Source: Actinomycetes bacterium | GTDB taxonomy: Bacteria > Actinomycetota > Acidimicrobiia > Acidimicrobiales > JAMCPL01 | Assembly (NCBI GenBank): GCA_021846515.1 | Contig: JAJZWU010000007.1 | Coordinates: 1-64,000 of the forward strand | DNA: 64,000 nt | Direction of reading: 5' to 3' | Shown here: in pieces, positions 1-64,000 of the stretch | How the letters are laid out: each line of letters starts with the position of its first letter | How positions within the stretch are numbered: position 1 is the first letter of the stretch | Notes under the pieces: model-generated | What the model was told of the DNA's origin: nothing | The model's input: only the letters and a program-made list of their open reading frames with translations | Databases searched by the model: none | Translations under genes and position numbers: made by a program

Positions 1-64
1 TAGCCGTACCCAAGTCTACGGCCATATCACGACCAAGAATTCCTCCAATGCCTTTTCTTGCCAT
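1..64 (-). CDS. mreB: Rod shape-determining protein MreB, N-terminal fragment (truncated by window edge)
   Basis: Reverse complement from ATG at 64 reads MARKGIGGILGRDMAVDLGTA, typical of the MreB N-terminus. Confidence 0.75.
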   Translation of the reverse strand, partial: MARKGIGGILGRDMAVDLGTA

Positions 65-193
65 TACTATTCTCTCCTCTCACTATATGAGCTATGATTT
101 AGCTGTTGATACCGCCGATTTTCACCTGACAATTTTTGTACACCGGTCGCAACAACATCAACTCTACTAGGTTATACGATCAAAGGATTAATT

Positions 194-622
194 TCAAGGC
201 GGCGGGACATTGGGAAAGAATAAGGCTATCTCCCTCTCAGCAGATTCGGCAGAATCTGAACCATGGATAAGATTCTCGGTCAACAGGCATGAAAGATCTC
301 CCCTGATCGTACCAGGGGCTGCATCTGCCGGATTGGTCGCTCCCATCATATTCCTGACAATACGCCAAGTATCGTCAGGTCCCTCTACGACCATAGCCAT
401 TAAGGTAGAACGAGTGATAAAACTCACCAGCTCGTCGTAGAATGGCTTACCCTTGTGTTCGGCGTAGTGCAGCTCGGCCACTTCTCGGCTAATTGTCCTT
501 ACTTCACCTGCAACAATACGAAGTCCTTTTCCCTCCAGCCTGCCAATGATCTCTCCCAGCAGACCTCGCTCCATTGCGTCGGGCTTTACCAGAACCAGGG
601 TTCTGTTACTCTTATCACTCAT
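194..622 (-). CDS. ndk: Nucleoside diphosphate kinase
   Basis: TLVLVKPDAMERGLLGEIIGRLE, active-site region NLIHGSDS. Confidence 0.97.
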   Translation of the reverse strand: MSDKSNRTLVLVKPDAMERGLLGEIIGRLEGKGLRIVAGEVRTISREVAELHYAEHKGKPFYDELVSFITRSTLMAMVVEGPDDTWRIVRNMMGATNPADAAPGTIRGDLSCLLTENLIHGSDSAESAEREIALFFPNVPPP

Positions 623-738
623 ATATACGTTCTATCTCCTTTACAAATAATGACTAAATAATTGCTACCGAACACATAGTACGTTCATACTTACAATATC
701 CAGTAATCACCGGCACATACAACTGTGAGCTCATGCAG

Positions 739-2088
739 TTACTGAACAGTATTGCCATACAGCCTATTATGCCTCTCCGACAACATCATAGACGAACGAG
801 CAGAGCCCACAACATATAGCGAACCGGCAACTACCACCATACCATCGGTTCCAGCCAAAGCACCTCCAACCTGCAACCCTTCTGCAATTGATTTTGCCAA
901 GATGGTATCAAATCCTGAAGCTATAGATGCATTACGCAACACGTCCACATCGATAGACCTCTGAGAAGGGGCAGGCACTACAACCACCTTATCTATCCCT
1001 CCATGCTTAATCTGCTGGAACATGGCTTCCGGATCTCTTCCCTCTAGCATGCCCGTAACAAGTATCTTAGGTGAAATGTCTACAAAGTAGTCCTTTAATA
1101 TATCCGCCAAAGCCTCCATCCCCGCTACATTATGGGCGCCATCGCATAATACCAGAGGATCTCTCCCCAATACCTCGCATCGACCTGCAAATTCAATTTG
1201 CGCAAATACTTTTCGTAAGAGATCGTCAGGATATGGCGCGTTGAAAAATGTCTCTGCTGCCGTGAGAGCCAAAGCCGCATTACGGCTTTGATGCTTTCCA
1301 TGCAGGGAAAGAAAAACATCTTCATGAGTAGACCACGGTGTCTGCAAAGATAACAAAAGGCCGCCCGAAACAGGTTCAACTACCGGGCATGAGAAATCTT
1401 TGCCATAAACCATTACCTGCGATTCACCCACAGATGCAGATGCCGCTTCGAATACATCTACAAGCTCCGGATCCTGCTCACCAATGACTACAGTACTGCC
1501 TTCCTTTATGATTCCCGCCTTCTCTATGGCGATATCTTTCAAGGTAGGTCCCAAAATCTCTACATGGTCGTAACTGATATTCGTAATCACAGCCACATCT
1601 CCCTGAGCGACATTTGTCGCATCCCAGAGTCCCCCAATGCCTACTTCTATCACCGCTACGTCTACCGGACGATCGGCAAACCACCTGTAAGCACAAGCCG
1701 TTAACAGCTCAAATCGGCTAAGCTGAAAACCAAGCATTTCCTCGAATAAAGTCATTTCAAGCATAACAGAACATAGATCTTCATCAGGTATGGGCTCATT
1801 GCAATATGCGATACGTTCGTTTACTCTCTCCAGGTCTGGGCTTGAATATGTCCCTACGCTAAGGCCACGTGCAATAAGTAGTTCAGTTACCATTCTGGCC
1901 GTCGATCCCTTTCCGTTGGTACCGGTGATATGTATAATCGGCTGAGCACATTCTGGATTTCCCATCAGGTCACAGAGCTGGCGAATTCTTTCCAGGGTGG
2001 GCCTTGGTACTCTGGTCATACCGGTGGCTTCCATGCTGATATGTGAATCCAGCCATTCAAGCATATCGTTATATGACCAACTGTTCAT
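739..2088 (-). CDS. folC: Bifunctional folylpolyglutamate synthase/dihydrofolate synthase
   Basis: HITGTNGKGSTARMV P-loop, VGIGGLWDATNV, CDGAHNVAGMEAL. Confidence 0.95.
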   Translation of the reverse strand: MNSWSYNDMLEWLDSHISMEATGMTRVPRPTLERIRQLCDLMGNPECAQPIIHITGTNGKGSTARMVTELLIARGLSVGTYSSPDLERVNERIAYCNEPIPDEDLCSVMLEMTLFEEMLGFQLSRFELLTACAYRWFADRPVDVAVIEVGIGGLWDATNVAQGDVAVITNISYDHVEILGPTLKDIAIEKAGIIKEGSTVVIGEQDPELVDVFEAASASVGESQVMVYGKDFSCPVVEPVSGGLLLSLQTPWSTHEDVFLSLHGKHQSRNAALALTAAETFFNAPYPDDLLRKVFAQIEFAGRCEVLGRDPLVLCDGAHNVAGMEALADILKDYFVDISPKILVTGMLEGRDPEAMFQQIKHGGIDKVVVVPAPSQRSIDVDVLRNASIASGFDTILAKSIAEGLQVGGALAGTDGMVVVAGSLYVVGSARSSMMLSERHNRLYGNTVQ

Positions 2089-2330
2089 TTACGCATACCT
2101 AACAACCATCTTCCGTGGAATCCTCATCCTGTACGGGTGCTCTCGATTACTATAACCTTTCCGCACTTCCCATCGGTCTGAGGATAGTGCATTCTCTGCG
2201 TAGTACGGTTTCACCAAGCTTTCCTCGCAATTATGCATTCACCTAACATCAAAGCTACGGACAACAAACCCATTACGTACGAAAAGAAGAATTATTACAG
2301 GCGCCCAAACAAATAGTCAAGCTGTTTCGA

Positions 2331-3605
2331 TCAAGAAGCAGCTTTTCTGGCACGAGACCTGGTAGTCTCGTTGGTGCGTGGCACAAGAGTCGGATTAACC
2401 CGTTCTCTGACTACCGATGCATCTATAACGCACTTCTTGACATCCTCCCTACTGGGCAGGTCGTACATTAAATCAAGGAGTACCTCTTCGAGAATAGCTC
2501 TCAGCCCTCTGGCTCCTGTTCCGCGTAGGAGCGCTTGGTCGGCTATTGCTTCAATGGCATCCTGAGTAAACTCCAGCTCTACATCATCAAGTAAAAACAC
2601 CTTTTGATACTGCTTAACAAGCGAATTCTTCGGATCAACCAGGATGCTGACAAGCGAATCCTTCCCGAGACTTGATACCGCACCGACGACTGGCAGCCTC
2701 CCGATAAACTCCGGTATCAGCCCAAAACGTATCAAATCTTCAGGTAGTACCTGCTGCAATGTTTCATCTTCCCTGACAGCACTTTCCCTGGAAACATCCG
2801 CTCTAAAGCCAATACCCTTGCGCCCAATACGATTACTGATAATCTTTTCCAAGCCGGCAAAAGCGCCACCGCAGATAAAAAGTATCCCAGTAGTATCAAT
2901 CTGTATAAACTCTTGATGAGGATGCTTTCTACCACCCTGAGGTGGCACAGAAGCTGTAGTGCCCTCCAGAATTTTCAACAATGCCTGCTGCACCCCTTCA
3001 CCGGATACATCCCGGGTAATGGATGGATTCTCGCTTTTACGGGCTACCTTGTCTATCTCGTCTATGTATATGATACCCATCTCTGCCCGTTTGACATCGT
3101 AGTCTGCTGCCTGTATAAGCTTAAGCAAAATATTTTCTACATCCTCCCCTACGTAACCGGCTTCAGTCAGGGCCGTTGCATCGGTGATAGCAAATGGCAC
3201 ATCAAGCATGCGAGCCAAGGTCTGCGCAAGAAGAGTCTTCCCGCAACCGGTAGGACCTAGTAACAGAATATTGGATTTGGCAAGTTCCACGTCGGAAGAC
3301 TGAGTTGCTGTAGCCTGGACCCTCTTATAGTGATTGTAGACAGCCACAGAGAGTATCTTTTTTGCATGCTCTTGACCCACCACATAGTCATTCAAGAAAT
3401 CAAAGATCTCTTTTGGCTTGGGAAGATTTTCCAATAACGGCTCAGACGATTCGCTGAACTCTTCCATGATGATGTCATTACACAGCTCTATGCACTCATC
3501 ACATATATATACTCCCGGCCCGGCAATCAACTTCTTTACCTGCTTCTGCGATTTGCCGCAAAAACTACACTTTACAAGCTCTGTTCCATCGCCTAGCTTA
3601 GCCAT
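2331..3605 (-). CDS. clpX: ATP-dependent Clp protease ATP-binding subunit ClpX
   Basis: N-terminal CSFCGKSQ...CDECIELC zinc finger, [18 protein letters not shown] Walker A, IGRLPVV. Confidence 0.98.
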
Positions 3606-3660
3606 TCAAATCCTCCCTCTATACTGTACTGCTGCCTTATAAAACACATATTATCACCCA

Positions 3661-4320
3661 TCATCCTACATCGGTATCCTCGGCCATATCTATGCTATCC
3701 CTGTTATGAATCACTTCATCTACAATTCCATAATCGACAGCTTCACTTGCAGTCATAACAAAATCCCGATCGGTATCCTTGGCAATCTTTTCAACCGGCT
3801 GTCCAATATCTTCCGATAACATGGAATTGAGCAGATCGCGCATTCTCAACATCTCGCGTGCCTGTATTTCGATATCACTGGCTTGTCCGGCGGCGCCACC
3901 CCAGGGCTGATGTAAAAGGATCCTTGAGTGAGGTAATGCAAATCGCTTACCTTTCGCCCCTGCTGCCAGTAGTACTGCAGCAGCGGAAGCGGCCTGGCCA
4001 AAACAGAACGTGGATACATCAGGCTTGACGAACTTGATAGTATCGTAGATCGCAAAAAGAGCTGTTACGTCTCCACCTGGAGAGTTTATGTACAGATGAA
4101 TATCTTTTTCGGAATCCTCAGATTCGAGAAAAAGCATCTGAGCACAGACCAGATTGGCAATGGAATCATCAATCGGCGTGCCGACTATTATTATCCGATC
4201 TTTCAACAATCTTGAATAGAGGTCGTAGGCTCGTTCACCTTTTGGACTCTGCTCTATAACAGTGGGAACCAGATACCCAAGAGCCTGCATCATATTTATA
4301 TATCCTTCCTCGTATCGCAC
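3661..4320 (-). CDS. clpP: ATP-dependent Clp protease proteolytic subunit ClpP
   Basis: [51 protein letters not shown]. Confidence 0.97.
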
Positions 4321-4404
4321 ATAACAATCACTAGTTTACCAGTCCTCATCACCGCCGGAACCATAACTACCACTCTACTCATTGCAGCCACTCGCATATA
4401 TACT

Positions 4405-5970
4405 TTATTCATCAACACTATCGCCATCTTCTATGGCAACCTCTTCTTCCGATGTGGAAGCAGGATCGGAATCATCAGCACTCTCGCTATCATACACGCT
4501 GTCATCATCATGCGAATCATCCGATAGCAACAAGAACTCATTGTCAAGCTCATTGTCGCTACTATCCTTCACATGCACATTGTGCAACAGCCAATCAAGA
4601 GCCTTTTCTTTACGCAGTTCAGAGCGCATAGAAAGAAGTTGCCCTGAATGCTCATAGTGTTCGCGCACTTCAGACAGGGATTTATTAGACCGCTTGGCCA
4701 CCTGGGAGAGCAGATCATCCAAATCGTCATCGACATCAATAGCTTCCGCATCAGCAATTGCCCTTAAAGCCAAGTCAGTTTTGGCGCTTACCACCGCTGA
4801 CCCATGCAACCTGCCAATAAAACTGTTCCCATCGTTCTCGCTTCCTTCCAAAAACTGCTCCCAGGTCATTTTGGCTTCTTCAAGCCTCTTGGAAAAATCA
4901 GCAATTGCCCTACCGAATTCCGCTTCAATCAACTCCGCAGGAGGTTCTTCTTTCACGAGGTCATTAAGCGCATTCAGGGCTTGACGAGGAAAGAGCGAAC
5001 GAACGCTGGATTTCTTGTACCGTGCTAACCGATTGCGAACATCTACACGCATACTCTCTACATCCTGATACTCGGTAGCTCCCTGAACCCACTCATCGGT
5101 CAATTCAGGCAACACACTCTCCTCTATGTCCTTTACAACTGCTTTTACCTCCAAAGAGAGTGCTTGAGCATCCTCGCCAGCCGGCTTATCCCGATCTTCA
5201 TCTACCTCGATACCCTCAGTTGGTCCATCCTCCTCCTCTGTGTACGGACCATCCGGGACATCCTTATCGCCTAAATGGTTCTCCCTCTCTGCGTCAGAAT
5301 CTTCTGACTCCTCGATGGATGCACTGTAATATACTACCGACCCCTTGGTAGCACCAATAATATGCTTATCAAGATCAGGGATTCCTGAGTTCTTGCCAAC
5401 TTCATATACATAGTCGTCAAAAGAGGTATCACTCAAATCTGAACCAGAATAAGATACACTCACGTCCAGGGTGACAACGTCCCCTTCGGCAACTTCACCA
5501 TCCTTTGGGGATAGCTCCGCCCATTGCTTCCTGACACGATCTATCGCCGCATTCACCTCTTCTTCGGTGACTTCCATGCCAGGCAGAACTACTTCCAACC
5601 CCCGATAACCGGCGACTGAGACATTTGGTCTGACAACAATAGTAGCCTCAAACTTCAAAGGACCTGAGTCCTTGCCTTCAATGATCTCTATCTGTGGATC
5701 AGATAAAGGCTCAACACTTGACTCATTGAGTGCCTCTATGTAAGCATCCGAAATTACCTTTTCCATGGCTTGCGCCCTCAAAGCACCGCTACCTCCCACA
5801 TGAGCCTCCAGCACAGCACGAGGTGCTTTGCCCGGCCTAAATCCCTTTATATTTGCAGTACGTTGCAACTCATGAATGAATGAATCTATGGCGTTACCCA
5901 GCTTGGCCTCATCTACATCAATAATAAACTTTATACGGTGATCATCAAGAATTTCCGGAGTTATGCTCAT
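4405..5970 (-). CDS. tig: Trigger factor; likely start MSITPEILDDHRIKF at 5970, not the ORF-track start at 6051
   Basis: Ribosome-binding signature region IKGFRPGKAPRAVLE; PPIase-like region with acidic insertion; acidic C-terminal tail. Confidence 0.92.
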   Translation of the reverse strand: MSITPEILDDHRIKFIIDVDEAKLGNAIDSFIHELQRTANIKGFRPGKAPRAVLEAHVGGSGALRAQAMEKVISDAYIEALNESSVEPLSDPQIEIIEGKDSGPLKFEATIVVRPNVSVAGYRGLEVVLPGMEVTEEEVNAAIDRVRKQWAELSPKDGEVAEGDVVTLDVSVSYSGSDLSDTSFDDYVYEVGKNSGIPDLDKHIIGATKGSVVYYSASIEESEDSDAERENHLGDKDVPDGPYTEEEDGPTEGIEVDEDRDKPAGEDAQALSLEVKAVVKDIEESVLPELTDEWVQGATEYQDVESMRVDVRNRLARYKKSSVRSLFPRQALNALNDLVKEEPPAELIEAEFGRAIADFSKRLEEAKMTWEQFLEGSENDGNSFIGRLHGSAVVSAKTDLALRAIADAEAIDVDDDLDDLLSQVAKRSNKSLSEVREHYEHSGQLLSMRSELRKEKALDWLLHNVHVKDSSDNELDNEFLLLSDDSHDDDSVYDSESADDSDPASTSEEEVAIEDGDSVDE

Positions 5971-6304
5971 AAGACTACTTACTTTAGCCGCTTTTGGACA
6001 TACTGTCGAGCATTCATCCGTCAAAAGTGAATCCAGCAACGCGATGCGCACACATTAATAAAGTCATTTGGTATGATGTAGCTACTTGATGTTTGCAATT
6101 TTAGCAAAACACTTGAAAGAAGCGCAGTATCATGTTATGCTTCTACAAAGCGTGGCCGACAGGCTACACATATGCGGTAAATGTATTGGTAAAGGGATTA
6201 TAATTTGGTGTAGTAAGTGTATATGATTTACTAAAATATGATATTAGGTCGATAAAAAGGGTGTGATTCACAAATGAATAATATAAACGAGCTGGACAGG
6301 GCAG

Positions 6305-9300
6305 ATGACCTACACGGGAGTTGACTCCAATCAAGGTTACACAAGTGGGCGACAGGATGTATCGGGGACGGTTACAAGTGTAATAATACGTTACGTTAGA
6401 AATCTCTGCGGCGACGCTGGGCTGGCCAGAATGCTACAAATGGCAAATGAAATGCGTCCTGTAGAGGCGCTGGAAGATGCATTGACATGGAGCTCCTATA
6501 CTGAAACATTGGCTCTTATATCTGCAGCTGCACATGTATGTGTAGACAACGAGATTGCAAGGCATCTGGGGGAAGAGATGCTCAGGCAATACGATGGAAC
6601 AGAGGTGGCCAACCTGCTGCGATCACTTGGATCCCCCAAAGAGGTACTAAAGAATGTCACTGCGGCTGCTGCCAAGTTCTTCACTGTATCCACTCTGGAA
6701 GCATTGGAGGTGGGCGATGCACACGCCATCGTCCGCGGTGCCAACCGGCCCGGATATCAACGCGACATTACAATATGCGATTTTACCAAAGGACTGCTAT
6801 CGCAGGTACCGGTCTTATTCGGGTTGGTGCCTGCAACTATTATCGAATCAGAGTGTGCCGCACGCGGTGGCAGATTCTGCCTATACAGCGTCGGATGGGA
6901 AGAGCATCAGTGGTCATCGTTCGTCGACGACAGGGAGAGCATCTACACCATGGCTTGGGGAAGTGGAAATGTAGACGAGGCACAGGCCGAGGTAGAAACT
7001 GACGAAAGCACCCAAATCAGCATGCTGAATACCCAAATACAGCAACTTACCGAACGCCTGCAGGACGTATATGGAACTGCTGCCGACCTGCTTGCCACCG
7101 ATGATCTTGATAGTGTCCTCTCTAATGTCACCCGCCGAGCCGCCCATGCCGTAAATGCCCCACGGTACCTTCTGGCAGTACAACTCAGCCCAGATGCACC
7201 TATCAGCCTGCACCACCATGGTTTTACCCAGCAAGAGGCAGAGGGCATAGCCCTTGAGATCCTGCAGCCAAATCCTGATACAAAAAGAGGATCTCGACTG
7301 ATTGCAGATGTAAGCTCAAAGCGCCAACACTACGGCCGTATAGCTGCAATCTATCCTGAAGGAGTACAATTTCTTGAGCAAGAGAGAGAAGCTCTGTCGG
7401 TATATGCAAACTATGCAGCAACTGCACTTGACATGGTTACGGCTCTGGATGATGCTCGCAAGTCAAATGCCACATCCTCGGCCCTACTGGAATTCTCTCG
7501 TAACCTTGCCAAGGCCACCACTACATATGAAGTTGCAAAAGAACTATCACTTACTGTGCCAAGAGTGATTGGATGCGATACTTCAAGCGTCCTACTCTGG
7601 GATGAATCCAGCCAGTCGCTGCACTCTATAAAGAGAATAACTCCATATGGCCAGCTGGCTGGCTACGACGAATCAGCTGGAATGACCGACCTTCCACGAG
7701 ATAGCTTTGACACCGGAGATGGAAATTATGCAGACAGTGGCATTGGTGGCGGTAATGAAGTTGACCTGCAAGCTGGTACCACAAACCAGGAAACAGTGAA
7801 TGACGATATGACGCTCGGCGACATACTCACTATACCAATGTCAGCATCCCCTGCAATAGAGCAATTAATATCGTCTCGCAATATCATCATAGTCAATAGC
7901 GACACTACAGACAATTACGTAAGGGAGATACTCAAAAGTTACGAAATAAAGTCGACACTAATGGCGCCAATTTTCACGGCCACCAAGTTTCTTGGCATAG
8001 TAACAGCCAATTTCAAGTCGGATATAGACCCGAACCTGCTAAACAGCAGGGAGTTGCGCGAAAGAATCATAGGACTTTCCGATCAGGCGGCAGTTTCACT
8101 GGAAAACGCAAACCTGCTACAGCAGGTAAGCCATATGGCATGGCATGACGCACTTACAGGACTTCCCAACAGACGACTGCTGGAAGATCGAGCCGATCAG
8201 GCTATTGTGCAGGCATCACGCAGCGGGGAGACGCTCTGTATGTTCTTTGTTGACCTCGATCATTTTAAAGAAGTAAATGATGTCTTGGGACATGCTTCCG
8301 GCGATGAACTCATAAGAGAAGTAGCTGCCAGATTAACTCGCGCGGTGAGACAGCAGGACACCGTAGCTCGCCTTGGCGGTGATGAATTTGCTATCCTGCT
8401 TCCAGGACTATCGGATAACAATGCCATAGAAGCCCTGGCAAATAGGATGCTACTGTCACTGAGCAAACCCTTCATGCTATACGGCCAAGAGGCATACGTA
8501 ACCGGATCTATAGGAATAGCGATCTATCCAAGGGATGGCAATACATACGATGAATTGCTCTCAAGAGCAGATGCAGCAATGTATCGCTCCAAGGGAATGG
8601 GGCGTAATACATTCCAGATATTCGACATAGCGACCGACCAGACAGGATCATCGGATACGATACAACTTGAGCGAGATCTGCATAAGGCGTTGGAGAACAA
8701 GCAGATGTTCATCCTCTACCAGCCATTTATAGACCTGGAAACAGCCAAAGTCGTAGGCGTAGAGTCACTGGTCAGATGGAGGCATCCCACAAGAGGACTC
8801 CTGGAACCAGCAGCTTTCATTGAAATGGCTGAAGAAACCGACCTCATTGTAGATATAGATAGTTGGGTAGTAAACGAGACCTGCAAGCAAGCACGCCGTT
8901 GGCAGGATATGGGCATACCGCCGCTGCAGTTGGCCATAAATGTATCTACCAGGGATCTTCTCTCAGAAGAATACGTAGATAATCTCCTTCAAGCTATTGA
9001 AGAAAATGATCTGAATCCATCGCTCATTGAGCTGGAACTCACTGAGCGAGTTGTATTCGACGACTCTCCTGCAATGCGCACCAACATTGATCGACTTCAA
9101 AAAGCAGGCATCAGGTTCTCAGTAGATGATTTCGGCACTGGCGCATCGGGAATGGACAGGTTCGGTACATTTCCCATCTCCACACTCAAGATAGACCGGT
9201 CGTTCGTGCAGGTGCTCGGACCTGACGACCAGTCACAAACTATCATTCATGCGATCACAGGAATGGCCAAAGATCTTGGTATGAGCTGTGTAGCCGAAGG

Positions 9301-9472
9301 AGTAGAGACATCTACACAAAGCAGGGTGCTGCTCCAACGTGGTTGCACTACGGCACAGGGATTCTTTTTCAGTCCCCCACTGATGCCGGCAGACGTCGAA
9401 AGAATGCTTACAGCGACTGGCAATACTATAGACATGGGCGGCTCCGTAGAAATGGATACAGCCAATCGGTAA
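6305..9472 (+). CDS. Multidomain sensor c-di-GMP enzyme: N-terminal V4R-like region, GAF domains, GGDEF and EAL
   Basis: CAARGGRFCLYSVGW (V4R-like ending), GAF-like segments, RQQD I-site-like RxxD then RLGGDEF, GVESLVRW, LELTE, DDFGTG, VAEGVET, AQGFFFS. Confidence 0.93.
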   Translation: MTYTGVDSNQGYTSGRQDVSGTVTSVIIRYVRNLCGDAGLARMLQMANEMRPVEALEDALTWSSYTETLALISAAAHVCVDNEIARHLGEEMLRQYDGTEVANLLRSLGSPKEVLKNVTAAAAKFFTVSTLEALEVGDAHAIVRGANRPGYQRDITICDFTKGLLSQVPVLFGLVPATIIESECAARGGRFCLYSVGWEEHQWSSFVDDRESIYTMAWGSGNVDEAQAEVETDESTQISMLNTQIQQLTERLQDVYGTAADLLATDDLDSVLSNVTRRAAHAVNAPRYLLAVQLSPDAPISLHHHGFTQQEAEGIALEILQPNPDTKRGSRLIADVSSKRQHYGRIAAIYPEGVQFLEQEREALSVYANYAATALDMVTALDDARKSNATSSALLEFSRNLAKATTTYEVAKELSLTVPRVIGCDTSSVLLWDESSQSLHSIKRITPYGQLAGYDESAGMTDLPRDSFDTGDGNYADSGIGGGNEVDLQAGTTNQETVNDDMTLGDILTIPMSASPAIEQLISSRNIIIVNSDTTDNYVREILKSYEIKSTLMAPIFTATKFLGIVTANFKSDIDPNLLNSRELRERIIGLSDQAAVSLENANLLQQVSHMAWHDALTGLPNRRLLEDRADQAIVQASRSGETLCMFFVDLDHFKEVNDVLGHASGDELIREVAARLTRAVRQQDTVARLGGDEFAILLPGLSDNNAIEALANRMLLSLSKPFMLYGQEAYVTGSIGIAIYPRDGNTYDELLSRADAAMYRSKGMGRNTFQIFDIATDQTGSSDTIQLERDLHKALENKQMFILYQPFIDLETAKVVGVESLVRWRHPTRGLLEPAAFIEMAEETDLIVDIDSWVVNETCKQARRWQDMGIPPLQLAINVSTRDLLSEEYVDNLLQAIEENDLNPSLIELELTERVVFDDSPAMRTNIDRLQKAGIRFSVDDFGTGASGMDRFGTFPISTLKIDRSFVQVLGPDDQSQTIIHAITGMAKDLGMSCVAEGVETSTQSRVLLQRGCTTAQGFFFSPPLMPADVERMLTATGNTIDMGGSVEMDTANR

Positions 9473-9539
9473 AGTAGCCCGCATCTGGAAGGTACTTGTA
9501 GGCCCACCTTTACGGGCCGACCAGGTAACAAGTGAAGAG

Positions 9540-11297
9540 TTGAGCCCAATCGAGGGACTTCCTGCCCTCTCGTTGGATGCCCTTACCTCTGTAGCATACG
9601 GCCCGCAAGCCATAGCCCTTGTACTCGCCGGAGCCGGAGCCGGAGCACTTCACCTTGCACTCCCAATAACTATAGTCATAGTTGTCCTACTTGCTCTATT
9701 GGTTACGTCGTATCGGCAGGTCATCGAGGGATTCCCCCAGGGGGGAGGTGCTTACGCGGTGAGCCGTACGCATTTGGGTCCCGGATTATCAAGACTCGCT
9801 GCTGCATCTCTGATAGTCGACTATACCCTCACCGTAGCCGTGTCAATAGCCGCTGGAGTTGCAGGGCTGGTCTCCGCTTTTCAGCCATTGGCTCCTTACA
9901 CTGTCATACTCTGCCTGGGTATGCTCGCAATCATAACTATACTGAACCTGAGGGGTCTGGGTGACAGCGCACGCGCCTTTCTCCTACCTACAGCAGCCTT
10001 TATAATAGGGCTGCTGGCAGTAATAGTTGTAGGACTGATCCACCCTCTGAGTCCCCACATCATCCAGCCGGGTAGGTCGCTCGTAGCTACCCATGCACTT
10101 CAAGTAATCGGTATATTGCTTATATTGAAAGCATTCTCTTCGGGATGCTCGGCTCTTACCGGAGTAGAGGCCATAGCGAATGGCGTACCGCTGTTTGAAC
10201 AGCCAAGAGTCAAGAGAGCAAAACAGACTGAACTCCTCCTTGGGGTCATACTAGCCCTTATGCTGCTCGGTTTGGGTGTACTGATAGCACACTTTCATGT
10301 AGCTCCTCGCATAAACGACACCGTTCTCTCTCAGGTAATGGCCATATCGGTCGGTAGAACCTGGGCTTACTATGCCGTAAGCATAGCTATTACAGTCGTA
10401 CTCGGGATGGCGGCGAACACCTCATTTGGTGGATTGCCTATACTTGCAAGCTTACTGGCCCGCGATAACTACCTACCTCATATGTTCTCCATGCGGGGAG
10501 ACCGCCTCGTCTATACAAAGGGAGTATGGGCACTTGCAATACTGTCTGGCCTAATACTGGTAGCCGTCAGTGGGAATACTGATACGCTGATACCGCTCTT
10601 TGCCATTGGGGTATTCACGGGCTTTACTCTGGCCCAGGCCGGCATGGTTATTCACTGGAGAAAAAATCGCAGTACCGGATGGCAATGGAGGGCATCTCTC
10701 AATACCCTGGGGGCGATAGTAACCGGCATTGCGACTATTGTATTCATCTTCTCCAAGTTCGTGGCAGGGGCATGGATAGTAGTGGTAGCCGTGCCACTTA
10801 TCATGCTCGTATTCGTACGAATCCACAGGTACTATACAATAGTAGGAAATGAGTTATTTGCCGGTGGCAAGCTACCCAAACCACAACCTGACGGTAAGGT
10901 ACTGGTGGTAGTGCCTATTACCGGTATAACCCAGCTTACCGGGGAAACCATATCGCAGGCTATGACGATGGGAAGCGAAGTAACAGCAGTACATGTAGCA
11001 TTCTCCGAAGACCAGGAGAGTGCTACTCAAATTACTGAAGAATGGAAAAACTGGGATCCCGGAGTACCGCTGGTCATATTGAGCACAAGATATCACTCTA
11101 TAGTGAGGCCAATTACGCGCTATGTGCTACAAGCTGCCAAAGAGGGTAAAGATGTGGTGGTTCTCATAGGAGAGATGGAGCCAAGACTACTGCGTCACCG
11201 CATTCTACACAATCAAATGGGGGCAGTATTGAGCATATACCTGCGTCGTCATACCAATGCGACAGTGGCCGTCCTGCCAATGCATGTAAACGATTGA
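9540..11297 (+). CDS. APC-superfamily amino acid/cation permease (first canonical start is TTG at 9540; homology-like sequence extends upstream)
   Basis: LSPIEGLPALSLDALTSVAYGPQAIALVL plus about 12 hydrophobic segments and a hydrophilic C-terminal domain. Confidence 0.85.
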   Translation: MSPIEGLPALSLDALTSVAYGPQAIALVLAGAGAGALHLALPITIVIVVLLALLVTSYRQVIEGFPQGGGAYAVSRTHLGPGLSRLAAASLIVDYTLTVAVSIAAGVAGLVSAFQPLAPYTVILCLGMLAIITILNLRGLGDSARAFLLPTAAFIIGLLAVIVVGLIHPLSPHIIQPGRSLVATHALQVIGILLILKAFSSGCSALTGVEAIANGVPLFEQPRVKRAKQTELLLGVILALMLLGLGVLIAHFHVAPRINDTVLSQVMAISVGRTWAYYAVSIAITVVLGMAANTSFGGLPILASLLARDNYLPHMFSMRGDRLVYTKGVWALAILSGLILVAVSGNTDTLIPLFAIGVFTGFTLAQAGMVIHWRKNRSTGWQWRASLNTLGAIVTGIATIVFIFSKFVAGAWIVVVAVPLIMLVFVRIHRYYTIVGNELFAGGKLPKPQPDGKVLVVVPITGITQLTGETISQAMTMGSEVTAVHVAFSEDQESATQITEEWKNWDPGVPLVILSTRYHSIVRPITRYVLQAAKEGKDVVVLIGEMEPRLLRHRILHNQMGAVLSIYLRRHTNATVAVLPMHVND

Positions 11298-11341
11298 CCC
11301 GACTTTAGCATCACAGGCTTTAGTCCCAGGGAGGATGTCAC
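11298..11341 (+). repeat. Possible decayed IS200/IS605-family end (GGCTTTAGTCCCAGGGAGGATGTCAC)
   Basis: Resembles the CCC..GACTTTAGTC..GGGGAGGATGTCAC style hairpin plus tail at IS200/IS605 ends; shares GGGAGGATGTsAC with the minus-strand motif at 53161-53198. Confidence 0.4.
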
Positions 11342-11499
11342 TTTGTACCCTATTCAATCACCGGATAAAAGACTAGAGTGAGACACTAAGACAATATCTG
11401 TATCTCTATTCGCTATGATCATCAAAATGTTCCGCGATACCGAGCAGTGCCAGATAATGCCAGCAAACATACCAGCAGAAAAAGAGTATCACAAGAGAA

Positions 11500-13242
11500 A
11501 TGCAAACTACAATGATGCCAACCGAAAATGTAGAGTCGCTAACCAAGCGCAGCAACTATGATTTTGTTGTGCTCGGGGCAGGGCCGAATGGCTTGGGTAT
11601 TGCGGCATATCTCTCAAAATGGGGGTTCTCTGTATGCGTTCTGGAGGCACGACCGGAAATTGGAGGAGGCGCCGAGAATGCCGAACCGATGCCGGGCTTT
11701 TCCATAGACCCTCATGCCACCTACCTGTACGGAGCTGCTGCACCCGCATTCGAACAACTGGAACTCGGCAAATACGGCTTCAAAATGGCATACACAAAAA
11801 ATCTTGCCGGTGCCATCTCGCCCGACGGAGGGGTCTTTGCGGCCGGTTTTTACAACCCCGAGTCCCTGGATCCGTCGACTTTCTCTTCGCTCATGGGGAC
11901 ATCCATGGCAGAGATATACATAGAGATACAAAAAGGCATGCGCGCTCATGCACGTGACCTGCTCAGGGCCGTATACTATACTCCTCCCTACGATGAAAGA
12001 TGGGGAGTTCCCGGAAGCGATCTCCCGGCAGTAAAAGTGCTCCAACAGACATCCCCAGTATTTGATCCCGCTCTCACAAGAGACTCGTCTGTACTCGACA
12101 TTACGGAGGCAATCGGACTGCCTGACCCATTGAAAGCAGTGACCCTCTTTGGCTCATGGTACAACGGACCTCATCCGTTCTGGAAGGGCATGTCCATTCC
12201 GGGAATGGCCTGCAATCTCCTCTATACCTATTCCAGCGGATCTCCGGTCGGCGGTATGCACACGCTCGCCCACTCACTGGCAAGATGCGCCGTCGCAAAT
12301 GGGGCAAAGATCTTTGTCAATTCACCGGTTACCGAGATAATCGTTCAAGACGGAAGAGCTGTAGGCGTACGTGTGGATGACACCTCAGTACTGGAGGAAA
12401 AGACCGTAAGGGCCAACCTTGCGGTCATAAGCGCTCTGCACGTAAGGCAGACCTTTCTGGATCTCGTAGGGCCCTCTCATCTTTCACCAGACTTCCTTGA
12501 AAGCATAAAAGCCCTTAACCTGCGTGGAGGCAGCCTATTTGTGCTGCACATTATCACCACAGAACTCCCCCGCTACAAGGGAGCCGAAGATGCATTCTCG
12601 GGCGATAAGTATCCTTCATGTACCGTGATCAATGCTTCCACCGATATTCTCATGGAAGAAATGCGCGATGTATATTCATTCAAGACCCACCCCACGGATC
12701 CAGACCATTTCATTATACCTATATGTACTCACGATACTTACGATTCCACCAGGTCACCTTCCGGATACTATGTATTGAGCCCTATATACGTACAATGTCC
12801 GGTACCTGAAGAACATCGCGATGGCCCAGACGCGGTTAACGATGCCAAGGAAGAGATTACCGAGACAATACTGCGCTTGCTGGAACAGTACGCTCCAAAC
12901 ATGACACGAGATAAAATAGTGGCTACTTACGTGAACACCCCGAGAGACTCGGAGTTCAGGAACATGGCCTTTGTCGGCGGTAACTGGTACGGACTGCGCG
13001 AGTCGCAGGATGAGTGGTGGTCAAAACGGCCACTTCCGGAATTGGCCCGCTACCGTACTCCCGTGGAAGGACTATATCTATGCAACCATACGTCGCACCC
13101 GGGAGGGCTCTGCCTGATAGCGGTTCCATACAATTTGATGCATATACTGATTGAGGATCTGGAGCCCGTTGCGGACACAACCCCCGGATGGTGGTACCCC
13201 TCTCCCTGGCACATCACCGATGCAGATGGAGGGACAAGATGA
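11500..13242 (+). CDS. NAD(P)/FAD-dependent oxidoreductase, CrtI/PYROXD2-like (type A)
   Basis: YDFVVLGAGPNGLGIAAYLSKWGFSVCVLEARPEIGGGAE Rossmann/FAD motif; C-terminal YRTPVEGLYLCNHTSHPGG. Confidence 0.9.
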   Translation: MQTTMMPTENVESLTKRSNYDFVVLGAGPNGLGIAAYLSKWGFSVCVLEARPEIGGGAENAEPMPGFSIDPHATYLYGAAAPAFEQLELGKYGFKMAYTKNLAGAISPDGGVFAAGFYNPESLDPSTFSSLMGTSMAEIYIEIQKGMRAHARDLLRAVYYTPPYDERWGVPGSDLPAVKVLQQTSPVFDPALTRDSSVLDITEAIGLPDPLKAVTLFGSWYNGPHPFWKGMSIPGMACNLLYTYSSGSPVGGMHTLAHSLARCAVANGAKIFVNSPVTEIIVQDGRAVGVRVDDTSVLEEKTVRANLAVISALHVRQTFLDLVGPSHLSPDFLESIKALNLRGGSLFVLHIITTELPRYKGAEDAFSGDKYPSCTVINASTDILMEEMRDVYSFKTHPTDPDHFIIPICTHDTYDSTRSPSGYYVLSPIYVQCPVPEEHRDGPDAVNDAKEEITETILRLLEQYAPNMTRDKIVATYVNTPRDSEFRNMAFVGGNWYGLRESQDEWWSKRPLPELARYRTPVEGLYLCNHTSHPGGLCLIAVPYNLMHILIEDLEPVADTTPGWWYPSPWHITDADGGTR

Positions 13243-14906
13243 GAGAACGTCCACAGAGCGCCATAACCCTCTCTCCGGAAGAACGTCCCCTGGAAGAGTA
13301 TCCATACAATTCAGAGGTGGATGTAGCTGTCATAGGGGCAGGTCCCAATGGTCTTATAGCAGCTTTATACCTGGCGGCAGCCGGGCTCCAGGTTGCATTG
13401 GTAGAAAAACGCTACGAAATAGGAGGGGGGCTTGCCACCGAAGAAATACTATTCCCCGGATATTACGCAAACACCCATGCAACCTACCACTACATGACCG
13501 ACTACATGCCCGTGTTGGAAGATTTTGACCTTTCCGGCCATGGTCTGCGTTTCTTCAAGCCGTCTCTGCAAACAAAGTCGTATATAGGCGATGAAGAGGT
13601 TTGCCTCTACCGCACTCTCGAAGACACAAGAGACTTCCTGGCCAGGACATCTCTATCTCTGGCCGATTCGTTCGCCAGAACCTCTATGAGTTTCAGGCGC
13701 ATGGTAGACGAGATAGTAGGTCCTGCTACCTACCTCCCCCCAATGCCACCACTTGACATGATAGACAGAATGGGTACCACCCCTACAGGCAACGAGCTGC
13801 TTGCAGTATCTGAAGCGAGCCCTCATGAAGTCCTGGACGGAGCCAATCTGGATGACCCGCTTACCGCTACCCTGCTCTACATGGCATGCCAATGGGGAAT
13901 ATCTCCGAGGGAGACTGGCATGGGGTTCATGGTCCCCCTGCTGGTGGACAGGGGCATGCAAAAGGCAATCTGCTATGGAGGCTCCCACCGGATGGCAAGT
14001 GCACTCTCACGAGAGTTTCTCCGAAGGGGAGGTACCATCCTGGACAATGCAGAGGTGGATTATATCGAGGTAGGAGATAATGGGGCCAGCGGCATTGGCA
14101 TGGCGGACGGAAGGGTTATAAAAGCCCGTAGAGCCGTAGTGTCCAGCCTGGATCCAGCGACCACTATGTTGCGCCTTCTCCCGGATGGATCTGTACCCGA
14201 TGAAATGGTATCAGCACTTGGTGAATGGAAATGGGACAAGTGGTCGTTACTGACAGTATTTTTCGCACTGCAGGCAGGGGAACACAGGGACACATCATAC
14301 GGCAACAACGAGCCTTTCGCTACGATACTGGGTTTTGACTCCTCCGATGACGTGATAGATGTTCTTGAGAGCGTGGAAGCAGGTGAAATATCGAAAATAG
14401 CCGGCCATCTAACCATAGAATCCGAGCTCGACCCATGCCTGAAACCACGAAACGGGGAAAGGGTTGGATTCTTCCAGATGCCTGCACCTTACGACTACCC
14501 CTGGCAGGAAAACTCGAACAGCATCCTGCAGCAGGTACTCGACCTGCTGGGGGCGCATACACCAGGTATCCGGGAAGACCTGCTCGCAGTCAAGGTGGAA
14601 ACGCCTGTGGATGTGGAGAGGCGATTAGCCTCTATGGTCAGGGGGTCAATCAAGCATGGTGACTATAACCCATTGCAGATGGGATACCTGAGGCCACACA
14701 TCGACTGCTCTGATACGCGCACCCCGGTGGAAGGACTCTACCTGTGTGGAGCATCTGTATATCCTGGTGGCATGATAATTGGTGGACCGGGATACCTTTG
14801 CGCCCGGGCAGTTATAAATGACTTGGGTATGGAATTCCCCTTCCCTGTCACCAAAAAGATGGAGTCTTACGCAAATACATACCTGGACGGCAACATAGAG
14901 TGGTAG
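13239..14906 (+). CDS. NAD(P)/FAD-dependent oxidoreductase, CrtI/PYROXD2-like (type B); start MRERPQS overlaps the upstream stop (ATGA)
   Basis: VDVAVIGAGPNGLIAALYLAAAGLQVALVEKRYEIGGGLATEE; C-terminal GSIKHGDYNPLQMGYLRPHIDCSDTRTPVEGLYLCGASVYPGGMIIGGPGYL. Confidence 0.9.
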   Translation: MRERPQSAITLSPEERPLEEYPYNSEVDVAVIGAGPNGLIAALYLAAAGLQVALVEKRYEIGGGLATEEILFPGYYANTHATYHYMTDYMPVLEDFDLSGHGLRFFKPSLQTKSYIGDEEVCLYRTLEDTRDFLARTSLSLADSFARTSMSFRRMVDEIVGPATYLPPMPPLDMIDRMGTTPTGNELLAVSEASPHEVLDGANLDDPLTATLLYMACQWGISPRETGMGFMVPLLVDRGMQKAICYGGSHRMASALSREFLRRGGTILDNAEVDYIEVGDNGASGIGMADGRVIKARRAVVSSLDPATTMLRLLPDGSVPDEMVSALGEWKWDKWSLLTVFFALQAGEHRDTSYGNNEPFATILGFDSSDDVIDVLESVEAGEISKIAGHLTIESELDPCLKPRNGERVGFFQMPAPYDYPWQENSNSILQQVLDLLGAHTPGIREDLLAVKVETPVDVERRLASMVRGSIKHGDYNPLQMGYLRPHIDCSDTRTPVEGLYLCGASVYPGGMIIGGPGYLCARAVINDLGMEFPFPVTKKMESYANTYLDGNIEW

Positions 14907-15013
14907 TGGCTGTACCTGTCAGCATAAGAGCAATCCACATTAAATCACCAAAATCGCCCCAAGGGACGTTACACAAGTAAAAATTGTAATAGGATATTAA
15001 AAGGAGACAACTC

Positions 15014-15547
15014 ATGAAATTATGGTCACGGGGACTTGGACGCAGAGAACTGATCATGGACTTCACTCACTACGCAGTACGTCGCTCTGATGATGGCGGC
15101 ATAGAAATATTCGGAGTTACAGAACAGCCGGTGAGTTGGGAGTTCAGAGTTCACATTGAACAGGAAGATGTTCCGGGGTTGGTACATGTGGCTCTCTCTA
15201 AACCGGTAAGAAAAATGTTGATACGAAAGATACCCACAGCCATAGCCACCGTATGGAGAAGGCGCCGCTTCAAAGTACCTGAGGGATTGGAGGAACGGGT
15301 AAAGAACGCTCACTCACACGTAATGGAGAGGCAACGCATGAATCGCCAGATGATAGGTAGGAGGAATACCGGTGCTGTACCCATCACTGCAGATTCCGAT
15401 GACCTTACCGATGATGCAGTAGATCTCGATGCTGGCACTACCCCCACCTATAACAATAAAGTTGCTTCCGGCAGTTCCAAAGTTGCCGACAATAAGGTTG
15501 CCGGTAATAACAACAAGACCACGGGAAGTGCAGTAGGGATCGGCTGA
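15014..15547 (+). CDS. Conserved-looking small protein of unknown function with low-complexity C-terminal tail
   Basis: ORF with AAAAGGAGACAACTC RBS; stop overlaps the next gene start (TGATG); sits inside the oxidoreductase cluster. Confidence 0.75.
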   Translation: MKLWSRGLGRRELIMDFTHYAVRRSDDGGIEIFGVTEQPVSWEFRVHIEQEDVPGLVHVALSKPVRKMLIRKIPTAIATVWRRRRFKVPEGLEERVKNAHSHVMERQRMNRQMIGRRNTGAVPITADSDDLTDDAVDLDAGTTPTYNNKVASGSSKVADNKVAGNNNKTTGSAVGIG

Positions 15548-17289
15548 TGGACTACGATGTTATAGTTATAGGTGGGGGAATCAACGGTTTGACAGCGGCA
15601 GCCTACCTGGCAAAGTCAGGCTTAAAAGTCGGGGTTTTCGAGCGTAAAGGGCAGTGCGGGGCACATTGCGACAGCATAGAGCTGGGTATGCCCGGCTTCT
15701 GGCATAATCTTCATGCGACATGGTTGATATGCGGCATGAGCCCGGCAATGGAGGACCTGGATTTGCCGGGGCATGGGCTGGAGCTTGTCGGTACCGATGT
15801 CGCCTATGCAAAAGAGTTTCTCGGGGGACGCAACTGCCTGATCTCTCCCGATCCGCTCACTACACTCGAAAGTATCTCCTCCGCATCTGCACACGATGCA
15901 GAGTTGCTTCAGCGCAGTGCCGCCTTTTTTATGGAGCACTGGAGCGACCTTCTCGACCAGATGAAGCTTTTTTTTGCCAGGCCGCCATCGGCGGAACTGA
16001 GCAACTCTGTGTTGCTGGTAGAGGCAATGTTGAATCTAATGGACATAAAGATCGATCCATTTGAGTTTCAGGGAATGACCGGGTTCGAAGCACTTGACCT
16101 GATTTTCGAGTCAGAGGAGCTGAAGACTACCCTGGCATCACTGTCGTGGATAGGAGGCATACCACCGATTCATAGAAAAATTGGAGTGATGGGAGCACTT
16201 CTTCTCGGCTCATTTACCGGGACACTGTTTCCGGTACATCAAGCCACAGGCGGTTCACACGCACTCACTCATGCCCTGGTCAGATCAGTGGTGGACAATG
16301 GTGGGGAGATATGGACAAGCAGCGCGGTGGACAGGATCATTGTCGAAGACGGTAAGGCGGTAGGCATACACCTGCACCCGGACAGCCTGCTGGGAGATGT
16401 CGAGATAAGAGCAAAGACAGTCCTTTCCAACCTCACCGTAGCACCCACCTTCACCAGACTTCTCAGCGAAGAAGTAATCGGCTCAGCCTGGGCGAATAAG
16501 ATAAGAGCTTTCAGCTACGACGAACAGGTTCTATTTGGCGTATACTATGCCCTCTCCGGTGATCCCGAGTTCGCCTCTGCCGCACGGGCTCCAGGAGTAC
16601 AACGCAGTTTTATGGGTTTCTTCGGCGGAGAAACAATGGAGGAATTACGCCGATTCGGTGTCAATCTTGTATCAGGAGTAATTGACGATACCATAGCCGG
16701 CAACTGGTTCGTACCGACCAGAGCAGATCCGACGCAGGCTCCTCCCTCCATGCATACGTCATTCGTATGGCTGGATGTTCCACCTGCACCCAGGAAATGG
16801 CACGGCAAGTCACTGGGGGGCTGGAATGCATGGCCAGATATAGCAGAGAGCCTAGCTGACGAAGTTACCGATGCATATGAACTCTATGCTCCCGGATTCA
16901 AGGATCTTATACTGGAAAGGTTTGTAATGACCCCACCAGATCAGGAACGCAATAATCCGTCGGCAGTTAGAGGCAACTGGATAGGTGGTTCGATGCTTCC
17001 GGAACAGGTCTTCTACAATCGGCCCGTTCCGGGACTCATCCAGCAGGGATCGGCCTCACGGACGTTTATACCCAACTTGTACCTGTCCAACTCCATCCAC
17101 CCCGGAGGAACCACCTGGCTCACCTCCGGATATCTGGCAGCAGTGGAGATAGCTCAAGACATGGGGACTTTCAGTACAGAGCTCTGGAATGCCCAGGCAT
17201 TTAACTGGTGCCTGGCCAACGCGGGATCCATACCGCTAAACAGAGGAGTAGCACCACGTTGGCTGAAGCAGAATACGGGAGGGAAGTAA
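15547..17289 (+). CDS. NAD(P)/FAD-dependent oxidoreductase, CrtI/PYROXD2-like (type A'), atypical second nucleotide-binding motif
   Basis: YDVIVIGGGINGLTAAAYLAKSGLKVGVFERKGQCGAHCDS; C-terminal PNLYLSNSIHPGGTTWLTSGYLAAVEIAQDMG. Confidence 0.9.
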   Translation: MDYDVIVIGGGINGLTAAAYLAKSGLKVGVFERKGQCGAHCDSIELGMPGFWHNLHATWLICGMSPAMEDLDLPGHGLELVGTDVAYAKEFLGGRNCLISPDPLTTLESISSASAHDAELLQRSAAFFMEHWSDLLDQMKLFFARPPSAELSNSVLLVEAMLNLMDIKIDPFEFQGMTGFEALDLIFESEELKTTLASLSWIGGIPPIHRKIGVMGALLLGSFTGTLFPVHQATGGSHALTHALVRSVVDNGGEIWTSSAVDRIIVEDGKAVGIHLHPDSLLGDVEIRAKTVLSNLTVAPTFTRLLSEEVIGSAWANKIRAFSYDEQVLFGVYYALSGDPEFASAARAPGVQRSFMGFFGGETMEELRRFGVNLVSGVIDDTIAGNWFVPTRADPTQAPPSMHTSFVWLDVPPAPRKWHGKSLGGWNAWPDIAESLADEVTDAYELYAPGFKDLILERFVMTPPDQERNNPSAVRGNWIGGSMLPEQVFYNRPVPGLIQQGSASRTFIPNLYLSNSIHPGGTTWLTSGYLAAVEIAQDMGTFSTELWNAQAFNWCLANAGSIPLNRGVAPRWLKQNTGGK

Positions 17290-18824
17290 TGAGTGCCGAT
17301 TCGCAACACGATTACGATGCCATCATCATCGGAGGAGGGCCAAACGGGCTGATTGCTTCGTCATATCTGGCCAGAGCAGGCGCACGCGTACTTTTACTGG
17401 AAAGGCGCATAGAAACCGGTGGAGGACTGAACACAGATGAGTACTTTGGGTTTCGGTTCAATCTCCACGCTGTATACCACTTGATGGCCGATGTAATGCC
17501 GGCATATAGAGACTTGGACCTTTCCGGCTATGGGCTCAGATACGTCACACCACCGTACGGAGCGGCATTCCTGCTCCCCGACAACCGTTCAATGCTGTTC
17601 AGCAATGATCCTGCTGCAACGGCTGAGGAGATAAGGAAGTTCTCGAATACAGATGCTATACGATATGTCGATATGTGGAACAGCTTCCAGCCAATGCTTG
17701 ATCAGTACCTCATACCGCTTACCTATGAGCTGCCAATGCCCCCACTGGAGCAGCTTGAGCTGATGGAACAGGATGAGGCGGGCCAGGAGATGGCACGTAT
17801 CTCAGAAATGTCGTTTGTAGACATTCTGGATGACTACGGCTTTGAGAATACACACGTGAGGATGGCACTATTGAGCTTTCCTGCAATGTGGGGACTTGAC
17901 CTTCATGAACCATTGGGCTTTCTGTACCCACTGTATCTCTGCCGTATGCTCAATGCCGCTCTGGTAAAGGGTGGCTCACACCGCATGTCTTCAGCTATAT
18001 ACCGTTCCCTCGTTCATGCAGGTGGGGTTGTGCGCGACGCATGCCCGGCAGCATCACTGATCGTAGAAGATGGTACGGTAGTGGGAGTAAGGACTGCCGC
18101 CGGAGAGACCTTCCGGGCACCCCTGGTCATCTCCACACTCAATCCCGAACAGACATTTATCAACCTGCTCGGAGAAGAATACCTTGATGAAGCGTTGCAA
18201 TCTGCGATATCCGGCTGGGAATGGGAACAGCGTAGCCTGTTCGGATTGCATCTGGGCATACGAGGTGATTTTTCCTATAAATCGGGAGACAACAGAGTGG
18301 ATGATGCACTGGTTGCATTCATGGGGCTATCCACCGAAGAAGATTTGCATTCTCACCTGGCTGGAGTAGACAGCGGAGAATTGAGCGGCACAGACTGGAT
18401 ACATGTGACAGTACCAACCAGGTTCGACTCCACCCAGGCATCTGATGGATACCAGACTGTGCGCATAGAATCGGTTGCTTCATATTCGTCTCCATGGAAT
18501 GAGATTACACCGACATACGCTGAATCCTGCCTTAATCTGTTACATAAGTATGCCGACTTGGGGGAGATAGTAGTGCAACGAACATGCACCCCGGTCGATA
18601 TTGAACAGCGCCTTACCACCATGAAGCAGGGCTCCATAAAGCATGGCGCCTATACTCCCCTGCAACTTGGGTACTTCAGGCCAACCGAGCTGTGTTCCCA
18701 GATAGAGACCCCGGTACCCGGATTGTTGGTGGCGGGTGCTTCAGTCTATCCGGGTGGCATGATACTCGGAGGCCCCGGCTACCTGGGAGCCAAGGTCGCC
18801 ATGGAACTGCTTGGTATCAGGTAA
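17289..18824 (+). CDS. NAD(P)/FAD-dependent oxidoreductase, CrtI/PYROXD2-like (type B'); start MSADSQHD overlaps upstream stop (TAATG)
   Basis: YDAIIIGGGPNGLIASSYLARAGARVLLLERRIETGGGLNTDE; C-terminal GSIKHGAYTPLQLGYFRPTELCSQIETPVPGLLVAGASVYPGGMILGGPGYLGAKVA. Confidence 0.9.
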   Translation: MSADSQHDYDAIIIGGGPNGLIASSYLARAGARVLLLERRIETGGGLNTDEYFGFRFNLHAVYHLMADVMPAYRDLDLSGYGLRYVTPPYGAAFLLPDNRSMLFSNDPAATAEEIRKFSNTDAIRYVDMWNSFQPMLDQYLIPLTYELPMPPLEQLELMEQDEAGQEMARISEMSFVDILDDYGFENTHVRMALLSFPAMWGLDLHEPLGFLYPLYLCRMLNAALVKGGSHRMSSAIYRSLVHAGGVVRDACPAASLIVEDGTVVGVRTAAGETFRAPLVISTLNPEQTFINLLGEEYLDEALQSAISGWEWEQRSLFGLHLGIRGDFSYKSGDNRVDDALVAFMGLSTEEDLHSHLAGVDSGELSGTDWIHVTVPTRFDSTQASDGYQTVRIESVASYSSPWNEITPTYAESCLNLLHKYADLGEIVVQRTCTPVDIEQRLTTMKQGSIKHGAYTPLQLGYFRPTELCSQIETPVPGLLVAGASVYPGGMILGGPGYLGAKVAMELLGIR

Positions 18825-19365
18825 CCAAACGAAGCAGCGCCTGTCTGGCCTCTTCGGATCTATCTGCTTCCCTGGAAAGACGCTCGGCCAATCGTTGCGT
18901 CCACTCCCCTACGCTAATCGTATCATGGCGTATGGCAATACCACCCATTACCTTGGCAACGGTAGGCACAAGCCGTCCTTTCTGCTTGGATATGGAGAAC
19001 TGCTCCTCCTCCAGAATGACTATTACCTCAGATACGCTGCCATGACCCAGCAAGCCTGCCTTTTTGACCTGTACGGCTTCAGGCCATGCAGATCCCAATT
19101 GATCCGCCAGGTAGCCGAGCAGTAGTTGGTCATCCCTTGCCTGCTCGGCAAGGAGCTGAGCGAGCGCCGCTACCTCGTATCCCTGGACGTCGTTGCTGCC
19201 CGGTGGCTCTTCCAACCCCTGCATGTCGCTGCTGGAGATCTCGCTGCCAACGGGCATATTCACCAGTTCTCCCCCGCTAACACCCTCCTCGCGGGTAGAG
19301 GGTATGTCCGAGTTGGGCACTGCATTACCGGATACTGAGTCAATGTCATCCATTTTCACCACCAT
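18817..19365 (-). CDS. Hypothetical protein (actinobacterial type, upstream of miaA region), disordered acidic N-terminus
   Basis: ORF with coherent C-terminal half AALAQLLAEQARDDQLLLGYLADQLGSAWPEAVQVKKAGLLGHG...; converges on the oxidoreductase array. Confidence 0.65.
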   Translation of the reverse strand: MVVKMDDIDSVSGNAVPNSDIPSTREEGVSGGELVNMPVGSEISSSDMQGLEEPPGSNDVQGYEVAALAQLLAEQARDDQLLLGYLADQLGSAWPEAVQVKKAGLLGHGSVSEVIVILEEEQFSISKQKGRLVPTVAKVMGGIAIRHDTISVGEWTQRLAERLSREADRSEEARQALLRLVT

Positions 19366-19513
19366 ATCTCATACAGGTAAAAAAATCAATAGCTACCCAG
19401 TTGCCCCGGGCGTACCAACGATCTCCGCTACCGGAATTTGGAAGTGAGTACTCGCTCATCCATCTTGGTAGATTTTCACTACACTACATCACTTTTAGAC
19501 GGCGGCTTACCGG

Positions 19514-20422
19514 TCACTGCCCACCAAACAGTTCTACGAACTGCTCCAACATGTCTCCCCTGGGGTCGAGCCAGTGTATCCTGGGGTCTCGCCTGAACCA
19601 TCTCCACTGCCGCCTTGCAAATACTCTGGTTCTGGCAATGGCCTGCTCTATTGCATCGTCCAATTCCAATCCATCCTCCAAATGCAGGAACAGCTCCTTA
19701 TATCCAAGAGCCTGCCTGGCAGTCCTGGAAATGCCCCCAGGTAGTTTCAGCAGGTTCTCTGCCTCATCAAGCAAACCCTCCTCCATCCACCTGTGAAAAC
19801 GCAGTTCAATATCATGCGCGTACGTCTCATAATCAAGTGGTATGCCGGTGAACATAAAGCGGGTACTGGGAGGGTAACTCTCCAACCCCGGCCCAAAGGA
19901 CGAGAACGGGCGTCCGCATCCAATGGTTACTTCAAGCGCCCTTATTATTCTCCTGGAGTTCTGAGGGGTGATCCTGGACGCTGCCACTGGGTCAAGTTCG
20001 GTGAGTCGCTTATAGAGCAATTCAATTCCTCCCTCTCGATTCAGTTCCTCGGTAAGACTCTCTACTATGGAAGGCCATCTTGCCGGTATGGACAATCCGT
20101 CCGTCAGTGCCCTCATATAAAGACCCGTACCTCCGACAAGTATCGCCCTATTACCCCTTAACTCTATGGATTTCAGTACATCCAGCGCCTCAGACTGGAA
20201 ACGAGAGACCGTATATTCCTCGTGAGGCTCTACAATATCTATCATATGGTAATTGACCTCGTTTTGTTCATCCAAAGAAGGCTTGGCCGTAGCTATATCC
20301 ATATGCCTGTAGACACACATAGAATCTACAGAGATTATCTCGATTCCCGGAAGAGTCTTGGCCAAACTGTGAGCAAGCCCAGACTTGCCTGTAGCGGTAG
20401 GTCCAACCAGAATTAAGTGCAA
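19514..20422 (-). CDS. miaA: tRNA dimethylallyltransferase
   Basis: LILVGPTATGKSGLAHSLA, SVDSMCVYRHMDIATAKPS, GGTGLYMRALTDGL. Confidence 0.96.
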   Translation of the reverse strand: MHLILVGPTATGKSGLAHSLAKTLPGIEIISVDSMCVYRHMDIATAKPSLDEQNEVNYHMIDIVEPHEEYTVSRFQSEALDVLKSIELRGNRAILVGGTGLYMRALTDGLSIPARWPSIVESLTEELNREGGIELLYKRLTELDPVAASRITPQNSRRIIRALEVTIGCGRPFSSFGPGLESYPPSTRFMFTGIPLDYETYAHDIELRFHRWMEEGLLDEAENLLKLPGGISRTARQALGYKELFLHLEDGLELDDAIEQAIARTRVFARRQWRWFRRDPRIHWLDPRGDMLEQFVELFGGQ

Positions 20423-21825
20423 GCAACCCTCAGAGGTATTCTACGCTGATTCGACCCGGGCAACCTCTTGCCAAGATATTCTCCCTTAAGATGGTGAGGG
20501 CCTGCATCGGTAATACTTACCTGCACATAGGATCCGGGGGATAACGGTTGCCCTGGACGGAAGTGTACCAACTTTCCCTGGCGAGTCCTGCCTGTGAGTA
20601 CTGAGTCGTCCTTTTTGGATCTACCTTCTACCTGTACCTCTTCGGTCAAGCCCACTCTGGCTCTATTGCGCTCAAGCGCAGATCGCTCCACCAGATCCAC
20701 CAAGCGCGAGAATCTGGAACTAACGATATCGGGATCCACAAATTGATCCACCATTCGTGCCGCGACCGTTCCAGGTCTGGAAGAAAATTCAAAGGTATAC
20801 GCTGCATCAAACTGCGCCTCTGCAACCACCTTCAGGGTTTGCTCGAAATCATCCTCAGTCTCCCCCGGAAATCCCACAATGATGTCTGTAGTTACCGCCA
20901 AATCAGGTATCATCTCGCGTGCAGCACGCAACTTGCCAAGATAACGCTCGGCATTGTAGCCTCTGTGCATCATTGCCAGTATCCTGTCGCTCCCGGATTG
21001 CAATGGGAAATGGAGTTGCTCACAGACTGCGTCTACCGTCGCCATCGCGTCAATGGTCTCCGGAAGAATGTCCTTGGGGTGAGGACTGGTAAACCTGACC
21101 CTCCGTATACCATCTACTAATCCCACTTCTCTCAGCAACTTGGCAAAAAGCGGACGCCTTCTGGTGATGTCTCGTCCATAGGAGTTCACGTTCTGGCCAA
21201 GTAGGGTAATCTCACTTACACCCTTGGATGCCAACCTGGACACCTCCCCTACTATCTCATCGATCGGTCTGGATGATTCATGCCCCCTGACCATCGGTAC
21301 AGTGCAGAATGTACAGGAATTATTACAACCACTCTGAATGCTCACATAAGCCGACCAGGGGGTATTCTCCATTGATGGCAGGTTCCAGGCATAGCTGCCT
21401 CCCTGGTCTCCGGTCATCCCTTCGGCCTCCTCCCGCGTTTCAGGCACTTCTACAATGGACATGCCCGAATTGCCAGTATCCTTGAGGAGGACGGGTATCC
21501 TGCCAAGATTATATGTACCGACCACGACATCTACATAGGGTGCATGCTCCAGTAGCTGCTCCTTCTCCCGCTGGGCCAGGCAGCCACCGACAACTATACG
21601 CATGGCGGGATTGGCTTGACGCAGGCTTTTTATCTGACCAAGGAAGCCGTATAGCTTGTTGTCTGCGTTTTCCCGGATGCAACAGGTATTGACAAACACA
21701 ACATCTGCATCACCGGGATCATCAACACCCTGCATGCCGACCGATTGCAGGAGCCCTTCGACACGCGAAGTATCATGATCGTTCATCTGGCAACCGAAAC
21801 TACGGGTGTAATAAGTGCTCGCCAT
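20413..21825 (-). CDS. miaB: tRNA-2-methylthio-N6-dimethylallyladenosine synthase; likely start MASTYYTRSFGCQMN
   Basis: SFGCQMNDHDTSRVEGLL, QSGCNNSCTFCTVPMVRGHESSRP radical SAM CxxxCxxC, C-terminal TRAM. Confidence 0.96.
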   Translation of the reverse strand: MASTYYTRSFGCQMNDHDTSRVEGLLQSVGMQGVDDPGDADVVFVNTCCIRENADNKLYGFLGQIKSLRQANPAMRIVVGGCLAQREKEQLLEHAPYVDVVVGTYNLGRIPVLLKDTGNSGMSIVEVPETREEAEGMTGDQGGSYAWNLPSMENTPWSAYVSIQSGCNNSCTFCTVPMVRGHESSRPIDEIVGEVSRLASKGVSEITLLGQNVNSYGRDITRRRPLFAKLLREVGLVDGIRRVRFTSPHPKDILPETIDAMATVDAVCEQLHFPLQSGSDRILAMMHRGYNAERYLGKLRAAREMIPDLAVTTDIIVGFPGETEDDFEQTLKVVAEAQFDAAYTFEFSSRPGTVAARMVDQFVDPDIVSSRFSRLVDLVERSALERNRARVGLTEEVQVEGRSKKDDSVLTGRTRQGKLVHFRPGQPLSPGSYVQVSITDAGPHHLKGEYLGKRLPGSNQRRIPLRVACT

Positions 21826-21994
21826 CACCTCAGTATACCAAGAATTATCAATCCTCCGGGCACTGAAATGCTGCACCCACACAAAAGTACACTGTGGTCC
21901 ATGTAAACAGCCAACCGAGATATTACATATGACGAATCAAAAAGCAGAGCACAGCTCAGGGTGGTCGAATATCGACCCAGCATCACCGACTGAA

Positions 21995-22234
21995 TCACGT
22001 CACACCTGAGTTGCGCTCTCCTCCTTGATCTATCTTAACCACGGGATATGGTTCCATCACTCCAAAGTGCCCAGGAACAAGTGAATATGCCACCACCGTG
22101 CCCGGCATAACAACACGAGTCCCGTCACTTATAGCCGTGCAGTGGAACCCGTAACCTTCAATAGTGCCCACACCCCTTGATTCATCATAGGAGTCGACTA
22201 TACCAACAAACATGCGACCAGGATAAGCACTCAA
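21995..22234 (-). CDS. Small cold-shock-domain-like protein (TTG start overlapping the hisG stop)
   Basis: GIVDSYDESRGVGTIEGYGFHCTAISDGTR resembles the CSD beta1-3 pattern; TTGA overlap with hisG. Confidence 0.6.
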   Translation of the reverse strand: MSAYPGRMFVGIVDSYDESRGVGTIEGYGFHCTAISDGTRVVMPGTVVAYSLVPGHFGVMEPYPVVKIDQGGERNSGVT

Positions 22235-23166
22235 TGCACTACCTTCGAAATGGGTATCTCTACGATATCGCTGGCGCCGGCATCCTTCAACTCCGGTATA
22301 AGAGTATTTACATCTCTTTTCTCTATCACTGTCTCGACGGCATATCCCCCATCGCCTGCCAACTTGGATACGGTAGGTGATTTCATGGATGGCAATAACG
22401 CAAGAACTCCATTCAATCCTGATTCGACAACATTCAGCTTAATAAGAACCTTCCCCCGTGCTTCCAGTACCCCGGTCAAAAGAGTCATAATCTGCTCCAT
22501 TGCGTGACGGCTATCGGGATCTTCTGCGCATTTTTTGTTCGTAATAAGCTCGGTGCGAGATACCAGCAATGTCGAAATAATCCTCAAACCGGCAGCCCTG
22601 AGCGCCCTACCGGTCTCGGTGATCTCCACCACCGCATCGACGATTTCCGGTACCTTCGCTTCCGTGGCACCGTAAGATAATTGAATATCTGCATCTATGC
22701 CCAACTGATCAAAGTAGCGCCTGGTCAACTGTGGATATTCAGTAGAGATTTTCACTCCAGACGGCAGCTCACCGGGATCATTATAGGAAGAATCGCTCGA
22801 TACTGCCAGTACAACGCGAATAGGATTTGCGGTGGCCTTTGAATAAGCCAGCTCGCCCAATGAGACCACGTCTGCTCCCGTCTCTTCTATCCAGTCACGA
22901 CCCGTAATGCCAACATCGAATATTTCTCTCTCCACATAAGTAGGTATCTCCTGAGGTCGCAAAATCATCACTTCGCCTATACGGGGATCATCTATTTCTG
23001 CCCTGTAGTCGACAGAGGAGCTTCTGGACACAGCAAGATCTGCTGCTTCAAATAGTTCGAGAGTAGCCTTCTCAAGAGAACCCTTGGGCAGCACTATTCT
23101 GAGGTCGCGGCTTTTAGTCTTGGCAGGTGCACCGGTAGCATCACCTGCATAACTACCGGAACTCAC
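22231..23166 (-). CDS. hisG: ATP phosphoribosyltransferase (long form)
   Basis: LRIVLPKGSLEKATLELFEAADL, DVGITGRDWIEETGADV, ACT-like C-terminus. Confidence 0.95.
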   Translation of the reverse strand: MSSGSYAGDATGAPAKTKSRDLRIVLPKGSLEKATLELFEAADLAVSRSSSVDYRAEIDDPRIGEVMILRPQEIPTYVEREIFDVGITGRDWIEETGADVVSLGELAYSKATANPIRVVLAVSSDSSYNDPGELPSGVKISTEYPQLTRRYFDQLGIDADIQLSYGATEAKVPEIVDAVVEITETGRALRAAGLRIISTLLVSRTELITNKKCAEDPDSRHAMEQIMTLLTGVLEARGKVLIKLNVVESGLNGVLALLPSMKSPTVSKLAGDGGYAVETVIEKRDVNTLIPELKDAGASDIVEIPISKVVH

Positions 23167-23747
23167 GATTGAGCCTCTCTGGTAGACACAAGGTACCGGG
23201 AGAACATATCTATCATCTCCAACGCAACGGTTACTGCCTCATAACCTTTATTGCCTGCCCCCTCCTCAGAACGCTCAAGAGCTTGACCCTCATTCTCGGT
23301 CGTCAGCACTCCAAAGATAACCGGCTTGTCTACCTCAAGCATTACCTGCCGGATTCCGGCAGCGCACTCGCCAGCCACATAATCGAAATGGGGAGTATCT
23401 CCCCTTATCACGGCTCCCAAACATACAATAGCGTCATAAGCATTACCGGAGGCCATCCGCCGTGCAGCCAGTGGAATCTCGAAGGCGCCGGGCACCCAGG
23501 CAACACTAACCAGGTGAGGCGAGATACCATACGCTTTAAGCCCCTCAAGTGCTCCATCAAATAGCCTCTTTGTAATTGACGAGTTGAATAATGAACAGAC
23601 CAATCCAATCCTGGCTCCTCTCGAGGCAGCCACCTTAGGATCCCCCCGGATAACCCTACCGACACCGGACTCTATCTCCTGCCACTCTTCGTCAGATAGA
23701 CCTGGCAAACTCCGGTCAGACATACTGCCTAGATTAGAGGACATCAT
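23163..23747 (-). CDS. ribH: 6,7-dimethyl-8-ribityllumazine synthase
   Basis: WVPGAFEIPLAARRMA, CLGAVIRGDTPHFDYV, GVLTTENEGQALERS. Confidence 0.96.
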   Translation of the reverse strand: MMSSNLGSMSDRSLPGLSDEEWQEIESGVGRVIRGDPKVAASRGARIGLVCSLFNSSITKRLFDGALEGLKAYGISPHLVSVAWVPGAFEIPLAARRMASGNAYDAIVCLGAVIRGDTPHFDYVAGECAAGIRQVMLEVDKPVIFGVLTTENEGQALERSEEGAGNKGYEAVTVALEMIDMFSRYLVSTREAQS

Positions 23748-24960
23748 CCAAGCCCTCTATTAGATGACCCATACGCTCTCGTTTTGTACGCAGGTATTTT
23801 ATATTCTCTGGATTCACAGCAGGAGGCAGAGCGACGCGTTCAGTGATTACCAACCCAAATCCATCCAATCCTCCGTATTTTGCAGGATTGTTCGTCATTA
23901 GCCTCATCCTGGTAACTCCTATGTCTGCAAGTATCTGAGACCCAATACCATACTCCCGCACATCCACCGGCAACCCGAGATCAAGGTTTGCATCGACAGT
24001 ATCCCTACCCTGCTCCTGAAGGCTGTAGGCTCTCATCTTGTGTCCAAGCCCGATTCCACGTCCTTCATGGCCACGCAAATAGACTATTACCCCCCTACCC
24101 GCATCCCCTATCATTGACATTGCCTGCTGGAGTTGAACGCCGCAGTCGCATCTCATGGAGCCAAATACGTCACCGGTCAGACATTCTGAATGAACACGAA
24201 CCAGCACTGGCTCATCACCGGATACATCCCCCTTTACCAATGCAAAATGCTGCTCGCCGTCGAGCACCGATTCGTATACCATTCCCTCACAATCACCAAT
24301 TGCAGTCGGTATTCTGGCCTTTGCAACAAGCTGCACCAATTTCTCGTTGCGTCTGCGGAACTTGATCAGATCAGCTATAGATATAATGGGTAGATCGTGA
24401 TCAGATGCAAATTGCTCGAGCTCTGGAAGCCTGGCCATACCCTTTTTGTCTGCACTGACGATTTCACACAACACTCCCCCTGGATAGAGGCCGGCTGCCT
24501 TGGCCAAGTCTACAGTAGCCTCTGTATGTCCGCCACGTTTCAACACCCCGCCCGGAGAATATCGTAACGGGAAGACATGACCGGGACGGTTAAAATCCTT
24601 TGGAAGGGACTCCGAATCTACAAGTGCTCTAATGGTAGCAGCCCTATCTGTAGAAGATATACCGGAGCTTGTGCCATGCCTGTAATCGACACTGACCGTA
24701 AAGGCCGTCCTCTGTGATTCTGTATTATATCTGTGCTCTATCATGAGTGGCAGGTCAAGCTCCTCCAGGCGTTCCGGGGTCAGTGGAACGCAGATGACCC
24801 CAGAGGTGTATTCCAGAAAAAAGGCAATCTTATCCGGCGTAACCGCTTCCGCGGCCATAACCAAATCACCTTCGTTCTCTCTATCCTCGTCGTCCACCAC
24901 GACGGCCATACCACCGTTGCGAATTACCTCTATTGCTTCTTCTATGCTCGTCAATGCCAC
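23734..24960 (-). CDS. ribBA: Bifunctional 3,4-dihydroxy-2-butanone-4-phosphate synthase/GTP cyclohydrolase II
   Basis: VVVDDEDRENEGDLVMAAE; RVHSECLTGDVFGSMRCDCG; HEGRGIGLGHK. Confidence 0.97.
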   Translation of the reverse strand: MALTSIEEAIEVIRNGGMAVVVDDEDRENEGDLVMAAEAVTPDKIAFFLEYTSGVICVPLTPERLEELDLPLMIEHRYNTESQRTAFTVSVDYRHGTSSGISSTDRAATIRALVDSESLPKDFNRPGHVFPLRYSPGGVLKRGGHTEATVDLAKAAGLYPGGVLCEIVSADKKGMARLPELEQFASDHDLPIISIADLIKFRRRNEKLVQLVAKARIPTAIGDCEGMVYESVLDGEQHFALVKGDVSGDEPVLVRVHSECLTGDVFGSMRCDCGVQLQQAMSMIGDAGRGVIVYLRGHEGRGIGLGHKMRAYSLQEQGRDTVDANLDLGLPVDVREYGIGSQILADIGVTRMRLMTNNPAKYGGLDGFGLVITERVALPPAVNPENIKYLRTKRERMGHLIEGLDDVL

Positions 24961-26009
24961 CAGGCTCTCTCCTTGGGTTCTATAGATACCTTTATATCAT
25001 CCCCCATCGGTGTCATTTCCACAAACCGGCCACGCCAAAGTGAATTCATATCCTGCACACCGGGACCGCTGAACATTGCTCTGGCATCATCTCCTCCGAA
25101 CAAAACTGGCGCCATATAGAACACATACCTATCTACCATGCCTGCATCATGAAACTCATGCGCTACCACAGATCCTCCTTCTACGAGTACCGACATGTAG
25201 CCTTCTTCAGCCAATCCCCGTAATAAATCAGCTACATCACCATCATACTCCAGAGCTGGCAGTACACGAGCACCTTGGGGAATCTTTCCAAGTACGATTC
25301 GTAGTGGCTGGCGCGCCAGCTGATCGCCACCCTCTCTGGCGGTGAGTTGCGGATCGTCGGCACGTACTGTTCCCGCACCGGTGATTATTACATCACTGCG
25401 CGATCTCATCAAATGCACATCCTCACGGGCAACCTCCCCGGTAATCCATTGGCTGGATCCATCGGGAGCAGCAATCCTTCCATCAGCAGATATGGCCAGT
25501 TTAAGAGTCACCCAGGGAACTCCCGCTACTCTGTGCTTTATATAGGGCATCAATGACTCCTCTACTTCATTGGCCAGTAGCCCTACCTCCACCTCAATGC
25601 CGACATCCTCTAATTTCTTGATACCTGATCCGTTTACCTTCGGGTCAGGGTCCTGTATCGCTACGACGACCCTCTTTACACCGGCTTCAATGATTGAATT
25701 CACACATGGTGGCGTACGGCCATAATGGCTGCATGGTTCCAGAGTCACGTAAAGTGTAGAGCCTTCAGCTGACTTGCCTGCATTTTTTACCGCATCCAGA
25801 ACTACTATTTCAGCATGCCTGCCGGGAGGCGGCTCAGTGAAACCTTCAAAGACCTCTCCGTCACGATCAATGAGTACTGCACCTACCCAGGGGTTTGGAG
25901 AGGTTGTGCCTGCAATGCTCGATGCCAATTCCAATGCAGCACGCATCATAGTTTCATCTGAAGGGATATCCGATTGTGAAGGTACCACTATACCTACCAT
26001 AATAGCCAA
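24951..26009 (-). CDS. ribD: Bifunctional diaminohydroxyphosphoribosylaminopyrimidine deaminase/reductase
   Basis: NPWVGAVLIDRDGEVFEGFTEPPPGRHAEIVVLDA, LEPCSHYGRTPPCVNSII, ITGAGTVRADDPQL. Confidence 0.95.
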   Translation of the reverse strand: MAIMVGIVVPSQSDIPSDETMMRAALELASSIAGTTSPNPWVGAVLIDRDGEVFEGFTEPPPGRHAEIVVLDAVKNAGKSAEGSTLYVTLEPCSHYGRTPPCVNSIIEAGVKRVVVAIQDPDPKVNGSGIKKLEDVGIEVEVGLLANEVEESLMPYIKHRVAGVPWVTLKLAISADGRIAAPDGSSQWITGEVAREDVHLMRSRSDVIITGAGTVRADDPQLTAREGGDQLARQPLRIVLGKIPQGARVLPALEYDGDVADLLRGLAEEGYMSVLVEGGSVVAHEFHDAGMVDRYVFYMAPVLFGGDDARAMFSGPGVQDMNSLWRGRFVEMTPMGDDIKVSIEPKERAWWH

Positions 26010-26256
26010 CTAGCAATAGCCAATGTATAGTGTACGCTTAGCAACGTAACCATATTCTTAATCCTGCGATTTCAGCTGCTCTAATGCCCGTGAGAGAAGA
26101 TGCAAGCATGCAGGAGCGATGCCTGATATGACAACCCATCCCTAGAAGTCATCTGGCCGGTGATATCTGATGGCTGTCAGCGGATCCCTACACTGGCTTA
26201 CCACATGAGTAGGCTCTGCTGACCGGTTAGTTGGAATCGGATAAAATGATCTTGCA

Positions 26257-26763
26257 ATGGTCGATGAACAAGTAACAAGCGACAGTACGGTGAGTACGGT
26301 AGCAATGAATAGCAACAAGCTGAAAGCTCCTCAAGTCCCCCCAAATTGTGACCTTACATTGGGTATGGTATGCGTAGACAAGCAACAACCGGGAATAACG
26401 GTGTGGCGGATGAAAGCCGACGAGCGTTTTTCCAACCCAGTCGGAGCTATGCAGGGTGGATTCATTGCTGCATTCTGCGACTCGGCAATGGGGGCATCCA
26501 GCCTTACCTGGCACAGAGGCAGGCAAGTCTATTCATTCAATGCCGAGATGAAAGTAAGCCTTATGCGGCCAGTCATATTACCGGCCGAACTAACCTGCAC
26601 TGCCAAGGTTATTTCGGGGGGACGTAGGGCAGTCTTTGCAGAAGCGGAGGTCACCGACCAGGCAGGTCATCTTGTCGCAAAAGCCAGTTCAACGTTTCTT
26701 ATCAGCGAACGAACGGAAAGCGCCTCAAAGACAGGTTCTGCTCAGATACCTGGGAATGAGTAG
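26257..26763 (+). CDS. PaaI-type hotdog-fold thioesterase
   Basis: GAMQGGFIAAFCDSAMGASSL...FNAEMKVSLMRPV. Confidence 0.8.
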   Translation: MVDEQVTSDSTVSTVAMNSNKLKAPQVPPNCDLTLGMVCVDKQQPGITVWRMKADERFSNPVGAMQGGFIAAFCDSAMGASSLTWHRGRQVYSFNAEMKVSLMRPVILPAELTCTAKVISGGRRAVFAEAEVTDQAGHLVAKASSTFLISERTESASKTGSAQIPGNE

Positions 26764-28075
26764 AAGATTGCCGGGAGAACCCTCAAACGATAACGCCGGA
26801 TGGAGTACAGGCAACGACCAAGTACGAACAGAGCGATATGACAACAGCCAGATCATCTCAGATAGTATCGCCAACGATCTCCATAGAACAGTGGTGATAA
26901 GCGCGGAAACCGTAATTACGCCCTACGACATATTAAAGAATCAGGCTATTACTATTCGCGATGGCCTTATAATCTCCATACAGCCAGTCGAAGCCGCACT
27001 CGCAGCTAATGGCCCAGCAGGTAACGCCATAAGGAACTACGACATAATAGTGCCTGGATTTATAGATATACAGGTTAATGGCGTTGGATCGGTAGATGTT
27101 GCCTCAGCATCCTCAGGGCAAATGGAGGAGATAGGCAGAGCCCTGCTCGCCCAGGGGACAACCACATGGTGTCCTACCGTTATCACTGCTCCCCTACCGG
27201 AACTTGAATCCCAGTTGCAAAAGATAAACGACATCGCCCTGCATCCAATAGAAGATCTGCCTCACATAGCTGGAGCACACTTGGAAGGCCCCTTCATTAC
27301 GGTTGCAGGAGCACATCCCACTGAATACATGATTGCAAAGGTCGATCTTGATGTGCTCCGTCGACTTGCCCCTTACCTCACTATAATTACACTTGCTCCC
27401 GAGATTGATGGGGCAATGGACGCAATCAGGTACCTCTCTTCCGAGGGGGTGGTGGTATCTTTGGGCCATTCCAATTGCACAGCCGAGCAGGCACACGACG
27501 CCATAGATCGTGGAGCAGGATTGGTCACCCATCTTGGAAATGCTATGAGTGCAATGCATCACCGAAAGCCTGGGCTGGTCGGCGCTGGATTGGAGGATGG
27601 CAGAGTTAGGGTGTCGCTTATTGCGGATCTAATCCACTCGCACCCTTATTTTTTGGAACTGGCCTTCAAGTCCAAGGGGCCAGACCATATCGCCATCATA
27701 ACTGATAGCGTTGCTGCAGGGTTGGGAGTAATAGGAGCGGCTCCCATAAACAGTTCGCCGTCTGATGATGATGATAATGCTTATATACCACGCACAGCGG
27801 ACGGCCAGCTCGCGGGATCGACAGTTACCATGCCTCAATCGATTGCCAATTTACACAACAGGTGTAGCATTGAGCTAACAAGCTGTATAGAAGCCGCCAC
27901 GGCCTCTCCGGCGCGATTGCTGGGACTTTCTGACCGAGGTCATATTGCCATAGGAAATCAAGCAGACCTTGTTGCATTGCAAAAAGATACTTTTAGTGTG
28001 CAGGCAACATATATCAACGGTACGCTGGCCTACAGTCCGCCCACAGGTCTGTATAATGCTCAAACTGCAGAGTAA
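26756..28075 (+). CDS. nagA: N-acetylglucosamine-6-phosphate deacetylase (likely start at 26756, overlapping the thioesterase)
   Basis: VPGFIDIQVNGVGSVDV, GAHLEGPFI, SLGHSNCTAEQAHDAIDRGAGLVTHLGNAM. Confidence 0.93.
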   Translation: MSRRLPGEPSNDNAGWSTGNDQVRTERYDNSQIISDSIANDLHRTVVISAETVITPYDILKNQAITIRDGLIISIQPVEAALAANGPAGNAIRNYDIIVPGFIDIQVNGVGSVDVASASSGQMEEIGRALLAQGTTTWCPTVITAPLPELESQLQKINDIALHPIEDLPHIAGAHLEGPFITVAGAHPTEYMIAKVDLDVLRRLAPYLTIITLAPEIDGAMDAIRYLSSEGVVVSLGHSNCTAEQAHDAIDRGAGLVTHLGNAMSAMHHRKPGLVGAGLEDGRVRVSLIADLIHSHPYFLELAFKSKGPDHIAIITDSVAAGLGVIGAAPINSSPSDDDDNAYIPRTADGQLAGSTVTMPQSIANLHNRCSIELTSCIEAATASPARLLGLSDRGHIAIGNQADLVALQKDTFSVQATYINGTLAYSPPTGLYNAQTAE

Positions 28076-28179
28076 TGCTATATGAGCCCCATATGCCGCG
28101 GGATCCAGCTACCGCACGGGATACTGACCGTCATATTGCCGGGTGACTCTATAGTGTCCAAGCTGTAATGTAACAGCAG

Positions 28180-30228
28180 ATGACAATCTACTACACTAGT
28201 AGCATGCAACAGGAAACTCATAACGCTCAACAAGGATCCAGTAAAACAACAGTAGATACAGACATAGAAGACCTATGTGTAGCGGTCATAAGGGGCCTTG
28301 CAATGGATATGCCCCAGCGTGCAAACTCCGGTCACCCCGGTACAGCAATGGCGCTTGCCCCGCTTGCTCATGTCTTGTTCTCACGCATAATGACTCACGA
28401 TCCATCAGATCCTCAATGGCCGGATAGGGATAGGTTCGTTCTGTCCTGTGGACACGCTTCGGTATTGCTCTACAGCATGCTCTACCTGACAGGCTATGGG
28501 CTTACGATAGATGATCTCAAAAGCTTCCGCCAATTGGGGAGTATTACTCCGGGCCATCCCGAAGTCGGGCTCACTCCAGGGGTCGAGATCACTACAGGTC
28601 CGCTGGGACAGGGGTTGGCTACATCGGTAGGAATGGCAGTTGCAGAGCGATTCTTGAGATCAAAGGTAGGATCAGAGTTGGTAGACCATCATACATATGT
28701 GATCTGTTCTGATGGTGACCTCATGGAGGGGATCAGTCACGAAGCAGCTTCATTTGCCGGTCATCAGAGACTCGGAAGGCTTGTATGCATATACGACGAC
28801 AATCATATAACTATCGACGGATCTACCGATCTGGCCTACAGCGATAACGTGGCAGGACGCTTTGAATCATACGGCTGGCATGTAATGCCCATCGGCGAAG
28901 TGGCTGAAGACCGTAGAGTTCTACAATCTGCAATCGAAACGGCAAAAAATGACGAGAGGCCATCTATGATCATTCTACGCAGCCATATTGGATGGCCATC
29001 GCCACACAAACACGATACATCTGCAGCACACGGCGAGCCATTGGGTGTAGACGAAGTCAGAGAGACCAAAGAAATACTCAGACTACCTGAAGATCAGGAA
29101 ATGTACGTACCGGAGTCTGTCCTGGACTTCTACCGGAAAGCAGTTGCACCAAAATCCGCTGTCCGCCAAAGCTGGGAATCCAGATTGAAGTCGGCTCCTC
29201 AAGAAACAGCAGAACTGTGGAAATCATTGCACAATCCTCCTCCAAGGTCATGGCAACAGTCATTACCAATCTTCGCTACCGGTACCGCTGTAGCAACCAG
29301 GGCTGGGTTAAAAAAGTGCATCGGGTCCACAAAACAATACCTGCCAGGGCTACTTGCCGGATCTGCCGATCTTACCGGCAACACGGGAGTTGAATTGGAA
29401 GACGCTTCGCAACTATCAGCCGACTATCCTGCAGGCACTCAAGTGCACTTCGGTATCAGGGAACATGCAATGGCAGCCACCATGCTCGGAGCATCTCGCC
29501 ACGGTGGCATACTGCCGGTAGGAGGAACTTTTTTTGTATTCAGTGACTACATGAAGCCATCAGTTAGACTGGCTGCGCTCACCCACAGCCATGTAATCTA
29601 TTCCTGGACTCACGATTCTATCGGACTGGGAGAAGATGGACCCACGCATCAACCTATAGAACATCTAATGGCTATGCGTGCTATGCCGGGTATCGTGATC
29701 ATCCGTCCGGCAGATGCAAACGAATGCTCCCAAGCCTGGCGTATCGCAGTAGAGCATGACGGCCCAGTCGGGCTGGTACTTTCACGACAACCCCTGGAGG
29801 TACTACCCGGCACTTCTGACCCGCTGGAAAATAGAACCCTGGAAAACGAAGGCGTAGCCAGAGGAGCTTATGTACTGGCCGAATCGGAAGAAACTCCCGA
29901 CATTGTACTGACAGCAAGTGGCAGTGAAGTAGCCCTATGCCTACAAGCCAGAGAGGTTTTGAAAAATAGTGGGCGAAACGCAAGGGTAGTTTCATTCCCC
30001 TCCTGGGAGATCTTTGAAAAACAGGACGAAGACTATAAAAAACATATATTTCCACCCGGAGTCCCAACTCTTGCAGTTGAAGCCGGAAGCAAACTGGGTT
30101 GGGACCGTTATGCCACCAAAGTAATCGGCATGGAATCTTTTGGTGCATCTGCACCCGGTGCACAGGTAATGGAAAAATTTGGCTTTACGGTAGAAAATGT
30201 CAGCGCAGAGGCACTTACATTACTGTAG
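28180..30228 (+). CDS. tkt: Transketolase
   Basis: RANSGHPGTAMALAPLAHVLF, TGPLGQGLATSVGMA, GDGDLMEG-like CSDGDLMEGISHE, IGLGEDGPTHQPIEH. Confidence 0.97.
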   Translation: MTIYYTSSMQQETHNAQQGSSKTTVDTDIEDLCVAVIRGLAMDMPQRANSGHPGTAMALAPLAHVLFSRIMTHDPSDPQWPDRDRFVLSCGHASVLLYSMLYLTGYGLTIDDLKSFRQLGSITPGHPEVGLTPGVEITTGPLGQGLATSVGMAVAERFLRSKVGSELVDHHTYVICSDGDLMEGISHEAASFAGHQRLGRLVCIYDDNHITIDGSTDLAYSDNVAGRFESYGWHVMPIGEVAEDRRVLQSAIETAKNDERPSMIILRSHIGWPSPHKHDTSAAHGEPLGVDEVRETKEILRLPEDQEMYVPESVLDFYRKAVAPKSAVRQSWESRLKSAPQETAELWKSLHNPPPRSWQQSLPIFATGTAVATRAGLKKCIGSTKQYLPGLLAGSADLTGNTGVELEDASQLSADYPAGTQVHFGIREHAMAATMLGASRHGGILPVGGTFFVFSDYMKPSVRLAALTHSHVIYSWTHDSIGLGEDGPTHQPIEHLMAMRAMPGIVIIRPADANECSQAWRIAVEHDGPVGLVLSRQPLEVLPGTSDPLENRTLENEGVARGAYVLAESEETPDIVLTASGSEVALCLQAREVLKNSGRNARVVSFPSWEIFEKQDEDYKKHIFPPGVPTLAVEAGSKLGWDRYATKVIGMESFGASAPGAQVMEKFGFTVENVSAEALTLL

Positions 30229-30414
30229 CTCGTTTCATCCCATGCGCCATCGCCAGCAGCACTTACTCCTCCTATGGCCGCACGTCTCCCTATACCTCCC
30301 GTCTCCACCATCGACGGCAGGACTTATGAACCCCACATATAGCTATTGCCGCAGTTGTGAACCAATTCGCTTCGCGTCTTCAATGGCCATTACACGTGAT
30401 AGATTGTAAATGAT

Positions 30415-31578
30415 ATGAAATCAAAACCATACACCACACTCCAAAAATTACACAATGACTGCGGCCAAAGTCCTTGGTTGGACAATCTCAGGCGTGACTA
30501 CATACGTAAAGGTCACCTGGAAGAGCTCATAGATCAAGGCATAAGAGGTGTAACGTCGAATCCGTCCATCTTTGCCAAAGCGATAGAGGATCATCCAGAT
30601 TACGATGAGCAGTTCATGGATCTACTCCCATCGCACAATGTGAAGGAGGCGACATGGGAACTCATATTGACAGATATCAGTGAAGCAGTCAATACCTTTG
30701 CACCACTATTTATCTCTTCTAATGGCGAAGATGGCTTTGTGTCGGTAGAGGTAGACCCCTCTCTGGCGTTTGATTCGTACGGCACACTAAAGGCTGCGAT
30801 AGAGATCCATGAACGCATAAACACTCGCAACCTGCTGGTAAAAATACCCGCAACCGAGGAAGGCCTGGTAGCTATCCAATCTGCCATTACACTGGGACTT
30901 AATATCAACGTAACACTGATATTCGGGATCAAGCGGTATGCCCAGGTAATAGATGCATACATAAGTGGTATAGAGGAGCTTATAAAACGTAATCCGGCAA
31001 GGGTTCCGAGAGTGAGGTCGGTAGCATCTTTCTTTGTAAGTAGAATCGATACCGAGGTAGATAATAGGCTTGATGAATTGGCAAAACAGGCCAAGAAGGA
31101 TACCGGCAACAAAGGGTTGCTGAAAGAGATCGAGCACCTGAGAGGCAAGGTGGCGATATCGCAGGCCAGCCAGGCATACCATCTATTCCAAGACAAATTC
31201 AAGTGTGAAAAGTTCTACGAATTAGAAAAACACGGAGCAAAACCACAACGGCCATTATGGGCATCTACCTCCACAAAGAACCCCAAATATCCTGACCTTT
31301 TATACGTAGACAACCTTATTGCAGAATCAACAGTGAACACCATGCCAGATGCAACAATAGATGCATTTCTTGATCACGGTACGCCAGAAACTACTATAAG
31401 CAACCTGACCGCTTACGACGATGAATTGAACGCCAGGTTGGCTGATGTTGGGATAAACATGGATGACGTTGCCACTACTTTGGAATCCGAGGGAATCGAG
31501 AGTTTCAGCCAGTCATTTAATGAGCTTATAGCCACACTTGAGCGAAAAGCAATTAGCATCAAACGTAGTACAAGCTAA
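30415..31578 (+). CDS. tal: Transaldolase (long actinobacterial type)
   Basis: QGIRGVTSNPSIFAKAIE, NLLVKIPATEEGLVAIQ, NVTLIFGIKRYAQVIDAY. Confidence 0.95.
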   Translation: MKSKPYTTLQKLHNDCGQSPWLDNLRRDYIRKGHLEELIDQGIRGVTSNPSIFAKAIEDHPDYDEQFMDLLPSHNVKEATWELILTDISEAVNTFAPLFISSNGEDGFVSVEVDPSLAFDSYGTLKAAIEIHERINTRNLLVKIPATEEGLVAIQSAITLGLNINVTLIFGIKRYAQVIDAYISGIEELIKRNPARVPRVRSVASFFVSRIDTEVDNRLDELAKQAKKDTGNKGLLKEIEHLRGKVAISQASQAYHLFQDKFKCEKFYELEKHGAKPQRPLWASTSTKNPKYPDLLYVDNLIAESTVNTMPDATIDAFLDHGTPETTISNLTAYDDELNARLADVGINMDDVATTLESEGIESFSQSFNELIATLERKAISIKRSTS

Positions 31579-31638
31579 TCTCCCACAAGTAACTGATGCA
31601 CAATACTCAAGCATAACACTCGAGTCAGTAAAGAGATT

Positions 31639-31655
31639 TTATCGATATACGATAA
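31639..31655. promoter_or_regulatory. Inverted repeat TTATCG-ATATA-CGATAA upstream of gnd; possible operator
   Basis: Perfect 6-bp arms with 5-nt spacer, 55 nt before gnd ATG. Confidence 0.3.
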
Positions 31656-31710
31656 GCTACGGTACAGTATAGGCAGCCGGTAGGCAGTCACAGCAGAAAG
31701 GAAAAGTAAT

Positions 31711-32613
31711 ATGCAACTTGGAATGATTGGACTTGGAAAGATGGGCGCAAACATGGCTACTCGCCTTATACGCGATGGTCATAAAGTTGCGGGATACGAC
31801 CCGGAAGAAGATGCCCGTGCCGCTGCATCAGCAAATGGCGTTCTTCCTGCCGCTTCACTGGAAGAGTTTGTGAAATTGTTGAATGCTCCAAGAGTGGTGT
31901 GGGTGATGGTACCCGCAGGGCAGCCTACTGTATCTACCATAAATAACCTTTCCAAATTACTTTCAGATGGAGACATAGTCATTGATGGGGGAAACTCAAA
32001 CTACAAAGAGGCCGCTGATATTGCCAAGCACCTCGATGAATTGGGCATTGGTTTTATCGATGCGGGCACTTCCGGCGGTATATGGGGGCTGGAAGAAGGA
32101 TATTGCCTTATGGTAGGCGGTGAGCCAAAGCATGTCTCCGCTTGTGAGCCAATCTTCACCTCCCTCGCCCCTGAGGGAGGATATGCACATGTGGGCCCGG
32201 CAGGCGCAGGTCACTTTGTCAAGATGGTCCACAATGGCATAGAGTACGGCATTATGCAGGCATACGCAGAAGGCTTTGCCATCATGAAGTCTGCAGATGA
32301 GTTTTCGCTGGACATGCACCAGATTGCGTCTATATGGAGATACGGTTCGGTGGTGCGTTCATGGTTGCTGGACCTGACCGAGCGCGCATTGCGGCCTGAG
32401 TATCATATTGAAGAGATTGAGGGATATGTAGTCGATTCGGGTGAAGGCCGTTGGACACTTGAAGAAGCAATATCCAGAGGAGTGCCTGCGCCAGCAATGG
32501 CTGTTTCTCTATTTAATCGTTTTTCATCACGTGATCCAGATTCGTTCTCAAATAAGTTACTGGCAGCCCTGCGGAACCAATTTGGTGGCCATGCCATAAA
32601 AAAGGAAGACTAG
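31711..32613 (+). CDS. gnd: 6-phosphogluconate dehydrogenase, decarboxylating (short type)
   Basis: MIGLGKMGANMATRLIRDGH, DGGNSNYKEA, DAGTSGGIWGLEEGYCLMVGG. Confidence 0.95.
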   Translation: MQLGMIGLGKMGANMATRLIRDGHKVAGYDPEEDARAAASANGVLPAASLEEFVKLLNAPRVVWVMVPAGQPTVSTINNLSKLLSDGDIVIDGGNSNYKEAADIAKHLDELGIGFIDAGTSGGIWGLEEGYCLMVGGEPKHVSACEPIFTSLAPEGGYAHVGPAGAGHFVKMVHNGIEYGIMQAYAEGFAIMKSADEFSLDMHQIASIWRYGSVVRSWLLDLTERALRPEYHIEEIEGYVVDSGEGRWTLEEAISRGVPAPAMAVSLFNRFSSRDPDSFSNKLLAALRNQFGGHAIKKED

Positions 32614-32718
32614 TGCGTTGTCTTGCAAATAATGATTCCCTCCTCTTTGAAAGTTCATTGCTCCCCAAGCAACACAGAACAACACAGATTGAGCGAAAAA
32701 TTGGAAGGTGAGTGAATA

Positions 32719-34215
32719 ATGGCAAAATCCTACGAATACACGCTTAGCAAACCGGATCCCCAGATACTGGTAATATTCGGTGCATCAGGCGATCTGTCTC
32801 ATAAAAAGCTGATGCCGGCGCTGGCAGCCCTGTCGGGTCGCAATGCACTACCTGACCAGTTTACAGTCGTGGGAGTAGCGCTTGATCATATGCAGAGCAG
32901 TGATTTTGCCCAGATGGCTCTTGGAACAGTAGATGATCCTTCACCTTCGTGGAAAGAACTCACAAAGGAGTTCCATTACATAGAGGGTAATTATTCTGAC
33001 GATACTACCTTCCAGCAACTAAGCGTTCTCCTAGATGAAATCGATAAACGTAACGGTACGCTGGGTAACAGGATATATTATTTAGCCACCATCCCGGAGT
33101 TGTTCGCCGTTGTGGCGGAAGGACTAAAAAAGGCCGGATGTGTACAGCTTCCTGGAACTTCACCGTTTACCAGAATAGTCATAGAGAAGCCATTCGGTAT
33201 AGATCTTGCAAGCGCAATAGAGCTCAACCAGCACCTGCATAGTTGCTTCGACGAATCACAGATATTCAGAATAGACCATTATTTGGGTAAGGAGACAGTA
33301 CAAAATGTACTGGCACTTCGCTTTGCCAACGCCATCTTCGAGCCGGTATGGAACAGGCGGTACATGTCATGTGTGCAGATTACCGTAGCGGAGAGCATTG
33401 GTATAGAACATAGGGGAGCATACTACGATAAGGCAGGAGCGTTACGCGATATAGTGCAGAATCATCTTATGCAGGTAGTAGCTCTCACTCTGATGGAACC
33501 GCCAACAACAATCAGCGCTCAAGATGTACCGCCTGTAAAGGTCAAGCTACTCAAATCAATCGAGATAGTCAACTCTGATCATGCTGCAAGAAGGGCTGTA
33601 CGCGGTCAGTACGGTAAGGGCGTCATAGACGCACAGAGTGTGCTGGCATACAGAGAGGAGGATGGAATACCGGAAGACTCCGACACTGAGACATTTGTAG
33701 CTATGAAACTGGAGGTAGACAACTGGCGATGGGCAGGAATGCCTGTATTCATACGGACGGGGAAACGCTTACCGGAACGTGTAACCGAAGTCGTTTTGGA
33801 GTTCAAAGGTGTACCGCACCTTGCCTTTAAGTCACGCCAAGCAAGATTGCTTGAACCAAACCGCCTGGTAATGCGCATACAGCCAGATGAGGGTATCACG
33901 TTACGATTTGGTGCAAAGGCTCCCGGTGAATCTTTTGACTTGCGCTCTGTATCTATGGACTTTTCCTATCAAGACACCTTCAAGCAGGCACCGCCTGATG
34001 CATATGAACGACTTATCCACGATGCCATGATAGGTGACCATATGCTCTTTTTGCGATCAGACGAAGTAGAGCAGGCTTGGAAAATAGTGGATCCTTTCCT
34101 TGAAGCATTCAGGAATTCAGATGTACCACTATCCACATATCGTTCCGGATCGTGGGGGCCACATGATGCAGACATACTACTGGCCAGAGAGGGTCACGAG
34201 TGGGCCAACCCCTGA
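32719..34215 (+). CDS. zwf: Glucose-6-phosphate 1-dehydrogenase
   Basis: VIFGASGDLSHKKLMPAL, RIDHYLGKETVQNVLALRFAN. Confidence 0.97.
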   Translation: MAKSYEYTLSKPDPQILVIFGASGDLSHKKLMPALAALSGRNALPDQFTVVGVALDHMQSSDFAQMALGTVDDPSPSWKELTKEFHYIEGNYSDDTTFQQLSVLLDEIDKRNGTLGNRIYYLATIPELFAVVAEGLKKAGCVQLPGTSPFTRIVIEKPFGIDLASAIELNQHLHSCFDESQIFRIDHYLGKETVQNVLALRFANAIFEPVWNRRYMSCVQITVAESIGIEHRGAYYDKAGALRDIVQNHLMQVVALTLMEPPTTISAQDVPPVKVKLLKSIEIVNSDHAARRAVRGQYGKGVIDAQSVLAYREEDGIPEDSDTETFVAMKLEVDNWRWAGMPVFIRTGKRLPERVTEVVLEFKGVPHLAFKSRQARLLEPNRLVMRIQPDEGITLRFGAKAPGESFDLRSVSMDFSYQDTFKQAPPDAYERLIHDAMIGDHMLFLRSDEVEQAWKIVDPFLEAFRNSDVPLSTYRSGSWGPHDADILLAREGHEWANP

Positions 34216-35033
34216 GCACCACCGTACCTGATCTACCTGGGCTGATTGCCAAAGGCAAAATGCCAAATGGTGAAATGGTCGTAGTAGAAGATGTTGCCTC
34301 GGCTTGGTGTCACGTAGTGCATTCTACCCTGTCTGAATACTCTCAGCATGAAGTCTCTCAAGAAAAACCGTTTACTCTAGCCCTATCGGGAGGGCCGACT
34401 GCACGGAAATGCTATGAGACCTTGGCGGATACGTTATCCTCTCCTCCCTCTCCCCATTCCCCGCTCTCACCCGCCTTGCCTTCTTCCTCTCCTGCCAAAT
34501 ACCCATTTTCCCACCCTTTCTCGCTCTTCAACGATATATCGTGGAACAATGTTCACATACTGGTAGGAGATGAGCGCTGTGTACCTATAGATCACCCTGA
34601 CTCCAACAGCGGTATGATAAAGGAGGTGTTGATAAGCAATATACATGATATAGGAGCGTTTTATCCTATGGACTGCAAGGCCGGTCCCTCCACATACAGT
34701 GACATTGTTTCACGTTATATACCACTTGACTTGGTACACCTGGGAATGGGGATTGACGGACATAGCGCTTCACTCTTTCCCGGTAGTACTTTATTGGATG
34801 AGCAATCCTCACTGGTTGCCTACTCGCGTGATCCACAACAGATGAACGCGCATGATAGGATGACTCTCCTATTGCCAGCAATCAACTCTTCCAGACAGGT
34901 CATATTCACAGTATCCGGTAGTGAGAAGCTGGAGGCCATGGCAAAAGCAATGCAGGGCATTGACATGCCTGCACTACATATCAATGCAGGTAATGTTCTG
35001 TGGATTGTGGACGAAGCAGCTAACCCGCGGTAG
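34200..35033 (+). CDS. pgl: 6-phosphogluconolactonase
   Basis: FTLALSGGPTARKCYETLA, VHILVGDERCVPIDHPDSNSGM, HLGMGIDGHSASLFPG. Confidence 0.93.
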   Translation: MGQPLSTTVPDLPGLIAKGKMPNGEMVVVEDVASAWCHVVHSTLSEYSQHEVSQEKPFTLALSGGPTARKCYETLADTLSSPPSPHSPLSPALPSSSPAKYPFSHPFSLFNDISWNNVHILVGDERCVPIDHPDSNSGMIKEVLISNIHDIGAFYPMDCKAGPSTYSDIVSRYIPLDLVHLGMGIDGHSASLFPGSTLLDEQSSLVAYSRDPQQMNAHDRMTLLLPAINSSRQVIFTVSGSEKLEAMAKAMQGIDMPALHINAGNVLWIVDEAANPR

Positions 35034-35042
35034 TATTTTAGA

Positions 35043-37358
35043 ATGGGCACCAAGGAAAATCATATGGCCAGTTCAATTGACAGCATGGGAACCAGCACCG
35101 GAAGTATAGACAGCCTGATAGCCGGAGCACAAGGCATCAGGAAATCTGCCTTTGGAAATATCGTAACCTACTCCCCAAAGGTATTTATACCGCTTACAAA
35201 TCTATGTAGAGATCGCTGTGGATACTGCACATTTTCACAACCACCAGCTCGCCTCTCTTCGCCTTACTTATCCACCGAAGAAGTATTGGACATTGCGCAA
35301 AAGGGTGTTGACGCCGGGTGCAGCGAAGCGCTCTTTACCCTTGGTCAGCTCCCAGAGAAGCGTTACACTGTTGCCGCCCAATGGCTCAAAGAGCATGGAT
35401 ACGATTCGACTATACACTATCTCGTAGAAATGTGCAGGACGGTCAGGGACAATACCGGGCTACTACCTCACGCAAATGCCGGAGCATTGACCCACGAGGA
35501 GCTGAACGCATTACGTCCGGTAACTGCCAGCCAGGGTATGATGCTGGAAAGTGTTGACCCCTCGTTACGCTGCCATCTGAACTCTCCGGATAAAGTGCCT
35601 GAAGTCAGGCTAAAGACTCTGGATGATGCGGGTAAATTGCATATACCATTCACTACGGGACTGCTCGTGGGTATAGGTGAAAACAGGCAATCTCGTATTG
35701 ACACCTTGGTAGAGATTGCCAAGTCACATAAACTATACGGCCATATACAGGAAGTAATTATCCAGGGATTTCTTCCCAAGCCGGGAACATCAATGCATAA
35801 TTATCCACCATGCCCTACTGAAGAGCTACTCTGGACGATCGCGGCCGCAAGACACATACTGTCACCTGACATACACTTACAATCCCCTCCAAACCTCACA
35901 GACGATTTAGCATCACTCCTGAATGCGGGTATCGATGATTGGGGGGGTATATCACCGGTGACACTGGATCATGTAAACCCGGAGCGCCCTTGGCCTGAGA
36001 TCGAGCTGATCAATAAAGTGACCAGCGACAACGGTTTTACTCTGGTACCCCGCCTTACTATATACCCGCAGTTCCTCTCTGATCCGCATCGCTGGCTCCA
36101 TCCCGACATGGTATTCCCCGTTATGAACATGCAGGATGCCAATGGATATGCACGTGAAGACAGATGGTGCTCAGGCTCGGATATCGAACCACCGCACTTA
36201 GCGGTCGATTCAGGACATACAAACAAACCAAACAACCTATCGACACGTACCAAAGTATCCGAAGTCATTGAGGGCATCACTGGAGGCCAAGAACCCGGAA
36301 TAGACGAACTGGTCACATTATTCGGCGCTCGCGGAAATGACTTCCATAATGTAATTGAGCTGGCAGACGAAATGCGTGCGCGTGTCAATGGTGAAACTGT
36401 TACCTTCGTAGCTAATCGCAATATAAACTACACCAATATATGCACCTTCAAGTGTCGTTTTTGTGCATTCTCCAAAGGACCTCTTTCGCTCAACTTACGG
36501 GGAAATCCATACCTGCTTGACTTCGACGAGATAAGCGCAAAAGTAGTCGAAGCCGTACAGGCAGGTGCAACTGAAGTATGCCTTCAGGGTGGCATACACC
36601 CCGACTTTGATGGAGAATATTACCTCTCTGTCCTGGACGCAATCCGTAAGGCTTCGTCCAATATACACATACACGCATTCAGCGCACTGGAAGTGCATGA
36701 AGGAGCAAGAAGGTTGGGAATAGAGCTGGAAGATTACTTGAGGATGCTGAAGGAAAAAGGACTGGCCAGCCTGCCCGGCACCGCGGCGGAAATCCTGTCA
36801 GACGATATCAGGGACATTCTCTGCCCCGACAAGATTAAAACAGAACGCTGGTTGGAGATCCATAGAGTAGCGCATAGCGTCGGGTTACGCTCTAACGTAA
36901 CCATCATGTTTGGTGCAGTAGAACAGCCTATTCATTGGGCAAAACACATAGTGCTAACCAGAGAATTGCAGAAACAAACCGGTGGGTTCACTGAATTCGT
37001 GCCCTTACCCTATGTACATATGGGAGCTCCACTCTACGTTCAGCGGCGATCAAGGCGTGGACCTACATTCAGGGAAGTGATGCTGATATACGCTGTCGGC
37101 CGTATCGCATATCATGGCTATATAGACAATATACAGACCAGCTGGGTAAAATTGGGGGTGGAGGGTGCGCGGCAAACTCTTGCCGCCGGAGCAAATGATC
37201 TTGGAGGGACGTTAATGGAGGAGAGCATATCACGTGCTGCAGGGGCAAACCACGGGCAATCTGTTAGCATCTCTGATCTGTACTCCATAGTACAACCCCT
37301 GGGTAGGACACTTTACCAACGCTCTACACTGTATAACCTGTTGAATCAGGCAGCGTAA
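35043..37358 (+). CDS. fbiC: 7,8-didemethyl-8-hydroxy-5-deazariboflavin (FO) synthase, CofG-CofH fusion
   Basis: Two radical SAM cores: CRDRCGYCTFSQPP (CofG half) and CTFKCRFCAFSKGP (CofH half). Confidence 0.96.
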   Translation: MGTKENHMASSIDSMGTSTGSIDSLIAGAQGIRKSAFGNIVTYSPKVFIPLTNLCRDRCGYCTFSQPPARLSSPYLSTEEVLDIAQKGVDAGCSEALFTLGQLPEKRYTVAAQWLKEHGYDSTIHYLVEMCRTVRDNTGLLPHANAGALTHEELNALRPVTASQGMMLESVDPSLRCHLNSPDKVPEVRLKTLDDAGKLHIPFTTGLLVGIGENRQSRIDTLVEIAKSHKLYGHIQEVIIQGFLPKPGTSMHNYPPCPTEELLWTIAAARHILSPDIHLQSPPNLTDDLASLLNAGIDDWGGISPVTLDHVNPERPWPEIELINKVTSDNGFTLVPRLTIYPQFLSDPHRWLHPDMVFPVMNMQDANGYAREDRWCSGSDIEPPHLAVDSGHTNKPNNLSTRTKVSEVIEGITGGQEPGIDELVTLFGARGNDFHNVIELADEMRARVNGETVTFVANRNINYTNICTFKCRFCAFSKGPLSLNLRGNPYLLDFDEISAKVVEAVQAGATEVCLQGGIHPDFDGEYYLSVLDAIRKASSNIHIHAFSALEVHEGARRLGIELEDYLRMLKEKGLASLPGTAAEILSDDIRDILCPDKIKTERWLEIHRVAHSVGLRSNVTIMFGAVEQPIHWAKHIVLTRELQKQTGGFTEFVPLPYVHMGAPLYVQRRSRRGPTFREVMLIYAVGRIAYHGYIDNIQTSWVKLGVEGARQTLAAGANDLGGTLMEESISRAAGANHGQSVSISDLYSIVQPLGRTLYQRSTLYNLLNQAA

Positions 37359-37412
37359 GGTTGAGAAACGCCAAAGAAGTATTCAACAGGCAGTCAAGCC
37401 ATATAATGCGCT

Positions 37413-38471
37413 ATGAGTAATGATAACTCCGTACAGAGGAATGACCCCATACAGACCAGGGAAGCAATGCGTAATAAATTCGAAAAACTACTTGAACTGC
37501 TCGATGATAGTTCCCGTATAGATCTTTACGATATAGCGATAGGATCGCTGCTGGAGCTTGCTGAGGACAATACCGACACACTGAACCTAAAGATAGCTGC
37601 CAGTGCCCTCAGGGAAATGGCACAGGCTTTTTCCATATTTCAACCCTACACGGGAATCAAGAAGGTCACCTTCTTTGGGTCCTCACGCATAAAAAACGAT
37701 GATGCACTCTACAATCAAACTAAAGAGCTTGCCAAAAGACTTGCCAAACTGGGATGGATGACCGTAACCGGTGCCGGTCCTGGAATTATGAGTGCTGCCA
37801 TTGAGGGGGCCGGCAGAGAAATGTCTCTCGGTGTCAATATACGACTACCTCACGAGCAATACGCGAATCCATTTATTGCCAATGATCCAAAGTTGGTAGA
37901 AATGCGCTATTTCTTCACCAGGAAACTCATGCTAATCAAAGAATCGGATGCCTACGTGGTACTCCCTGGAGGATTTGGCACCATGGATGAGTCGTTCGAG
38001 CTTTTTACTCTACTGCAAACCGGCAAAATGAATCCGGCTCCGGTAATCCTACTTGATGCTCCCGGAGGAACCTACTGGAATTCGTGGTACAACTTCCTTG
38101 GTACAGAGCTTATACCTCTCGAAATGATACATCGCAACGATACGGCCTTCTTTATGATTACCTCAAGCATAGACGCATCCATCAACGAGATAACGCATTT
38201 TTATTCCAATTATCATTCACTTAGATTCGTAGGTGACATCCTGGTTATTCGCCACCGGCACAAGCTATCACCAGAGCAACTTGATAGCCTGGTGGAGGAC
38301 TTTGCCGACATCACACTTGACGGCACAATCCGTAAGGCAACACCTCTTCCACCCGAACGCGCCGACAATGACAACCTCGACATGGAGCGTATAGCGCTTA
38401 AATTCGACAAAGCAAGCTACGGTAAACTGCGTATGATGATTGACCGGATCAATTCATTCCAGTCTCAGTAG
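37413..38471 (+). CDS. LOG family (TIGR00730-like) Rossmann-fold protein
   Basis: TGAGPGIMSAAIEGA and PGGFGTMDESFELFTLLQTGK. Confidence 0.88.
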   Translation: MSNDNSVQRNDPIQTREAMRNKFEKLLELLDDSSRIDLYDIAIGSLLELAEDNTDTLNLKIAASALREMAQAFSIFQPYTGIKKVTFFGSSRIKNDDALYNQTKELAKRLAKLGWMTVTGAGPGIMSAAIEGAGREMSLGVNIRLPHEQYANPFIANDPKLVEMRYFFTRKLMLIKESDAYVVLPGGFGTMDESFELFTLLQTGKMNPAPVILLDAPGGTYWNSWYNFLGTELIPLEMIHRNDTAFFMITSSIDASINEITHFYSNYHSLRFVGDILVIRHRHKLSPEQLDSLVEDFADITLDGTIRKATPLPPERADNDNLDMERIALKFDKASYGKLRMMIDRINSFQSQ

Positions 38472-38480
38472 CTATTTCAC

Positions 38481-38720
38481 TCAATCCAGACCATCTTCTA
38501 CTGTTACTATCAGGGATTCAAGGACGGACACCGCTTTTTCTACCGATCTTCTGGCTCGGGTAACGGCTTTTTCTTCTGTCATCAGCCTGCTGGAGAACTG
38601 TCCAGCTGCATCTCCAGAAGAGATCTGCTTGCTGGCCTCCAAGAGACATTCATAGGCATACTCAGACATCTCATCTGTAATAGACTGAAGTTTAGCGACA
38701 AGGTCTTCTATAGATGCCAT
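38481..38720 (-). CDS. Small hypothetical helical protein
   Basis: 79-aa ORF in the gap, convergent with the LOG gene; no recognised motif. Confidence 0.5.
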   Translation of the reverse strand: MASIEDLVAKLQSITDEMSEYAYECLLEASKQISSGDAAGQFSSRLMTEEKAVTRARRSVEKAVSVLESLIVTVEDGLD

Positions 38721-38832
38721 ACTGTCATATTATCACTGCAATGCATAGCAGATAGACGATAACCCGCCACAATTCACCCGGACAGAACTCCGACTATGGT
38801 CGTTTCTCTACCCCCGCATTAAGACCTTGGCT

Positions 38833-39579
38833 TTAGCCCTTCCATCCCCCGGATGAAGAACTCGCCGTCTTGCTGGGCGATGTAGAACCTGAGGTTGTAG
38901 AGCTACTGTATCCAGGTGTACTGCCCGCGCTGGTACTGGACCCATAACCCGACGAAGTGCTCCCCGTAGAACTACTGGAGCCATACCCCGACGAGCTTGT
39001 CGAAGTGGATGTCGAGCTGGACGATTTTACGACAAATGTACCTGATGGCGAAAGAGCATACCAGTGTGCAGTCGGGTGAGCGGATCCTACCGGGAATGCG
39101 AGTCCTTCGCCGTTTGTCTGCCCAGCAGCAGAATCACCACTGAACAGGTATAGCGGGTGACCATAGTAGGTCAGTTGCTTTGCACCATTCGGAAGCGTCA
39201 GTACGCCAAAGTGAGCACTCGATACCCCAGTGCCGACAGACGGTCTTGACGACCCAGACACCGGTGGCCATATACCAAGACATTTAGAAGTATCACACGG
39301 GCTGGAAGTAGCTGTTGCAGAACTCAGGGTATACAGTACCATGCCAGATCCGTTTACCAGCACAGTACCTATTGAGCTATGTGCGGTCTTGACAGCTACA
39401 CTGCTACTCACAGGCTTCGTCGGAGCAACCGTAGAACTGGATGTAGTAGGCGACGAATAACCCGTAGATGGTTTTGGTTTTGCCGGCGTAGATGAACTAC
39501 TCGAACATGCAGCAAGAGCAAGTGCACTACCGATGATCAATACTCCAAACTTGAAAAAATGCCTGTTACTTAATTTCAT
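38833..39579 (-). CDS. Secreted lipoprotein with COG4315-type repeats and Ser/Thr/Gly/Tyr-rich tail
   Basis: Lipobox SALALAAC; VNGSGMVLYTLSSAT...CLGIWPPV; GAKQLTYYGHPLYLFSGDSAAGQTNGEGL; SGYGSSSSTG-rich tail. Confidence 0.82.
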   Translation of the reverse strand: MKLSNRHFFKFGVLIIGSALALAACSSSSSTPAKPKPSTGYSSPTTSSSTVAPTKPVSSSVAVKTAHSSIGTVLVNGSGMVLYTLSSATATSSPCDTSKCLGIWPPVSGSSRPSVGTGVSSAHFGVLTLPNGAKQLTYYGHPLYLFSGDSAAGQTNGEGLAFPVGSAHPTAHWYALSPSGTFVVKSSSSTSTSTSSSGYGSSSSTGSTSSGYGSSTSAGSTPGYSSSTTSGSTSPSKTASSSSGGWKG

Positions 39580-39761
39580 TGTCCGTTCCCTTTCATGGTT
39601 AATTATGAACCTACCTATACACAAGTATACAACAAATACAGCTACAGATGTGTGCGGTAATTACATTTATCCCAGTCTGTTTTCCAGCACCATCATCAGA
39701 TCAAGAAAAACTATCGTGATGGATACAGAGGGCATGCTTGCGGTAACAGTATAAAGGACAA

Positions 39762-40529
39762 CTATGGAATGGAAACCGTGAAAGGTACTCTCTGCGAGTG
39801 CGGCAACGGTATCGACGGCCACTCGACGACGAATTGGTAACGATCTCCACGCACAAGCGAGTGACGGAACTCTATAACCATTCCATCGGACCTGGTAATT
39901 CTCTCCAGAAAAAATGCAGCATCGCCAGGCGGTAGCTGCAATAATTCCGCGTCTTGTTGATCGGGCACAACCGGCCATATTCTTTCCATGCCTCCGTTAA
40001 GCACTACCCCGCACTCCCTGGCAAGATGATCGTAAAGAGATCCACTAGTCAAATCAGCATCAAGTAGGGGCGCCGCAGTATGCTCTGGCAGCCAAGAGCG
40101 ATCCAAAGCAATGGGCTCATCTCCAGCATAACGTTGTCTCTCTATGTAAATACATCTGCTGTCTGCACTGAGCTCCAGTGCCCATCCGGCAACACCACAC
40201 TCTCGCCTATCCAGTATTCGTACGATGCTACGCTCCTCAATCCCCTGATCGGCCAATGTAAAAGCCAAGCTATAAAAGCCCTTTAAGGGCTGTTCGAATC
40301 TGGGATGCACGACAAATGTTCCCTTACCCTGTTGCCTCTCAAGAAGCCCCTGTTGCTGAAGGCTGCGCAAAGCCTCTCTAACCGTATGCCTGCTAACTCC
40401 GTACTGATTGACGAGTTCCTCTTCGGTCGGAAACTTACTGGATATCTCGCCCTGATTGAGCTTGGCACGAAGTATTTCGGCTAATTGCGCCCAGAGTGGT
40501 ACCGGACTGGACTTATCCAGTGCAATCAT
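39762..40529 (-). CDS. GntR-family transcriptional regulator with UTRA-like effector domain
   Basis: PLWAQLAEILRAKLNQGEISSKFPTEEELVNQYGVSRHTVREALRSLQQQGLLERQQGKGTFV. Confidence 0.93.
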   Translation of the reverse strand: MIALDKSSPVPLWAQLAEILRAKLNQGEISSKFPTEEELVNQYGVSRHTVREALRSLQQQGLLERQQGKGTFVVHPRFEQPLKGFYSLAFTLADQGIEERSIVRILDRRECGVAGWALELSADSRCIYIERQRYAGDEPIALDRSWLPEHTAAPLLDADLTSGSLYDHLARECGVVLNGGMERIWPVVPDQQDAELLQLPPGDAAFFLERITRSDGMVIEFRHSLVRGDRYQFVVEWPSIPLPHSQRVPFTVSIP

Positions 40530-40572
40530 GACAGTAAGTTGCCTATCATGCTCATACCAGATGAACGGTACA

Positions 40573-41037
40573 CTAACTCCCGGCCTTTCCGAGGAAGAAT
40601 GAACTCACCAGCACCAGTAGAACAAAAGTAGTAACCGCCACCATGATTGGATCCTCTTGGTATGCGAATGCAAAGATGGATACAGCTACACGCATCACCG
40701 GCGTCAGGATGAGCAGAGCCAATCCAAGTACTATAACTCCCCTACCCTCGCCCTTGGACAACGCGCGAAAAAGACCAGACAGGGTATCCGGAAACCGGTA
40801 GTGTGAATCTGCAAGGCTTTTGTAGGAAAAGTGAGAGAGGTATTCAGGATGGTGCAAGAACGATAAGACTAAACCTACAACTATTACTATGACGCTGACA
40901 ACGACACCTGTCCTGAGGACAATGCTTATCACTGTCTCTACCTTTCTAACTTTCTCATCTTGCCGGCGAGCATACTCATCTTGGGGAGCATCCTCATCCT
41001 GGTTACCTGGTTTATCCTGACGATCGGGACCTACCAT
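40573..41037 (-). CDS. DUF1634-type membrane protein
   Basis: Three-TM pattern, LLILTPVMRVAVSIFAFAYQED; sits directly downstream of TauE/SafE. Confidence 0.75.
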   Translation of the reverse strand: MVGPDRQDKPGNQDEDAPQDEYARRQDEKVRKVETVISIVLRTGVVVSVIVIVVGLVLSFLHHPEYLSHFSYKSLADSHYRFPDTLSGLFRALSKGEGRGVIVLGLALLILTPVMRVAVSIFAFAYQEDPIMVAVTTFVLLVLVSSFFLGKAGS

Positions 41038-41038
41038 A

Positions 41039-41872
41039 TCAAATGCCTCGCTGGAACATTTCGAATGCTATAACCATTAGGACAACGACAAAAATCATCC
41101 TGATAGCTTTGCTCTCTATCTTTCCAAGCATAAGTGAACCAACTGTCGCACCGCCAAGAACGCCGGCGGCCACCGGTGCCGCTATGACCGGATCTATCTG
41201 CCCCCGTGCAAAATATACCCCGGCACTGGCAGCGGCGGTAACTCCAATCATAAAATTACTGGTTGCGGTGGATACCTTCATCGGAAGATGCATAGCGAGA
41301 TCCATAGCCGGCACCTTTAGTGCCCCAGAACCAATACCCAACAATGCACTCACCATGCCGGCTACATACATAAGAGCCAGTCCGGGCTTTGTCCCGGTTA
41401 CCTTGTATGATATCTCTCTCTGCTCTGCTTCATCATAGTAGGAACCATGAAGATTGAGGCGATTTGCAATCCTGTCAGTAGAGACCGCCAGCAGCCTATC
41501 CTGGTGGCGTTTTGCATACATGGCGACACCTGAATAAGCAAGCACAACACCGAAAAGTATAAATAGGAATCTGGCTGGCAGAATAGTAGTTAGAAAGGCT
41601 CCGGTAATGGCTCCAGTGGTAGTGGCTATCTCCAGAAACATTCCTGTACGCAAGTTGGTCATACGCTCTCTCACATACGCAGCTGCGGCTCCGCTCGATG
41701 TAGCTATGACTGAAACAATCGACGCCCCTATAGCAAGGCGAATATCTACGTGGAAGATCAGCGTTAGCACCGGTACCACCACGACTCCCCCACCCAACCC
41801 AATCAGCGAGCCAAGAACACCGGCCACAATGGAAATCAAGAACATTAAGATGACGAAGTCTAATGGGTTCAT
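41039..41872 (-). CDS. TauE/SafE-family sulfite/anion exporter (likely start MNPLDFVIL)
   Basis: GVLGSLIGLGGGVVVVPVLTL and GIGSGALKVPAMDLAMHLPMKVSTATSNFMIG duplicated motifs. Confidence 0.9.
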   Translation of the reverse strand: MNPLDFVILMFLISIVAGVLGSLIGLGGGVVVVPVLTLIFHVDIRLAIGASIVSVIATSSGAAAAYVRERMTNLRTGMFLEIATTTGAITGAFLTTILPARFLFILFGVVLAYSGVAMYAKRHQDRLLAVSTDRIANRLNLHGSYYDEAEQREISYKVTGTKPGLALMYVAGMVSALLGIGSGALKVPAMDLAMHLPMKVSTATSNFMIGVTAAASAGVYFARGQIDPVIAAPVAAGVLGGATVGSLMLGKIESKAIRMIFVVVLMVIAFEMFQRGI

Positions 41873-41979
41873 GATTATATCATACAGTATTGTACGGACA
41901 ACCGTGCAAATCCATATTAATAATATTAGCCTAAGATGCCATACATAGACCAAAGAAATCAGTATAATAAACAATAGCT

Positions 41980-42447
41980 ATGCCCCCTGGTCGCATAAAA
42001 CTACTTGCTATGTACCTTGCTGTTCCCATAATAATGGCCGCATGCACACCAGCAACTATGAGTGGATCATTATCACACAGGATGGAAGCGTGGAATAGCG
42101 GATCACTCCTGGAGGAGACTGTTAGCACGCTGACCACCGACAATCAGCACATTCACACACTCCAAGAAGGTCATGACCCCGCAGCGGTAAAGACTGCATG
42201 CGAGGCCATGGGCGTTGATGCCAGGCGGGCAAACAGCTATCTGCCCACTCCGGACCAGCAGATTACAAATGTGCTCAACGCTGCTTATACGGATGAATAC
42301 ACAGCATCTATAGAGTGCTACAAATATGCATCCCAACCGCCAACCAGCAAATTACTGACCAAATACAACCAGTTGGCTGCCCAAGCTGACAGTCAACTCA
42401 CACAAGCTACTAAGCTGTATAACCAGATCATGCACGGCCACAATTAA
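41980..42447 (+). CDS. Putative small lipoprotein, unknown function
   Basis: N-terminal hydrophobic segment and lipobox IIMAAC. Confidence 0.55.
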   Translation: MPPGRIKLLAMYLAVPIIMAACTPATMSGSLSHRMEAWNSGSLLEETVSTLTTDNQHIHTLQEGHDPAAVKTACEAMGVDARRANSYLPTPDQQITNVLNAAYTDEYTASIECYKYASQPPTSKLLTKYNQLAAQADSQLTQATKLYNQIMHGHN

Positions 42448-42469
42448 TTAAAGACCTAGCGGCAAATAT

Positions 42470-43399
42470 TTAATGCCCGAGCAGGTTGGCTATCAGCAAT
42501 GATGCCAATTTGGGACGCTCCGCATAACAGGCATGTCCTGCCGACTGGACAAGTGATACCGTCGCATTTGCGCCGATCAACCGTGCCATGCGTAACGCGT
42601 AATATGAATATCTCCCATCCAGCATTCCAGCGATGCAGTGAACGGGCATTGCCAGCTCATGCAACCTGCCCCAAAGAGAATCACATGCGCCCGCACCACA
42701 CAACCGTAAACTAGAGGATAAACCGGCTGGAGTGTTTGTCATACGCTCCGCTATCATCCTGGACTGTGCTGGAAGTGTGGAAAAAAGAGGCTGTTCTGTC
42801 CATCTTTCCAAAAACGTAGCAAGATCGGGTCTTCCCTCCTCAAGCGATATGGCCAGCGCATCGTCTGAAGATTTTCGAGCAATCCTCGCATCTTCATCCT
42901 CTATGCCGGCACTTCCTGATACAAGAATCAGAGCTTCAATCAGCTCTGGGGAAGATAGTGCCAAATAAAGGCAGATGCGGGCACCCATTGAATATCCTAT
43001 ATATACCCCACGGCCAAAGGTCTTACCAAGTGACCCAGCTGTCTCCCATGGCCCGGTTTGTACTGACGATGATAGACCATGGCCCGGCAGGTCTACACCA
43101 TAGATAGAGGAGGACAGACGATGAAGTGCTAAGCGTGACGTGATGACAGCTTCGGACGACTCGAGTTCTGTCTTCAAGCCAACAGGAACATATCCATAAG
43201 GATCATTATCCGATGGGAATACTTTGGAAATGGGCTCCAATGCAGAGTCCAGTTCCTCTGCAAAGGGGATCATGCACTTTGCATTTTGAGTGAATCCATG
43301 TACCAGGAGTATCTTCAATATGCTGACTACACTACCACTGGCTGATTTGGCAGAAAAATATTTACCTGTATGGTAATTTGCACCAGGGTTTCTTGGCAC
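42470..43399 (-). CDS. menH: Alpha/beta hydrolase, MenH-like (start uncertain)
   Basis: LLVHGFTQNAKCM, GYSMGARICLYLAL, GHACYAERP; divergent from menD. Confidence 0.7.
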   Translation of the reverse strand: MPRNPGANYHTGKYFSAKSASGSVVSILKILLVHGFTQNAKCMIPFAEELDSALEPISKVFPSDNDPYGYVPVGLKTELESSEAVITSRLALHRLSSSIYGVDLPGHGLSSSVQTGPWETAGSLGKTFGRGVYIGYSMGARICLYLALSSPELIEALILVSGSAGIEDEDARIARKSSDDALAISLEEGRPDLATFLERWTEQPLFSTLPAQSRMIAERMTNTPAGLSSSLRLCGAGACDSLWGRLHELAMPVHCIAGMLDGRYSYYALRMARLIGANATVSLVQSAGHACYAERPKLASLLIANLLGH

Positions 43400-43411
43400 T
43401 ACACTTGGTTA

Positions 43412-45361
43412 ATGATAATGAGTAATGTTCCCAAGCCAGAGGATGTGCAGGCAACCTTTTGCCTGACATTGGTAGATGAGTGGGTGCGCGGGGGGATAGA
43501 GCACGCCGTAGTCTGCCCAGGATCCAGGTCGACTCCACTGGCATTGGCACTTGAAGCAAATCCGCGTGTCAATATCCATGTGCATCTCGATGAACGTTCC
43601 GCCGGATTTGTGGGATTGGGAATTGCCTTGGCCACAGGGATTCCTGCAATTATATGCGTGACCAGTGGAACTGCTGCAGCGGAGCTTCACCCAAGTGTGG
43701 TCGAGGCGCATCATCAGGGAGTGCCATTGATTGTATGTACTGCAGATAGGCCATCAGAGCTAAGAAGTGTCGGAGCACCTCAGACCGTCGATCAGAACAT
43801 AATATATACCACTTCAGCCAGATACTACCTTGATATACCTCCAGCTGGGTGGGAGATGAGAGCCATGTGGAGATCATTGGCTGCAAGAGCGTATAGCGAG
43901 GCACTATACAGTCCTTATGGCCCAGGACCCGTCCATCTAAATTGCCAGTTTCGTGAACCCCTGGTTGGCCAATATCTGGACATGCCCGCCGGTAGACCTG
44001 ACGGCAGGATGTGGCATTCTATTGTCAGTCGACGCATGGATGGTGGTAGTGTTGCCTTTGAACATGTAACAGGCACTGACACTACCGGTAGCTCAGATGT
44101 ACTGACTGGCAATGCCGACGAGGGTCTATCCACCGAGCTTTTAATTCACAATATTGTCAGCAAGGCTAAAGGGATCATTGTGGTTGGGCAGTTGCCTCCA
44201 GATGTACTCGACGAGAGAATGTCTATTATTAAGTTGGCCAGAGCGCTTGGTTGGCCGTTGCTTGCCGATCCATTATCCATGTGTAGGACTTCCGATCCTG
44301 AGGTAATTGCCGGAGCTGATGCTATATTGCAAGATGCTGATGTGCGTTCACGTCTACGTCCTGATGCAGTTATCAGATTCGGCAAACCCTGGGCATCAAA
44401 GACTCTGAATAACTGGCTGGCTGAATTGGGTGATAGCGGCGTAGAGCAATTGCTGGTAGATCCCTACTGGCAATGGAGTGACCCGGGACGGGTGTCGTCT
44501 TTCATCGCCGACCACAAACCAGTGTCGCTTCTCAGGGCAGTGGAAAATAACTCAGCCATTATCAGAGATAACCAAGATTGGCTGCAGCTTTGGCAAGTGG
44601 CCGATGCGGCCGTACAGGAGGGTATTGACAAGTGGTGTATGGATCATGATGAAATTACAGGTGTTGGATTGGCCAGGGAAGTATTTGCGCGCTGCGCCGG
44701 TAAGGCAACATTAGTAGTGTCTTCATCCATGCCCGTCCGCGACGCTGAGCGCTTCGCCCAAAAGCTTGAGAGTCCACCGAAGGTCTTCTCTAACCGAGGC
44801 GCCAACGGTATTGATGGTGTAGTTTCAACTGCCAGAGGAATTGCTGAATCCGGGAAGTGGCGCCAAACTGTTGTATGGGTAGGTGATCTTGCCTTCTTCC
44901 ACGACTTGACTGCTCTACTGCGTACTGCCGGCCAATCGACACCCGACAACCGGCTAACCGTGATCGTTATGGACAATGGTGGCGGAGGAATATTCTCGTT
45001 CCTATCCCAAGCTGAAAAACTGGATAGCCACACTATGGAGAGATTGTTTACGACAAAACAGGAACAGAACGTTGTAGAGATCGCAAAGAGTCTTGGCGCA
45101 AAGGTAGTTAGCGTAGATACCATGGAGGGAGTACGAGCGGCGCTTCGAGATCATGTAGTTGGCCTGGAGGCAGATGGCCCTCTCCCCCTGGAGGATTCCA
45201 CTGCCAGTACACCGGTTAATATATCTAGCCACGATATAAGCTTGATAACGGTGATTCACGCAAATGCCCCCAGCGTACTGGAGTCGGCGCAGATCCAGCT
45301 TGAATTACAACGGCAAATCTCTGGACACTCGCTACAAGCTGTTATCGCCGAAAGTTCTTAG
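43412..45361 (+). CDS. menD: 2-succinyl-5-enolpyruvyl-6-hydroxy-3-cyclohexene-1-carboxylate synthase (start 43412 or 43418)
   Basis: VVCPGSRSTPLALAL, HVHLDERSAGFVGLG, SSSMPVRDAERFA, DNGGGGIFSFL. Confidence 0.96.
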   Translation: MIMSNVPKPEDVQATFCLTLVDEWVRGGIEHAVVCPGSRSTPLALALEANPRVNIHVHLDERSAGFVGLGIALATGIPAIICVTSGTAAAELHPSVVEAHHQGVPLIVCTADRPSELRSVGAPQTVDQNIIYTTSARYYLDIPPAGWEMRAMWRSLAARAYSEALYSPYGPGPVHLNCQFREPLVGQYLDMPAGRPDGRMWHSIVSRRMDGGSVAFEHVTGTDTTGSSDVLTGNADEGLSTELLIHNIVSKAKGIIVVGQLPPDVLDERMSIIKLARALGWPLLADPLSMCRTSDPEVIAGADAILQDADVRSRLRPDAVIRFGKPWASKTLNNWLAELGDSGVEQLLVDPYWQWSDPGRVSSFIADHKPVSLLRAVENNSAIIRDNQDWLQLWQVADAAVQEGIDKWCMDHDEITGVGLAREVFARCAGKATLVVSSSMPVRDAERFAQKLESPPKVFSNRGANGIDGVVSTARGIAESGKWRQTVVWVGDLAFFHDLTALLRTAGQSTPDNRLTVIVMDNGGGGIFSFLSQAEKLDSHTMERLFTTKQEQNVVEIAKSLGAKVVSVDTMEGVRAALRDHVVGLEADGPLPLEDSTASTPVNISSHDISLITVIHANAPSVLESAQIQLELQRQISGHSLQAVIAESS

Positions 45362-45430
45362 CTGCCTATTGTCCTAAAATATACAAGTTAATCAGTAAAT
45401 ACACAGATTACTGCTGTATAATCTATTGCA

Positions 45431-48400
45431 ATGAAACACTCGATCGGCATGGCATCAGCTACGTTATGTGCATTATCACTTATTGCGGTCACATTTACGC
45501 CAAGCTCAGCTTACGCTTATACGCCATCTCCAATAAACCAACTAGTTCCTATTGGTAGTACTGTCCCGGTCCCTCACAATGCATTATTCAAGGGATTGGT
45601 TCCATCAAATACCTCGTTACATATAGACATAGTGATGCATCCAAGAGATCCGAGCGCTCTTGCAAACTTTGTAAAAGAGGTCTCTACTCCAGGATCACCA
45701 GAATATCGCCATTTTCTTGCCAAAGGACAGTTTGCTTCTGTCTTTGGGCCGACCAAGAGCCAGATTACCCAGGTACGAACAACTCTTTCATCAGAGGGGT
45801 TGACACTGGGTCCAACAAGTAGTAATGGACTTGTAATCCCACTAACCACAACAGCTAGAAAGCTGTCTGAGAGTCTCCATACAAAGCTTGCCTATTATCG
45901 CCTACGTTCTGGCAGGATAGCTATGGCCAATACAACTGCTCCAATGCTACCAGCATCCATCGCAACGACAGTCCAAAACATAGTAGGACTGAACAACCTC
46001 TACCTGCCAAAACCGGCAGTAATGCTTGCACCCGGATCATCTGTCTCCACAGAAATAAATACCCACCCAACAGCTCTATCCAATCTGCACAAGCTCTTAT
46101 CACACAAGCAATCTGAATCTCTATCTAATCCAGCCAATATTGCATCTACGCAATTGGCCACCGGAGACACCACGCCACACCAAGAATCATCGCCACTGAC
46201 ATCTGCCCTACAGGCACCTGCACCACAGACATCCAGTCCACCATCACCTTGTACAAGTGCAACAAGCACCGCTACAGCCTATAGTGCATATACCGCAAAC
46301 CAGATTGCCTCTGCTTATGGCTTAACCAGCGCATACAACAAGGGTGATTTTGGAGCAGGTGAGACTATTGCCCTTTACGAACTTGCACCATTTACCTCAT
46401 CCGATATAAGCGCTTACCAGAGTTGCTACGGAACGAATGCCACTGTAACCACATTACAGGTAGATGGTGGGGCGCCATCTGGAACAGGTGGATCTATAGA
46501 AGACACACTAGATATAGAAGATTTAATCGGATTAGTTCCACAGGCCACCATAGATGTCTACGAAGCTCCACAGACAGGTTCAGGCCCCTTTGACGGCTAT
46601 AACCAGATAGCTACCAATGACAGTGCCCAGGTGGTATCCACAAGCTGGGCATTATGTGAGCCACTGACTGGCAAATCATATGCACAATCAGAAGAGACCA
46701 TATTTGAGCAGATGGCGGCACAGGGACAGTCGGTACTTGCCGCATCCGGCGACACTGGATCGGCAGGATGCTACCCAAATGGTAGCTCACCTGGCTTTAC
46801 AACTGTATCATGTGCATCGTCTTCTATATGTTGGGCAGGCGACGCAGGTGGGTACGCTAATGAGTGGACTGGCAGTTCGTGGGACTCATCTTTACAGTCT
46901 ATTCCCAATATGTCGACTAACGGAGTAGGATCCATATCATGTCCAGAAACCGCCTTCTGTATAGCAACAGGTTACTATGGAAGCCACTATTCGACCTGGA
47001 CTCCGAGTGGAGGGTGGACAAGTCCCACCTCCACTACCCCCCTGTCGGGTAATTACGATTCTGTCATGGCATGTGCCTCGTCGTCTATGTGCTGGCTGGT
47101 AGATACCAATGGGAACGGGACTGAATGGACCGGCAGCTCATGGTCGGCAAAGACGACAATAGACAGTTCGATAGGATCTGCTACTGTCAGCGCTACCGCA
47201 GTGATACCAAGTATATTCTGCCCTTCTGCAAGCCTATGTCTGGTTACATATGGCGTGCTTACATCCAATAGTACCTATCAAAATACAAGCGTCTACTGGA
47301 ATGGCTCAACTTGGACATCTCCTGTAACCCTCAGCGATACGACTGGAGCTGTGACATCCCTGTCATGTGCGCCTGGAACATCTGGTCCATGTTGGGCAGT
47401 GGACTCTGCGGGTAATGGAATTAAATGGGCATCCTCCAGTTGGGCAACTTCCACTACTGCGGTAGATCCTGGAGAAGACCTGTCTGCAATATCGTGTGCG
47501 TCTTCCAGCTCATGTTTTGTCCTTGCTGGAAACAACAACCTCCATGCAATCGAGTGGAACGGATCATCGTGGCAATCCCCCACATCTACAGGAGCAGGGT
47601 TAGAGGGAGGGAGCATTTTCCCTACAGGCCTATCCTGCCCCACATCTAGTTTCTGCATGGGAGTGACCAGTGGCGGTAGCGCCATTGAATGGGATGGCAC
47701 CTGGGGTAATTATCAGCAAGTAGATGGCATAAGCTCCCTATCTGTCAATGACCCGGCAAGTGATCCCTATGTTACAGGAGTAGGTGGCACCGACATGACA
47801 TCTCCTACCACACCTCCAACAGAGACGGTATGGAACGAAAAAATGGCATCAGAAGGAGGGGGAGGGGGGGGTATATCTACCTTCTGGCAGATGCCCTCAT
47901 GGCAACAGAATAACAGCTTACCTGGAGTTATAAACTCATACTCTACCGCTACGCTCTGCAGCGCACAGTCTGGCAGCTATTGCAGAGAGGTGCCGGACGT
48001 ATCTGGATCAGCTGACCCGATGCATGGTTATGTAATCTACTACAAGGGCAACTGGACGGCAGAGGGAGGCACCAGCGCCGCTACTCCAACATGGGCGTCA
48101 CTTGTAACGCTGACCGATGAAGAATACGGCTCGGTTGATAATTCCTCAGGAAAAGTGACTGGAGGATTGGGATTTTTGAACCCTGCTCTTTATTCCATAG
48201 ATGCAAGCACACCCTCAGCATTTAACAACATTACTACCGGCAACAACAATGATTACACGGGAACCAACAAAGGCGACTACCCTGTCGCCACATCCAGCCA
48301 GCGATACTCAATGGCGGCTGGTCTCGGATCGCCCAATGGATCGGTATTGATCGGCGCTATCGTAAGCTACATGTCGATCACGCCTACTCCTTCTGTAACT

Positions 48401-49885
48401 GGGGTGAGTCCAACCAGTGGTTTCACATCTGGTGGCACAACTGTGACAATTACCGGTACAAACTTCACTTCCTCTGCGACAGTGAAGTTCGGCACTGTTA
48501 CGGCAACTGCTGTAACAGTAAGCTCCGCTACGTCTATTACCGCAACCTCTCCTGCAGAGTCTGCAGGTACTGTCAATGTAACTGTCACTACTTCAGGTGG
48601 AACTAGCGCCATAAGCTCAGCTGATCAGTTCACCTATATAGCTGGATATACATATACACCGGTAACGCCATTTCGGATATGCGACACAAGGCCAAACAAC
48701 CCCTCCAACCTCTCTGGAACGGCACTTAGCCAATGCGAAGGAAAGACCCTTAATGCCAATACGTCTATTACAATCCAGGTGTCGGGACTCGGATCTGTAC
48801 CTATAAGTGCAACAGGTGCAGTATTGAACATAACGGCCATCATGCCCACACAGCCCACCTACCTTACTGTCTATCCCTCCAGCGATACCACAAGGCCAAC
48901 CGCATCCAGTCTTAATGCAAATACCGATACTACAGTTGCCAACCTGGTAGAGGTTTCACTTCCAACAAACGGAAAGATCACCATATACAACTTCACCGGA
49001 CAGCTAAATGTTGCTGTAGACGTAGAAGGATACACAACCACAACAACCGGAGCCAGCCTCTACCAGCCACTTACAAACCCACAACGCCTTGTAGATACCA
49101 GGTGCTCTGAGGCATCGTTCAAAGCGGCAAACTCCACCTATTGCAGTACAATTCCATCCAGTAACTCATCTTTGACTGCCCTTGCACCAGGTGATACAGA
49201 AAATATCCAGATATCAGGACTTGGGGGACTACCGTCAAATGGCATAACGGCGGTGGTTCTAAATGTTACCTCCACAGGCACAGAAAAAGGTGGCTATTTC
49301 ACCCTGTATCCCGCTGGATCACAAAGACCAACCGCATCAAACTTGAACTGGGTGTCAGGAAAGGCGGTGGCAAATAGAGTAATAGTGCCGGTAGCAAACG
49401 GTAAGGTATCTCTCTATTCGTCTACCTATGCACAGGCAATAGTGGATGTATCTGGATACTTCTCGGATGCGACTACAGGTAACTATCTTATCCCCATATC
49501 ACCAACAAGGATATGTGATACCAGACCAGGTAATCCCTCCGGGCTTACAGGTATAGATGCCCAGTGTAACGGAGACACTCTAAATCCCCTATCCAAGCTG
49601 GAGGTGAAGGTGGAAGGTGCTGGGGGACTACCATCTTCTGGCATAACGGCAGTCATAATAAACCTCACCGCAGCAGGAGCAAGCACAAGCGGCTACCTAT
49701 CTGTAAATCCCGCCTCTATTCCACCTACCACCTCTGATCTTAACTGGACAGGAAAAGAGGATATAGCAGTTCCAAACCTGGTCGTAGCGACACTAAACTC
49801 AAGTGGGTATATCACCATCTACAATGGCTCTGGTATATCTACGGTAAATGTAATAGTGGACGTAACCGGGTACATGACCGAATAA
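45431..49885 (+). CDS. Secreted S53 (sedolisin/kumamolisin-like) protease with pro-domain, seven-repeat insert inside the catalytic domain, IPT/TIG domain and three C-terminal DTR repeats
   Basis: Signal peptide; pro-kumamolisin region; IEDTLDIED (Glu/Asp), AASGDTGSAGC (oxyanion Asp), GGTSAATPTWASL (Ser); IPT-like PSVTGVSPTSGFTSGGTTVTITGTNF. Confidence 0.9.
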   Translation: MKHSIGMASATLCALSLIAVTFTPSSAYAYTPSPINQLVPIGSTVPVPHNALFKGLVPSNTSLHIDIVMHPRDPSALANFVKEVSTPGSPEYRHFLAKGQFASVFGPTKSQITQVRTTLSSEGLTLGPTSSNGLVIPLTTTARKLSESLHTKLAYYRLRSGRIAMANTTAPMLPASIATTVQNIVGLNNLYLPKPAVMLAPGSSVSTEINTHPTALSNLHKLLSHKQSESLSNPANIASTQLATGDTTPHQESSPLTSALQAPAPQTSSPPSPCTSATSTATAYSAYTANQIASAYGLTSAYNKGDFGAGETIALYELAPFTSSDISAYQSCYGTNATVTTLQVDGGAPSGTGGSIEDTLDIEDLIGLVPQATIDVYEAPQTGSGPFDGYNQIATNDSAQVVSTSWALCEPLTGKSYAQSEETIFEQMAAQGQSVLAASGDTGSAGCYPNGSSPGFTTVSCASSSICWAGDAGGYANEWTGSSWDSSLQSIPNMSTNGVGSISCPETAFCIATGYYGSHYSTWTPSGGWTSPTSTTPLSGNYDSVMACASSSMCWLVDTNGNGTEWTGSSWSAKTTIDSSIGSATVSATAVIPSIFCPSASLCLVTYGVLTSNSTYQNTSVYWNGSTWTSPVTLSDTTGAVTSLSCAPGTSGPCWAVDSAGNGIKWASSSWATSTTAVDPGEDLSAISCASSSSCFVLAGNNNLHAIEWNGSSWQSPTSTGAGLEGGSIFPTGLSCPTSSFCMGVTSGGSAIEWDGTWGNYQQVDGISSLSVNDPASDPYVTGVGGTDMTSPTTPPTETVWNEKMASEGGGGGGISTFWQMPSWQQNNSLPGVINSYSTATLCSAQSGSYCREVPDVSGSADPMHGYVIYYKGNWTAEGGTSAATPTWASLVTLTDEEYGSVDNSSGKVTGGLGFLNPALYSIDASTPSAFNNITTGNNNDYTGTNKGDYPVATSSQRYSMAAGLGSPNGSVLIGAIVSYMSITPTPSVTGVSPTSGFTSGGTTVTITGTNFTSSATVKFGTVTATAVTVSSATSITATSPAESAGTVNVTVTTSGGTSAISSADQFTYIAGYTYTPVTPFRICDTRPNNPSNLSGTALSQCEGKTLNANTSITIQVSGLGSVPISATGAVLNITAIMPTQPTYLTVYPSSDTTRPTASSLNANTDTTVANLVEVSLPTNGKITIYNFTGQLNVAVDVEGYTTTTTGASLYQPLTNPQRLVDTRCSEASFKAANSTYCSTIPSSNSSLTALAPGDTENIQISGLGGLPSNGITAVVLNVTSTGTEKGGYFTLYPAGSQRPTASNLNWVSGKAVANRVIVPVANGKVSLYSSTYAQAIVDVSGYFSDATTGNYLIPISPTRICDTRPGNPSGLTGIDAQCNGDTLNPLSKLEVKVEGAGGLPSSGITAVIINLTAAGASTSGYLSVNPASIPPTTSDLNWTGKEDIAVPNLVVATLNSSGYITIYNGSGISTVNVIVDVTGYMTE
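46797..47733 (+). repeat. Protein-level seven-fold repeat with C-x5-7-C pair in each unit, predicted beta-propeller insert
   Basis: Units begin SCASSSICW, SCPETAFCI, ACASSSMCW, FCPSASLCL, SCAPGTSGPCW, SCASSSSCF, SCPTSSFCM, most followed by xEWxGSSW-like strands. Confidence 0.8.
48640..49882 (+). repeat. Three protein-level repeats of about 130-145 aa (xPxRxxDTR ... VDVxGY)
   Basis: VTPFRICDTRPNNPSNLSG..VDVEGY; LTNPQRLVDTR..VDVSGY; ISPTRICDTRPGNPSGLTG..VDVTGY. Confidence 0.85.
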
Positions 49886-49899
49886 CTACACAGTCATAC

Positions 49900-50808
49900 T
49901 CAAATCAGCAATCCGGCTACAAGAAGCAGCCCTGCGAGCATCTCCAAAAATGCGGTAGAGCCAAGTAGCGCCAAAAGGTCACGACCGGTCAACCGAGAAA
50001 GGGCAAGTGGTACACTACGTTTAGTCACCGCAAAAGCAACCAGTGCCAACAGCACCCAAGGACGATACACGCTTATAAGAACAATACCTATCGCGGCACA
50101 TAAAAGCACTCCCACGTACATCATACCTGCCCTACTTCTTCCCAAGCGGACGGCAAGAGTCAATTTATTCTCCCTCCTGTCGCCCTCTATGTCCCTTAAA
50201 TTATTTGCCTGTAAAATAGCCACTGCCAACATTCCCACGGGTATTGAAGCCAGTAGCCCCTCTATCCAGTAAAGATGACCATCACCCACTACATAAGCAC
50301 TCCCTACCGTAGCAACTACGCCAAAGAAGATAAATACAAACAGCTCTCCAAATCCAAGACTGGCGTATGGTTTTGGCCCACTCGAATATCCTATCGCGGC
50401 GATGCCGGCAAGTGCCCCCACAATCAATATCCACCACTGATCGATCATTGCCGCCAATAAAAGGCCACAGATACCGGCTACAGTCATCGAAACCAACGCT
50501 GCAAATGCAACCTGTTTGGGAGGAACAGATCCAGAAGCGGTCAGCCGCGAGGGGCCTGTCCTCTCTCTATCCCTACCCGCCACCCCGTCAGAATAATCGT
50601 TTGCATAGTTCACACCTATCTGCAATGAGACAGAAACCAACAGAGCTAGAAACGCTCTTATCCACTGATCAGCACTCAGGCCATGAGCGAAGCCAACGGC
50701 ACCGGAATGCCTACTTGCTACCAGAGCTACGCCTACTGCAACAGGTACTGCTGCAGCAACAAGAGTACGCGGCCTGGCTCCGGCAACCCACAGCTTAAAA
50801 TAACTCAT
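49900..50808 (-). CDS. menA: 1,4-dihydroxy-2-naphthoate polyprenyltransferase
   Basis: GVNYANDYSDGVAGRDRERTGPSRLTASG; NNLRDIEGDRRENKLTLAVRLG. Confidence 0.95.
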   Translation of the reverse strand: MSYFKLWVAGARPRTLVAAAVPVAVGVALVASRHSGAVGFAHGLSADQWIRAFLALLVSVSLQIGVNYANDYSDGVAGRDRERTGPSRLTASGSVPPKQVAFAALVSMTVAGICGLLLAAMIDQWWILIVGALAGIAAIGYSSGPKPYASLGFGELFVFIFFGVVATVGSAYVVGDGHLYWIEGLLASIPVGMLAVAILQANNLRDIEGDRRENKLTLAVRLGRSRAGMMYVGVLLCAAIGIVLISVYRPWVLLALVAFAVTKRSVPLALSRLTGRDLLALLGSTAFLEMLAGLLLVAGLLI

Positions 50809-50829
50809 CCGACCTGCCTAATTTTACAA

Positions 50830-51723
50830 TCATGGCCTGCGAGGAAACTTGGCAAAATCAGGTTTACGCTTTGCACGATATGCGTCCCTGCCCTCCTGCC
50901 CTTCTTCGGTCATGTAAAACAACATAGTGGCATCACCTGCCAATTGCTGTATACCCGCAAGGCCATCATCTGCCGCATTGAATCCGCCTTTCAGCATTCG
51001 TAGAGCTATTGGTGACAGCTGAAGGATGCGCCTGCACCATGCAACAGTCTCGGTCTCCAACGATGCAAGCGGAACCACAGCATTGACAAGTCCCCACTCA
51101 AGTGCCTGCTCGGCATCGTACTGTCTACAGAGAAACCATATCTCCTTTGCTCTCTTAAGTCCTATAGTTCTGGCAAGCAATCCAGCTCCGTAACCACCAT
51201 CAAAGCTCCCTACCACAGGACCAGTCTGTCCAAAACGGGCATTATCGGCGGCAATAGTTAGATCACATACAAGGTGAAGGACATGCCCACCACCTATAGC
51301 ATATCCAGCTACCATGGCTATCACGGGCTTGGGGGTTCTTCTTATCTGTATCTGCAGATCAAGTACATTCAATCTTCCTATGTGCCTTCCTCCCAACTCA
51401 TCGTCACCTATGTAACCATCATCTCCCCTAATGCGCTGATCGCCGCCGGAGCAAAATGCCCTATCTCCCTGCCCGGTAAGGACGATGACACCGACCTCCG
51501 GATCATCCCTTGCCATATTCATTGCCTCGGTTAGCTCAAACAACGTCTGTGGCCGAAAGGCGTTATGTACCTCCGGACGGCAGATGGTCAGCTTGGCAAT
51601 TCCATCTGCAGTTTCGTAGGTAATATCATGCCAGTTGCCTGCAGGCTTCCAATCCGGTGGAGGCAACAGCCTGAGTTCTTCAAGTGGATCAGTTCTTCTG
51701 GATGGTTGTTCTATTGGCATCAT
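50830..51723 (-). CDS. menB: 1,4-dihydroxy-2-naphthoyl-CoA synthase
   Basis: [63 protein letters not shown]. Confidence 0.97.
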
Positions 51724-51727
51724 TACA

Positions 51728-51823
51728 TTCTATGCTATCAGCCGACCCACTTGGCCAATGGCAGCATCCATTAGGCTATCCCGCAAGTACATCTTATGCT
51801 ACCAGCCTGCCTGGCCAATTGCT
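51728..51823. repeat. Imperfect direct repeat, two copies of about 30 bp (TATGCTAYCAGCC...TGGCCAATKGC)
   Basis: TATGCTATCAGCCGACCCACTTGGCCAATGGC versus TATGCTACCAGCCTGCCTGGCCAATTGC in the menB/menE divergent gap. Confidence 0.6.
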
Positions 51824-51914
51824 GTCTCAAACTAACGATTACCCCGAAACTGCAACCATGAACTCACAGCATCAATGATGGCGTAGGCCGGCAATAGCGG
51901 TACTATCTAATAGT

Positions 51915-53087
51915 ATGAACAGACTCATAGCACTTGATATACCCGCCAATATGTATCCTGACGCTCTATTAAGCATATGGGAAAATGAAGATGCGGTAAC
52001 TCCAATAGATCGCCGCCTACCCAAAAATGCCCAACAGATACAGCTTGACGCAACCATGCCAACTCACGTCCTGAGAGATGATGGCGAAATATACAAAATA
52101 GATAGTGGTTCTCCTGTAAAGCCTGGAGATGCCCTGGTAATGGCCACTAGCGGCACAACCAGTGTACCAAAGGCCGTTGTGCTCACCATGGAAGCGCTTA
52201 AAGCTTCTGCTATTGCAGCAAGTACAAGGTTGCAAGTAGACCCAGTAACCGATAGGTGGCTTGCATGCTTGCCTCTCGCTCACATCGGAGGTTTTTCGGT
52301 TTTGACAAAAGCCATGTTCAACGATATTCCCCTGACGGTTGTAAACGAGTTCAATCCTGAATCAGTAGAGGCCGAAACAAAGAATGGATGCAACATTGTA
52401 TCTCTGGTGGCAACAGCAATGAATCGGATCGATGCCAGTCTATTCAAAACCATCGTACTGGGTGGATCGGCACCACCTGAAATATTGCCCATTAATTGCG
52501 TCACAACCTACGGCATGACAGAATCAGGTAGTGGATGCATATATGACGGCTTTCCTCTGGATGGGGTAGAAATGTCAGTAAGATCAGCCACTGCCAGCGC
52601 TACTGGAGACATTTCTACGCACGGCACAGGTGAGATAATGCTGAGAGGAAAGCCACTGCTACGCTGCTACAGAGATGGAGAAGACCCGAAAGATCTCAAC
52701 GGGTGGTTTGCCACAGGCGACATGGGCACAATGGATGCTGACGGTAGATTACAGGTCACAGGAAGAATTAGTGAGGTAATCATTACGGGAGGAGAGAAGG
52801 TCTCCCCAGAACAGGTAGAAAGAATACTGCAAAATCATAGTTTGGTCCATGAAGTAGCCGTAATCGGAGCACCAGATACGGAATGGGGAGAAAGGGTGGT
52901 AGCTTGTGTAGTGCCGGAATATCCAGACAATCCACCTTCACTACAACAACTAGCCGAACTGGTAAAAATAAGCCTTGCTCCCTGGTCGACTCCGAAGGAA
53001 CTGAGAATAGTCAATAGCCTACCGAAGACATCCATATCAAAGATTGACCGAAAGGCGCTCAAAAATATATATCGTAATAAAATATAA
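51915..53087 (+). CDS. menE: O-succinylbenzoate-CoA ligase (AMP-forming), short
   Basis: VMATSGTTSVPKAV, YGMTESGSG, GWFATGDMG, GRISEVIITGGEKVSPEQVE, KTSISKIDRKAL. Confidence 0.88.
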   Translation: MNRLIALDIPANMYPDALLSIWENEDAVTPIDRRLPKNAQQIQLDATMPTHVLRDDGEIYKIDSGSPVKPGDALVMATSGTTSVPKAVVLTMEALKASAIAASTRLQVDPVTDRWLACLPLAHIGGFSVLTKAMFNDIPLTVVNEFNPESVEAETKNGCNIVSLVATAMNRIDASLFKTIVLGGSAPPEILPINCVTTYGMTESGSGCIYDGFPLDGVEMSVRSATASATGDISTHGTGEIMLRGKPLLRCYRDGEDPKDLNGWFATGDMGTMDADGRLQVTGRISEVIITGGEKVSPEQVERILQNHSLVHEVAVIGAPDTEWGERVVACVVPEYPDNPPSLQQLAELVKISLAPWSTPKELRIVNSLPKTSISKIDRKALKNIYRNKI

Positions 53088-53160
53088 TAGCCAACGCACA
53101 GGCTCATGCTTGAATGACGTACTATTCACAGCCACGCACAATCCCTCGATACGACCAACA

Positions 53161-53198
53161 TGTCACATCCTCCCCGCACTTACGGACGGGGCTTGCGC
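53161..53198 (-). repeat. Possible decayed IS200/IS605-family end: GCGCAAGCCCCGTCCGTAAGTGCGGGGAGGATGTGACA (minus strand)
   Basis: Mismatched hairpin CCCCG...CGGGG followed by GGGGAGGATGTGACA; matches the style of the motif at 11298-11341. Confidence 0.45.
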
Positions 53199-53208
53199 TC
53201 CCGCCTGG

Positions 53209-53811
53209 TCACATAGGCCGTCGTATCATAGGCCATACCGTCGGAGTACCCCTACCCACTGATAGCTCCCTGACGACCTCAAAACCATGTGAACGGTAGA
53301 ATGGGATATTGCGCTCCTTGGAGGACTCCAGATACGCAGGCATCCCGGCACTGTCACATTTTTCCAATACCGGCCGGATAAGAGATGACCCAATACCGTG
53401 TCCCTGCAGGTCAGGTACTACTCCCAAGGTGGAAAGATACCAGTGTTCTTCGCGCGGCTTGGATGCCTCAATTTTTGCCAGCAGCCTGGACACCTTGATT
53501 GAGTCCCTACTCAAAGCATATGGTATGACCGGAAGAAGCTTAAAGAGATCCAACAGACCGGCTTGTGTCTTTCCGGGAGGAGGCAACCATATTGCAGCTC
53601 CCATGTGATCACCTGTAGTCCATACTTCACCATGATCTATATAGCCATAACCGGTAAGAAGGGCTGTAAAGAACTTGGCCAAGCCAACTCGTCTGTAGCG
53701 AGTGTAATGAAAAACAAACGCAGCGACAGGGTCATCGAAAAATGCCGAACATAGAGCATCAACTATCCCCTTCACGTCCGAACGACCCGCTTCACGCATA
53801 CCGTAATCCAC
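53209..53811 (-). CDS. GNAT-family N-acetyltransferase
   Basis: LSTLGVVPDLQGHGIGSSLIRPVLEKCDSAGMPAYLESSKERNIPFYRSHGFEVV. Confidence 0.92.
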   Translation of the reverse strand: MDYGMREAGRSDVKGIVDALCSAFFDDPVAAFVFHYTRYRRVGLAKFFTALLTGYGYIDHGEVWTTGDHMGAAIWLPPPGKTQAGLLDLFKLLPVIPYALSRDSIKVSRLLAKIEASKPREEHWYLSTLGVVPDLQGHGIGSSLIRPVLEKCDSAGMPAYLESSKERNIPFYRSHGFEVVRELSVGRGTPTVWPMIRRPM

Positions 53812-54413
53812 TAGTTCAACCTGGGGTGCAATGGATAGTTTGCAACCATAGCCAAGCTGCCTCCCTGCCTGAACAAAACATCATGCCATAGGTTATCCGG
53901 CTGTGACGTAAATACGTCACCAGTCAATGAATCTACAGCAAACCAAGCGCCGGCATCTATCTCCTCTTCGAGTTGGTTTGCATCCCAGCCCGCATAACCC
54001 ATAAAAATACGCAATGACTCAATGCGGCTGTCGGTTAATTGGTCCATGTCTACTGCATATATATCATTGAATAGGTAATTCATCGGCTGTTTATAGATTC
54101 TATCGTCAAACTCACCTTCTACCGCATCTAAAAAATTCATAATATCAGGGCTCGCAGCACGACCAAGAGCTATTACGGACTGAGGAGAGACCGGACCACC
54201 GACAAAAACTACTGCCGGATTGCTGATTGCCGCAACTCCCTTCAAACTACGAAATGCTCCTGTCACTGAAGTCATCGTTGGTTGATTAAGAACCACTCCA
54301 ATGGCTCCACTCTCTCCATGCTCCAGCATGAGCACTACGCTTCTGTTGAAGTTGGAATCAACCAACTTCGGCGAGGCTACAATGAGTGTTCCAGCCAGAT
54401 ATTTACTCCTCAT
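53811..54413 (-). CDS. YqgE/AlgH family protein (UPF0301)
   Basis: LAGTLIVASPKLVDSNFNRSVVLMLEHGESGAIGVVLNQP. Confidence 0.93.
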   Translation of the reverse strand: MRSKYLAGTLIVASPKLVDSNFNRSVVLMLEHGESGAIGVVLNQPTMTSVTGAFRSLKGVAAISNPAVVFVGGPVSPQSVIALGRAASPDIMNFLDAVEGEFDDRIYKQPMNYLFNDIYAVDMDQLTDSRIESLRIFMGYAGWDANQLEEEIDAGAWFAVDSLTGDVFTSQPDNLWHDVLFRQGGSLAMVANYPLHPRLN

Positions 54414-56680
54414 TTCATGCTACCAGCAGACTTGATGTTCCTGGCAAGGTGCCTTGAAAGAATATCCAGCTCCCTGGCACATTGCGGAGTCATCGTCGTA
54501 GTACCATACTGGTCCTCTTCTAGTATACGGCAGAACAGCTCCAGGTCATCTGGTGATACGCGACCAGCCAACCTACCTGTATACTCCCTAAGTGACTCGT
54601 ATGGATATCGACTTATGCCCGCTCTGGCCCCCTTACGCTCTATCCTGTAAAGCGCCCGAAGCGCAGGGGCGGTCTGGCGGCGCCTTTTGGTACCTACCAG
54701 CACCAAAGAGAATGCCACTAAGAGAAAAGGTATCCAAACAAGCGGATCTATAACAACATGCCCCGCGTCTACGGCGGCACCCTCCATGTACTTGCCTATA
54801 CTGTGTACAATGACCGAACCGGGCGATGGATTTGCCAGCGGAACGTGAGCGGTTGGGTCAAAACTCTGCCATCCAATACCGGGAAACCATACCTGCACCC
54901 ATGCATGTGCATCTTTAGCCTGCACCTCGTAAAGATCCGTTATAGGGTTATAAGGACCCGGTACATAACCGACTGCTTCACGTGCCGGGACTCCAAGCAA
55001 TCTCAGCATAACCGCAAGAGACGTAGATATCTGCTCACAATACCCGGCGTGGGTATGAAAGATAAATTGATTTACGGCATCCTGACCGGGAAGTAGCGGT
55101 GGTATGTCGGTAGTGTACTTTACATGGTGAGCCATCCAATTCTCAAGATCTTTCACCTCAGCATAGACAGAGGTAGCCCCTCGCACAATCGAATGAGTCA
55201 GCCTGTCAAGCTCCAGATACCTGGAAGTCGGAGATGGTAACTGAGTATAGGTAGTGAGCTCACTGCCTGATAACCCAAAATTAGTGATTCCCGTAATAGA
55301 TTGACCATTTACCTGAATCGTCACTTTGGCGGTCTTTGGATATGTAGTACGGCCATTACCAAGACGACTCGCAGCAGCCAATTCAGCCGGTGTAGCTCTG
55401 GTGGAATTCGATACCACAGTGTATATCGTACCATGTCCCATGGCGTAGCCGGTCCTAATAGAACGCCCCGGGCCAATATATAAGGCATTTCCGTTAAACC
55501 ATATCTGAGACCTATGTTCGGCTCCAAAGATCAAGCTGGGTATCGATTGCTGTATGTAGAAGGTCTGGATCTGCGTAGACGAGGAAGGGTCAGCTGCCCC
55601 TGTTCCATTACCCTGCAATAAGAACGTCCCACCAGATGCAGAACCAGATACAGAGCCTGTTGATGGCGGACTGTTGTCTCTGCCCAGCGGTACAGACAGT
55701 CCCAATCCCTCTGCAGGTTGCGGTATAGTAAACTCCGGACCACCGCTAATCTTTGTAACCTTGCTGGTATCGCTTGTCCAGCTAACCCCATTCCAATGAT
55801 CAAAGGTCTCTCCCAGCCAGTATCCAGGAGCAGTCGCTCTTACCCGCATAACGACAGTATTACCGAGGTTACCACGTACGGCCAGATTCAACGGTCCGTC
55901 AAAACCAAGGTAACCTCCCACACCAAGCCGGCCAGTTGGGCTTCCTGAACGAGCAGGTAACTGGCCGTTGGAACCTCCTGAAGATATCAGGTTTGGAGTA
56001 GGTAAGTGCAAATCATGCGCAATCGAATGAGGAAAGGCAATCGAATGTTCTGCCTGAGGGGAGGGTAGAAAAACCAGGATAATCAAAGCTACCAGCATGG
56101 CCACAGCCATTACTGCTGCTGTCATGGGTACCCCAAGCATCCTTAATCTTGCATCTGAATCATGTGACCAAGAAGTAACAAGACTATACCCGCAGAGAAA
56201 AACCCATACCACAACGAACACACCAAAATTGATACCGGTAGCCTGAGCCGCTCCCACCGCCATCAGGGTGGCTGAGCCGGCTATTGAAAACATAAGATCG
56301 CGACGTGCTCTAACGTCAAAAGAGTGTAATATCTGCATAAGTGTAAAGAGAACTGCAAGTGGAGCCTCGACTGAACCGATGGTCACAATGCCCTGTTCCG
56401 TGGAGACGGTATGAAAAAACGACAAAAACGCAAGTATCGCACCCAACGCAAGCAACAATTTCAGCCAGCCATAAGTTTTATTCCTGCCAAAATAGGAGTA
56501 AGCCATCCCGGCAGTTATTCCGATTGAAGCACCCAAAGTGAAGGGTAGCGTTAACTCCCCCTCGTACTGGCAGGCAAACAAACTTGTCAGCACCGCAGCC
56601 CAAACAGATACCCTGAGCATAACAGAGCGCTCTGGGATACCTGGATAATTTGCGCGTTTTACAAATTCAACAAATTTCAT
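54410..56680 (-). CDS. Transglutaminase-like membrane protein (TgpA/DUF3488 type)
   Basis: Multi-TM N-terminus; GYCEQISTSLAVMLRLLGVPAREAVGYVPG; DAHAWVQVWFPGIGWQSFDPT. Confidence 0.92.
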   Translation of the reverse strand: MKFVEFVKRANYPGIPERSVMLRVSVWAAVLTSLFACQYEGELTLPFTLGASIGITAGMAYSYFGRNKTYGWLKLLLALGAILAFLSFFHTVSTEQGIVTIGSVEAPLAVLFTLMQILHSFDVRARRDLMFSIAGSATLMAVGAAQATGINFGVFVVVWVFLCGYSLVTSWSHDSDARLRMLGVPMTAAVMAVAMLVALIILVFLPSPQAEHSIAFPHSIAHDLHLPTPNLISSGGSNGQLPARSGSPTGRLGVGGYLGFDGPLNLAVRGNLGNTVVMRVRATAPGYWLGETFDHWNGVSWTSDTSKVTKISGGPEFTIPQPAEGLGLSVPLGRDNSPPSTGSVSGSASGGTFLLQGNGTGAADPSSSTQIQTFYIQQSIPSLIFGAEHRSQIWFNGNALYIGPGRSIRTGYAMGHGTIYTVVSNSTRATPAELAAASRLGNGRTTYPKTAKVTIQVNGQSITGITNFGLSGSELTTYTQLPSPTSRYLELDRLTHSIVRGATSVYAEVKDLENWMAHHVKYTTDIPPLLPGQDAVNQFIFHTHAGYCEQISTSLAVMLRLLGVPAREAVGYVPGPYNPITDLYEVQAKDAHAWVQVWFPGIGWQSFDPTAHVPLANPSPGSVIVHSIGKYMEGAAVDAGHVVIDPLVWIPFLLVAFSLVLVGTKRRRQTAPALRALYRIERKGARAGISRYPYESLREYTGRLAGRVSPDDLELFCRILEEDQYGTTTMTPQCARELDILSRHLARNIKSAGSMK

Positions 56681-56688
56681 TTATAATC

Positions 56689-57606
56689 TTACCGCGATTC
56701 AGTATCGTAAGACGACTCGCAGACTGCCCTGGACAGCCTACGTCCTGCCGTCCTGGAGTCACGTATTATTCCCTGCACGCGACCGTGTGGCTCAAAGGTG
56801 TACATCACTACAGGCTTACCGGAACGTATAGCCGCCTCAGATAACCCCATACACTCCTGTGCAATACCATCCGCTTCAACCACATTATCCGGGAGCCGGA
56901 CATCAAGCAATAGCGGGGAACTATGTTGCTTATCGCGCTCCTTTACCATCATCTTCCCCATGTGCGCAGTTGCCGGCCAATGTATATCTCTCGGAGTATC
57001 TCCGGGCACATATTCCCGGATACCTCTCTGGTCACCCCCATATGATGCGCCATTCCCGGCTCCATCCTCATTTGTAGCATTAAACAGCATAGCCGACCGT
57101 TTACTACGAGGCAATATGTATATAGGGCGTTCCAAGTTTATAGTGATATATTTATGCCACCAGAGAATACCAAATGGCCAAGAGGTAGAAACGTCCAAAT
57201 GAAGATGATCTGTTACGCCGCGATAACGCGCAGATAAAAGATACTCACCTCGTTCAGTATTGAAGCTGGAGAGCGACAGGCCAACGTAATCATGCTCATC
57301 ATGGCATAGACTTAATCGCGCTGAGTGGTTCATCCAGAATACAATCACACCACTACTCCCGGCTACAATATCTTCCGGCATGGCGACAACTCTCAATCTC
57401 AGCAACCAGCAGATCACTGCCGGAGCAAGGAGACCAATAACTGCAAACCCTCCAATCAACACCCCAAGGACCTGAACCCATCCAGATCCACTTTGATGAG
57501 CGACTCCCCCCCAGGACAGAAGAATGGTAGCTGCAATCACAAAGGGAAGGAAGCTGCGTGCTGGTCGTGGAAGCCCAGGGGAAGCCCACCCAGTCATGAA
57601 TTGCAC
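56689..57606 (-). CDS. DUF58 domain protein
   Basis: REYVPGDTPRDIHWPATAHMGKMMVKERD. Confidence 0.88.
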   Translation of the reverse strand: MQFMTGWASPGLPRPARSFLPFVIAATILLSWGGVAHQSGSGWVQVLGVLIGGFAVIGLLAPAVICWLLRLRVVAMPEDIVAGSSGVIVFWMNHSARLSLCHDEHDYVGLSLSSFNTERGEYLLSARYRGVTDHLHLDVSTSWPFGILWWHKYITINLERPIYILPRSKRSAMLFNATNEDGAGNGASYGGDQRGIREYVPGDTPRDIHWPATAHMGKMMVKERDKQHSSPLLLDVRLPDNVVEADGIAQECMGLSEAAIRSGKPVVMYTFEPHGRVQGIIRDSRTAGRRLSRAVCESSYDTESR

Positions 57607-57649
57607 CTCGACATCTTCATGGAGGAGAGTGCTCTGAGTCTCTGTTTGG

Positions 57650-58672
57650 TCATGGGCGAGGCATCTCCAGGGTAGCCAGACATTCTGTCACCACATCCAT
57701 ACCTGACATGCCATCAGCAAGTATGCGATGATGCAACACCCCATGTGCCACTGCCTTGACATCATCAGGAGTTACATAAGTCCGGCCAGCTACAACGGCA
57801 TATGCCTGAGCAACACGGGTGAGGTTCAAAGATGCCCTGGGACTGGCGCCCAACACTACACTCTTGTGCGAACGGGTTTTACGTATCAGCCGCACCACCA
57901 TCTCGGCGACTTTATCCGATACCGTGACAGAAGCAACCGCATCTCTGGCAAACTGCCACCCATAAGTATCGCAGACTGCCACAATACTCTCGAGTGCCCT
58001 TTCTCCACCGCGGAGTTGAGAGACATCAATCTCGGTGGCTTCATCCGGATATCCTATGGTAGTGCATATGCCGAAGCGATCTAGCTGGCTCTCCACAAGA
58101 GGAAATGTCCCCAGTTCTGAGAGAGGATTCTGAGTTGCAACAACCAGGTGAGGCGAGGGAAGCGGAAGCGTCTGACCATCTATCGTCACATGCCTCTCCG
58201 CCATAGCTTCGAGTAACGCAGCCTGGGTTCTGGGTGGTGTCCTGTTCAGCTCATCGAAGAGAACAATATTTGCGAAAAGAGGACCTGTACGTATCTGCCA
58301 CTGGCTCTTGTCTGGCATATAAACAGACACACCTGTAATGTCGGAAGGCAACAAATCTGGATGACCCTGCACCCTGCTATGAGTTGCCTGTACAGATAAT
58401 GCCATCGCCTTTGCAAGCAATGTCTTACCCACACCGGGGATGTCTTCTATAAGCAGATTTGACCCGCTAAGCATAGCCAGTATGGCGGCAAGCACTGCAT
58501 GATCAGAGCCAAGAAGCACTTTGGATATGGTAGTTTTCAACGATGCTGCTACTTCCATTGTAAAGGCATAAGGATCATTCCCAACAGTGCGGTCTTGGGT
58601 GCCGTTATCCGATGTATGATCCAATTCGCCACTCACCATGACAGTTGATACGCTTTTGCTCCATGCCTCCAC
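57650..58672 (-). CDS. MoxR-family AAA ATPase
   Basis: LIEDIPGVGKTLLAKAMA, FANIVLFDELNRTPPRTQAALLEAMAERHVTIDG, VVATQNPLSELGTFPLVESQLDRF. Confidence 0.95.
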   Translation of the reverse strand: MEAWSKSVSTVMVSGELDHTSDNGTQDRTVGNDPYAFTMEVAASLKTTISKVLLGSDHAVLAAILAMLSGSNLLIEDIPGVGKTLLAKAMALSVQATHSRVQGHPDLLPSDITGVSVYMPDKSQWQIRTGPLFANIVLFDELNRTPPRTQAALLEAMAERHVTIDGQTLPLPSPHLVVATQNPLSELGTFPLVESQLDRFGICTTIGYPDEATEIDVSQLRGGERALESIVAVCDTYGWQFARDAVASVTVSDKVAEMVVRLIRKTRSHKSVVLGASPRASLNLTRVAQAYAVVAGRTYVTPDDVKAVAHGVLHHRILADGMSGMDVVTECLATLEMPRP

Positions 58673-58755
58673 AACTATATAGTAGTATATAAGTAGATAG
58701 GATAAAACATCATATCTCCATGGACAGCTCTTTGGGGGTTATTGCCGGACAAGAA

Positions 58756-59958
58756 TCAGTAGAGAGAACGAAACACCATACCGGTTCGTGGCTTAGGCCA
58801 AAAATAGGTACTCTTTGGTGGCATGCGCTTTTTATCATGAGCATACGAGGCAATCTGCGATACCGTAACCGGTCTCATCAAAATTGCAAGGTCGGCCTTA
58901 CCTGTATTGACACTTTCAATGGCCGTAGCAGGCTCACTGGTATATGACACGTCACTATCCGGGATGCCCAGAGTAGACAACACCTGCCTGATAATTGACG
59001 ACTCCACTACCGACTCGTCACGCGGGTTCTTCCGGGTAAGTTCAAACATTTTACCATTCAGCACCAAAACCATACGACACTGACCGGCCAGAGATATGGC
59101 CGACTCACTACCGGCAGGATCAAATGGAACAACTTCATACAAAGCTTTGAACCCTTCAATGATGTCTACCTGCGAAACGGTATCCGCTGAGGACAATTTG
59201 ACAAGTCTATGTATGGGCATCACTGTCATCTCCTCTTCGGATAGTTCCACGATATAAGCCATGACCAGCCCAGAACCGTCACCCATGCCCCCAGAAGGTG
59301 GATCTGGTGCTTCCCTGCTATATGCAAGTGCTGTCTCGAAACGATGATGCCCATCAGCAATCACAACGACGCTGGACTCGATCAGATCACGTATTTTGGA
59401 TATGGTGCCGGCATCCGAGATAGTCCATATCTCGTGGACAACAGCATCAGAATCTACACCAACCCCTGCCGGAGCGGTCGACAGGAGATCACCGCAAAGA
59501 GGGGCAAGCCCAGTTGCCAGCGAAAGTCCCCATATAGGCGAGATATTGGCCTGGCAATGTCTTAGCAGTTCAAGACGATCGGTCTTATCCTTGGAAATTG
59601 TTTCTTCATGCGGCAGGATACCTTCGCCGGGTTCTTCCAGCCCCAGCGCCCCCATTATACCTGTGGTAGCCTGTCCATCCGGAGATGTCATCCTGTATAC
59701 GTACAGGCATGGAGTGGGATCGCGTATAACTACTTTGTCCTCGATCCAGCCGCGCCACACAGACGCAGCGTGTTCATAGCGATTTGGATAGCTGGCATCC
59801 TCTGATGGCAACTCGACATGAATGGCATTTGCTCTGCTTCGATTGGCATATATTTGGCGTTGGTCGGGGCCGATGATGTCATATGGAGGACATATGACAT
59901 CATTTAATGATATGGAGGGTGCATAACGCAACCCGCTGAAAGGTTCAAAAGAAGGCAT
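58756..59958 (-). CDS. DUF1015 family protein (likely start MPSFEPFSGLRY)
   Basis: PSFEPFSGLRYAPSISLNDVICPPYDIIG; IADGHHRFETALAY; PKSTYFWPKPRTGMVFRSL. Confidence 0.9.
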   Translation of the reverse strand: MPSFEPFSGLRYAPSISLNDVICPPYDIIGPDQRQIYANRSRANAIHVELPSEDASYPNRYEHAASVWRGWIEDKVVIRDPTPCLYVYRMTSPDGQATTGIMGALGLEEPGEGILPHEETISKDKTDRLELLRHCQANISPIWGLSLATGLAPLCGDLLSTAPAGVGVDSDAVVHEIWTISDAGTISKIRDLIESSVVVIADGHHRFETALAYSREAPDPPSGGMGDGSGLVMAYIVELSEEEMTVMPIHRLVKLSSADTVSQVDIIEGFKALYEVVPFDPAGSESAISLAGQCRMVLVLNGKMFELTRKNPRDESVVESSIIRQVLSTLGIPDSDVSYTSEPATAIESVNTGKADLAILMRPVTVSQIASYAHDKKRMPPKSTYFWPKPRTGMVFRSLY

Positions 59959-60237
59959 AGTTACATAGTTACCACATACTGAGCTCCATAACCAATTGCA
60001 CAGCCACACTTCGTTCTGTCCTAGCATTTCTACCATGCGTTCCTTCCCTCGTCCGGCAACCCTCAATCGTTTCATCTTCCTATCCCTTCCTGATGACAAC
60101 CCCACCAAACCTATCGCCGGCAGCTCTCGCAGACCCTACCGTCCCTTCCTCCCGGGGATTTGACTGGCGGCATAATACTCACATTGATATAGTTATAGAG
60201 AGAGTCAGTAAGCAATAATCTGACCGGAAAACCTCGG

Positions 60238-60260
60238 GGCTGCAGGACAACCTTGCAGCC
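60238..60260. promoter_or_regulatory. Strong hairpin GGCTGCAGG-ACAA-CC(T)TGCAGCC in the leader of the downstream gene
   Basis: 9-bp stem with one bulged T, about 35 nt before GTG start at 60296. Confidence 0.4.
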
Positions 60261-60295
60261 AACGAGCCAACAAGAACAAAAGTAAAAGGAGACAA

Positions 60296-61420
60296 GTGGC
60301 AAAGACTATATGTGAACTGCTGGGAATAGAGTATCCGTTACTTGCTTTCAGCCACTGCAGAGACGTTGTGGCAGCCGTATCGAAAGCAGGAGGCATGGGC
60401 GTGCTGGGGGCTGTAAGCTACACCCCGGATGAACTCGAGATAGAGCTAAAATGGATTGAAGGTCAGATTGGTAATCTACCATATGGCGTAGATGTTCTAA
60501 TCCCGGCCAGCCTGAAGGGACTCGAGAACCTTAAGCCTGAGGACCTACAGGGAATAGACATAAAATCGCTTCTCCCCGCCGAACAGGTAAAATTCCTTGA
60601 CAATCTACTCTCCCAGTACGGTATCCCGGAGTTGACAGAGGAGCAAGAAGCATCTGGCGAATTGGGGAGGCTCTCACTGCCGACAACGCTGGCAGACATT
60701 GGGCTCAGGCATCCAATAAAGCTCATAGCCAGCGCGCTGGGACCGCCGCCAGCCAAACTCGTGGAAGACGCACACAATGCTGGAGTGCTAGTGGTCGCGT
60801 TGGCTGGCACCAAGGAGCATGCCGTGAGGCAGAAGGAGGCAGGCGTAGATATTATCGTTGCGCAAGGTACTGAGGCAGGAGGCCACACTGGGCAAATCGG
60901 GACTATGGTACTGGTTCCTGAGGTAGTGGATGCGGTATATCCTACTCCGGTACTTGCTGCCGGTGGAATAGCTACCGGTCGCCAAATGGCAGCCGCAATG
61001 GCTTTGGGTGCGCAAGGTGTCTGGACTGGCTCGGTATGGCTAACCACCGAAGAGGCGGAGACCAATCCTGTAGTGAAGCAGAAGTTCCTAGAAGCATCAT
61101 CCAGCGATACAATAAGGTCACGCTCCAGGACGGGAAAGCCGGCGCGCCAATTGAAGAGCGCATGGACAAACGCATGGGAGTCACCCGATAGTCCAGGTAC
61201 ATTACCCATGCCGATGCAGCCGCTACTGGTACAAGAAGCCATTGAGAGGATCGACAAGGCAGCTATCTCAGGAAATGAGGGAGCTAAAGAACTGGCCAAT
61301 TATTTCGTCGGGCAGGTAGTCGGTATGCTCAATTCCGTCAAACCTACCAGGCAGGTAGTACTGGACATCATCCATGAATATGTCGATACTATCCAGGAAT
61401 TACATGAACTACTACAATAG
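60296..61420 (+). CDS. Nitronate monooxygenase/2-nitropropane dioxygenase-like flavoprotein (GTG start)
   Basis: IVAQGTEAGGHTGQIGTMVLVPEVVDAV...LAAGGIATGRQMAAAMALGAQGVWTGSVWLTTEEA. Confidence 0.92.
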   Translation: MAKTICELLGIEYPLLAFSHCRDVVAAVSKAGGMGVLGAVSYTPDELEIELKWIEGQIGNLPYGVDVLIPASLKGLENLKPEDLQGIDIKSLLPAEQVKFLDNLLSQYGIPELTEEQEASGELGRLSLPTTLADIGLRHPIKLIASALGPPPAKLVEDAHNAGVLVVALAGTKEHAVRQKEAGVDIIVAQGTEAGGHTGQIGTMVLVPEVVDAVYPTPVLAAGGIATGRQMAAAMALGAQGVWTGSVWLTTEEAETNPVVKQKFLEASSSDTIRSRSRTGKPARQLKSAWTNAWESPDSPGTLPMPMQPLLVQEAIERIDKAAISGNEGAKELANYFVGQVVGMLNSVKPTRQVVLDIIHEYVDTIQELHELLQ

Positions 61421-62581
61421 TTATGGCACATAGAGATGTAAGAATGCAAGTGTCGAGTAGGCTACAAGGCTCGCGGCCAGTCCAGCCAGTACGAGCCTCT
61501 CTACCCTGGGTCCTGCTGTCAGGCAAGCTCCGGCAATAACCAGAGGAAAGGCTGACATTGCATAGCGCTCGAATGAGTCTATATTATGACCGGATAATGC
61601 CACTAATATCACCGCAAGCGCAAATGCCCCATAAGACGCCGGCAGCTTCCAGAAGGCCACTACAATCAGGGCCACAGAAAGAAGAGCCCACGGCAAGTGT
61701 AGCGCCTCCTCTAAATGATGGCCTGATATGAGCATTGATGCTTCATGGTATAGGGTTACAAGGGGATCAGTAAATCCACCTCTATGTCGTTGCTCTATGT
61801 GTATAGGAGCCAGCAGATGATGGTAGTACAGCCCCAGAAATGAAAGATACCCCACAACGCCCATAGGCCCACCCGCAACAGCAGCTGCCCGGGCAATGCG
61901 GTCACGAATACCCACCTCCCATAAACCGCTTAAAGCCTCTACAATGGCAGGAATGGCAAACAGTATCCCAATAGGTCTGGTAAGGCCGGCGAGAATACCG
62001 AATACCATGGCCCACCACCATCTATGGCCTCTCAATGCAATAAAACCAGCTACCGTAAAGACGAGTAACGTCGCCTCTGCATAACCCATGACATAAGTAA
62101 ATGCAGCGGGAGCAAGAGACATCAGCCAGGCGGAGCGAGTAGCAAGCTCATCATCACCGGTCTCTCGCGCCACCAGAACTACCAGTAATACGAGCCCACA
62201 CAGATCCGATAGATTAGCCACGACCAGTAGTGATAGGCGCACATTCCCCAGCAAAACAAAACTGACGGCCTTGACAATAAGGGGAAAAAGTGGGAAAAAC
62301 CTCAGGGAAGAGTAGCCGAGAAAGCCATAACCATGAGCTGCTATGCTCCCGTACCATCCCGCATCCCAACTAAATAATCCTTGTCTGGCAACATTGGCCA
62401 TAGATGCTGGCAAGTGCCCCTTGGTCGCAATTCCACGAGCCATATAAACCATGGGAATGACCACTAATCTAGTGACCAACCATGGGAAGAATGCGGCGCT
62501 TACACCAAGCCGTAGACTGTCTCGATCCAGCCATCCGCGACAATTGCTGGATCGATTGACATATTGGCTAATTGGCACCAA
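61421..62581 (-). CDS. Integral membrane glycosyltransferase (PIG-V/GT39-like mannosyltransferase)
   Basis: WDAGWYGSIAAHGYGFLGYSSLRFFPLFPLIVKAV, multi-TM. Confidence 0.8.
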   Translation of the reverse strand: MVPISQYVNRSSNCRGWLDRDSLRLGVSAAFFPWLVTRLVVIPMVYMARGIATKGHLPASMANVARQGLFSWDAGWYGSIAAHGYGFLGYSSLRFFPLFPLIVKAVSFVLLGNVRLSLLVVANLSDLCGLVLLVVLVARETGDDELATRSAWLMSLAPAAFTYVMGYAEATLLVFTVAGFIALRGHRWWWAMVFGILAGLTRPIGILFAIPAIVEALSGLWEVGIRDRIARAAAVAGGPMGVVGYLSFLGLYYHHLLAPIHIEQRHRGGFTDPLVTLYHEASMLISGHHLEEALHLPWALLSVALIVVAFWKLPASYGAFALAVILVALSGHNIDSFERYAMSAFPLVIAGACLTAGPRVERLVLAGLAASLVAYSTLAFLHLYVP

Positions 62582-62760
62582 AGCAAGTATAGCTCATAGC
62601 GATCATGGAAGCCAGGATTTTCGGCAACATCGCTTACGACAACAGAGGCATGCCATAGCACAAACATGCAATGACGCAGGAAAACCATTGATAATTACCA
62701 TGCAACCAAGAACCTGAACCATCCGAGACAATACGAAACATAAAATGCTACACTTACGGT

Positions 62761-62961
62761 ATGGGCTTGATGCGATCGTTGCTAAGACACGAAGAAAAAG
62801 TGCAACAACGGAAAGCGGCTGCAAACGGTTGCATGATACTAATCATCCTGCTAATAATAATCGTTATAGCAGTAGTGATACTGGCCACTCACGGTGCAGC
62901 TATACATCATTTCCTATCGCACCTGCCCAATAAAACTACCCCCACCCCGCCAAACACATAA
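62761..62961 (+). CDS. Small single-TM protein, unknown function
   Basis: 66 aa, LIILLIIIVIAVVILATHGAAI TM segment. Confidence 0.4.
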   Translation: MGLMRSLLRHEEKVQQRKAAANGCMILIILLIIIVIAVVILATHGAAIHHFLSHLPNKTTPTPPNT

Positions 62962-63086
62962 CCGGCTGGCCGCGAGCATAATCCCCCGGTTAACCATGAG
63001 AAGTTATGCCTGGTCAGGCATTGCAGAAGCCGTTTAGTACTTCTCGATTTGTTGCGGCCGGTAATGGCTGTAAGCAACGCGCTTAA

Positions 63087-63977
63087 TCAGGTATCCAGAA
63101 AACGCCTTACAGCAAACGCAGAGCCAAGAGCGCCAATCACAACCCCAATTAAAAGAATAGCAACAAGAATAAACGCCAACTCCCCCCCTGCCAACCTCAT
63201 CTTGTATAACGTACTCAGAGTATTCCCGGCACTGGCACTGTCCAACTGCCAATTCAAAATTGATACGACCGCCACCGCGACCAGCGCACCAATCAGCCCC
63301 TGAACCAGACCTTCAAGCATAAATGGAACTCTTATAAACCAATTCGTTGCACCTACCAACTTCATAACCGATACCTCTTTACGCCGGGAAAAAATGGCAA
63401 GCCTGATGGTATTGATAATCAGCGCCAGAGCAGAGATAAGCAATATGAGCGCTACGATCAAGAACGACAATTGGGCAATGTGTGTAACGTTTTCCATATT
63501 ATGAATTGCCTTGCTTGGATAACTGACGTTAAGTACGCCGGGCATATTGGTAAACCTGGCAGCTATAGCGGCAGCCTCATTGGGGTTCTTCAGAACGCAC
63601 TGGTCCGATGCAGGAGTATCGGATGGCGTCATAGCACCTGATGCCGAGCCAAGCAAACTCTGAAAGAACTGCTTTCCCTGGTCATAGTTGTATGTCTGCG
63701 TCCTGTACGCACAGGACTTTACATAAGTTAACTGGGTCAGTTCATCGCCGACAGCACCCTGCTCGGTTACCGATGAACTCGGATGGAACCACACAATTAC
63801 GTTTACACCGTGGCGCCACTCGGTAGTCGCATTGGAAACTCCCTGGCGTAAAAAGAGGGCAGCACCTACCAGCGACAGTGAAATGGCTACAGTCAAGACA
63901 GCGGCAATCGTCATCAGGCGGTTACGCCATAAATTACTCCCTGCTTCTTTGGTGGCAAAACTCACCGGAAGGCTCAA
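63087..63977 (-). CDS. ftsX: Cell division protein FtsX (start may lie further upstream)
   Basis: LWRNRLMTIAAVLTVAISLSLVG, RRKEVSVMKLVGATNWFIRVPFMLEGLVQGLIGAL. Confidence 0.93.
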   Translation of the reverse strand: MSLPVSFATKEAGSNLWRNRLMTIAAVLTVAISLSLVGAALFLRQGVSNATTEWRHGVNVIVWFHPSSSVTEQGAVGDELTQLTYVKSCAYRTQTYNYDQGKQFFQSLLGSASGAMTPSDTPASDQCVLKNPNEAAAIAARFTNMPGVLNVSYPSKAIHNMENVTHIAQLSFLIVALILLISALALIINTIRLAIFSRRKEVSVMKLVGATNWFIRVPFMLEGLVQGLIGALVAVAVVSILNWQLDSASAGNTLSTLYKMRLAGGELAFILVAILLIGVVIGALGSAFAVRRFLDT

Positions 63978-64000
63978 TGAAACTAACCCTTTCGCCCTCT

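Follow-up and report, generated by a model that had tools for sequence, protein, structure and literature searches.

A gene array for two putative covalent-flavin heteromers and a small partner protein in the class Acidimicrobiia

Four related flavoprotein genes stand side by side in an actinobacterial MAG (2.27 Mb, contig 25), and the locus raises the question of which reaction their products catalyse, whether they act singly or in pairs, and what the small gene among them contributes. The window, by which is meant the whole stretch of 64,000 nucleotides that was analysed, contains five co-directional genes in the order A-B-x-A'-B', which fill positions 11500-18824 (Table 1) between an amino-acid permease gene upstream and a convergent gene downstream. 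The four larger reading frames, picked out in an earlier sequence-only reading by their common strand and N-terminal GxGxxGL signature, are all intact on the + strand, and their products match FAD-oxidoreductase Pfams above cut-off. The overlaps of stop and start codons described there are exact (ATGA at 13239, TGATG at 15545 and TAATG at 17287), and the sole sizeable gap of the array, 107 nt between B and x (14907-15013), holds the AAAGGAG of x. Scans for promoter and terminator consensus sequences gave no signal above shuffles. Because the same gene order recurs in other genomes, the array is more than a chance arrangement.

Table 1. Features of the array in the window and of related genes in fetched loci (L numbers).
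Feature	Position	Strand	Description
A	11500-13242	+	COG1233-type flavoprotein, 580 aa, motif G-F-S-I-D-P-H-A; clade A has 24 members
B	13239-14906	+	COG1233-type flavoprotein, 555 aa, motif G-Y-Y-A-N-T-H-A; ATGA overlap with A
AAAGGAG	15001-15007	+	Sequence; likely ribosome-binding site of x
x	15014-15547	+	Small protein of 177 aa whose first 70 or so residues form a conserved domain
A'	15547-17289	+	COG1233-type flavoprotein, 580 aa, motif G-F-W-H-N-L-H-A; start overlaps x stop (TGATG)
B'	17289-18824	+	COG1233-type flavoprotein, 511 aa, motif G-F-R-F-N-L-H-A; start overlaps A' stop (TAATG)
C/D pair	L070 6180-9940; L084 6198-9906; L106 8639-12382; L119; L120		
Gene E	L077 5312-6790; L082 8420-10324; L083 14615-16099		
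A' with Cys motif	L087 10482-12332; L089 9357-11288; L090 8848-10560; L094 7308-9020		
A' with GGENPTDTHA motif	L069 10908-12563; L071 8774-10438; L085 9004-10644; L086 9916-11592		

Two characterised systems provide the closest precedent. The Δ24-steroid desaturase (Δ24-SD) of Sterolibacterium denitrificans is a proposed α4β4 heteromer with subunits 26% identical; it acts ahead of the Mo-dependent S26DH2, and mass spectrometry showed FMN bound covalently to the histidine of the motif G-F-L/R-X-N/S-T/L-H-A in both subunits (PMC11061730). CtmA and CtmB, the limonene dehydrogenase of Castellaniella defragrans, are COG1233 proteins 27% identical, and the ctm cluster includes ferredoxin and ferredoxin reductase genes (ctmEF) and small hypothetical genes (ctmCD) (PMC4109377). 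CtmAB reportedly needs no O2 to oxidise the allylic methyl group of a terpene and has the flavin-His motif, and CrtI/CrtO are reported to carry non-covalent FAD (PMC11061730).

This histidine motif is present in the window proteins, and the label 'CrtI/PYROXD2-like' previously given to them is not the best description. The His-Ala ending is kept in all four; B' alone fits the published consensus exactly, and A, B and A' differ from it at one to three variable positions. Across the aligned rows of clades A, B, B', C and D the histidine is invariant, and the same column is occupied by G, C, L, A or W in COG1233 proteins of Deinococcus, M. avium, Shinella, Cedecea, Rhodococcus and group E. Since certain COG1233 proteins that seem to be unpaired (Diaphorobacter, Novosphingobium and relatives within the class) also retain the histidine, the motif alone is no proof of heteromers. 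With the motif in all four proteins, the window genes appear to represent the CtmAB/Δ24-SD heteromer family twice over, and by published motif and identity figures the proteins look closest in kind to these two enzymes. As in Castellaniella, adjacent COG1233 paralogues of about 27% identity share the same type of flavin-His motif (here A/B 27% and A'/B' 29%); Castellaniella has a single pair, whereas the window array has two, and unlike ctmEF no ferredoxin or ferredoxin reductase gene lies beside it. Δ24-SD is likewise two-subunit, and its Mo hydroxylase partner is paralleled by that found beside the modules of relatives, but it acts on a steroid, and the window array has two modules and x. 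The enzyme kind is therefore not undescribed, as the earlier suggestion of an undescribed pathway or complex would have it, because this two-subunit family has already been characterised (PMC11061730, PMC4109377); the part of the suggestion that stands concerns the double array and the x family.

The motif is not uniform among A' proteins of other genomes. In an x-A'-B'-x lineage a cysteine replaces the flavin histidine (GVKVNLCAS), perhaps carrying a cysteinyl flavin, and in MerR-linked modules the motif is rewritten as GGENPTDTHA with its His-Ala ending kept. Gene E, inserted before A' in several genomes, encodes a distant COG1233 protein with Trp at the flavin-His column.

The array probably encodes two heteromeric covalent-flavin dehydrogenases of the CtmAB/Δ24-SD kind that oxidise allylic C-H bonds of isoprenoids, together with the accessory protein x; the covalent flavin, the formation of heteromers, the chemistry and the role of x are all inferred. 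In each subunit the histidine of G-[FY]-x-x-[DN]-x-H-A would anchor the flavin covalently, and A+B and A'+B' would take hydrogen from an activated (allylic) C-H of a hydrophobic isoprenoid. A possible division of labour is that one pair forms a conjugated double bond and its counterpart uses water to hydroxylate the allylic methyl group, and the products would pass to alcohol and aldehyde dehydrogenases and then to beta-oxidation, with x assisting assembly, substrate delivery or membrane contact.

In order to follow the array through other genomes, loci from class and phylum searches were mapped with profiles of clades A, B, A', B', C, D, E and x. The A-B-x-A'-B' order, whose recurrence elsewhere had been proposed as a check, is found exactly in two close MAGs (L009, L010) and, outside the class, in the genome G404 (L124); several more genomes have it in slightly altered form. 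Two loci (L077, L082) show A-B-x-E-A'-B', and in two further cases (L079 and L074/L075) the gene set is unchanged but x lies upstream of A; a MerR gene precedes x in L069, and L011 has the array without x. The modules may also be split, either as A-B-x accompanied by a third pair, C/D (L070, L073, L084), or as x-A'-B' with MerR, ALDH and ACAD genes (L071, L085), of which MerR alone is visible in L086. In total the fetched loci contain 36 A/B pairs, with a maximum of six per genome, in addition to the C/D type. This third pair also carries the covalent motif, and D is adjoined by a family of proteins of 165-200 aa without Pfam match. When the collection was scanned with B', only three close MAGs were among the matches listed. 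A tblastn search of plasmids returned distant relatives only, mostly unpaired where read, and no credible match to x. A plasmid pair from Shinella (L138 4037-7199) resembles the array in its overlapping same-strand COG1233 genes, but has Cys/Leu at the motif position, an aminomethyltransferase gene alongside and a separate branch in the tree.

The small partner gene proposed earlier is supported, in that x is conserved alongside A/B-type genes. Its product is an undescribed family: no match was obtained in Pfam, NCBIfam or PDB sequences, nor in a fold search with a low-confidence model of three strands followed by helices. The N-terminal domain (MKLxSRGLGRxEL...GTIxEPVxWDF) has nine invariant positions in its first 70 residues, the tail is helical or disordered, and in some relatives a hydrophobic helix follows the conserved domain. 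Among 395 genomes of the class, x and a strong B homologue occur together in 15, and each occurs alone in two (Fisher 3.5e-23). Every intact x in the fetched loci lies less than 2 kb from an A, B, C or D gene or from a Mo hydroxylase gene; x is not universal, several A-B pairs having none nearby. Its role is probably in assembly, substrate delivery or membrane contact.

Clues to the substrate are provided by the neighbours of the modules in relatives, which include genes for SCP2 (between C and D in several loci), ALDH, two ACADs, MerR, MFS, SDR, thiolase and AMP ligase, and also for MobB and the alpha, beta and gamma subunits of a type II DMSO-reductase-family enzyme, a Mo hydroxylase of ethylbenzene-dehydrogenase kin. 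Full-length alpha subunits of this hydroxylase (E<1e-200) are present, often in multiple copies, in 11 of 18 array-bearing genomes versus none of 22 others (Fisher 1.4e-5), a co-occurrence that is partly phylogenetic because the array-free genomes come mostly from other families. Several array-bearing genomes (G006, G010, G209, G389 and others) encode many full-length alpha subunits of the ethylbenzene-dehydrogenase type, which suggests a broad capacity for oxygen-independent hydrocarbon hydroxylation.

The window genome itself is more sparsely equipped. No catabolic gene lies alongside the array, the SCP2 proteins of the genome are encoded elsewhere, and 13 acyl-CoA dehydrogenase matches were counted. 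No Mo hydroxylase was found in this genome (its sole PF00384 protein lies, as judged by eye, in a Complex I operon), nor was P450 (PF00067), hopene cyclase (PF13243) or phytoene/squalene synthase (PF00494), and these absences carry some doubt because the completeness of the MAG is 92%. By the same searches a hopanoid pathway (no PF13243) and P450-type terpenoid oxidation (no PF00067) were ruled out. Other PF01593 matches in the genome include two HemY-like proteins, one of which adjoins a ferrochelatase-like ORF (by eye), and a glutamate-synthase-like protein; elsewhere in the window, at 35043-37358, a 771-aa ORF looks by eye like a fused CofG/CofH (FbiC) of F420 synthesis. If the pathway is complete in this genome, C-H activation must fall to the flavin pairs alone. 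Tentatively, the array may be a self-contained, Mo-independent attack on isoprenoids, in which two heteromers work in sequence and x is a dedicated subunit or carrier. Such an attack would consist of desaturation followed by water-dependent hydroxylation, or of the heteromers working at opposite ends of the same molecule, and, if true, the array would be a two-flavoenzyme counterpart of the Sterolibacterium flavin-plus-molybdenum pathway.

The isolated position of the array could also be read as a sign of biosynthesis, the pairs desaturating or oxidising a cellular isoprenoid lipid such as a quinone tail, a polyprenol or a membrane terpenoid. Besides standing beside a permease gene without catabolic neighbours, the array belongs to a small genome devoid of Mo hydroxylase, and the setting is similarly isolated in three related MAGs. 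This reading is nevertheless unlikely, given that the pairs of relatives keep company with ALDH, ACADs, SCP2, MFS, thiolase, acyl-CoA ligase and Mo hydroxylases, and given a loss within the genus that would be unusual for essential lipid synthesis. In G287, a genome of the same genus, the flanks align with those of the window at 69-78% nucleotide identity, but all that is left of the array between them is the beginning of x fused to the end of B' (L088 6570-6950, corresponding to window 15001-15177 and 18657-18805). A, B and A' are gone, and the scar joins the first 67 residues of x in-frame to the C-terminus of B'. The loss, which could possibly be an assembly error, implies that the function is dispensable and therefore favours a catabolic or niche role.

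Among catabolic roles, degradation of the steroid side chain, with the window proteins as orthologues of stigmasterol Δ24-desaturase, would agree with their kinship to Δ24-SD, with the naming of Acidimicrobiales among the best BLAST hits of that enzyme (PMC11061730), with the SCP2 gene that separates C and D in relatives and with a Mo hydroxylase of the same superfamily in those relatives. It is, however, very unlikely: at E<=1e-60 KstD (3-ketosteroid Δ1-dehydrogenase) was not found in the window genome, which has no P450 either, or in nearly all other array-bearing genomes, the exceptions being one strong and one partial match. Steroid ring degradation in the window genome was rejected on the missing KstD at this threshold, and the genome also lacks the S26DH-type Mo enzyme expected of the Δ24-SD pathway. 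As KstD is mostly missing, a non-steroid isoprenoid is the more likely substrate of the two proposed covalent-flavin dehydrogenases.

Whether these dehydrogenases are pairs at all was approached through phylogeny and co-evolution. The two C-terminal styles that had been distinguished, one in genes 1 and 3 and another in genes 2 and 4, are real, and pairwise identities are 28% for A/A' and 37% for B/B'. A recent duplication is ruled out by these low values, and any duplication of the module must be ancient, because A/A' identity barely exceeds that of A/B. Phylogeny unites B with B' as sisters (SH-aLRT 99.8). It also unites A with A' in a tree of 79 rows (support 95.4), but this node is not firm because an earlier tree of 76 rows grouped A with two Diaphorobacter proteins instead (support 95); the expected sister relationships thus hold for B/B' and, for A/A', in one tree and not in the other. 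A two-subunit A-B module present twice is supported. In the fetched loci, 43 of the 47 full-length A/A' genes are followed immediately 3' by B/B' on the same strand. For 36 pairs, distances in the A tree track those in the B tree with r=0.90, a value reached by 0 of 20,000 shuffles in which partners were swapped solely within genomes as a control for species relatedness; within the A-B clade alone the correlation is r=0.77, which 20 of 20,000 shuffles reached. The mirrored trees are strong evidence that each A belongs with the adjoining B. They also bear on the notion of four independent single-subunit oxidoreductases that are merely clustered, which is in keeping with the apparently unpaired related genes with the motif (e.g. 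Diaphorobacter L121) but is most improbable in view of the constant A-then-B order, the overlapping stop and start codons, the mirroring under species control and the heteromeric nature of both characterised relatives. The idea of heteromeric complexes is accordingly supported as probable by gene order, tree mirroring and precedent, and A+B and A'+B' most likely form two heteromers.

Carotenoid desaturation or ketolation (CrtI/CrtO) is scarcely credible, since CrtO (NF045689), although the best NCBIfam match of all four proteins (E 1e-39 to 1e-45), scores only 134-156 bits against a curated cut-off of 1000 for beta-carotene ketolase, the genome has no phytoene/squalene synthase, and a homologue from a Deinococcus carotenoid cluster has Gly where the window proteins have the flavin histidine. 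Scores for CrtI (TIGR02734) are 60-80 bits versus a cut-off of 238. The earlier claim that no carotenoid pathway is nearby extends to the whole genome, from which PF00494 is missing, and this, with the CrtO scores below cut-off, rules the pathway out. An AF2 model of B (pTM 0.81) resembles most closely the gamma-carotenoid desaturase 4rep and CRTI 4dgk, the best PDB fold matches, as is expected for the COG1233 superfamily; it is silent on the flavin bond because the motif loop was modelled at low confidence. By sequence, no solved structure of the enzyme family was seen, the best full-length matches being CrtI-type.

The enzyme kind itself is known, and the novelty lies in its arrangement as a double array and in the partner family x. 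In the literature searched, characterised covalent-flavin heteromers number two, one hydroxylating and one desaturating, reportedly by different mechanisms. The family is expanded in an actinobacterial class, most likely Acidimicrobiia, where the double module is conserved and comes with a new small partner. It thereby offers a ready set in which to test what makes such an enzyme hydroxylate or desaturate, why it needs two subunits, some A' proteins having Cys for His, and whether an attack on terpenoids is feasible with neither O2 nor molybdenum.
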